DNA from: Myxococcales bacterium
Lineage (GTDB): Bacteria; Myxococcota_A; UBA9042
Assembly (NCBI GenBank): GCA_023954815.1
Contig: JAGSHB010000051.1
Location: forward strand, 1-35,959
Length of the DNA: 35,959 bases
Direction of reading: 5' to 3'
Positions 1 through 35,959 of the stretch are shown here, one piece after another. Numbering within the stretch: the stretch's first letter is position 1; each line of letters opens with the position of its first letter. Made by a program: the position numbers and the translations under genes. The notes under the pieces were generated by a model that had not been told where the DNA came from, did not search any database, and saw nothing but the letters and a program-made list of their open reading frames with translations.

Positions 1-533
1 AACGCCTGCCAAAAGGCATCCATGCGCTCGGGATGCTCGAGAAAAGCTAACGGTTTTCCGATGGTGGCATCGGTGATCTGTAGCGCTGCCGGCACCACCG
101 GCTTCTTGTTGACCGCTGGCTTGTCGGGCGCTTGGCCGTGCGGTTTGTCGAGCGGCTTTTCGTGCGGGTCCTGCCCGGCGACGTGCTTCGGGTCTGGCTG
201 CGCGGGCGCCTGCGGAGTTGGCTTCGCCGGCTCGACCACGGTCGGATCGAGCTTGGCCAAGGCCTCGTCTTCGTCCTCGTCGCTCGCTGGCGGGGCGCCG
301 CCTGGCATGTCGAGTTGCGCTGCGGACGGCGGGGTCGTGAACGTGACCGCGCGCACCAATGGCGAGAAATCGAGCTGATCGAGATAACGGTAGTCTTCCA
401 TCGCCGGATGGGCATACGGAATCGTCCACAGCGCCACAAAAATGGCTGCAAAGGCCGCGAATTCGCGCAGCGCAGGCCACGGATCACCCGAAATTGCGGG
501 CTCTCTGTCGGTCTGGGGCTGGGGCTCGGTCAT
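1..533 (-). CDS. Membrane-anchored protein, probable SGNH-type partner of the MBOAT acyltransferase (3' part missing)
   Basis: An ATG at 531-533 on the minus strand opens 177 codons with no stop before the window edge, so only the N-terminal part is present. The visible protein has a short cytoplasmic start, one hydrophobic segment at about residues 25-41, then a long linker rich in Pro, Ala, Lys and Asp (about 70-150). It ends in a stretch around residues 165-177 (LEHPERMDAFWQA) that resembles what precedes the GDSL motif in SGNH hydrolase-like partners of MBOAT enzymes. The gene starts 57 bases after the MBOAT stop on the same strand, so the two are probably one operon. The real frame is supported by the membrane segment and the linker; the catalytic domain lies outside the window, so the SGNH assignment is inference from neighbour and linker. 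Confidence 0.6.
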   Translation of the reverse strand, partial: MTEPQPQTDREPAISGDPWPALREFAAFAAIFVALWTIPYAHPAMEDYRYLDQLDFSPLVRAVTFTTPPSAAQLDMPGGAPPASDEDEDEALAKLDPTVVEPAKPTPQAPAQPDPKHVAGQDPHEKPLDKPHGQAPDKPAVNKKPVVPAALQITDATIGKPLAFLEHPERMDAFWQA

Positions 534-590
534 GGTCGCATCACTGGGGTTGGTTAGGTGCCACTTTCGGTAGGTTAGCTAAAATACAGG

Positions 591-2015
591 TCAGAATTGG
601 AAGTAGATGAAGGGTACGACATCGGTCTCTGCGACGGTCGCCACGCCGACAGCCAGCGCCGCCATACTGGCACCTTTGAGGACCACCGGTAGATCGGTAA
701 ATCGCTGGCTGAACTGATCTACCCACCGCCGCGGCGTCCAGTGAATGCCGTAGGACAGAGCCAGAAGTGCCCACACGCCGGCGTCGATGCGAGCGAGACC
801 CCAGCCGTTGCTGAAGAGATGCTGGGTGTAGTCCGCCGCCTCACCGAAACCGGGCGCACGGAACAGGATCCGCAGCAGCACCACGAAGTGAAACGTCACG
901 AAGACCTTCCACAAGATCTGGTGCCACGGCTGATCGAACTCGTCAGCACGTCGGCCATTTCGGCGTACCAACATGCGGTTGATGCTAATCGCCAGGCCGT
1001 GAATCGCGCCGTAGACCACGAACGTCCAGTTCGCGCCGTGCCAGAGGCCGATCAAGATTAGGGTAATGAACGTGTTGCGATGGGCCTTCCAGATGGAGCC
1101 GCGCGATCCTCCCAATGGAAAGAACACGTAGTAGCGCAGCCAGCCAGCCAACGTGATGTGCCAGCGCCGCCAGAATCCGGCCACGGTGGTCGCCGAATAC
1201 GGCCGGTCGAAGTTTTCAGGCAGCTTGTAACCGAGCAGCTGCGCTGTGCCGATGGCAACGTCTGTGTAGCCCGAAAAATCGCAGTAGATCTGCATGGTGT
1301 AGGCATAGAGCGCGACCATGAGCTCGGGCGAGGAGTAGATCGACGGGTTGGAAAACGCCCGGTCGACCAGGTTGACCGCCAAAAAGTCGGCGATCACGAT
1401 CTTCTTCACCAGCCCGCGGGCAATCCGAAACAGCGCCGCACCGACGTCATCGTGGGTCAGACTGATCTTCTGGTTGAACTGGGGCAGCAAGTCCGCGGCA
1501 CGAACGATGGGTCCGGCGACCAACTGCGGGAAGAAGCTCACGTACAGCGCGAACTTGAGCAGGCTGCGCTCGGCCGGGATGTGGCGCCGGTAGACATCGA
1601 CCGAGTAGCTCATGGTCTGAAAGGTGTAAAAACTGATGCCGACCGGTAGGACGATGCTGAAGATGGGGATGGGCAGGTCGCCGCCGAGCAGCCCGACGCC
1701 GTCGGAGACCGACTGCAGGAAGAAGTTGGTATACTTAAAGTAGCCCAACAGGCCGAGATTCATCGCCAAGCTGCCAAACAACAAGCTCTTGCGTTTGCGC
1801 TGAGACTCCGAATCTTCGATGCGTTGGGCGACCCAGAAATCAACCAGAGTAGACGCCACAATCAGGGCGATGAAGCGCGGGTTCCACGCCATGTAAAAGA
1901 GGTAGGACGCCACCAAGAGGAAGGCGAAACGCAGGGTTCGTTGCTTGCCGAGCGCCCATGAACCGAGCACGGCGACGACGAGGAACACCAAAAATAGCAA
2001 GCTATTGAAGAGCAC
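591..2015 (-). CDS. MBOAT family O-acyltransferase (AlgI/DltB-like)
   Basis: Polytopic membrane acyltransferase of 474 residues. Proteins of this family pass acyl groups across the inner membrane to acylate exported polysaccharide, teichoic acid or other surface sugars. Many hydrophobic segments run the whole length. Family signatures are in order: YCDFSGYTDVAIG at about 244-256, FWRRWHITLAGWLRYY at about 281-296, and GLWHGANWTF at about 323-332, where H326 should be the conserved catalytic histidine; a second conserved His is at 339. Length matches AlgI (about 500). The start is GTG at 2013-2015 with AGAGGG a few bases upstream. The partial gene after it is a likely periplasmic partner, as AlgI has AlgJ/AlgX. 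The acceptor polymer cannot be told from sequence; no alginate genes are visible. Confidence 0.9.
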   Translation of the reverse strand: MLFNSLLFLVFLVVAVLGSWALGKQRTLRFAFLLVASYLFYMAWNPRFIALIVASTLVDFWVAQRIEDSESQRKRKSLLFGSLAMNLGLLGYFKYTNFFLQSVSDGVGLLGGDLPIPIFSIVLPVGISFYTFQTMSYSVDVYRRHIPAERSLLKFALYVSFFPQLVAGPIVRAADLLPQFNQKISLTHDDVGAALFRIARGLVKKIVIADFLAVNLVDRAFSNPSIYSSPELMVALYAYTMQIYCDFSGYTDVAIGTAQLLGYKLPENFDRPYSATTVAGFWRRWHITLAGWLRYYVFFPLGGSRGSIWKAHRNTFITLILIGLWHGANWTFVVYGAIHGLAISINRMLVRRNGRRADEFDQPWHQILWKVFVTFHFVVLLRILFRAPGFGEAADYTQHLFSNGWGLARIDAGVWALLALSYGIHWTPRRWVDQFSQRFTDLPVVLKGASMAALAVGVATVAETDVVPFIYFQF

Positions 2016-2108
2016 CTTTGCCCTCTGGGCGGTCTGTCACCGCTGAAATCAACCTAGCTGCCGGAGCATGACCGCCAGTGCTTGGCTGCCGATGCCTTGC
2101 TACCAGTG

Positions 2109-2633
2109 CTAGTCCTGGTCGCTCGAACGCAGCACCCACCGATGCATGTCGGAGCGCACGCTGGCCCACTCGGCCTGGTCCATGCGCAGACGCACGAACT
2201 TGACGTAGAGCCCATCGAGGATCGCTTCGAGGCGATCAAAGAGGGCGAGTCGCTCGTCGAGCCGCTCATCCTCCACGCTCGTCAACACGGTGGGCAACTT
2301 GGCGCTGCCAAAGGTGAACGTCTCTGCCGAGAAGGACACCTCGTAGTGCTGCTCGCCATGGTCAATGAGGATCCGCGTCTTCGCCACTTTCTTACCGGTT
2401 CTCAGGGCTGTGCGCGCTTCTTCAGCTTGGGCAGGGGCATCGGATTTGACCGTATTGCCGTCCGCTCCGAGGCCCGGAGCCTCTAAAACCAGGCTCTGAC
2501 CGAAGTCGATGCTCACCGCGCCGATGTCAGCGAGTTCGATGTGTGTGCTGTTGCGTTCAGACTCAAACCACAACCAAGTGAGGAACTCACGGCCAAGCCA
2601 GCTGGTGCGGTCTGCGTTTTCGTTTGCGCTCAT
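2109..2633 (-). CDS. C-terminal half of the interrupted RdgC-like protein (or a separate 174-residue protein)
   Basis: Potential product of 174 residues starting at ATG 2631-2633. It has the stretch LGREFLTWLWFESE near residue 13, an alternating charged beta-rich middle, an EARTALRTGKKV stretch and a helical C-terminus. I recognise this block as one seen next to or fused to RdgC-like domains in deltaproteobacterial genomes; its function is unknown to me. No strong ribosome binding site precedes the ATG. The frame is the same as that of the RdgC-like gene upstream, and the 19 codons between contain no stop apart from the TAG that ends the upstream part. It may therefore not be an independent gene but the rest of one broken or read-through reading frame. 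Confidence 0.7.
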   Translation of the reverse strand: MSANENADRTSWLGREFLTWLWFESERNSTHIELADIGAVSIDFGQSLVLEAPGLGADGNTVKSDAPAQAEEARTALRTGKKVAKTRILIDHGEQHYEVSFSAETFTFGSAKLPTVLTSVEDERLDERLALFDRLEAILDGLYVKFVRLRMDQAEWASVRSDMHRWVLRSSDQD

Positions 2634-2690
2634 GGGAGGACTCTCGACAAAAGGGTGCTGGCGGTCAGGGCCGATGCGGCGGGAGCTGGG

Positions 2691-3320
2691 CTAGTTCGAC
2701 GCAAGGTGAAAGCGCTCAGAATCGATCAGCTCAAGCTTGTCGATGTCCTCGTCGCTCATGCCGCGTAGCCAGAGCAAGGTGATCGGTCCGACAGGCCGCA
2801 AAGACAGCGTGAAGGTCTTCTCAAACAGCTCGACGAAGGCGCCGGCGACGCTCTTGGAGGTCGAAAACAGCCGCATCTCTCCGGAGCTGATGTTCCAGGC
2901 GGCCTCGATCAGCTGCATGCGCGGCAGGCTCTGCACACGCAGGTCCTTTTTCACTTCGAGCTTGATCTGATCTTTCTCTGAGCGGGTGAACTTTTCGCGT
3001 TTCAGCTCGACCAGCCGCTTCTTCTCAGCCGCGTGGAGGTAGGCCTTAAAGGTCACGCCGGGGATCTTCAGCGTGTCGATGCGCATGCGCAGGAGCACCA
3101 CGCCGCCGCTACCGATGAGCTCTTCTGGCGCCCAGGTGCCCTCAAACGCGTCGTCGAAACGCACCCAACCCGCGGAGATCTCCTCTTCGCTGTGCGGCTG
3201 AATCTCCCGGAAGGAATTCACCTCGAGGGCATCGGCCCAAGACTGCTCCATGTTCTCTTCGGGGAGTTCCCCCAAAGTGACGAAGCGGCAATAACTGGCA
3301 GAACCGTTGAGCAAGCCCAC
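2691..3320 (-). CDS. rdgC: RdgC-like recombination-associated protein, N-terminal part ending at an in-frame TAG
   Basis: Product of 209 residues. RdgC forms a ring on DNA and modulates RecA and replication restart in Proteobacteria. Family-like features are a start in GLLNGSASYCRF, a DTLKIPGVTFKAYLHA stretch, a lysine/glutamate-rich helix with TRSEKDQIKLEVK, LPRMQLIEAAWN, and MRLFSTSKSVAGAFVELFEK. The start is GTG at 3318-3320 because GGAGG sits five bases upstream and the homology begins there; the longer reading frame to 3512 overlaps the upstream hydrolase gene and has no family match. E. coli RdgC is about 303 residues, so this product is short. The sequence after the TAG (2691-2693) continues in frame into the 174-residue gene, giving about 402 residues in total. 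Assignment to RdgC is from motif similarity and is tentative. Confidence 0.7.
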   Translation of the reverse strand: MGLLNGSASYCRFVTLGELPEENMEQSWADALEVNSFREIQPHSEEEISAGWVRFDDAFEGTWAPEELIGSGGVVLLRMRIDTLKIPGVTFKAYLHAAEKKRLVELKREKFTRSEKDQIKLEVKKDLRVQSLPRMQLIEAAWNISSGEMRLFSTSKSVAGAFVELFEKTFTLSLRPVGPITLLWLRGMSDEDIDKLELIDSERFHLASN

Positions 3321-3349
3321 GAAAACCTCCGACCGATGGGTGCGCGCTC

Positions 3350-3378
3350 GGGATAGTCGACCGACGCTCGGAAAGCAA
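3350..3378 (-). promoter_or_regulatory. Candidate sigma-70 type promoter of the RdgC-like gene
   Basis: On the minus strand TTGCTT (3373-3378) is followed after 17 bases by TATCCC (3350-3355). The predicted transcript would begin near 3343, about 23 bases before the GTG start of the RdgC-like gene. It lies in the 71-base spacer after the alpha/beta hydrolase gene, so the RdgC-like unit need not depend on the upstream gene. Consensus match is moderate. Confidence 0.4.
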
Positions 3379-3391
3379 TCGACCTGGCAAA

Positions 3392-4279
3392 TCAACGGGC
3401 GGTCGAGGCGGGGAGCGTCGCCAAGAAGGCGTCCATTTGCTGCCACAGCGCTGCCCTGATCCCATCTTGTTCGGCGAAAAGCTCGTGCTTGGCGCGGGGA
3501 AACACAACACATCTGGCCCGTGGCAAGCGGCTAGCGAATGCACGCACGCCGTCGGGCGGCACGACGCTGTCGTCGGCTGGCACGCACATCAGACAAGGCG
3601 CGGCGATCCGCTCGGCATATCCAGGCCGCCAGATGAGATCGATCGAATGCAACGCAGCGCTCAGCCAAGCCAGCGTCGCCTGACCAGTGGTCAACTCAGG
3701 GCGGTCTGCGAGCAGCTGAGCGTAGCGATCGTAACGGCCGCGATCGCCGGTCAGATCGTTGTCATCAAAGCCGGTATTGACGCGCCCCACAGGAACATGG
3801 CGCTCACCCAGGCCCAGCCTTAACGCCAGCTGTAGCGTACGCCCAATAGCCCAACGCGGCCCCGGCAGGTTCAGCGCAACCATCGGCGCTGACAGAATCA
3901 AGCCACGCACCATATCGGCATGATCGTGCGCCAACCGCAGTGCCATGTGCCCACCCATGGAGTGCGCCACGACGACCGCATCTCGCACGTGGAGCTCCTG
4001 ACAGATTTGCACGAGGTCCTCGGCATAGTCGTCAAACGAGCGGATATGGCCGCGATTGGGCAGCGCACTTTCGCGCCCAGATGCCCCCTGACCACGCCAA
4101 TCCAATGCGGAGACCGAAAACCCGCGCTGCACCCACTCTGAAGCCAACTCATCGTATTTGGCCGCTGGCTCCCCGCGCCCGGGCAGCAGCAGCACCTGTG
4201 GCGCATCTGCCACAAACCACTGCTGAACATGCAGCCGCACCCCGCCGGGCCGATCGTGGACAATCGCGCGCTGTTCCAT
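3392..4279 (-). CDS. Alpha/beta hydrolase, lysophospholipase/monoacylglycerol lipase-like
   Basis: Serine hydrolase of 295 residues from the chosen start. The alpha/beta hydrolase fold is shown by VLLLPGRGE near residue 30 (oxyanion-hole region), DWRGQGASGR, the nucleophile elbow AHSMGGH at about residue 105, an acid strand with PADDSVVP, and the late histidine in KHELFAEQD. This order fits the PldB/monoglyceride lipase group that cleaves lysophospholipids or acylglycerols; the true substrate is unknown. There is no signal peptide, so it is probably cytoplasmic. I chose ATG 4277-4279 because GGAG lies eight bases upstream; a TTG at 4337-4339 in the same frame would add 20 unsupported residues. 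It is divergent from the nucleotide-sugar dehydrogenase gene. Confidence 0.88.
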   Translation of the reverse strand: MEQRAIVHDRPGGVRLHVQQWFVADAPQVLLLPGRGEPAAKYDELASEWVQRGFSVSALDWRGQGASGRESALPNRGHIRSFDDYAEDLVQICQELHVRDAVVVAHSMGGHMALRLAHDHADMVRGLILSAPMVALNLPGPRWAIGRTLQLALRLGLGERHVPVGRVNTGFDDNDLTGDRGRYDRYAQLLADRPELTTGQATLAWLSAALHSIDLIWRPGYAERIAAPCLMCVPADDSVVPPDGVRAFASRLPRARCVVFPRAKHELFAEQDGIRAALWQQMDAFLATLPASTAR

Positions 4280-4373
4280 CTCGTTGACTCCGCGCAAAAA
4301 CCCCGTGAATCCAAGCCGTGTATGCCGATACTGACTCAAAAAACCGCTCGAAGCTGGGATTTGCGCAGGCCAC

Positions 4374-4402
4374 TTGTGTGCGCGCCTGCGCCCCCCTACA
4401 CT
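4374..4402 (+). promoter_or_regulatory. Candidate promoter of the nucleotide-sugar dehydrogenase operon
   Basis: TTGTGT (4374-4379), a 17-base spacer and TACACT (4397-4402) face the dehydrogenase gene. A transcript would start near 4409 and carry a leader of about 100 bases before the ATG at 4511. The site lies in the divergent spacer with the alpha/beta hydrolase gene. Confidence 0.45.
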
Positions 4403-4510
4403 CCGCCGCCGTCGCGGGTGCCTGAGCTAGCGCACAAGGCCAATGATTGATCCGCAACCCCACGCCGCGCAACACAGCCACCGGGCCACTTTATCGGCTA
4501 GGAGTCCGTG

Positions 4511-5812
4511 ATGAACTTGAAAGACCGCATTGCGTCAAAGGAAGCCACCGTCGCTGTCGTCGGCCTGGGCTACGTTGGCCTCCCTCTCGCCGTACGGGTC
4601 GCTGAGGTTGGGTTGCGCACCTACGGCATCGACATCAACGCCCAGCGCGTAGGTCGAATCAACGAGGGCATCAGCGATATCGGCGACGTCGATAGCGCCG
4701 ATCTCGCGCCGTTGGTCTCGGCCGATCTGCTGAGCGCCCACACCGACTTTTCGGTCATCGCCAAGGCGGACGCGGTCATCATCTGCGTACCGACGCCCCT
4801 GGGAAAGACCAAAGACCCGGACATCTCCTACATCGTCAAAGCGACGGATGCGGTCAGCCCGCACATGAAGGAAGGCCAGCTCTTCGTGTTGGAGTCGACC
4901 ACCTACCCCGGTTTCACGACTGAGGTCTTAGCTCCGATGCTCGAGAAGGCAAGCGGCCTCAAGGCCGGTGAAGGCTTTCACGTGGCCTTTTCGCCCGAGC
5001 GCATCGATCCAGGCAACGAGACCTACGGCGTCCGCAACACCACCAAGATCGTCGGCGCGATGACAGCGGAAGGTGGCGAGGACGTGCAGGCGTTGTACGG
5101 CGCCTTCATCGACACCGTCCGCGTCGTGTCGAGCCCCGATGCCGCTGAGATGGTGAAGCTGCTGGAAAATACCTTCCGTGCGGTGAACATCGGCCTGGTC
5201 AACGAGTTGGCGCTCATGTGCCACAAGCTCGGGCTGAACACCTGGGAAGTCATTGACGCCGCGGCCACCAAGCCCTTCGGTTTCATGCCATTTTACCCTG
5301 GTCCTGGCCTGGGTGGGCACTGCATCCCAATCGACCCGCTCTACCTGAGCTGGAAGTTGCGTAGCCTGAACTACCAGGCTCGTTTCATCGAGTTGGCTGA
5401 CAACATCAACACCGGCATGCCGACCTACGTCGTGCGCCTGGTGCAGGACGCGCTCAACGACGCCAGCAAAGCGACCAAAGGCGCCAAGGTGCTCGTCCTG
5501 GGTGTCGCGTACAAGAATGACATCGACGACTACCGGGAGTCCCCCGCCATCGACATCATCGACCTGCTCGGTGAAAAGGGTGCGGACGTCGACTTCTACG
5601 ATCCCTACGTTCCCACGTACGTCGAAGAGGGCAAGCAGTATCACGGGATTGACGGCCTGTCGGAGTTGGAGAGCTACGACATTGTGGTCATCGCGACCCA
5701 TCACAAGGCGTTCGACTACGCCAGTATCGTCAGTCGCTCGCAGCTCATCGTCGATACGCGCAACGCGACCCGCGGAATCACGGAAGGCCGCGAGAAGATC
5801 CACCTGCTATAA
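4511..5812 (+). CDS. Nucleotide-sugar dehydrogenase (UDP-GlcNAc/UDP-ManNAc 6-dehydrogenase type, WbpA/WecC-like)
   Basis: NAD-dependent enzyme of 433 residues that oxidises C6 of a UDP-hexose to the uronic acid, usually for surface polysaccharides. Seen: the Rossmann motif GLGYVGLP at 18-25; CVPTPLGKTKDPD; ESTTYPGFTTE; SPERIDPGN; and GPGLGGHCIPIDP with the catalytic cysteine C271. SPERIDPGN and ESTTYPGTT-like strings are typical of the WbpA/WecC/TviB branch acting on UDP-N-acetylhexosamines rather than UDP-glucose; that substrate call is inference. ATG 4511 is preferred over the adjoining GTG 4508 because AGGAG then stands six bases away. The next gene starts nine bases after the stop, so the two are co-transcribed. 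The glmU and glmS genes further on would supply UDP-GlcNAc. Confidence 0.93.
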   Translation: MNLKDRIASKEATVAVVGLGYVGLPLAVRVAEVGLRTYGIDINAQRVGRINEGISDIGDVDSADLAPLVSADLLSAHTDFSVIAKADAVIICVPTPLGKTKDPDISYIVKATDAVSPHMKEGQLFVLESTTYPGFTTEVLAPMLEKASGLKAGEGFHVAFSPERIDPGNETYGVRNTTKIVGAMTAEGGEDVQALYGAFIDTVRVVSSPDAAEMVKLLENTFRAVNIGLVNELALMCHKLGLNTWEVIDAAATKPFGFMPFYPGPGLGGHCIPIDPLYLSWKLRSLNYQARFIELADNINTGMPTYVVRLVQDALNDASKATKGAKVLVLGVAYKNDIDDYRESPAIDIIDLLGEKGADVDFYDPYVPTYVEEGKQYHGIDGLSELESYDIVVIATHHKAFDYASIVSRSQLIVDTRNATRGITEGREKIHLL

Positions 5813-5821
5813 GCCACGAAA

Positions 5822-6937
5822 ATGTCACAGAGCACTGGCGACACCAGTCGTAGAGAACGCCTGATCCGTTGGGCTGTGGGCCTGGTCATCGGTGGGCTAT
5901 TCACCTGGCTGTCTGCGCGCAATTGGCCCTTGGATAAGTTGTTTTCGGGCGATCTCAGCTTGGCGCGGCGAGCTGGCGGCGCACTGTCCCTGTCGCTCAT
6001 CAATGACGCCGGCGTGACCAATTGGTCCATTAAATTGGCGAACCTGGCAGGCTATCTGGGCTGCCTCTTCGTCATCCATTGGCTGCGTGTGCTGCGCTGG
6101 CGGCCGCTGCTGCTGGCCTTCACCGACGCGCCGCTACGGGTCGTCAATCGCATCGGCGCCATCGGCTTTGTGGCGGTGTTCATGCTGCCGCTGCGTCTCG
6201 GCGAGTTCGCGCGTCCGTGGCTCGCCAACACGGATACGGGCATCCCCTTTGGTACCGCTCTGTCGACCATCGCGGTGGAGCGAGTCATCGATGGGCTCAT
6301 GGTCACGCTGCTGCTGTTCGCGGTGTTGGTGCAGGTACCCGACAGTCAGCTCGCCCGCTACCCTGAGCTGCAGCTCGGCGCCTTCGCCGCGCTGAGTGTG
6401 TTTGGCGGCGCGACTGTTGTCCTGCTGGGTACGGTTGTCGCCCGTGATCTCACCCTGTCCATCTTGCGGCGGCTCATTGGCCTGGTGTCGAACAAGCTGG
6501 CAGACAAGATCATCGGCTTGGTGACGACGTTTATCGACGGCTTGTCGGTGCTCAAGAGCCCAGCCGCAGTCGCGACCTTTCTCGGTATGACCGTGAGCTA
6601 TTGGAGCGTGGTCGGTCTCGGGATCTGGCTCATGGCCACCGGCTTCGGCTTGGATGTGCCCCTGGTCGCCGGCTACGCGATGATGTGCTGCGTCGTCGTA
6701 GGCATGATGATCCCCAATTCGCCCGGAAATGTCGGCTCATTTTGGTACTTCATGCTCTTGCCCGCCGGACTCTACGGTATCGACGCCGACAGCCCGCGCG
6801 CCATCGGATTCGGACTCGGCGTGTGGTTTGTGCAAACGCTGCAAGTCTGCCTTTTCGGCCTCTGGGGGCTGTGGGCGCGAGCCCGGGCGCAATCACGGGA
6901 CCAACACACCCAACAGGAAGCACCATCGGCACCCTGA
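5822..6937 (+). CDS. Flippase-like integral membrane protein (lysylphosphatidylglycerol synthetase TM-region family, YbhN/UPF0104)
   Basis: Polytopic membrane protein of 371 residues matching the stand-alone membrane domain (PF03706 type) found in MprF and in many proteins of unknown substrate. Seen: a first membrane helix near 18-36; the family marker LRLGEFARPWLA at about 122-133; ERVIDGL; and, late in the protein, PNSPGNVGSFW followed by further helices. MprF-type domains move lipids across the membrane. No aminoacyltransferase domain is attached here. It follows the nucleotide-sugar dehydrogenase by nine bases and has no clear ribosome binding site, so translation may be coupled. Transport of a glycolipid or polyprenyl-linked sugar made with the upstream enzyme is an inference only. 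Confidence 0.85.
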   Translation: MSQSTGDTSRRERLIRWAVGLVIGGLFTWLSARNWPLDKLFSGDLSLARRAGGALSLSLINDAGVTNWSIKLANLAGYLGCLFVIHWLRVLRWRPLLLAFTDAPLRVVNRIGAIGFVAVFMLPLRLGEFARPWLANTDTGIPFGTALSTIAVERVIDGLMVTLLLFAVLVQVPDSQLARYPELQLGAFAALSVFGGATVVLLGTVVARDLTLSILRRLIGLVSNKLADKIIGLVTTFIDGLSVLKSPAAVATFLGMTVSYWSVVGLGIWLMATGFGLDVPLVAGYAMMCCVVVGMMIPNSPGNVGSFWYFMLLPAGLYGIDADSPRAIGFGLGVWFVQTLQVCLFGLWGLWARARAQSRDQHTQQEAPSAP

Positions 6938-6943
6938 CGTGGC

Positions 6944-6972
6944 GTGACAGGCCCACGCGCGGTCTGTAGCCT
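6944..6972 (+). promoter_or_regulatory. Candidate promoter of the Ser/Thr kinase gene, placed for a leaderless transcript
   Basis: GTGACA (6944-6949), a 17-base spacer and TAGCCT (6967-6972). The predicted transcription start falls at about 6979-6982, on or next to the ATG at 6982. No ribosome binding site precedes that ATG, which agrees with a leaderless mRNA. Confidence 0.4.
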
Positions 6973-6981
6973 CGGCACCCG

Positions 6982-8229
6982 ATGTTTGACGGCTTCCCAC
7001 AACCCTTTGGCCCCTACGAACTGCTTCGCCCGCTGGGGCGTGGTGGCATGGCTGAGGTCTTTCTGGCCCAGGCATCAAGCGCCAACGGCGACGCCCGGCT
7101 CGTCGCGCTCAAGCGCATGCACGCGGGCGTCAGCGAAGACTCCGGCGCGGTTGAAATGCTGATCGAGGAAGCGCGTCTGGCCATGCGCTTCAACCATCCC
7201 AACATCGCGGCGAGCTTCGAGCTCGGCTGTCACGGCGGCGCCTACTACATCCTGATGGAGTACGTCGACGGCCTGGACCTCGGCGCTGTCGCGAGACTGG
7301 CCGAGACCCTGGGCGAGCGGATGGATCGCAGGGCCTGTGCCTTCGCGGCGCTGGGGGTTGCACGCGCCCTGGCCCACGCCCACGAGCTGACCGACGAAGA
7401 TGGCCAACGCCTCGGCGTGGTGCACCGTGATGTGAGCCCGCAGAACATCCTGGTCAACCATCGCGGTGAGTTGAAGCTAATCGATTTCGGTGTCGCCAAG
7501 GTGGCCACGCGCATTCAGCAGACCATGGCCGGCGTCATCAAGGGTAAGTACTCGTACATGTCGCCCGAGCAAGCCAGCGCGGAGAAGGTCGACGGCCGCA
7601 GCGACGTGTTCAGCCTCGGAATTTGTCTTCACGAATGGCTGACTGGCGCGCCCCTGTTCCGGGGGCCGAACCTGATCTCGCCCTTTGCCATCCTGCTCGC
7701 CGTGCGGGAGCAAAAGGTGCCGCGGGTCGATAAAATCGCGCCAGAAGTCGGCGCTGAGCTCGCTGCAATCGTCGCCCGATGCCTGACGCGCGACTTGAAA
7801 CGACGGTATCGCTCAGCGGAAGCCGTCGCCAAGGCGTTGGAGAAGTGGCTGAGCCGCAACGCCAAAGGATACGACGCCGATGCCCTACGGGACTACGTCG
7901 ACGATCTGGCCACGCGTGCACCAACGGGCACGGTACCGCAGCGCTCCCTGCTGACACCGGATCTGTCCAACATGGTCAGCAGCGAATTCGCCCCGTCGGA
8001 GATGAGTGTCGTCGCGCGCGCCCCGATGACCGGCGGTCTGCCGCGCGCCAAGGCCCCGGCGTTCGACTTTGCGGGGCTCTCTGCCGTCGCGCCAGTGCCG
8101 GCGACCAAGCCCAGCAGTCGGCCCAGGCGACGAACGGTGCTGCAACTGCTGTGGGTGGGACTCGCCGCGCTCGTCTTCGCTGCCGGTTGGTCCGTCGTGG
8201 CGACGTTGAAGCGACTCGAGATGTTCTAG
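6982..8229 (+). CDS. Tail-anchored serine/threonine protein kinase
   Basis: Hanks-type kinase of 415 residues with all catalytic parts: glycine-rich loop GRGGMAEV at 19-26, ATP-anchoring K44 in VALKRM, catalytic loop HRDVSPQN at 148-155 with D150, DFG at 168-170, and the SYMSPEQ activation-segment end. The domain spans about 11-290. A linker of about 90 residues rich in Pro, Ala, Ser and Thr follows, then a single hydrophobic segment at about 386-408 with only a few residues after it, so the kinase would hang in the cytoplasm from a C-terminal membrane anchor with no extracellular sensor. HRD-V-S-P-x-N is common in myxobacterial kinases. It has its own candidate promoter. An FHA protein encoded 15 kb away is a possible reader of its phosphothreonines, but no target is shown. 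Confidence 0.93.
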   Translation: MFDGFPQPFGPYELLRPLGRGGMAEVFLAQASSANGDARLVALKRMHAGVSEDSGAVEMLIEEARLAMRFNHPNIAASFELGCHGGAYYILMEYVDGLDLGAVARLAETLGERMDRRACAFAALGVARALAHAHELTDEDGQRLGVVHRDVSPQNILVNHRGELKLIDFGVAKVATRIQQTMAGVIKGKYSYMSPEQASAEKVDGRSDVFSLGICLHEWLTGAPLFRGPNLISPFAILLAVREQKVPRVDKIAPEVGAELAAIVARCLTRDLKRRYRSAEAVAKALEKWLSRNAKGYDADALRDYVDDLATRAPTGTVPQRSLLTPDLSNMVSSEFAPSEMSVVARAPMTGGLPRAKAPAFDFAGLSAVAPVPATKPSSRPRRRTVLQLLWVGLAALVFAAGWSVVATLKRLEMF

Positions 8230-8278
8230 CCGGAACCTCTCACCGCCAGTCATCAAATCGTGTCGCGCTCGGGTGGGG

Positions 8279-9724
8279 CTAGATAGGTGCGAGATCGGCC
8301 AGCGGCACGTTGAGCGTCATGGCGCCAACCTCCACTTCGGCTTGGCCCTTCTTCACGCTCTTGACGGTGCCCAGCTTGCCGGCGAATAGACCGTGTTTCA
8401 GCTCAACCTGCGCACCGACATCGACCGAGACCCGTGGTCCACGCTCAGGGCGACTCTGAAATGGGCGGCGATCATCGTGCTGCCGCGGCGCCCGGTCCCG
8501 AGAGCGCCCGTCACGCTCACCACGAGGTGCTTGCCCGCCGCGATGTGCTTGCCCGCCCCGCTGAGCGTCACCACCGCGCGACCGATGGCCACCGCGCTGT
8601 CGTGCTGCGTCACCGCGACCGCCATTTTGACTCCGGTTTGGACCGTTCCCGCGGGAGCGCTGCGATCCGTTGCCCCGATTATCAGACGGACGACCTGCGG
8701 ACGGACGACCTGCAGACGAACGCCCTCCACTGGAGCGACCCGAATCTCCCTGGATGTGCGGCGCACTGGCCTGGGGTGCGTCACCGCGAGGAGTCGGGCT
8801 GCTCGCTGCCAAAATTTCCATGGCACGCTGCCTGCGCGCCTCTCGTTCGGCCGACACGCGCTGGGCCTCTTCCTGACGGGCCTTGGCGCCGCTGCCAGCG
8901 GGAGCCAGCCGCGGTTTGCTCGCTGCGTAACGATTGGCTCGCACAGGCGCCTGATCGGCGCGCGCCTGGGTCGCCGCTGGAGCCCGGGTCGGCGATGAGT
9001 CTTGCGTCGAATCGGACGCGTCCGACTCCGCCGTGCTGCTGTTTTCAGCGGCATCTGCAGCGGTCGCTGTCAGTCTCTCGGCCCAGCCAGCCGGGTCGTT
9101 GTCTTCCGACCAGGTCAGCGCAGCCAAGCACGCCCAAGCCGCAGCTAGCCACGCGGTCATCTCGCCAACAGCTGCATCTTCATCCGCTGGGGCATCTTCC
9201 CGGTTCCATTTCTTGCTGAGACGCCAACCGCCGTCGTCAGTCTCCGCCCAATCCACCTCGAGCTGCGTACAAGCTGCGGTCAACACTTCGGAGGCGGACG
9301 TCAGGAGCGTCAGATCAAACGCTGCTTGCGGGGGAACGGCGAGCATCAACTCAAGGCCGGTCCCATCGACATGAACGCCCAGGTGGCTATGACAACGGTC
9401 GACCCGCTCGGCCTCCACCGTCGGATCGGCTCGCATCAAGCGTTCGCGCTCCGCATCGATGCGGCACCAAGCGACACGCTGCCCGCGCACCACGTGACCA
9501 TTGAAAAAGCTGGGATGGTCGAGGCTGCTCCAGAGCGTCCAGCCATCGGTGTCGACACCCGCCTGCCGTGCGGCACGCTTGAGCGCATCGGTCAGTCGCG
9601 AGCGGACTCGACCGCGCTCAAGGTTGAAGCGGTTACTCCGCCATTTTCGCTCAAGATAGGCGTCAAAATCCGAGGCCATCCAGCCATCAAATCGCTCTTC
9701 GAACACCGCTGCTCTCCCCATCAT
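8279..9724 (-). CDS. KOW-domain protein with an Arg/Gly-rich (RGG) central region, function unknown
   Basis: Product of 481 residues. Residues 1-200 form a folded domain of unknown function beginning with YLERKWRSNRFNLERGRVR and containing WSSLDHPSFFNGHVV; similar N-termini occur in uncharacterised Myxococcota proteins as far as I recall. Residues about 215-435 are low complexity: Ser/Ala/Thr-rich, then Arg/Gly-rich with several RGG and SRG steps. The last 45 residues are a KOW module (VELKHGLFAGKLGTVKSVKKG), the fold NusG, Spt5 and ribosomal proteins use to contact RNA or protein. RGG plus KOW suggests RNA binding (inference). Start is the ATG at 9722-9724; a second ATG follows directly and another at 9679, so the exact start is unsure. 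It lies 50 bases after ilvE on the same strand. Confidence 0.82.
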   Translation of the reverse strand: MMGRAAVFEERFDGWMASDFDAYLERKWRSNRFNLERGRVRSRLTDALKRAARQAGVDTDGWTLWSSLDHPSFFNGHVVRGQRVAWCRIDAERERLMRADPTVEAERVDRCHSHLGVHVDGTGLELMLAVPPQAAFDLTLLTSASEVLTAACTQLEVDWAETDDGGWRLSKKWNREDAPADEDAAVGEMTAWLAAAWACLAALTWSEDNDPAGWAERLTATAADAAENSSTAESDASDSTQDSSPTRAPAATQARADQAPVRANRYAASKPRLAPAGSGAKARQEEAQRVSAEREARRQRAMEILAASSPTPRGDAPQASAPHIQGDSGRSSGGRSSAGRPSAGRPSDNRGNGSQRSRGNGPNRSQNGGRGDAARQRGGHRSRGGDAQRGGQAHRGGQAPRGERDGRSRDRAPRQHDDRRPFQSRPERGPRVSVDVGAQVELKHGLFAGKLGTVKSVKKGQAEVEVGAMTLNVPLADLAPI

Positions 9725-9774
9725 CTGACGGCTCGGCCGCCTCTCAGTCCCTATCCCGCTCGCGAAAAGAGGAG

Positions 9775-10710
9775 CTACACATCAAACGGCGTCAACCAGT
9801 CGCTATGCGGGGCACTGCGGCCCTGAACCACATCGAAGTACAACGACTGCAGCTTCTCGGTGATGGGGCCGCGCGATCCCTGGCCGATGCGACGTCTATC
9901 GACCGACCGAACGGGCGTCACTTCAGCGGCAGTGCCGGTCATGAAGACCTCGTCGGCCAAGTACAACTCATCTCTGGCAAAGGTGCGCTCAACGACGGCG
10001 ATTCCCAGCTCGGTGGCCAACTGCATGACGGTCGCACGGGTGATGCCAGCGAGAATATTCAGCCCCAACGGCGGCGTGATGACCTGACCGTCCTTGACGA
10101 TAAACAGGTTTTCACCCGATGCCTCGGTCACTAGGCCCTCCTCGTTGAGCAGGATCGCCTCATGAAAGCCGTTGCTGAGTGCCTCGCGCTTGGCCAAAAT
10201 TGAGTTGATGTACTGACCGGCGAGCTTGCCCTTGGACAACGTGCCGGAGTGGCCCGGACGATTGTACGAGGAGATGCAGGCATCGATGCCCTTCGTTAGC
10301 CCTTCTTCGCCCAAATAGGCGCCCCACTTCCACGCCGCGACCATGGTGTGGGTTGGATTGGTCAGCGCGCCGATGCCCATGGCCCCTTCGCCCAGATAGA
10401 TGACGGGGCGGATGTAGCCGTCAGTCAGCCCATTGACGCGCAACGTGTCCACGCACGCCGCCATAATCTGCTCGCGGGTCGCGCCGATGTCCTCAGCGGT
10501 GATGGTCACGAGATGACAGCTCGCGAAGAGCCGGTCGATGTGCTCTTGCAGGCGAAATACGCCGCCCACGCCCGGCCGAACCTCGTAGCTGCGGATCCCT
10601 TCAAACGCACCGAGTCCATAGTGGAAGGTGTGCGTCAGGTGGGATAGACGGGCCTCGTCTGCGGCGATGATTTCACCGTTGAGCCAGACCTTCGTCTCGG
10701 GGTTCAGCAT
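9775..10710 (-). CDS. ilvE: Branched-chain amino acid aminotransferase (class IV)
   Basis: PLP-dependent transaminase of 311 residues that interconverts Leu, Ile and Val with their 2-oxo acids using 2-oxoglutarate/glutamate. Seen: YGLGAFEGIRSY at 31-42, YIRPVIYLGEGAMGI near 99-113, the Schiff-base lysine K162 in KLAGQYINS, the TEASGENLFIV signature at 195-205, LAGITRATV and FMTGTAAEVTPV. Length fits E. coli IlvE (309). ATG 10708-10710 is chosen because GGAG lies five bases upstream and the homology begins there; the frame continues to 10770 without support. No other branched-chain biosynthesis gene is in the window. A candidate promoter lies about 40 bases upstream. Confidence 0.94.
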   Translation of the reverse strand: MLNPETKVWLNGEIIAADEARLSHLTHTFHYGLGAFEGIRSYEVRPGVGGVFRLQEHIDRLFASCHLVTITAEDIGATREQIMAACVDTLRVNGLTDGYIRPVIYLGEGAMGIGALTNPTHTMVAAWKWGAYLGEEGLTKGIDACISSYNRPGHSGTLSKGKLAGQYINSILAKREALSNGFHEAILLNEEGLVTEASGENLFIVKDGQVITPPLGLNILAGITRATVMQLATELGIAVVERTFARDELYLADEVFMTGTAAEVTPVRSVDRRRIGQGSRGPITEKLQSLYFDVVQGRSAPHSDWLTPFDV

Positions 10711-10749
10711 GCAGTCTCCATGGGTGTGCGAGGGGCCTCTCGGCGGCGG

Positions 10750-10778
10750 AGCATAGCCACCCCATCTCACTTGGGCAA
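10750..10778 (-). promoter_or_regulatory. Candidate promoter of ilvE
   Basis: On the minus strand TTGCCC (10773-10778), a 17-base spacer and TATGCT (10750-10755). The transcript would start near 10743, leaving a leader of about 33 bases that contains the GGAG ribosome binding site of ilvE. Confidence 0.5.
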
Positions 10779-10996
10779 CGACGCTTGCAGACCATGGTCA
10801 AACAAGGACTGACCGTGGCCCGTGGCTGAACTTTCTGCACCGCGTTTACGACAACTCTCAGGAGCCATTGTTCAACTGATCGAGCGCAAACACGGGCGTT
10901 TGGCGCGATCGTCGTGCCGGGGCCGCGACGGAAGCGCGGGCTATCTGGCACAACGGGCGGCTTGTTGGTACACCACCGCACCTTGGAGGCTTGTTC

Positions 10997-12427
10997 ATGA
11001 GTAATTCGCGCCGTGCTGTCGTCATCCTTGCCGCGGGTCAGGGCTCCCGCATGAAGAGCGCTACCCCCAAAGTTTTGCACGAGGTTTTGGGCTATCCGAT
11101 GATCGGTCACGTGCTCCGCTCAGCCACCGCGCTGTCGCCAGAGCGCATCGTTGTGATCACCGGTCATGGCCGGGCGATCGTCGACGCCTGGGTCGACCAA
11201 TGGGCGGCGGCCAATGAAGGCGTCAACGTCAGCTGTGTCGAGCAAGTCAACCCGCGTGGAACGGGTCATGCGGTACAATCGGCGCTCGGCGCCCTCAAAG
11301 GGATGGACGAGGTGGTCGTGCTGTACGGCGACGTTCCGCTGCTCCAAACCGAGACCCTCGCAGCGCTCGTAGCGGCGCGCGGGGACCAATCCCTCAGCCT
11401 ACTCGCCGGTCAACTCGACGACCCCACCGGATATGGCCGTGTCCTCCTCGATGCCAACGGCCATATCGCCGCCATCGTTGAACAGGCCGACACCACGCCG
11501 GAACAACGCCGCGTGCGCCTCATCAATGCGGGCATGATGGTGGTCGACGGCGCGTTCTTGGGCGACGCCCTCGGTCGGATCGACGACAACAACGCCCAGG
11601 GCGAGCTCTACCTCACCGATTTGCTGGCCATCGCTGCGGCTGATGGCAACCCAGGCGCCGTCTACGTCGCACCGGACGCGGACGAGCTTCAAGGGGTCAA
11701 TACCCGAGCCCAAGCGGCGCTGGCGACCGATTTTCTCCGCAAGAAAGTGCTCGCGGAGCTCATGGCGGACGGCGTGGCCATCGAGCAGCCGGCGCAAACC
11801 TGGATCGAAGTCGGGGTGCAGGTCGGACGGGACAGCACGATTCGCGGCGGCGTCGAACTGCGCGGGACGACCCGCATTGGCGAGCGCGTGCTCGTTGAGC
11901 GCGGCTGCGTGCTGAACGGGACCGTCGTCGGCGACGATGTGCACCTCAAGCCGTACAGCGTGGCAACGGATTCCGTCATCGGCGACGAGACCGCTGTGGG
12001 GCCATTTGCCCACCTGCGGCCAGGCACCGACCTCGGCAAGAAGGTCAAAGTCGGTAATTTCGTCGAGACCAAGAAAGCAACGTTGCACGAAGGCGCGAAA
12101 GCCAGTCACCTCAGCTACCTGGGCGATTGTGACATCGGCGCGGGTAGCAACATTGGCGCCGGCACGATCACATGCAACTACGACGGTGTGAACAAGCACC
12201 GGACCGTGTTGGCGGCGGGCGTCTTCATCGGTAGTGACAGCCAGCTCGTCGCCCCGGTCAACCTCGGAGAAGGTGCCTATGTCGGCGCTGGAACCACCGT
12301 GACGACGGACGTGCCAGCTGGTGCCCTGGCGGTCTCTCGTGCACCCCAGCGTAATATCGAAGGCTGGGTGGCGCACAAGAAAGCCCGTCAGGCGGAAGAA
12401 AAGGCGCGTCGCAAAGGTTCGAATTGA
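10997..12427 (+). CDS. glmU: Bifunctional UDP-N-acetylglucosamine pyrophosphorylase / glucosamine-1-phosphate N-acetyltransferase
   Basis: Product of 476 residues that makes UDP-GlcNAc from glucosamine-1-phosphate, acetyl-CoA and UTP, for peptidoglycan and lipopolysaccharide. The N-terminal half is a nucleotidyltransferase: LAAGQGSRMKS at 11-21 with K25 after it, then LYGDVPLL and INAGMMVVDG. The C-terminal half is a left-handed beta-helix acetyltransferase with hexapeptide repeats, LRPGTDLG, KVGNFVETKKA, the active-site histidine in AKASHLSYLGD, and NIGAGTITCNYDG. ATG 10997 is set by GGAGG seven bases upstream; a TTG at 10991 is less likely. The C-terminus ends in a short Lys/Arg-rich tail. 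glmS begins 97 bases later and completes the pathway. Confidence 0.96.
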   Translation: MSNSRRAVVILAAGQGSRMKSATPKVLHEVLGYPMIGHVLRSATALSPERIVVITGHGRAIVDAWVDQWAAANEGVNVSCVEQVNPRGTGHAVQSALGALKGMDEVVVLYGDVPLLQTETLAALVAARGDQSLSLLAGQLDDPTGYGRVLLDANGHIAAIVEQADTTPEQRRVRLINAGMMVVDGAFLGDALGRIDDNNAQGELYLTDLLAIAAADGNPGAVYVAPDADELQGVNTRAQAALATDFLRKKVLAELMADGVAIEQPAQTWIEVGVQVGRDSTIRGGVELRGTTRIGERVLVERGCVLNGTVVGDDVHLKPYSVATDSVIGDETAVGPFAHLRPGTDLGKKVKVGNFVETKKATLHEGAKASHLSYLGDCDIGAGSNIGAGTITCNYDGVNKHRTVLAAGVFIGSDSQLVAPVNLGEGAYVGAGTTVTTDVPAGALAVSRAPQRNIEGWVAHKKARQAEEKARRKGSN

Positions 12428-12524
12428 TCGAGACGTCGCCTCGCGGCAACACATCGCGGGCCGTTTGGGCGAACGCTGTTGGGCCAGACCACCGGCAAGC
12501 AAAGATGAGATTGGGAGCGCAAAA

Positions 12525-14354
<1,830 letters not shown>

Positions 14355-14395
14355 CGAAAATCGCGCCCACACCCTGAATAATCAGTGATTTTTCG
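14355..14395. terminator. Possible bidirectional terminator between glmS and the convergent 278-residue gene
   Basis: CGAAAATC (14355-14362) can pair with GATTTTTCG (14387-14395) allowing one bulged T, with an inner CTGA/TCAG pair. Each strand then ends in a short T run. It lies just after the glmS stop and reaches the stop of the gene coming from the other side. The stem is short and AT-rich, so confidence is modest. Confidence 0.35.
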
Positions 14396-14397
14396 GG

Positions 14398-15234
14398 CTA
14401 GTAGCTGTCCAGATCGTCTTCGTCGGCCCGATTGCGGCGCGCCTCGTTGACGACCTCTGCGGCAGCATCGGCGGCCACTTCTGCCGCCACACGCGCCGTC
14501 GTTGCAGCCGCATCTGCGACCCGCTCGACCATGGACGACAGCGCCCGCCTACCCAGCCTGCGTTTGGGGCGGCGCTCACCATCTGTAGCCTCTGACTGTT
14601 CCTCCGAAGGCATCGCTGGCTCGACGTCCTCCATCGCTTCGCTGGCCGTGCGCGACACAGGAGCCTGCGCTGTCGGCGCTGGGGCAGGTGCATGGGCTGG
14701 GTGCGCCGCAGAAGCGCTCTCTGCTGGCGCCACCTCGGCGGCCGACTCTGCCTGGGTCGCAGCATCTTCCTGCGCCGCGGCTGCCTCCTGGGCTGTGGCC
14801 TCTTCCTGTGCCTGTCGCGCCTTGCGGTCACGCCTGGACTCCACCTTGACCTTGGGCTTCGCTCCGCCGCGTACATTGGCCCGGAGTGTGCCGTCTTCAT
14901 TTGGAATAAACCGGACTTCCATCCGAATCTCAAAGGAGACTGCGGTCAGGATCTTGGCCAGTTCCTCCCCGACATCGAGATGATCCAAAAACGAGCGCAG
15001 CTCGCGGCCGACCATCGCCATCGCTTCAGACTTGGTCGCATCAACCTGATCGAGCGTTGAAGAGATCAACTCTTTGGGCACCACCGCGCCGACCAGGGTC
15101 TTGACCCCCTCATCCGACGTCAGCAGTCGCGTAAGGCGCGCAGCGATGTTCTTCCTGAGCTTGTCGTGGGCCAAATCTTCCGGTTCGACGTGGGCCGCTT
15201 CCTCGGGCTGATCGCTTTTATGATCGACCGTCAT
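14398..15234 (-). CDS. Unknown protein with a conserved-looking N-terminal domain and an Ala/Glu-rich tail
   Basis: Product of 278 residues that I cannot assign. AGGAGG six bases before ATG 15232-15234 fixes the start; the longer frame to 15300 is not needed. Residues 15-130 look folded and mostly helical (LTRLLTSDEGVKTLVGAVV, then FLDHLDVGEELAKIL, then a strand-like VSFEIRMEVRFIPNEDG). Residues 145-235 are an Ala/Gln/Glu/Pro-rich low-complexity stretch, and the end (about 240-278) is a further Ala-rich helix with charged edges. No signal peptide or membrane helix is seen. Amphipathic Ala-rich tails occur in phasins and other surface-coating proteins, but nothing here proves that. It is divergent from the gp5/VgrG-like gene and shares its 316-base upstream region. 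Confidence 0.8.
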   Translation of the reverse strand: MTVDHKSDQPEEAAHVEPEDLAHDKLRKNIAARLTRLLTSDEGVKTLVGAVVPKELISSTLDQVDATKSEAMAMVGRELRSFLDHLDVGEELAKILTAVSFEIRMEVRFIPNEDGTLRANVRGGAKPKVKVESRRDRKARQAQEEATAQEAAAAQEDAATQAESAAEVAPAESASAAHPAHAPAPAPTAQAPVSRTASEAMEDVEPAMPSEEQSEATDGERRPKRRLGRRALSSMVERVADAAATTARVAAEVAADAAAEVVNEARRNRADEDDLDSY

Positions 15235-15271
15235 GATGGTCCTCCTGCCGAGCGGTTGCCGGGCGCGACCG

Positions 15272-15300
15272 AGGATCGAAGTGTCGACGCGCTGCGTCAA
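15272..15300 (-). promoter_or_regulatory. Candidate promoter of the 278-residue gene
   Basis: On the minus strand TTGACG (15295-15300), a 17-base spacer and GATCCT (15272-15277); start of transcription would be near 15265. An inverted repeat GTGAG-ATCG-CTCAC (15309-15322) stands directly upstream of the -35 box and could be a protein site. The rest of the spacer up to the spike-gene promoter shows nothing else. Confidence 0.4.
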
Positions 15301-15459
15301 GCGCCGGCGTGAGATCGCTCACTGCGCCACTGATGGATTGATGCGGAGATCGACAGGCTCCCCGCGGTTTTGTCGTGTTTTCGTCGGCCGGAGCGATCGC
15401 TGATCCCGATGTTAAGGGGCACGGCGACCCCATCATTGTGCTGCCATTGCCGAGAGCGA

Positions 15460-15488
15460 TTGCACCCAGGCGGTGTGCTGGCTAGTCT
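15460..15488 (+). promoter_or_regulatory. Candidate promoter of the spike/DUF2169 operon
   Basis: TTGCAC (15460-15465), a 17-base spacer and TAGTCT (15483-15488). The transcript would begin near 15495, about 56 bases before the spike gene, whose ribosome binding site AGGAG is seven bases before its ATG. Confidence 0.45.
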
Positions 15489-15550
15489 GGCAACCGCGTC
15501 ACTCATCGACGTCACCCTCAGGCGCTATCGGCGCCACCAGGAGACGCGCC

Positions 15551-16363
15551 ATGCTGCTCGAAGCCACCAAGCGTGACCCCTTCAAGACCAATGGTGTTGT
15601 CGTCGGCATCGTCATCGACAACAAAGACCCCCACGGCCACTACCGCGTCAAGGTGAAGTTCCCCTGGGTGTCGGAGTCCGGAGACTACGCCAGCACGGTC
15701 GTCGACGACGAAGACTTCCGCTCGACCTGGTGTCGCCTGACGTCGTTCATGGCCGGCTCCCGTGACGGCGAAAAGCCCCGCGGCGCCTTCTTCCTGCCGG
15801 AAGTGGACGACGAGGTCTTGCTCGCTTTTGAGCACGGCGATCTGCGCCGGCCCTACGTCATCGGCTCTCTGTGGAACGGCGTCGACCTGCCCCCCCACGA
15901 CAACGACAGCCAGGGCGGCGAGAATAACTTCCGCACGATCCAGTCCCGCGAGGGCCACACGCTGCAGTTCGTCGACGACAACAAGGGCGATCAGCGCATC
16001 ATTCTGCAGAACTTGGTGCAGGTCGATGACACGGTGAAATCGCCGAAAGAGCGCGATGGCCACTGGATCTGCCTCGATCAGAGCGGCGAAGTCGACCAGA
16101 TCGAAATCTACGATCACACCCAAGAGCACTACATCCTGATCGACACCAAGAACAAGAAGATCACGATCGAGTGCGTCACGGGCGACATGGACATCCTGGT
16201 GGAGAAGACCATCACGATGAAGTGCACGGATCTGAAGGTGGACGCCTCCAATAACATCGAGATGAAGGCTGGCACGAACGTTGAGATCGAAGCCGGCAGC
16301 ATGATGAAACTCAAAGCCGGCTCCTTGATCGAAGAGAAAGCCGGCAAGATCACACTGAACTAG
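15551..16363 (+). CDS. gp5/VgrG-like baseplate spike protein (phage baseplate assembly protein V family)
   Basis: Product of 270 residues. Residues about 12-110 form the gp5 OB-fold domain of contractile tail spikes (GVVVGIVIDNKDPHGHYRVK, then FPWVSES, WCRLTSFMAG, FFLPEVDDEVLLAFEHGD, RRPYVIGSLWNG). The following residues carry the SREGHTLQFVDD turn. The C-terminal 70 residues alternate beta-strand and glycine turns with an eight-residue rhythm (NIEMKAGTN, VEIEAGSM, MKLKAGSL), as in the beta-helix of T4 gp5 and VgrG. The gp27-like N-terminal half of VgrG is absent, so this is a short spike as in phage gpV or extracellular injection systems. Start ATG 15551 is set by AGGAG seven bases upstream. 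The DUF2169 gene begins 11 bases after the stop. No sheath, tube or TssB/C gene is in the window. Confidence 0.88.
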   Translation: MLLEATKRDPFKTNGVVVGIVIDNKDPHGHYRVKVKFPWVSESGDYASTVVDDEDFRSTWCRLTSFMAGSRDGEKPRGAFFLPEVDDEVLLAFEHGDLRRPYVIGSLWNGVDLPPHDNDSQGGENNFRTIQSREGHTLQFVDDNKGDQRIILQNLVQVDDTVKSPKERDGHWICLDQSGEVDQIEIYDHTQEHYILIDTKNKKITIECVTGDMDILVEKTITMKCTDLKVDASNNIEMKAGTNVEIEAGSMMKLKAGSLIEEKAGKITLN

Positions 16364-16374
16364 GCCGCGCCACT

Positions 16375-18816
16375 GTGGCTGACCTGCGCAAGGGCTATTG
16401 GGTAGAGTTACTTCCGACGGAGCGATCCGACGGCAAGTTGGTGATCAGTTTTATCGCCAAGCGCACCTTCGCCATCCCCGAAGACGACCCGACGATCAGC
16501 CCCCTCGAAGACGACGATCAGCCGCCCATGCTGACGGAAGATCGCTTCGACGACGGGGATGCTGAGACAGCCGCTCCCACGCTAGAAGCCGAGATTGTCG
16601 CGGAAAAAGCGCTGTGTGACCTCATTGTGGTCGGCAAAGCGTACGCCCCCAGTGGCAAGCCGGAGCGGGAGTGGGAATGCGCGATTCGCGTCGGTCAGGT
16701 GCTGCGTCGCCTCCGTGCCATCGGTCCGCGCGTGGCTCACTACACCCGCCCCAAGAAAAAAGAAGGCAAGCCCGTACCGCAACCACCGCGTTTTTCAGAG
16801 CCGACGCCGATCAAAGAGCTGCCGCTCACCATGTCCTACGCCTATGGCGGACAGACGTGGGTGATTCCCGACCCGAACGCGCTGGCGATTTCGCGTCAGG
16901 TTGAAGCGGTCATGGCTGAAGAGGGCAAGGCCGACAAGGAAAAGAAAGAGGCTGCCAAGCAAGCCAAAGCCGACAAGGCGGCCGCTGAGAAGAAGGCTGC
17001 CGATGAAAAGGCGTTCTTGGAAGCGCCCGTCGGTGGCGGTGACGAGGACGACGAGAAGCTCAAGCGCGCTTGGGGTGACTTCGGCTACGACAAAGAGGGC
17101 GTTCGTGTTTGGGGCGAGGCGACCTCCCAGCGCGGTACGGCCGTGATGGATCTGGACGCTTTCGCCGCCTGGGAAGCTGCGCAGAAAGAGGCTGAAGAAG
17201 CTGCGAAAGCCGCTGGCACGGTCGCCGCTGATGAAAAGGTGGACGACCTTCGCCGCAACGCTGCCGGCGAGGCCCTTGAGACCGACGATGGCGTCGAGAT
17301 TCTGACAGACGATGTATTACAGGATGAGCTGGCCAAGAGCGCGGCGGAGCAGGCTGAACTCAAGGCCGAGCAAGCCGCTGCAGCCAAGCGTCGCCAGCGG
17401 GAGACCGTTGAGCAAAATGACGGCACCCGGGTCTTCGATGTCTCCGATTTGCCTGATGAGGATGACCCCGAGTGGAACGATTCCCTCCAGGCTGATCTGA
17501 AGGAAAAAGACGCTGAGCACATGGCCCTGCTCGACGCAGAACGCAAGGCGCGGGCGAAGGAACGCGAAGAGAAACTCGCTGAGTTCCCGAAGCTTCCGTG
17601 CCCGACGAACCCCTATGGCCGCGGCTTTATCGTCAGCAACGTCAAGCACTTGGTCGAGGGGCTGGAGCTGCCGCAACTCGAAGATCCGGACGCACCGCTC
17701 ACGCCGCGCGATCTGATTCAGTCGATTGAGAAGATGGACGAGGTTCCGCTGCCTGCGGGCTTTTCGACGTGGCCGAGACAGGCCCATCCGCGCATCGAGC
17801 TGGCGGGCGACTACCCGTCGGACGTCAAAGACTACGAGAAGGTGCTGGAGGAGCAGCGGCGCGAGCTCGACTTGGAAGACGAAGACGATGTGATGGTGCT
17901 GCGCGAACTCGATCGCCGGCCGATCCCCGGCATGATGCAGCCCGGCTACTTCAACAGCGCGCCGCCGACCCTGCAGCTCGGTGCGTTGCGCGGCGACGAA
18001 GAAGTGACGCTCACCAACCTGACCAAAGACGGCACGCTGTTTTTCAAACTGCCCGGCCGCGCCCTTGAAGCGGAACTCGATCGCGGCGCTGGGGTGGAGC
18101 GGACCGATCTCAAGCTCGATACGCTCATCGTTGAGCCCGACGCCCGCACGGTGACCATGCTCTGGCGCGCGCATTTTGAGTTCCCGGAGTGGGAAGCCCT
18201 GGAGGCCTACCCGAATCTGGTTGGCTGGGTGCTCGATCTCGACGTCAAAGATCGGCGCCAACGGGACTGGGATGCCGAGGCAAAGGCTGCTCGCAGCGAC
18301 GGCACCATGTCGATGGACCTGTCGGAGATCGATCTGGACGGCGACGTCGAGTACTGGAAGACGATCTCCAACGAGCGCAAAGCGAAAGAGGCCGCCGCCA
18401 TGGCCACCGCCGGCGGTACACAAGCGCTGGACATTGATCGCATGGGCCTGTATCGGCAGACAGATGACGACGACGAGTGGGTCAAAGAGGCCTCCGACGG
18501 TACCGTCGATGTCAGCGCGGAAGCCGCCAAGAAGAAAGAAGAAGAGGAATACCTCGAAAAGAAGATGGCGGCGCTAAAGGACCTCGAGGACAAGGAAAAG
18601 GCCGACGAGATCAGACGCGATGAGGTGGGCGCGGCAGCGGCCGCTGGTAAGCCGATTCCGCCCCGGGACGCTGATAAATCGCCCGCTGAGCTCAAAAAGG
18701 CCAAGGCTGCAAGGGCCAAAGCGGGGGGCGATGCCAAGCCCAAACCGAAACCAAAGGCCAAGCCCAAACCAAAGGCCAAGCCCAAACCAAAGGCCAAACC
18801 CAAGGCCAAGTCGTAG
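16375..18816 (+). CDS. Large DUF2169-domain protein with repeated GTxx(M/F/L)D motifs and a Lys/Pro-rich tail
   Basis: Product of 813 residues beginning at GTG 16375 with no clear ribosome binding site, so probably coupled to the spike gene 11 bases upstream. DUF2169 proteins act as effector adaptors or chaperones beside VgrG in type VI and related systems. The domain is in pieces: residues 1-175 (VISFIAKRTFAI, then LTMSYAYGGQTW), an acidic coiled-coil insertion about 180-400, and 400-625 (FPKLPCPTNPYGRGFIVSN, PAGFSTWPRQAHPR, MMQPGYFNSAPPTLQL, VTLTNLTKDGTLFFKLPG). A charged tail of helical and disordered character follows and ends in Lys-Pro-Lys-Ala repeats. A short motif GT-x-x-(M/F/L)-D-(L/V/I)-(D/S) occurs at T255, T351, T644 and T682 with a shortened copy at T710. 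The insertion and tail are unusual for the family as I know it. Confidence 0.82.
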   Translation: MADLRKGYWVELLPTERSDGKLVISFIAKRTFAIPEDDPTISPLEDDDQPPMLTEDRFDDGDAETAAPTLEAEIVAEKALCDLIVVGKAYAPSGKPEREWECAIRVGQVLRRLRAIGPRVAHYTRPKKKEGKPVPQPPRFSEPTPIKELPLTMSYAYGGQTWVIPDPNALAISRQVEAVMAEEGKADKEKKEAAKQAKADKAAAEKKAADEKAFLEAPVGGGDEDDEKLKRAWGDFGYDKEGVRVWGEATSQRGTAVMDLDAFAAWEAAQKEAEEAAKAAGTVAADEKVDDLRRNAAGEALETDDGVEILTDDVLQDELAKSAAEQAELKAEQAAAAKRRQRETVEQNDGTRVFDVSDLPDEDDPEWNDSLQADLKEKDAEHMALLDAERKARAKEREEKLAEFPKLPCPTNPYGRGFIVSNVKHLVEGLELPQLEDPDAPLTPRDLIQSIEKMDEVPLPAGFSTWPRQAHPRIELAGDYPSDVKDYEKVLEEQRRELDLEDEDDVMVLRELDRRPIPGMMQPGYFNSAPPTLQLGALRGDEEVTLTNLTKDGTLFFKLPGRALEAELDRGAGVERTDLKLDTLIVEPDARTVTMLWRAHFEFPEWEALEAYPNLVGWVLDLDVKDRRQRDWDAEAKAARSDGTMSMDLSEIDLDGDVEYWKTISNERKAKEAAAMATAGGTQALDIDRMGLYRQTDDDDEWVKEASDGTVDVSAEAAKKKEEEEYLEKKMAALKDLEDKEKADEIRRDEVGAAAAAGKPIPPRDADKSPAELKKAKAARAKAGGDAKPKPKPKAKPKPKAKPKPKAKPKAKS
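18742..18810 (+). repeat. 18-base tandem repeat encoding the Lys-Pro-Lys-Ala tail
   Basis: About three and a half copies of an 18-base unit, CCAAAGGCCAAGCCCAAA with small changes, stand at the 3' end of the DUF2169 gene and encode a KPKAKP repeat. The copies keep the reading frame. Such repeats vary in number by slippage, so the length of the basic tail may differ between strains. Confidence 0.8.
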
Positions 18817-18882
18817 CGACGACGTGCGACGGCCGAGAGACCTCCCCACCCTGGAGGCCGGCTGCGCCCACACGGAGACCCA

Positions 18883-20580
18883 TTGGCTGATAAACTCTTC
18901 GGCAACCTCGACGGCCTCGCCGCCCTGGAACGGGACGGATTACAACGTCTCTACACCTACCAAACCCCACCTGAACGCATCGTCGGAGACACCCTCGGCC
19001 AACGCATGACCGCGCTGGCCCACGCGATGGGTCGGCAGATTGGCGTGCTCGTGGACAGGCGAGGCCATGTCAGTCACGTCATCGTCGGCGACGGCAGTCA
19101 GATCTTCCTGCCAGATGTCGGTCGCTTGCGTGCGTCGAAGGGGCGTCTACGCGGCGTTCGGCTGGTGCACGTTCACCTCAAGGGCGAAGGTCTGACCGAC
19201 GACGACCTGACCGACTTGGCCCGGCTGGGTTTGGACTTGGTCTGCGCGATCACGATGAGCTCCGGGCGGCCCCATGAGCTGCACGTCGCCCACATCGTTC
19301 CGACGCGGGTCGGCGAGCTGGTGCGGGATGTACGCCCCTATGAAGTCCTCGCTCCGATGCCCTGGCCCGCCGCATTTTGGCCGGCGCTCGAGATCATCAC
19401 CGATCTGGAGGGGCAGCTCGCCCGCGTCCGCCCAGCGACGCGGATGGCCGACGCGCGGGAAAGTGCGCTGCTCGTCCATGTCGGACCGGAATCTCATGTC
19501 GAGGCGGACGACAGGCTCGATGAGCTCGCAGAGCTGGCTCGCACGGCGCGCGTCGATGTCTTGGGACGTGTCGTGCAGCGGCGCCGGCAACCGGACAGAG
19601 ACACGGTCCTTGGTTCAGGCCGTCTGAAGGAAGTCGTGCTCGAAGCGATGTCGACCGACGCGGGCATGCTGATCTTTGATCACGAGCTCACCCCGGCCCA
19701 GATGCGAGGTGTGGCCCGCGAAACCGAGATGAAAGTCCTCGATCGCACCCAGCTCATCTTGGACATCTTCGCGAGTCGTGCGCGCAGCCGAGACGGAAAG
19801 ATCAAGGTCGAACTGGCGCAGCTGAAGTACAACCTGCCGCGCCTGTCCGGTCGCAGTGATGCCATGAGCCGCCTCGCGGGCGGTATCGGTGGTGTTGGCC
19901 CCGGTGAGACCAAGCTGGAGGTCGACCGGCGTCGCGCGCGCGAACGGATTCACAAACTCGGTCAGCAACTCAAGCGCATGGCCAAGGGCCGCCAGACCCG
20001 TCGCGGGCGGCGCAACCGGGCCGGCGTCGCGACCGCATGTCTGGTCGGCTACACCAATGTCGGCAAGTCGTCTTTGCTCAACGCGCTCTGTAAATCCGAG
20101 ATTTTCACGGAAAACCTGCTGTTCGCCACGCTATCGCCCACGTCACGCCGGATTCGCCTGCCCGGCGGCACGGAGTGCGTGCTCACCGACACGGTCGGGT
20201 TCATTCGCGACCTGCCAACTGAGCTGCTCGGCGCGTTTGAAGCGACCCTGGAAGAAGCCCATGAGGCCGATGTGCTGATCCTCGTCGCCGATGCGAGCCA
20301 TCCGCGTGTTGAGGCGCAGCTCAAGAGCGTCGACCGCATCCTGCAAGATCACGAGCTGGCAGATAAGCCGCAGCTGTTGGTCCTCAATAAGATCGACGCA
20401 GTGACCGATTTTGCCGCCGTGCGTGACTTGGGTCGGCATCGACGCGGCCAACTGACATCGACGATCGATCGGCGCGGTATCAGGGAGTTGATGGAGCGAC
20501 TGGAGCAGCTGCTACAGAGGCCAAGCCGTCACGAGTCGAGTGATGGGCACGGCGCTGAAGCCTGGAGTCCGTTGGACTGA
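18883..20580 (+). CDS. hflX: Ribosome-associated GTPase HflX
   Basis: Product of 565 residues. HflX binds the large ribosomal subunit and splits stalled or stress-arrested ribosomes. An extended N-terminal part (1-210) precedes the HflX-specific domain, with VLGSGRLKEV at about 244 and DHELTPAQMRG. RARSRDGKIKVELAQLKYNL and GGIGGVGPGETKLE follow, then the GTPase domain: P-loop GYTNVGKSS at 389-397, RIRLPGG, DTVGFIRDLP near 436, and NKID at 502-505. The start is TTG 18883 with GGAG five bases upstream; residues right after it (LFGNLDGLAALERDGLQRLY) fit the N-terminus seen in deltaproteobacterial HflX. It lies 66 bases after the DUF2169 gene and is convergent with the next gene. Confidence 0.94.
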   Translation: MADKLFGNLDGLAALERDGLQRLYTYQTPPERIVGDTLGQRMTALAHAMGRQIGVLVDRRGHVSHVIVGDGSQIFLPDVGRLRASKGRLRGVRLVHVHLKGEGLTDDDLTDLARLGLDLVCAITMSSGRPHELHVAHIVPTRVGELVRDVRPYEVLAPMPWPAAFWPALEIITDLEGQLARVRPATRMADARESALLVHVGPESHVEADDRLDELAELARTARVDVLGRVVQRRRQPDRDTVLGSGRLKEVVLEAMSTDAGMLIFDHELTPAQMRGVARETEMKVLDRTQLILDIFASRARSRDGKIKVELAQLKYNLPRLSGRSDAMSRLAGGIGGVGPGETKLEVDRRRARERIHKLGQQLKRMAKGRQTRRGRRNRAGVATACLVGYTNVGKSSLLNALCKSEIFTENLLFATLSPTSRRIRLPGGTECVLTDTVGFIRDLPTELLGAFEATLEEAHEADVLILVADASHPRVEAQLKSVDRILQDHELADKPQLLVLNKIDAVTDFAAVRDLGRHRRGQLTSTIDRRGIRELMERLEQLLQRPSRHESSDGHGAEAWSPLD

Positions 20581-20611
20581 ACGTCGAAAAAGGCGAGCTG
20601 CCGTCGGGCTG

Positions 20612-20977
20612 CTACGACCGACCGCGGCCGCCACGCGGCCCACGACCCGGCGCCGCACCTACGCCGGGGCGATAGGTACCATCTTCGAACTTACGCAGCT
20701 GTCGCTCCCACAGATTGCGGTACTGATTGAAGCGCGCGATGAGGCTCTGCACTTTGAAGCGCAGCGTCGCCGTGGCGTAGCCGGTGCCCGTCATGGCGCG
20801 TACGTCTCGCTTGAGGCGCTCAAACTCGCGCAGGGGCGGCACCTTCTCGACGCCGGAAAAGTACATCTCAAAGGCGCGCTTCACCTTCATCATGCGCTGC
20901 TCAATGTCGGCCAACTCGCGGTTGGTTTCGGCCGACCCTTTGACGCCGCGCGTGAGTCCTAGCTTCTTGTCCGCCAT
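20612..20977 (-). CDS. Small conserved protein resembling the MXAN_5187 C-terminal domain
   Basis: Product of 121 residues with GGAGGAG just upstream of ATG 20975-20977 (the frame continues to 21010 without need). It has a long helical segment NRELADIEQRMMKVKRAFEMYF, then PPLREFERLKRDVRAM, then TATLRFKVQSLIARFNQY, and RNLWERQLRKFEDGTYRPG, and ends in a Gly/Arg-rich tail. This pattern, a helix with a YF-x-G, a PPL, a RFKxQSLxxRFNxY and a W-x-R-x-L-R-x-x-E-x-G-T-Y, is one I associate with a myxobacterial family named after MXAN_5187; its role is unknown. It may mediate protein contacts. It is convergent with hflX (31 bases apart) and divergent from the lipoprotein gene. Confidence 0.8.
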   Translation of the reverse strand: MADKKLGLTRGVKGSAETNRELADIEQRMMKVKRAFEMYFSGVEKVPPLREFERLKRDVRAMTGTGYATATLRFKVQSLIARFNQYRNLWERQLRKFEDGTYRPGVGAAPGRGPRGGRGRS

Positions 20978-21177
20978 CCGCTCCTCCGATTGCTGGCCCA
21001 AGCCGCGCAAACACAGTACAGCAAGCTCGCCGCCTTTTCCTCAACCCAACCTTACCAAATTGGGCAAGACAACGATGATGTCCCATATCGTTTACCACCG
21101 CCCAACCCTGTATTATCCTGGCGGCCCCTACCCCTGCGCAAACACCGTCGCCACTTTTTGGCTGACAGGAGGACTGC

Positions 21178-22740
21178 ATGCGTCTCGCCGTCAACAGGCT
21201 CATCCCCCTCGCCCTCATCGCGGCGCTGATCGCCACCAGCTTCACCGGCTGTGGCGAAAAAGACCCAGAAGAAAACTTCAACTTGTGGAGCAACAACGAA
21301 GCTGGCTGGCGCGAGCTCGGCAAGTTCGTCGGCGACACCAACAACGACGTCAAGGTCCGCGCCCGTGGTCTTGAGGTGCTGTTGACCAATGGCCAGCCGA
21401 CCCAGGTCACCGATCTGCTCGACCGGGACGTGAAGGACAAGGCGGAGCGCGAGAAGCTGCTGCTGGCTTTGCGACCTGCGATGGAGAAGCTGCTCAAGAA
21501 TCCCAACGAGAAGCTGCAGCGCTATGCAAAGCAGGTGATGGTCGACTCGCTGACCCGTGTTTCGAAGCCAGAAGCCGACAAAAACCGGAAGATCTTGGCC
21601 GATTGGGCCTTTGGCGACTTCACCCACGACGACGCGACGACGACCCTGGTTGAGCGACTAAGCCGCAGGGTGCGCCCTGAAGAGATTGAGAAGCTGGGCA
21701 ACGCGGGCGCCAAGGGTGCTGAGGTCATGCTGGCCAAGGGCATCGCTCGCCGTGAGATTTTGGTGTTTCTCGCTGGACTGAAGTCCCCCGAAGGCAACCT
21801 CGCGCTGATCAACGGCATGCGCCGCTACCACAAGAGCAAGAAGAACGTGAAGGTGACCGAGGGCGAGCTTGGTTTCATCCAGCGGACCCAGAGCATCGAT
21901 GGCCTGCTCTACTTCCTGGAGCTCTACGAGCGCCTGAGCAAGAGCGATCACCCGGACGACGAAGCCGCCGGTTCGCTCGCCATTGCCGCCGCGATGGAGT
22001 GGCTCGGTAACGACTCGGGCAAAAAACTCGCCAAGGCCAACTACAAACGCCTCAAACCGTTCGTCGATCGCTTCCTGGTCCGTGACAACTGCGATGACCG
22101 CTGGTGGGGCGTCCAGATGTTGGTCAGCCACGAGGGCGTAGAAGGCTTGAAGGCCGGACTCAATGGGCTCAAAGACGACATGAACTACGGCCAGGAAGAG
22201 CACGCCAACAACGACGTCAAGCTGATGATCACCGACATCTGTAAGGAAGACGTTGGCGAGCACATCGGTTTTGCCAAGGCACGCCCAGTGTTCAAGGCAA
22301 TTTTGGAAGACAACCCCAAGGGTGATAACGATCGCTTCGTCAAACGGATTGTGTCGATTCGCTGCCTGTCAGCGGACGGAAGCCCCGAGGCGAAGGCCCT
22401 GCTTGAAGGCTTCGTGAAAGCGCGGAAGAAGCTGAAGGAAGAAAAGGTCGTCGACCCGCTGATCGTGCCGCAACACGGCGAGAGCCTGTCGCTCACGGAC
22501 GTCGCGCGCGTGGCTCTGGACATCGTCAACTACAAGACGGAGCTCGAGCGCCTCAGCGCCATCGGCAAGATCAGCAAGGCGCAGCTGAAGTGGCGTCAGT
22601 CCTACGCTGGCTACTCATTTGATCGCCGGATGAAGGCCCTGACCGAGTTCGCTGAAGAGCGCGCCGCCGCCAAGATCAAGAAGGACGCCGCGAAGGCAGC
22701 GGCTGCCGCAAAGGCCGGCAAGAAAAAGAAGAAGAAGTAG
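21178..22740 (+). CDS. Lipoprotein with helical (HEAT-like) repeats and a poly-lysine C-terminus
   Basis: Product of 520 residues. The N-terminus has two basic residues, a hydrophobic core and a signal-peptidase-II-like site ending in C25 (SFTGC), so it is a probable lipoprotein; the -3 residue is Phe, which is unusual. The body is a chain of paired helices, with VRARGLEVLLTNG and YAKQVMVDSLTRV in the style of HEAT/Armadillo solenoids, which usually hold other proteins. The last 30 residues are Ala/Lys-rich and end in seven lysines within eight residues, a tail that could bind nucleic acid or acidic polymer. ATG 21178 has AGGAGG six bases upstream, and TATTAT at 21111-21116 is a possible -10 box. 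A strong terminator follows the stop. Function is unknown. Confidence 0.85.
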   Translation: MRLAVNRLIPLALIAALIATSFTGCGEKDPEENFNLWSNNEAGWRELGKFVGDTNNDVKVRARGLEVLLTNGQPTQVTDLLDRDVKDKAEREKLLLALRPAMEKLLKNPNEKLQRYAKQVMVDSLTRVSKPEADKNRKILADWAFGDFTHDDATTTLVERLSRRVRPEEIEKLGNAGAKGAEVMLAKGIARREILVFLAGLKSPEGNLALINGMRRYHKSKKNVKVTEGELGFIQRTQSIDGLLYFLELYERLSKSDHPDDEAAGSLAIAAAMEWLGNDSGKKLAKANYKRLKPFVDRFLVRDNCDDRWWGVQMLVSHEGVEGLKAGLNGLKDDMNYGQEEHANNDVKLMITDICKEDVGEHIGFAKARPVFKAILEDNPKGDNDRFVKRIVSIRCLSADGSPEAKALLEGFVKARKKLKEEKVVDPLIVPQHGESLSLTDVARVALDIVNYKTELERLSAIGKISKAQLKWRQSYAGYSFDRRMKALTEFAEERAAAKIKKDAAKAAAAAKAGKKKKKK

Positions 22741-22771
22741 CTTTCAACCCGGAAATCCGGTCCAAAAGCCG

Positions 22772-22809
22772 CAACGCCCGACACGCAAGTGCCGGGCGTT
22801 GTTGTTTTT
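22772..22809 (+). terminator. Rho-independent terminator after the HEAT-like lipoprotein gene
   Basis: CAACGCCCG (22772-22780) pairs perfectly with CGGGCGTTG (22793-22801), and CAC/GTG inside extends the stem over a short loop. A T-rich run (TTGTTTTT) follows directly. On the other strand the stem is followed by CTTTTGG, so it may also act weakly on the convergent FHA gene. Confidence 0.88.
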
Positions 22810-22853
22810 GGATAGCGCTGCTCGTCGCACAAGACGACAACAAGCCCAGTTTG

Positions 22854-23651
22854 CTACCCGAGATCAACGCGGAACAGCACCGATCCCACCATCAACTCAT
22901 CGCCAGTGGCGAGGTTGGTCGGCACGTCATCGACATGGGTGAACGTGCCGTTGAGGCTGCCGACGTCGACCACGGTCAAGGCGCCGCCGCTGTTTTCGAT
23001 GCGGATGTGGCGACCGCTCATGAAGCGATCCTGGGGAAAGGACAAGTCCGAGTTTTCGCGCCCAACGGTGAGGGTGCTCTTATCCGTCGAAGCCACACGA
23101 CCGGGCACGCCAGCGCTGAGCAGCTGGGTCACGTGCAGCAGGGGCGGCGGGAGCGGGGTGCCGAAGGTCTCTTCGGGCACGGCAGCGTTTGGGTCGAGCT
23201 GCTCACAAGGCGCATCCTCGCCGCGGCGAATGATGAGGTACTGCTCGCCAGCGAAGATGGTATCGCCAGAGCGAACCTGGGCCGGCTGGCGGACGCGGCG
23301 GTAGATCCCGCCCTCGCCCGGCACATCGGCGATCTGCACTTCGGCACCAAACACCTCAAGCACCAGGTGCTCACCGTCGATACCGTGATCGTTGGGGAAT
23401 GAAATATCAGCCTGGCGACCCACAACATTGCGGCCGGAACGCAGCTCATAGACCGACCCCTCAGGCACGGGACCGCGAAGGACGACGAGGCGCGCACGGC
23501 TCGCCGACGCCGGACTGCTCGGCGGGGGACCGGGCGGTGGGGCCTCGGGAGCAGCACTGGACGGCGGCGGTGCGGAGGAGTTGCCGCAATGGCCACAGAA
23601 CGCAAATCCGTCTGGGATAGGCGAGTTGCAATTAGTGCATGCGATGGCCAT
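22854..23651 (-). CDS. Zinc-ribbon protein with two FHA domains
   Basis: Product of 265 residues. An N-terminal zinc ribbon has C5-x2-C8 and C19-x2-C22, then a Pro/Ser/Ala linker (about 25-55). A first FHA-like domain spans about 60-150 (NVVGRQADISFPND, then the degenerate H in IDGEHLVL). The second, about 180-265, is canonical: LTVGRENSDLSF, SGRHIRI and DVGSLNGTF. FHA domains bind phosphothreonine peptides. Proteins of this build are common in Myxococcota beside Ser/Thr kinases. There is no membrane segment, so it is cytoplasmic. Start ATG 23649-23651 follows GAGGA. It is divergent from the penicillin-binding protein gene. Likely partners would be targets of a Ser/Thr kinase (inference). Confidence 0.9.
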   Translation of the reverse strand: MAIACTNCNSPIPDGFAFCGHCGNSSAPPPSSAAPEAPPPGPPPSSPASASRARLVVLRGPVPEGSVYELRSGRNVVGRQADISFPNDHGIDGEHLVLEVFGAEVQIADVPGEGGIYRRVRQPAQVRSGDTIFAGEQYLIIRRGEDAPCEQLDPNAAVPEETFGTPLPPPLLHVTQLLSAGVPGRVASTDKSTLTVGRENSDLSFPQDRFMSGRHIRIENSGGALTVVDVGSLNGTFTHVDDVPTNLATGDELMVGSVLFRVDLG

Positions 23652-23863
23652 CTCGTCCTCACTGCGCACGGACCCGATGCCGCGTCTGTGGTGTCGCACC
23701 AGGGTTCCACGTCAGCGTCCGGCGATCAACCGGCTGGGCGGTCGTCTCGAAAGGTGTGCGGGAATCAGAACGGGGGCGAAGGGTTGGCGATGGGTGTTTT
23801 GGCCGCTTTCTCGCTGGAGAGGCGACGTGCATCTACACTCGCGGTCTGGCACAGGGGGAACGT

Positions 23864-26167
23864 TTGGCGAGCAGCGCAAAGACACAAGTGAAAGAAGGTG
23901 TGGCCACTAAAGTTAGACGCTGGCTGCGGCGCCTATTTGTGGCCGGTATCGTGGCCACAGCGCTGGGTATCGCGGCCGGCGCGATCGGCTTCAAGTCGCT
24001 GGAGTCGCGCCTTCCGGACGTATTTTCGTTCGCCGCTTATCAAGATTTGGCCGTCGAAAACAGTCGCGTATACGCCTCCGGCGGCGAGTTGATCGCGCGA
24101 TTTGGGGGCCAGTTGCGTACGGTCGTGCCGATGGAGCGCATCCCTGCCACGGTGCGGTTCGCGGTCGTTTGCGCCGAAGATGCGGCCTTCTATCACCACC
24201 CGGGCCTCGATCTACTGGGCATCGCCCGGGCCCTCTGGGTCGACATCAGCCAAGGACGGTATGCCCAAGGCGCCTCGACGATCACGCAGCAATTCGCCAA
24301 GACGCGCTTTTTGTCGAGTGAGAAGAAGCTGGTTCGCAAGCTGAAAGAGCTGGTGCTGGCTCGAAAGCTCGAGCAGAAGGTCAGCAAAGACGACATTTTG
24401 GCGATGTACATGAACGAGATCTACTTCGGCGACGGCCGCTACGGCGTCGAGGCGGCGTCCCGCTACTTCTTTGGTAAGCCGGTGAGCGAAGTCAACGTCG
24501 CAGAGGCCGCGCTGCTGGCTGGTGTGGTCAATTCGCCAGCCCGCTTTTCTCCCTATCGGCACCCGAAGCGTGCCCTGGGGAGGCGCCGTTATGTGCTGCG
24601 GCAGATGGAGCGGCGGGGCTACATCTCCGCCGCCGACATGAAGCGCGCGGACGCCCAACCGCTACCGAAAAAAGGCCACGAGGAGCGGGTGATTCGAGCG
24701 CCGTGGGTGGTTGCTGCGGTGAGGCGGCAGGCCACGGCACGTGTCGGCCGGCAGGCACTGCGCAACGAAGGCCTCCGCATCGAGGTCGCCATGGACATCA
24801 CCGCGCAGCGTGCCGCCGAAGCCGCAGTGACGACGGGGCTTCATCAGCTGGATCTGCGCTACAAGACCCGAAATCCGGTCCGAAAGCTGTCGGGCGCCGC
24901 CTCGATGGCCCGTGCTGGCGCCCGACTGAAGAAGCGTCGCAAGGGTCGGCGTGCCCCGATGGGCCGGCCGATCACCGGCGTCGTGCGCAGCTTTGATCCC
25001 GACCTTGGCACCTACAGCATCGACCTGGGCGGCGAGCGCGGCACCCTCCACAGAAGCACCCTCCGCCGCTTTCACGGAGAGGATGGCAAGCCGCCATCTT
25101 TTCGACGTGGTGATGTGATTCGTGTCTCGATTCGCGCGCGCACCCCGAAGGAGACGCTGCTGTCGCCGGAGCTTGGACCGCAGGCGGCATTGGTTGCGAT
25201 CGATCCAAAGACGCGGCTGATACGGGCCCTGGTGGGGGGAGACGACCCAGCGCTCCACCCCTTTCACCGGGCCATCATGGCGCGCAGGCAGCCGGGCTCG
25301 ACCTTCAAGACCTTTGTCTACGGCGCTGCCATCGAGGCCGGGATGGCCACGCCAGATACGCGGGTGACCGATGAAAAGCGGACGTATCGCAGTCATGGCA
25401 GGCCGTGGACCCCGCGTAACTACACGGGCCGCTGGGATGCCAAACCCCACAGTCTGCGGGATGCCCTGGCGCGCTCGATCAACAGCATCGCCGTCGAGAT
25501 GGCCCGGCGGGTCGGGCCGGACGCGGTCGCCGATTTTGCCAAACGGTGTGGGATTGCCTCGACTCTCCGACCCGATCTGCCGCTGGCGTTGGGCGCCTCC
25601 GGGGTGACCCCCATCGAGCTGGCCAATGCCTACGCCACCATCGCGGCCAACGGGATGTTCGCTGAGCCCATCCTGATCACCCGCATCATCGACCGACGCG
25701 GCAAGGAGCGCTTCCGAGCCAAGACCGAATTGACACGGGTCATCCCGGCCAACGTCGCTCACGCGCTGAGCGACATGCTCGGTGAGGTGGTGAGGCGTGG
25801 CAGCGCGCGTAAGGCAAAGGTGGGTCGCCCGGTCGCGGGAAAGACCGGTACGACGAACCGTGCCCGCGACGCTTGGTTCGTCGGCTTTTCGCCAAGACTG
25901 GCGGCCGCTGTCTGGGTGGGTTGGGACGACCGCAAGCCCATGCCCAAAGGCTCTGGCGGCAAGCTCGCCCTGCCCATCTGGGCTGATTTCATGCGGGCCG
26001 CATTGGATCGTGTGCCCGTCGCGCCGCTCCCGCGGCTGCCGCACGTATTGGGTACGCCAAGAGCGCCGCCGATACCGCTAGATGAAGATCCAGAGGAGGG
26101 CGCCGCCTCCCTGGTGGACGAGCTAGCGGAACAGGTCGAAGCGGGGTTGTTGCTCGACCTGCCCTAG
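23864..26167 (+). CDS. mrcA: Class A penicillin-binding protein (PBP1A type)
   Basis: Bifunctional peptidoglycan synthase of 767 residues from the chosen start. After a membrane anchor at about residues 25-46 comes the GT51 glycosyltransferase with EDAAFYHHPG (catalytic E105), GASTITQQFAKT, RKLKELVLARKLE and NEIYFGDGRYGVEAA. An OB-like inserted domain lies near 365-430. The transpeptidase has S479-T-F-K482, S538-I-N540 and K660-T-G662. All catalytic residues are present. The start is uncertain: TTG 23864 is preferred because GGGGGA lies four bases upstream and a TACACT box (23834-23839) would place the transcript start after the earlier in-frame codons; GTG 23888 or 23900 are alternatives. 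The frame continues upstream to 23639 but overlaps the divergent FHA gene and lacks family match. Confidence 0.93.
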   Translation: MASSAKTQVKEGVATKVRRWLRRLFVAGIVATALGIAAGAIGFKSLESRLPDVFSFAAYQDLAVENSRVYASGGELIARFGGQLRTVVPMERIPATVRFAVVCAEDAAFYHHPGLDLLGIARALWVDISQGRYAQGASTITQQFAKTRFLSSEKKLVRKLKELVLARKLEQKVSKDDILAMYMNEIYFGDGRYGVEAASRYFFGKPVSEVNVAEAALLAGVVNSPARFSPYRHPKRALGRRRYVLRQMERRGYISAADMKRADAQPLPKKGHEERVIRAPWVVAAVRRQATARVGRQALRNEGLRIEVAMDITAQRAAEAAVTTGLHQLDLRYKTRNPVRKLSGAASMARAGARLKKRRKGRRAPMGRPITGVVRSFDPDLGTYSIDLGGERGTLHRSTLRRFHGEDGKPPSFRRGDVIRVSIRARTPKETLLSPELGPQAALVAIDPKTRLIRALVGGDDPALHPFHRAIMARRQPGSTFKTFVYGAAIEAGMATPDTRVTDEKRTYRSHGRPWTPRNYTGRWDAKPHSLRDALARSINSIAVEMARRVGPDAVADFAKRCGIASTLRPDLPLALGASGVTPIELANAYATIAANGMFAEPILITRIIDRRGKERFRAKTELTRVIPANVAHALSDMLGEVVRRGSARKAKVGRPVAGKTGTTNRARDAWFVGFSPRLAAAVWVGWDDRKPMPKGSGGKLALPIWADFMRAALDRVPVAPLPRLPHVLGTPRAPPIPLDEDPEEGAASLVDELAEQVEAGLLLDLP

Positions 26168-26206
26168 CGACGTGCTCAAATCGAGCGAACGACGTGGCCA
26201 GCAGCC

Positions 26207-26371
26207 TGCGCTTTTTCTCGATATTTCGGAGCAAGACGTCATTGGTGCGCAGTCTGCAGAGATGGGGAAGTCGCGGCTTGCCGCGGCTAGGGGCGCTCCT
26301 AGCCCCCAATAGAAAAAGAAGACGAGCAGCGTGCACGGGCAGTCATTTCCAATGACGCCGCACGGTGCTAG
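26207..26371 (+). repeat. Structured repeat element, copy A (between mrcA and mrp)
   Basis: About 164 bases that align with copy B at 27817-27980. Three hairpins occur in the same order. The first is AGTCGCGG-CTTG-CCGCGGCT (26269-26288). The second is a GGGGC/GCCCC hairpin around 26290-26305. The third is a long hairpin with outer AGCAGCGTGC / GCACGGTGCT (26325-26334, 26360-26369) and inner GTCATT-TCC-AATGAC (26342-26356). Similarity may begin a little earlier, near 26183. It fills the convergent spacer between mrcA and mrp. It may be a mobile repeat, a terminator or an RNA; sequence alone does not decide. Confidence 0.85.
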
Positions 26372-26531
26372 TGGTCCGTCTCACGGGTTTTGAACAAGTC
26401 CGGGGCGGGAGGAGCGAGCCAGGTGGTCTCGGCAGACCGCAGTCAACCTATATGGTTTTCAAGAGTCTGCCGGGGCCACATGGCGATGCCTCATCGCGAC
26501 TTGGACTCATCAAAATCCCTGAGATGGGACA
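26372..26531. other. Rest of the mrcA-mrp spacer, no gene seen
   Basis: No reading frame with a ribosome binding site is present. Three small hairpins can be drawn: GGTCT-CGGC-AGACC, AACC-TATAT-GGTT and GCGATG-CCT-CATCGC. They are short and may be chance. None is followed by a T run on the minus strand, so no clear mrp terminator is seen here. Confidence 0.4.
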
Positions 26532-27635
26532 CTAGGTGGCGCTAGGCGCTGAGGCGAAGAAGTCGCTGTGGTCGGGCCCCTGTGAGCGCGCGTGATCGAG
26601 CACCGCCAACGCCTTAACCGTGCGACCGGCGAGCTTCGTGTAGAGCGCCGCGTGGGCAGACTCTGGCTCGGCCGCAACAATCGGCAGGCCCTTGTCGGCG
26701 TTGGGGGAGATCGCCATCTCAATCGGAAGCGTACCGAGCAGATCCAGCTCGTGCTCTGCGCACTGCTCTGCTGTGCGGCTCTGACCGAAGATCCAGTAGG
26801 TCTTGTCGTTGTCTGGGCAGACGAAAAACGCCATGTTCTCAACCAGACCCACCACATCGACTTTCAGCATACGGAACATGCGGATCGCGCGCTGAACGTC
26901 CGCAAAAGCAACGTCCTGGGGCGTACTCACCACGACCGCACCGCTCAGAGGGATCGTCTGGCTCAAGGTCAGAACGACGTCACCTGTGCCGGGGGGCAGG
27001 TCGACGATGAGGTAGTCCAGCTCGCCCCACGCGACGTCATCGATGAACTGGGTGACCGCGCGGCCAATCATCGGGCCACGCCAAACCACAGCCTCGTCTG
27101 GCTTGACCAACAGACCCATGGACATGAAGCGGACGCCATGGTTGACCAGCGGAATGATCTTATTTTCGGCGTTGACCCGCGGACGAGAGCCGGACAGGCC
27201 CATCATGATCGGCACGCTCGGCCCGTAGATATCTGCGTCCAGCAGCCCAACTCGCGCACCAGCCCGCGCCAACGCGACGGCGAGATTGACGGCCACGGTC
27301 GACTTGCCGACGCCGCCCTTGCCTGCACCCACGCCGATGATGTGGCGAACCGTCGGCATGCGCTCGGCTCTCGGCAGCTGCGCCTGGGGCACGGCGACCG
27401 TCATGCGGACGTCACTTCCCGTCACGCCGGGGAGGGCACGCAGCGCTTCTTTGACGGCGCTAGCGAGGGTCTCTTCGGCCGGATCTGCAAAGGACCGCAG
27501 CGCGATGGTCACGCCGACATTGCTGCCGTCGATGGTGACGTCCTGCACAAGGTTGAGCGTCACGATATCTGCACCGATGTCGGGATCGATGACACGAGAT
27601 AGGGCACTCAATACGTCGGTTTTGTTCAGGCTCAT
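26532..27635 (-). CDS. mrp: Mrp/NBP35-type P-loop ATPase, iron-sulfur cluster carrier, lacking the second CXXC cysteine
   Basis: Product of 367 residues. Mrp (ApbC) proteins bind a bridging 4Fe-4S cluster and pass it to apo-enzymes with ATP hydrolysis. Residues 1-85 are a MIP18/DUF59 domain. The deviant Walker A GKGGVGKS is at 105-112, then DADIYGPSVPIMMG, RGPMIGRAV and VDLPPGTGD at 211-219. In the family a CXXC follows ENM and precedes the (I/F)FG turn. Here it reads VCPDNDKTYWIFG: C273 is kept but the second position is N276, so the usual cluster-bridging pair is incomplete. ATG 27633-27635 has AGGAG six bases upstream and a good promoter beyond it. The cysteine desulfurase gene lies divergently upstream, which fits an Fe-S role. 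Confidence 0.93.
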   Translation of the reverse strand: MSLNKTDVLSALSRVIDPDIGADIVTLNLVQDVTIDGSNVGVTIALRSFADPAEETLASAVKEALRALPGVTGSDVRMTVAVPQAQLPRAERMPTVRHIIGVGAGKGGVGKSTVAVNLAVALARAGARVGLLDADIYGPSVPIMMGLSGSRPRVNAENKIIPLVNHGVRFMSMGLLVKPDEAVVWRGPMIGRAVTQFIDDVAWGELDYLIVDLPPGTGDVVLTLSQTIPLSGAVVVSTPQDVAFADVQRAIRMFRMLKVDVVGLVENMAFFVCPDNDKTYWIFGQSRTAEQCAEHELDLLGTLPIEMAISPNADKGLPIVAAEPESAHAALYTKLAGRTVKALAVLDHARSQGPDHSDFFASAPSAT

Positions 27636-27673
27636 CGCTCACTCCTGCTGGCCCAAAGTCGCGGGCACGCGGC

Positions 27674-27702
27674 AGATTGGGGAGGCATCGCCGGCCTGTC
27701 AA
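27674..27702 (-). promoter_or_regulatory. Candidate promoter of mrp
   Basis: On the minus strand a perfect TTGACA (27697-27702), a 17-base spacer and CAATCT (27674-27679). The transcript would start near 27667 and have a 32-base leader with AGGAG before the ATG. The structured repeat copy B lies more than 110 bases upstream of this site. Confidence 0.55.
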
Positions 27703-27816
27703 CGGAGTTGTGACCTTCCCGTCGAAATCACAGACCGATTTGACTCTCTAGACCGCTTCAATTCGGCTCTGAACACGCGCGATCGCCAACCAGCGATTGA
27801 CGCTCATCTCGCAGAC

Positions 27817-27980
27817 TGCGCTCTTTCTCGTTTTTTTGGAGACGCACTCCATGCGGCGCTGTCTGCCGGGATAGGGAAGTCGCGGCTTGCCGCGACTGGG
27901 GGCGCTCGTAGCCCCCCAAATAATGAAGAAAACTAGCAGCGTGCTGCAACAGTAATTTTAATTACGCAGCACGCTGCTAG
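27817..27980 (+). repeat. Structured repeat element, copy B (between mrp and the cysteine desulfurase gene)
   Basis: Same element as copy A, in the same orientation, 1610 bases apart. Hairpins: AGTCGCGG-CTTG-CCGCGACT (27878-27897), perfect, with a G(CUUG)C loop; GGGGGC / GCCCCC (27898-27916); and CTAGCAGCGTGCTGC / GCAGCACGCTGCTAG (27933-27947, 27966-27980), a perfect 15-base stem enclosing GTAATT-TT-AATTAC. One inner base pair differs from copy A by a compensating change (C-G to A-T). The last hairpin ends 44 bases before the desulfurase ATG, so on the plus strand the element could lie in its leader. Confidence 0.88.
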
Positions 27981-28024
27981 GCTGGCGCTCACACTGCGCC
28001 GAGACGATTGTGAGGAGCGCGCCC

Positions 28025-29200
28025 ATGGCCATCTATCTCGACCATCATGCGACCACGCCTGTCGACCCAGAGGTTGTGGCAGCGATGATGCCGTTTTTGA
28101 CCGACAACTTCGGCAATGCGGGCTCGGCCTCGCACGCATGGGGGCGGCGCGCAAAGGACGCCGTCGACACAGCGCGGCAGCAGGTGGCCGAGGCGGTTGG
28201 CGCCTCACCCAGCGAAGTCATCTTCACCTCCGGCGCAACCGAGAGCATCAACCTCGCTATTTCGGGACTCTGCCAGCGCTCACAGGCGGACCGCAGGCAG
28301 CTTGTGGTGCTAGCCACCGAACACGCCGCCGTGGTGCAGACGTGCGAAGCCATGGCGGACCATCAGACAGTGATCGTACCGGTGCACAGCGATGGTTTGG
28401 TGGATTTTTCGGCGCTGAAGCGCGCCCTTCAGACTCCGACGCTGCTGGTGTGTGCCATGGCGGTCAACAACGAGATCGGGGTGATTCAACCGGTCAGTGA
28501 CATCGCCGAGATGTGCCACGCGGCGGGGGCGCTCTTGCTCTGCGACTGTGCCCAAGCCCCGGGAAGACTGGCCATGGATCTGCACGCCTGGGGTGTCGAT
28601 CTTTGCTCCATCACCGCGCACAAGTGTTATGGCCCCAAGGGGGTCGGGGCCCTCATCGTGCGGTCCGGTGTGCGCCTCACCCCCTTGATGCATGGCGGCG
28701 GCCAGGAAGGGGGCGTGCGGCCGGGCACGACAGCGGTGCCCATGGTGGTGGCGTTGGGGGCCTGTATGGCACGGGCAGCCGCGCTGCAGCCTGTCGACGA
28801 GGCCCGAATTGGCACGCTGCGGGATCGCCTTCTCACATTGCTGCAGGCTGAAATTGAGCAACTCTCAGTCAATGGCAGCCTGAGCGCTCGTGTCGGGGGC
28901 AACCTGAACATCAGCATTCCCTGCGTCGACGCCGCCACACTGATGGTGGCCCTGCCGGAACTCGGCATCTCCGCTGGATCTGCCTGCGCCAGTGGCACCC
29001 CCAAACCCAGCCGCATCCTCAAGGCGTTGGGGCTCTCCGATGAAGCAGCCCTGTGCAGCATTCGCCTCGGGTTGGGACGGGGAACGACTGCGGCTGACAT
29101 CGACGCTGCCGCAAGCCAGATCTGCGCTGAAGTGTTGAAGATTCGGGCTGCTTCGCCCCTTTGGGCGTTGCATCAGTCCGGCGTGGAGCTCGATTGGTGA
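28025..29200 (+). CDS. Cysteine desulfurase (NifS/IscS family)
   Basis: PLP enzyme of 391 residues that takes sulfur from cysteine as an enzyme persulfide for Fe-S clusters, thiolation and cofactors. Seen: start IYLDHHATTPVDP, TSGATESINLAI, ATEHAAV with the PLP-stacking histidine, CDCAQAPGR with the PLP-binding Asp/Gln, the Schiff-base lysine K200 in AHKCYGPKG, and the sulfur-carrying C321 in SAGSACASG followed by SRILKALG. Length fits IscS (404). GAGGAG seven bases before ATG 28025 fixes the start. No iscU or iscA is adjacent. The radical SAM gene overlaps its stop by four bases, so the two are translationally coupled; mrp is divergent. The structured repeat B lies directly upstream. Confidence 0.94.
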   Translation: MAIYLDHHATTPVDPEVVAAMMPFLTDNFGNAGSASHAWGRRAKDAVDTARQQVAEAVGASPSEVIFTSGATESINLAISGLCQRSQADRRQLVVLATEHAAVVQTCEAMADHQTVIVPVHSDGLVDFSALKRALQTPTLLVCAMAVNNEIGVIQPVSDIAEMCHAAGALLLCDCAQAPGRLAMDLHAWGVDLCSITAHKCYGPKGVGALIVRSGVRLTPLMHGGGQEGGVRPGTTAVPMVVALGACMARAAALQPVDEARIGTLRDRLLTLLQAEIEQLSVNGSLSARVGGNLNISIPCVDAATLMVALPELGISAGSACASGTPKPSRILKALGLSDEAALCSIRLGLGRGTTAADIDAAASQICAEVLKIRAASPLWALHQSGVELDW

Positions 29201-30120
29201 GCGCGCACCCATGGCCCAGCGACTTGTCCGAGCGGGCGGCCAGCGCGGCCGGCTCCTTGCAGGACTGTCACCTCTGCGCGCGGCATTGCGGGGTCGATCG
29301 AACCATCGGGCCGGAAGGCGCCTGGTGCGGGCTGGGCTCGGACGCCTACGTCTACAAGGAGCTACGGAGTCATGGCGAGGAGGCGTTCCTCGACCCGACG
29401 TGGCTAATCGACCTGAGCGGCTGCTCACTGCGCTGTCTGTTTTGTACCGAGTGGCGCCACATCACCGCGCCGCGAAAAGGCCCTGCGATCAGGCTGACCC
29501 CAGCATGGTTCACCGAGCGACTCGCGCATCATGCCAAGCGCGGCATCCGATCCATCAGCTTTGTCGGCGGGGAGCCAACGGTGAACGTCGCCGCAGTCAT
29601 CGCGGCGCTGGCGGACGTACCAACCGTGCTGCAGCGGCCGATCGTTTGGAACACCAATGGGCTGATGAGTGAGTCGTCGCTGCGACTACTCGACGGCCTC
29701 GTTCAGACGTGGGTGATCGATCTGAAGGTGGCGAGTGACGAAACCGCGCAGCGCTGGTTGGGCGCCGGCGGCCTAGACTACGGCGCGGAAGTCGCCCGTA
29801 CACTCGATGCGGTGCACCCGCCAAGTAAACCAATGCTAACGTCTGCAGCGCTTCCCTCGGTGGTGATTCGCCATCTCCTCATGCCGGACCGCGTGCAAGC
29901 AGACACGCTGCCGCTCATCGAGCGGATCGCACGTAAGTGGCCTCACGCGGTGTTGAATTTGATGACGATGTACCTGCCCTTTGGGCCGGCGCTCAGTGGT
30001 CTCAAAGGGGTGCCGGAGCTGCGCAAGATGGTGACGTCCGCGGAGCGTGACGCGGCGATTGCGGCGGCGGAATCCAGCGGTCTGACGCTGCTGATCGACG
30101 GGCAGGCAACGGGGACGTAG
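29197..30120 (+). CDS. Radical SAM protein, PflX-like (COG1313 type)
   Basis: Product of 307 residues. The radical SAM cluster motif is C76-x3-C80-x2-C83 (GCSLRCLFC), followed by SFVGGEPTVN, the family's SAM-contacting GGE. Ahead of it an extra cysteine set, C24-x2-C27-x3-C31 and C44 (CHLCARHC then WCG), matches the N-terminus of PflX-like proteins related to pyruvate formate-lyase activase; these have no settled function. WNTNGLM and WVIDLKV are further family strings. The GTG start at 29197 overlaps the desulfurase stop in GTGA. The enzyme needs at least one Fe-S cluster, so a coupled sulfur donor makes sense (inference). No glycyl radical enzyme gene is in the window. Confidence 0.88.
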   Translation: MSAHPWPSDLSERAASAAGSLQDCHLCARHCGVDRTIGPEGAWCGLGSDAYVYKELRSHGEEAFLDPTWLIDLSGCSLRCLFCTEWRHITAPRKGPAIRLTPAWFTERLAHHAKRGIRSISFVGGEPTVNVAAVIAALADVPTVLQRPIVWNTNGLMSESSLRLLDGLVQTWVIDLKVASDETAQRWLGAGGLDYGAEVARTLDAVHPPSKPMLTSAALPSVVIRHLLMPDRVQADTLPLIERIARKWPHAVLNLMTMYLPFGPALSGLKGVPELRKMVTSAERDAAIAAAESSGLTLLIDGQATGT

Positions 30121-30207
30121 CGCGTCGACGTGCGTAGTGATCTTCCCGTTGACGACGGCCGCGCGGCCCAAAGCGTGGCTCCCACGCGAGGGCGGATTCG
30201 AGCGGCC

Positions 30208-30246
30208 AAAAACGCGAAACGCGCAGCCGAGAGCGACTGCGCGTTT
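30208..30246 (-). terminator. Terminator after the hibernation-factor gene
   Basis: AAACGCGCAG (30217-30226) pairs perfectly with CTGCGCGTTT (30237-30246) over a 10-base loop. On the minus strand the stem is followed by CGCG and then five T (30208-30212). It lies just after the stop of the minus-strand gene and in the spacer with the convergent radical SAM gene. Confidence 0.6.
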
Positions 30247-30267
30247 GTGCGATCGATTTAGAAACGA

Positions 30268-30612
30268 CTACAGGGCGCCGCGACGTTGCCCGCTGGCACG
30301 ACGAGCGCGCTCCTTGCCGGACTTGCGATCCATCATGGTCTCGACCTGACGCGTGATCTTGTCGAGTGCCGCGTCAACGGCGCGGAGCAACTCGGGCTCC
30401 TTCGCTTTGCCGACGATCTCGTAGCGGCCCTGAACGGAGATCGCGGCTTCAAAGCCAACATTCAATTCCGTCAGTACGGCACGTACGGAGATATTTCCGC
30501 CAATGCGATGCTCGATTTTCTGCAGCTTCTTCGTGAGATGCTTGGTTACCAATCCACCGGTGTCGAGTTCTTCGGTGTCGGGTCCGGGCTTCGTGACCAG
30601 AGTCAGATCCAT
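30268..30612 (-). CDS. Short ribosome hibernation factor (HPF/RaiA, S30AE family)
   Basis: Product of 114 residues with the beta-alpha-beta-beta-beta-alpha pattern of S30AE proteins: LTKKLQKIEHRIG helix, VRAVLTELN and FEAAISVQGRYEIVGKAK strands, then the helix AVDAALDKITRQVETMMDR, and a basic tail. These proteins sit in the decoding channel of the 30S subunit and silence ribosomes in stationary phase. It is the short form, without the dimerising C-terminal domain of long HPF. The ATG at 30610-30612 has GGAGG six bases upstream. A candidate promoter and a small leader hairpin precede it. It follows korB on the same strand but is 170 bases away, so it is probably separately transcribed. Confidence 0.82.
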   Translation of the reverse strand: MDLTLVTKPGPDTEELDTGGLVTKHLTKKLQKIEHRIGGNISVRAVLTELNVGFEAAISVQGRYEIVGKAKEPELLRAVDAALDKITRQVETMMDRKSGKERARRASGQRRGAL

Positions 30613-30657
30613 GGGCTTCCTCCATGCGCCCCGTCAGTGGGGCTTGGGTGCAACTCC

Positions 30658-30686
30658 ATAATAGGTCATCTCACCCTGCCCGTCAC
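30658..30686 (-). promoter_or_regulatory. Candidate promoter of the hibernation-factor gene
   Basis: On the minus strand GTGACG (30681-30686), a 17-base spacer and TATTAT (30658-30663). The transcript would start near 30651. Its leader can fold GCCCC/GGGGC (30628-30643), a hairpin that ends four bases before the ribosome binding site. Confidence 0.5.
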
Positions 30687-30782
30687 GACAGAGTGTGTTG
30701 CCAGCCAAGAATCCTTGAAAAAGTTCTGCGGGAGCCTCGGGCGATGGCCCCGCTGAGCGCAGGCCCTGTCGCCGATGAGCAG

Positions 30783-31802
30783 CTAGCTCACGGTCCAAGT
30801 GCGGCGACCTTTCAACAGATCGTGAACGTCGGTGGCGGTACCAGAACCCGCAGCGTTCGCCTGTTTGCGAACTTCGACGTCGAAGACCGGACGATCAACG
30901 CTGCGCAGCACACCAACCGGTGTGGGCAGATCTGGGCCTTCCATCCGCGCGAGCAGCATCGAGCGCGTCAAATCGGGATCGTGGGCGTCATGCACCCAGG
31001 CATCCGACGTCGACAGGCCATCTTCGCCGATCGTGAACGCCACCGGCTTGAGACCGTCGAGACGCACGCCCTTGTCTTTGGCCTTGCCGAAGATCATGGG
31101 CTCACCATGGGCAAGGCGCACAGTCATCTCAGCGCGCACCTGCTTGGCGGCGATGTTTTCCCAGGCGCCGTCGTTGAAGATGTTGCAGTTCTGCAGCACC
31201 TCGACAAAGGCCGTGCCCCGGTAGGCGGATGCAGCAGCGGTGACCTCGGCCATCACCTTGGCGTCAACGTCGATCGTACGCGCCAAGAAGCCCGCATCGG
31301 CGCCAATAGCGAGCTGCAGCGGCTTGAACGGATGATCGATCGAACCCATGGGCGACGACTTCGTCTTCTTACCGACTTCGGAGGTCGGCGAGTACTGGCC
31401 CTTGGTCAATCCGTAGATCCGGTTGTTGAACAAGAGGATGTTCAGATCCACGTTGCGGCGAAGCAGGTGAATGAAGTGGTTGCCGCCAATGGAGAGGCTG
31501 TCCCCGTCGCCCGTGATGACCCAGACATTCATGTCGGGGCGAGCGATTTTCAGGCCCGTGGCAAACGCAGGCGCGCGGCCGTGGATGGTGTGAAAGCCGT
31601 AGGTCGCCATGTAGTAGGGAAAGCGGGAAGAACAGCCAATACCTGAGATAAACGCCACTTTTTCTGGCGGGACGCCTTGTTTGGCGAGGGAACGCTGCAC
31701 ACCGGCCAAGATGGCGTAGTCACCACATCCGGGGCACCAGCGAACGTCCTGGTCAGTTGCGTACTCTTTGGCTTTGTATTTGCGCGGGGGCTGCGTAGTC
31801 AT
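30783..31802 (-). CDS. korB: 2-oxoacid:ferredoxin oxidoreductase, beta subunit
   Basis: Product of 339 residues, the thiamine-diphosphate and Fe-S subunit of an enzyme that turns a 2-oxoacid (2-oxoglutarate in the KorAB type) and CoA into acyl-CoA, CO2 and reduced ferredoxin. Seen: WCPGCGDYAI with C23 and C26 as cluster ligands, SGIGCSSRFPYY, GRAPAFATGLK, the thiamine-diphosphate motif GDGDSLSIGGNH, and NNRIYGLTKGQYSPTS. Length fits KorB. ATG 31800-31802 has GAGGAG upstream. It follows korA after 68 bases on the same strand. The 2-oxoglutarate preference over pyruvate is inferred from the two-subunit layout. Confidence 0.93.
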   Translation of the reverse strand: MTTQPPRKYKAKEYATDQDVRWCPGCGDYAILAGVQRSLAKQGVPPEKVAFISGIGCSSRFPYYMATYGFHTIHGRAPAFATGLKIARPDMNVWVITGDGDSLSIGGNHFIHLLRRNVDLNILLFNNRIYGLTKGQYSPTSEVGKKTKSSPMGSIDHPFKPLQLAIGADAGFLARTIDVDAKVMAEVTAAASAYRGTAFVEVLQNCNIFNDGAWENIAAKQVRAEMTVRLAHGEPMIFGKAKDKGVRLDGLKPVAFTIGEDGLSTSDAWVHDAHDPDLTRSMLLARMEGPDLPTPVGVLRSVDRPVFDVEVRKQANAAGSGTATDVHDLLKGRRTWTVS

Positions 31803-31870
31803 GTTGCGCTCCTCGATACGCCCGATTTCGGGCTCGCGATGTCGTTTTTGTAGACTCGTCTGGCGGCGGG

Positions 31871-33739
31871 TTAGCTCGACAGGCTATCGATGATGACTTC
31901 CGTCAGATCCTCGATCTGCAGTGGAATGCCACCGACGCGGTTGAAGCGCCGACCGTTGAAGTCAAACTTGCCTCGCAAGATGGAGAACAGCTGTCCGTTG
32001 TTGATCTCGGGCACGACGACGGTGTTGAACCGACTGAAGATGTCGCCCAAATCGCGCGGCAGCGGGTTGATCCAACGCAGATGCACATGCGAGACGCTGC
32101 GGCCCTCATTGCGGAGCAGGCGCACGGCAGTGAGGCAAGAGCCGTAGGTCGATCCCCACGACACCACCAGCACGTCACCGCTGTCATCGCCGAAGATCTC
32201 GGTCGCTGGCAGCTCTTTCGCGATGCCGTCGACGCGCGCCTGACGCTGCAGGGTCATGTGGTGGTGGTTGTCCGGGTCGTAAGAGATGTGACCGGTGACG
32301 TCCCACTTCTCGATACCGCCGAGGCGGTGCTCCAGACCAGGCGTGCCCAACTTGGGCCAGGGCCGAGCCAGGGTCTCCGGATCACGGGCGTAGGGCTGAA
32401 AACCGTCGGGCAGACCTTCGGCGCTATCGAGCTCCACATACGGAATCTCGGGCAAATCTTCGAGATCGGGCACACGCCACGGCTCGGCACCGTTGGCGAT
32501 GTAGCCGTCTGACAGCAGAACGACGGGCACCATGTACTTCAAGGCGACGCGCGCGGCCTCGTAAGCCGTGTAAAATGCGTCACCTGGAGAGCGCGCGGCG
32601 ATCACCACCATGGGAGATTCGCCGTTGCGACCGTACATCGCCTGCAACAGATCGGACTGTTCCGTTTTGGTAGGCAGGCCAGTCGATGGACCACCACGCT
32701 GCACGTTGACGACGATCATCGGCAGCTCGGTCATCACAGCGAGGCCCATGGCTTCACCCTTCAGCGCCATGCCGGGACCGGAGGTCGTCGTCACCGCGAG
32801 TTGGTTGCCCCAAGCGGCAGCGATCGTCGCGCACACGGCTGCGATTTCGTCCTCAGCTTGGAACGTCAAGACGCCGAGCGCCTTCTGCTTGCTGAGAAAA
32901 TGCAAGATGTCCGATGCGGGGGTGATGGGGTAGCTGCCCAGGAAAAGCTCCTTGCCCGCACGATGCGCTGCAGCGATGAGCCCAAGGCTGACGGCCTCAT
33001 TCCCTTGCACATTGCGGTACGTGCCCGGAACGCCGGATTTGGCGGCAGGAACGCGGTAGCGAACCATGAACTGAGCGCTGTTCTCGCCGTAATTGTAGCC
33101 AGAACGCAACACGATCAGGTTGGCGTTCAAGTACCTGGGCTTGGAGCCAAACTGCGTCTCGACCTCTTCGACAAGAATCTGCAGATCACGCTCATACAGC
33201 CAGCTCATCAGGCCCAGCGCGAAGAAGTTCTTGCAGCGCTCGACCTCCTTGCTCGTCAGGTCGGTCTCCACCAAAGCGTCGCGGGTCAGCCGGGTCAAAT
33301 CGACCGGGTAGACCTGATACTTCTCGAGCTGGGTATCGTCTTCGTCGAGCGGATTCGTCTCAAAACCGGCCATTTTCAGCAGTTTTGCGGTGAACGCGTC
33401 CGAATTGACGATGAGCATGCCGTTTTCGCGCAAGAACGGGAGGTTCTTGGCCAATGCGGCCGGGTTCATGGCGACGAGCACGTCAACGTCGTCTCCCGGT
33501 GTGAAGATCTCACCGGAAGAGAAGTGCAGTTGGTAACCGGACACGCCCGCCAGGGTGCCCGCAGGCGCCCGGATCTCGGCCGGATAGTCGGGGAAGGTGG
33601 CGACATCGTTGCCAGCGAGGGCCGACGCCAGGGTGAACTGGCCCCCCGTCAGCTGCATGCCGTCACCCGAATCGCCGGCGAATCGCACGACAACCGATTC
33701 GAGTTCCTCAGACCGCTGTGCGTTCTGCTGCAGGTTCAT
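31871..33739 (-). CDS. korA: 2-oxoacid:ferredoxin oxidoreductase, fused gamma-alpha subunit
   Basis: Product of 622 residues. The N-terminal 190 residues are the gamma domain (VVRFAGDSGDGMQLTGGQF, FPDYPAEIRAPAGT). The alpha domain follows from about 245 (GNEAVSLGLIAAAHRAG, YPITPASDILHFL, then TTTSGPGMALKGEA and QRGGPSTGLPTKTEQSDL). The C-terminal part carries DVLVVSWGSTYG. Fusion of gamma and alpha is the normal build of KorA in aerobic and microaerobic bacteria. With KorB it can serve the TCA cycle in either direction through ferredoxin. ATG 33737-33739 has GGGAGGGG upstream. A small membrane-protein gene 74 bases upstream shares the strand and probably the promoter at 34135-34162. Confidence 0.95.
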   Translation of the reverse strand: MNLQQNAQRSEELESVVVRFAGDSGDGMQLTGGQFTLASALAGNDVATFPDYPAEIRAPAGTLAGVSGYQLHFSSGEIFTPGDDVDVLVAMNPAALAKNLPFLRENGMLIVNSDAFTAKLLKMAGFETNPLDEDDTQLEKYQVYPVDLTRLTRDALVETDLTSKEVERCKNFFALGLMSWLYERDLQILVEEVETQFGSKPRYLNANLIVLRSGYNYGENSAQFMVRYRVPAAKSGVPGTYRNVQGNEAVSLGLIAAAHRAGKELFLGSYPITPASDILHFLSKQKALGVLTFQAEDEIAAVCATIAAAWGNQLAVTTTSGPGMALKGEAMGLAVMTELPMIVVNVQRGGPSTGLPTKTEQSDLLQAMYGRNGESPMVVIAARSPGDAFYTAYEAARVALKYMVPVVLLSDGYIANGAEPWRVPDLEDLPEIPYVELDSAEGLPDGFQPYARDPETLARPWPKLGTPGLEHRLGGIEKWDVTGHISYDPDNHHHMTLQRQARVDGIAKELPATEIFGDDSGDVLVVSWGSTYGSCLTAVRLLRNEGRSVSHVHLRWINPLPRDLGDIFSRFNTVVVPEINNGQLFSILRGKFDFNGRRFNRVGGIPLQIEDLTEVIIDSLSS

Positions 33740-33813
33740 GACCCCTCCCTCTATGTCTATTTTTCGTGTCCGCTACGCCCGTCGCGCCCGGACCTCTTCA
33801 TGCATGCGCAGGT

Positions 33814-34065
33814 CTAAACCTTGGTGCGCTTGGCGGCGTCACGTGCGCGCGCCTTCCGTTTCTTGCTGGCGCGAACTTGGACAGCCCCACCGGCGTCAGC
33901 AGTTCCGCCCTCTGCGGCAACGGCTCCGCCGCCACTCGTAGCAGCTTCAACCGCGGCCTCGATGGGCCCAGCTTCGTGGCCCCGAAGCAACATAGGCACC
34001 GATCCGATGAAGATGGCGCAAACGCCCAAGAAAATGATCAGTTCGCGCAAGAAAATGTCGTCCAT
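33814..34065 (-). CDS. Small single-pass membrane protein ahead of korA
   Basis: Possible product of 83 residues. One hydrophobic helix near residues 9-27 (ELIIFLGVCAIFIGSVPMLL) is followed by an Ala/Gly-rich stretch and a basic tail (SKKRKARARDAAKRTK). I do not recognise it. Evidence for a real gene is a convincing membrane segment, a free slot between the kor promoter and korA, and the same strand as korA. GGAG lies about ten bases before ATG 34063-34065, farther than usual. The basic end suggests a cytoplasmic C-terminus. Role in the oxidoreductase operon is unknown. Confidence 0.55.
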   Translation of the reverse strand: MDDIFLRELIIFLGVCAIFIGSVPMLLRGHEAGPIEAAVEAATSGGGAVAAEGGTADAGGAVQVRASKKRKARARDAAKRTKV

Positions 34066-34102
34066 AACTTTGAGGCTCCACCGGTAGCATGTTTGGTCTT
34101 CA

Positions 34103-34118
34103 AGACAGCATGCTGTCT
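34103..34118. promoter_or_regulatory. Perfect 16-base palindrome, candidate operator of the kor operon
   Basis: AGACAGCATGCTGTCT reads the same on both strands and is flanked by TTC and GAA, which extend the symmetry with one offset base. It lies just downstream of the predicted kor transcription start, where a bound dimeric repressor would block transcription. As RNA it would make only a hairpin without a real loop, so a DNA site is more likely. The regulator is not identified. Confidence 0.6.
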
Positions 34119-34134
34119 GAATTTTGTGCCGCGA

Positions 34135-34162
34135 AGTATACGCGTGCGCTCAGTGGATACAA
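34135..34162 (-). promoter_or_regulatory. Candidate promoter of the small-membrane-protein/korA/korB operon
   Basis: On the minus strand TTGTAT (34157-34162), a 16-base spacer and TATACT (34135-34140), one of the best -10 matches in the window. Transcription would start near 34128, ten bases before the palindrome at 34103-34118, and run about 63 bases to the first ATG. Confidence 0.55.
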
Positions 34163-34451
34163 GGCACGAACGGTAGTCCCGGTACTGAAGGCTTATTCGG
34201 CAACGAACGCGCGATATGAGCCAACACCAGAAACGACTGACTGCCGCAGAGCGTGGGCGAGGGGCGCGTTCTGATTGACAGCGATCGCGGCTGCGTGGGA
34301 GATCGGGCTTTCTTGAGAGACTGAGCTGACGAGGGCACAGTCCCCTTGCGGTTCGTCATCGGTGTCGTGACCGCTGAGAACTCACCAGCGGCCCGAATCT
34401 CTCGGTCAACAGCGCTCATCGCGCTGCCGCTTGTCGGCAGAAGGAACGTCG
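34163..34451. other. Non-coding spacer between the kor promoter and the M23 peptidase gene
   Basis: No gene is supported. A perfect TTGACA stands at 34275-34280 on the plus strand, but no good -10 box follows at 16-18 bases, so a promoter for the peptidase gene is not clear. Open frames in this stretch have no ribosome binding site or protein-like composition. Confidence 0.4.
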
Positions 34452-35873
34452 TTGCGCAACCATTCACCAGCTCGAACCAGCGCTGGCGCATCCGTTCTTG
34501 CGGCTGTGATTGTGCTCGCCGTGATGATCGCGAATCTGTGGTTCTGGTGGTCTCAAGAAGAGTCGATTGCGCCCATGGATTTGATCGGGCGCCTCGAAGT
34601 GCTGCGCCAGGATCGCGCTGAAGCTAAGCCAGAGACGGCGGCTCCGACGACAAAACTCAAGGATTGGGAAAAGCTACCTGCGGCCGTCGAAGCTCCTGCC
34701 GATCGACTCAGTGGTAGGGCGTTGACGCCGTCACCCTTGCCGGAAGAGCGTGTGGCTCAGGTCGGCCAGGGCGATACCCTCGATCATGCGTTGGGGCGTC
34801 TGTTTATCCATGGTGCGCCCAAGGCGGCGGTGATCGCTGCCTACCGAACGCTCGCCGACCCACGCCTCATTCGGCCAGGCCAGCGGCTGTTTGCCCAGTT
34901 TTCAACCGCCTCGCCGATGGACGCCTACAGCCTGCTGTCGGTCGTGATCGCACCGGAGGGGCGCGGTGAGGGGGTCTCGATTGTGCGCGTGCTGGGTGGC
35001 GATCAGGGGCTGCAATTTCGCGCGCGGCCGGGCGGATTGGCCGGGCACATGCAGCGGCAGGTGTTGCGCTGCACGATCACGGGTGGTCTAGAGCTGTCTC
35101 TCAAGCGCTGTGGGCACGGCCGCGGGCTGTCGCGTCTTGTCACCGCCCTGCTGAGCCTGCGAATGGACATGCGCAGCGACCTGAAGATGGGCGATCAGCT
35201 GACCCTCGTTTTCGATGAGTTGGTCGCTGCCGATCAACGGATTCGATACGAGCGCGTGGTGGGCCTGCGCTATGCCGGATCACAGACGAAGTTCACTGGC
35301 GTGAGCTGGCAAGAACACAAGGGCCGCGTGGCGACCTTCACGCCGGAGGGCACCGCGCTTGAGCCCATGTTTGTCCGCGATTTGGTGTACGGGGCTCGGC
35401 TATCGAGCGTCTTTGGCATGCGGATGCATCCGATCCTGCGAAAGATGAAACCACACCTCGGCATCGATCTGGCGGCGCCGACGGGCACCCCGATTCGAGC
35501 GGCGAGTGGCGGCGTGCTCATCGCCCGCAAACGCGCTGGTGCGGCTGGTAAGATGGTGCGCATTCGTCATGGTCGTGGGTTTTCGTCGGAGTATTTCCAC
35601 ATGAGCCGCTTCGCTCGCGGGCTGTACCCAGGCAAGAAGGTGCGCCGTGGTCAGATCATCGGCTACGTCGGCACCACAGGCCGCTCGACCGCCCCTCACT
35701 TGCACTTTGGCGTGCGCAAAGGCGGCGTGCACGTCGACCCACTCCAGGCCTTCGATACCCCTGGAAAATCGGTGCCGACGCGGGAGTTGCTGGCCTTCAA
35801 GACGAGCGTAAAACCGGTCCTCGCGCTGTTGTCTCAAATCTCGACCGTCGCCAAGGCCCGCGGCATCGATTGA
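34452..35873 (+). CDS. M23 family metallopeptidase, membrane-anchored
   Basis: Product of 473 residues from the chosen start. A membrane anchor at about 13-33 puts the rest in the periplasm. A linker and a LysM/OapA-like region (VGQGDTLDHALGRL, then DPRLIRPGQRLFAQF) lead to a second domain about 150-300. The C-terminal LytM/M23 domain has the zinc ligands H335 and D339 (HLGID) and H418 in H416-L-H418, plus FHMSRF and the VRRGQIIGYVGTTGRSTAPH string. M23 enzymes cut peptidoglycan cross-bridges; with intact ligands this one should be active. TTG 34452 is preferred because AAGGA lies six bases upstream; TTG 34431 would add seven residues. No divisome or capsule gene adjoins it, so its exact role is open. 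Confidence 0.9.
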   Translation: MRNHSPARTSAGASVLAAVIVLAVMIANLWFWWSQEESIAPMDLIGRLEVLRQDRAEAKPETAAPTTKLKDWEKLPAAVEAPADRLSGRALTPSPLPEERVAQVGQGDTLDHALGRLFIHGAPKAAVIAAYRTLADPRLIRPGQRLFAQFSTASPMDAYSLLSVVIAPEGRGEGVSIVRVLGGDQGLQFRARPGGLAGHMQRQVLRCTITGGLELSLKRCGHGRGLSRLVTALLSLRMDMRSDLKMGDQLTLVFDELVAADQRIRYERVVGLRYAGSQTKFTGVSWQEHKGRVATFTPEGTALEPMFVRDLVYGARLSSVFGMRMHPILRKMKPHLGIDLAAPTGTPIRAASGGVLIARKRAGAAGKMVRIRHGRGFSSEYFHMSRFARGLYPGKKVRRGQIIGYVGTTGRSTAPHLHFGVRKGGVHVDPLQAFDTPGKSVPTRELLAFKTSVKPVLALLSQISTVAKARGID

Positions 35874-35959
35874 TTCATCGGTGACGGCCGGCGCAGGTCG
35901 GGTCTGGTCGCGGCGCGCGTCTGAGATGCTTTTATTTCTAGCGCGACGGTTTGATTGGC

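What the first reader, a model, noticed from the sequence alone, without database searches (positions are those of the whole stretch)
2109..3320. Single in-frame TAG divides an RdgC-like gene
The 209-residue RdgC-like product and the 174-residue product after it are in the same reading frame (3320 and 2633 have the same phase). Between them lies one TAG (2691-2693) and then 19 sense codons (P S S R R I G P D R Q ...) with no other stop, a Pro/Arg-rich sequence like a linker. Removing the TAG gives one protein of about 402 residues. The downstream ATG has no strong ribosome binding site. The choices are a recent nonsense mutation, amber read-through, or a natural split at the domain boundary. 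TAG is the normal stop for many genes here, so general recoding is unlikely.
Basis: partly seen in the sequence, partly recalled or inferred. Interest (0 to 1): 0.6.

Follow-up and report, generated by a model that had tools for sequence, protein, structure and literature searches.

The report
RdgC-like protein encoded as two genes
The stop codon is an ordinary gene end: this bacterium, like its relatives, makes the two halves of a ring-shaped DNA-binding protein (RdgC) from two neighbouring genes, whereas some other bacteria make it from one.

Summary
In detail: a 209-codon GTG ORF (3320-2691, minus strand) ends in TAG, and 19 open codons later, in the same frame, a 174-codon ATG ORF (2633-2109) begins. 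The TAG is neither a recent nonsense mutation nor a read-through site. In 45 genomes of the class (window included) the halves are neighbouring genes, never fused there; only 12 pairs share a frame. In the 30 read in DNA, gene 1 ends in TAG, TGA or TAA and the gap is -4 to +166 nt. The closest species has TGA, another frame and its own ribosome-binding site. Both genes are under purifying selection. Gene 1 is most likely the center-plus-tip part, gene 2 the base (dimerisation) part, which no family model recognises. The tree needs several split/fusion changes. So this is a widespread split RdgC, a new variant of a known kind; assembly and function are inferred.

The parts
2691..3320 (-). Gene 1: N-terminal part of a split RdgC-like protein (209 aa, GTG start, TAG stop): center + tip region
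   Evidence: ORF; PF04381 weak, positions 23-161; phrog_724 E 8e-5; profile hit to 2owl residues 41-151; fold; dN 0.16, dS 1.04 against G003
3326..3330 (-). Shine-Dalgarno GGAGG before the GTG start of gene 1
   Evidence: sequence; duplex -9.0 kcal/mol
2691..2693 (-). TAG: ordinary stop codon of gene 1
   Evidence: replaced by TGA or TAA in relatives
2634..2690 (-). 57-nt intergenic spacer, open in frame by chance; gap varies from -4 to +166 nt in relatives; falls in the disordered linker of the model
2109..2633 (-). Gene 2: C-terminal (base/dimerisation) part of the split RdgC-like protein (174 aa, GREFLTWLW motif)
   Evidence: ORF; no credible family hit; found in 47 of 53 genomes; fused to the N part elsewhere; RdgC fold; dN 0.08, dS 0.92 against G003

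Best explanation
The locus is a two-gene operon coding a complete RdgC-like DNA-binding protein as two polypeptides. Shown by sequence: the TAG is a normal stop; the arrangement is old and conserved; the halves occur together, and as one fused protein in other lineages. Predicted by model: gene 1 is the center domain with its two-helix tip, gene 2 the base domain, and the stop lies in the flexible linker. Inferred: the two products associate non-covalently, through the interface that joins the domains in the fused protein, into a heterodimer that pairs through the bases (gene 2) and tips (gene 1) into a four-chain ring around duplex DNA, acting as E. coli RdgC does in limiting RecA and helping at stalled forks. 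Gene 2 is translated from its own start, probably helped by coupling or re-initiation, since its own ribosome-binding site is weak here.
For: Both halves adjacent on one strand in 45 of 45 class genomes where both lie on one contig. Stops TAG 16, TGA 10, TAA 4 in 30 pairs; frames 12 same, 33 other in 45; gaps -4 to +166. Sister species G003: TGA, other frame, own Shine-Dalgarno. The halves co-occur in 162 of 284 phylum genomes, with 1 C-only and 2 N-only. Gene 2 starts in relatives have good Shine-Dalgarno sites (median -6.9 against background -2.1). dN/dS 0.08-0.35 for both genes. Fused orthologues in 39 loci, G054, five of seven viral contigs. AlphaFold of a fused homologue (pLDDT 85, pTM 0.82) and of the window pair joined artificially through the TAG (pLDDT 88, pTM 0.85, linker 213-231 under 50) match RdgC structures at E 4e-16 and 4e-15 over most of their length. 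The pair is the only RdgC hit in the genome.
Against: The pair was folded as one artificial chain; no model of separate chains was made. Sequence similarity to classical RdgC is below the Pfam cut-off. DNA binding, ring formation and effect on RecA are untested. Gene 2's ribosome-binding site in this genome is weak.
Confidence: 0.88

Rival explanations
1. Recent nonsense mutation (or sequencing error) in a fused gene.
For: Same frame and one stop; fused orthologues exist in other lineages.
Against: All 29 relatives read in DNA are split, with other stop codons, gap lengths and frames; the nearest species is out of frame; the spacer is unlike those of the two congeners; gene 2 evolves under strong constraint.
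Confidence: 0.01
2. Programmed amber read-through gives some fused 402-residue protein beside the two short ones.
For: The frame stays open after the TAG; in some relatives the TAG is followed by 9 nt and the ATG in frame.
Against: Frame and stop are not conserved (33 of 45 out of frame); no PylS gene found; the short TAG-GAG junctions place a Shine-Dalgarno at the stop, as for re-initiation.
Confidence: 0.02
3. The two genes are separate proteins that are merely neighbours; gene 2 is not part of an RdgC.
For: No family model recognises gene 2; no PDB sequence hit.
Against: Near-perfect co-occurrence and adjacency, fusion in the same order in several lineages, fold match to full-length RdgC covering both halves.
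Confidence: 0.06

Closest known systems
RdgC of E. coli and Pseudomonas (PF04381; PDB 2OWL, 2OWY)
   Same: Near whole-length fold match (E 4e-15 to 4e-16, TM 0.70-0.78 by target); tip helices within the first part, base in the second
   Different: About 15% identity, below Pfam cut-off; two genes instead of one
Phage RdgC-like proteins (phrog_724) and fused Syntrophales homologues
   Same: Same two parts in the same order
   Different: One gene
lambda RexA; CENP-L/CENP-N and Iml3/Chl4
   Same: Related fold reported in PMC11077077; weak Foldseek hits here. Iml3-Chl4 is a heterodimer of two RdgC-like chains
   Different: There each chain holds both domains; here each chain holds one part
RdgC-like protein of 'RdgC histone' operons (PMC11390915)
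   Same: Divergent RdgC-like protein in an operon
   Different: Single chain with extra domains, with histone and membrane partners, which are not seen here

Membership tests
RdgC | Sequence match to PF04381 above cut-off | tested here: not met
   16 bits against cut-off 25; gene 1 only
RdgC | Center, tip and base domains in RdgC order and fold | tested here: met
   Foldseek E 4e-15 over 376 columns for the joined window pair, 4e-16 for a natural fused homologue; tip helices 88-106 and 113-130 in the model
RdgC | Single polypeptide | tested here: not met
   Two genes here and in relatives; single in other lineages
RdgC | Ring-shaped dimer around DNA, RecA inhibition | not testable with these tools
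   needs biochemistry
Recoded (read-through) gene | Conserved stop and conserved frame after it | tested here: not met
   stops and frames vary
Recoded (read-through) gene | Pyrrolysine machinery for TAG | tested here: not met
   no PylS found in the draft genome, 97% complete; suppressor tRNA not scanned

The most novel reading that the evidence does not exclude
RdgC in Myxococcota and relatives is a stable heteromeric ring whose two parts are made separately, allowing a ring that opens and loads on DNA by exchange of the base subunit, unlike single-chain RdgC; splitting and fusing have happened several times.
Probability: 0.35. Interest if true: 0.55.

Novelty: new variant of a known kind. 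Interest (0 to 1): 0.36.

Why it matters
It gives an identity to a conserved gene family that Pfam, NCBIfam and PHROGs do not recognise (the base half), and shows that genomes in which the Pfam model misses RdgC carry it in divergent, split form. A natural two-chain RdgC would let the center/tip and base functions be studied apart and would test how the ring loads on DNA. As a stop-codon puzzle it is ordinary.

Tried and rejected
One search read minus-strand loci in the wrong orientation; its output is discarded and replaced. hung on an endless loop. Alignment A4 mixed single halves with fused rows and was probably misaligned; not used. PDB sequence search with the gene 2 profile found nothing; only the fold search showed the relation. 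The fused copy in G007 has no match in 50,697 phage records, so its phage origin is unproven, although an HNH gene and a helicase-like fragment lie near. Literature searches found no account of a split RdgC, within an open-access library only. In the tree rows L061, L141, L093, L109 and L089 have long branches and their places are unsure.

Full report
What is there. On the minus strand, a GTG-started ORF of 209 codons runs 3320-2691 and ends in TAG. Nineteen sense codons follow in the same frame, then an ATG-started ORF of 174 codons, 2633-2109, also ending in TAG. With 63% G+C a 57-nt gap is in frame and free of stops by chance in about 19% of cases.

Not a broken gene. The first product was found in 47 of 53 genomes (own included) and the second in 47 of 53. 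In the 45 class genomes where both lie on one contig they are neighbours on one strand in the same order; 12 pairs share a frame and 33 do not. In the 30 pairs read in DNA (window included) the first gene ends in TAG 16, TGA 10 and TAA 4 times, the gap runs from -4 to +166 nt, and 9 show the window's pattern of one in-frame stop. The nearest species, G003 (76% and 89% protein identity), has TGA, another frame and a 34-nt gap. dN/dS against it is about 0.16 and 0.08. The start of the second gene in relatives carries a Shine-Dalgarno site (median -6.9 kcal/mol, background -2.1), although in the window it is weak at -3.0. In several relatives the stop itself overlaps a TAGGAG, as for re-initiation. 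No PylS gene was found in the genome. Nonsense mutation and read-through are therefore very unlikely.

But the halves are one protein elsewhere. Among 80 loci from GTDB species genomes found with the second half, 38 hold both halves in one ORF of 348-380 codons, mostly Syntrophales and other deltaproteobacterial MAGs, with one Planctomycetota; a second, divergent copy in G007 (L061) is fused too (lengths), as are G054 in the same phylum (L144) and five of seven viral contigs (L151 and L154 are split). In a tree of joined halves the split rows are not one clade (4 changes on the tree, at least 3 forced by well-supported branches; AU p 1.5e-7); five split rows (L094, L115, L117, L122, L132) lie inside the fused clade (the 12-row group that holds them has SH-aLRT 97). 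Long-branched rows are unsure, so the number and direction of changes are not settled.

What it encodes. Gene 1 matches RdgC weakly (PF04381 16 bits, cut-off 25; phrog_724 E 8e-5; its family profile matches E. coli RdgC residues 41-151). Gene 2 matches no family credibly and no PDB sequence. AlphaFold of a natural fused homologue (L096) gave pLDDT 85 and pTM 0.82, and its best PDB match is RdgC, E 4e-16, TM 0.78 by target. The window pair, read through the TAG only as a modelling device, gave pLDDT 88 and pTM 0.85, with the long stretch under 50 at residues 213-231, the spacer, and matched E. coli RdgC at E 4e-15 over 376 columns. RdgC consists of a center domain, a tip of two helices spliced into it and a base domain, base and tip making the dimer ring (described in PMC11077077). 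By the order of elements, gene 1 is center plus tip and gene 2 the base; this assignment is inference from the model. The pair is the only RdgC match in the genome.

How it probably works. Two products from one transcript associate through the center-base interface and pair into a four-chain ring on duplex DNA, with the RecA-limiting and fork-related role known for RdgC. Association, ring and function are inferred. Co-occurrence in 162 of 284 phylum genomes, against one with gene 2 alone and two with gene 1 alone, supports mutual dependence; in draft genomes those exceptions may be gaps.

Verdict. The stop is ordinary. The worthwhile result is that a widely conserved, unnamed gene next to a divergent rdgC is most likely the missing base half of RdgC, and that split and fused forms interchange. 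No account of this was found in the open-access library, which is no proof of novelty.

Noticed in passing
window 15473-18816 (+): Short Phage_base_V (VgrG/gp5-type OB) protein followed by an 813-aa DUF2169 protein with a K/P/A-rich tail: looks like a secretion or injection spike with its adaptor.
   Followed up: partly
L061 (G007:C33:98500-102000): Second, divergent, fused RdgC copy in a relative, near an HNH gene and a helicase-like fragment; possibly a prophage, but no match in phage records.
   Followed up: partly
L094, L115, L117, L122, L132: Split pairs nested inside the fused, mainly Syntrophales clade: a probable independent gene fission.
   Followed up: partly
L151, L154 (viral contigs): Split RdgC-like pairs on contigs classed as viral, beside fused ones on others.
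   Followed up: no
L077: A MAG record titled 'Klebsiella pneumoniae' carries a clear Myxococcota-type pair; the title is probably a mislabel.
   Followed up: no
window 594-2015 (-): MBOAT acyltransferase directly downstream; the same kind of neighbour follows the pair in G019 (L062).
   Followed up: no
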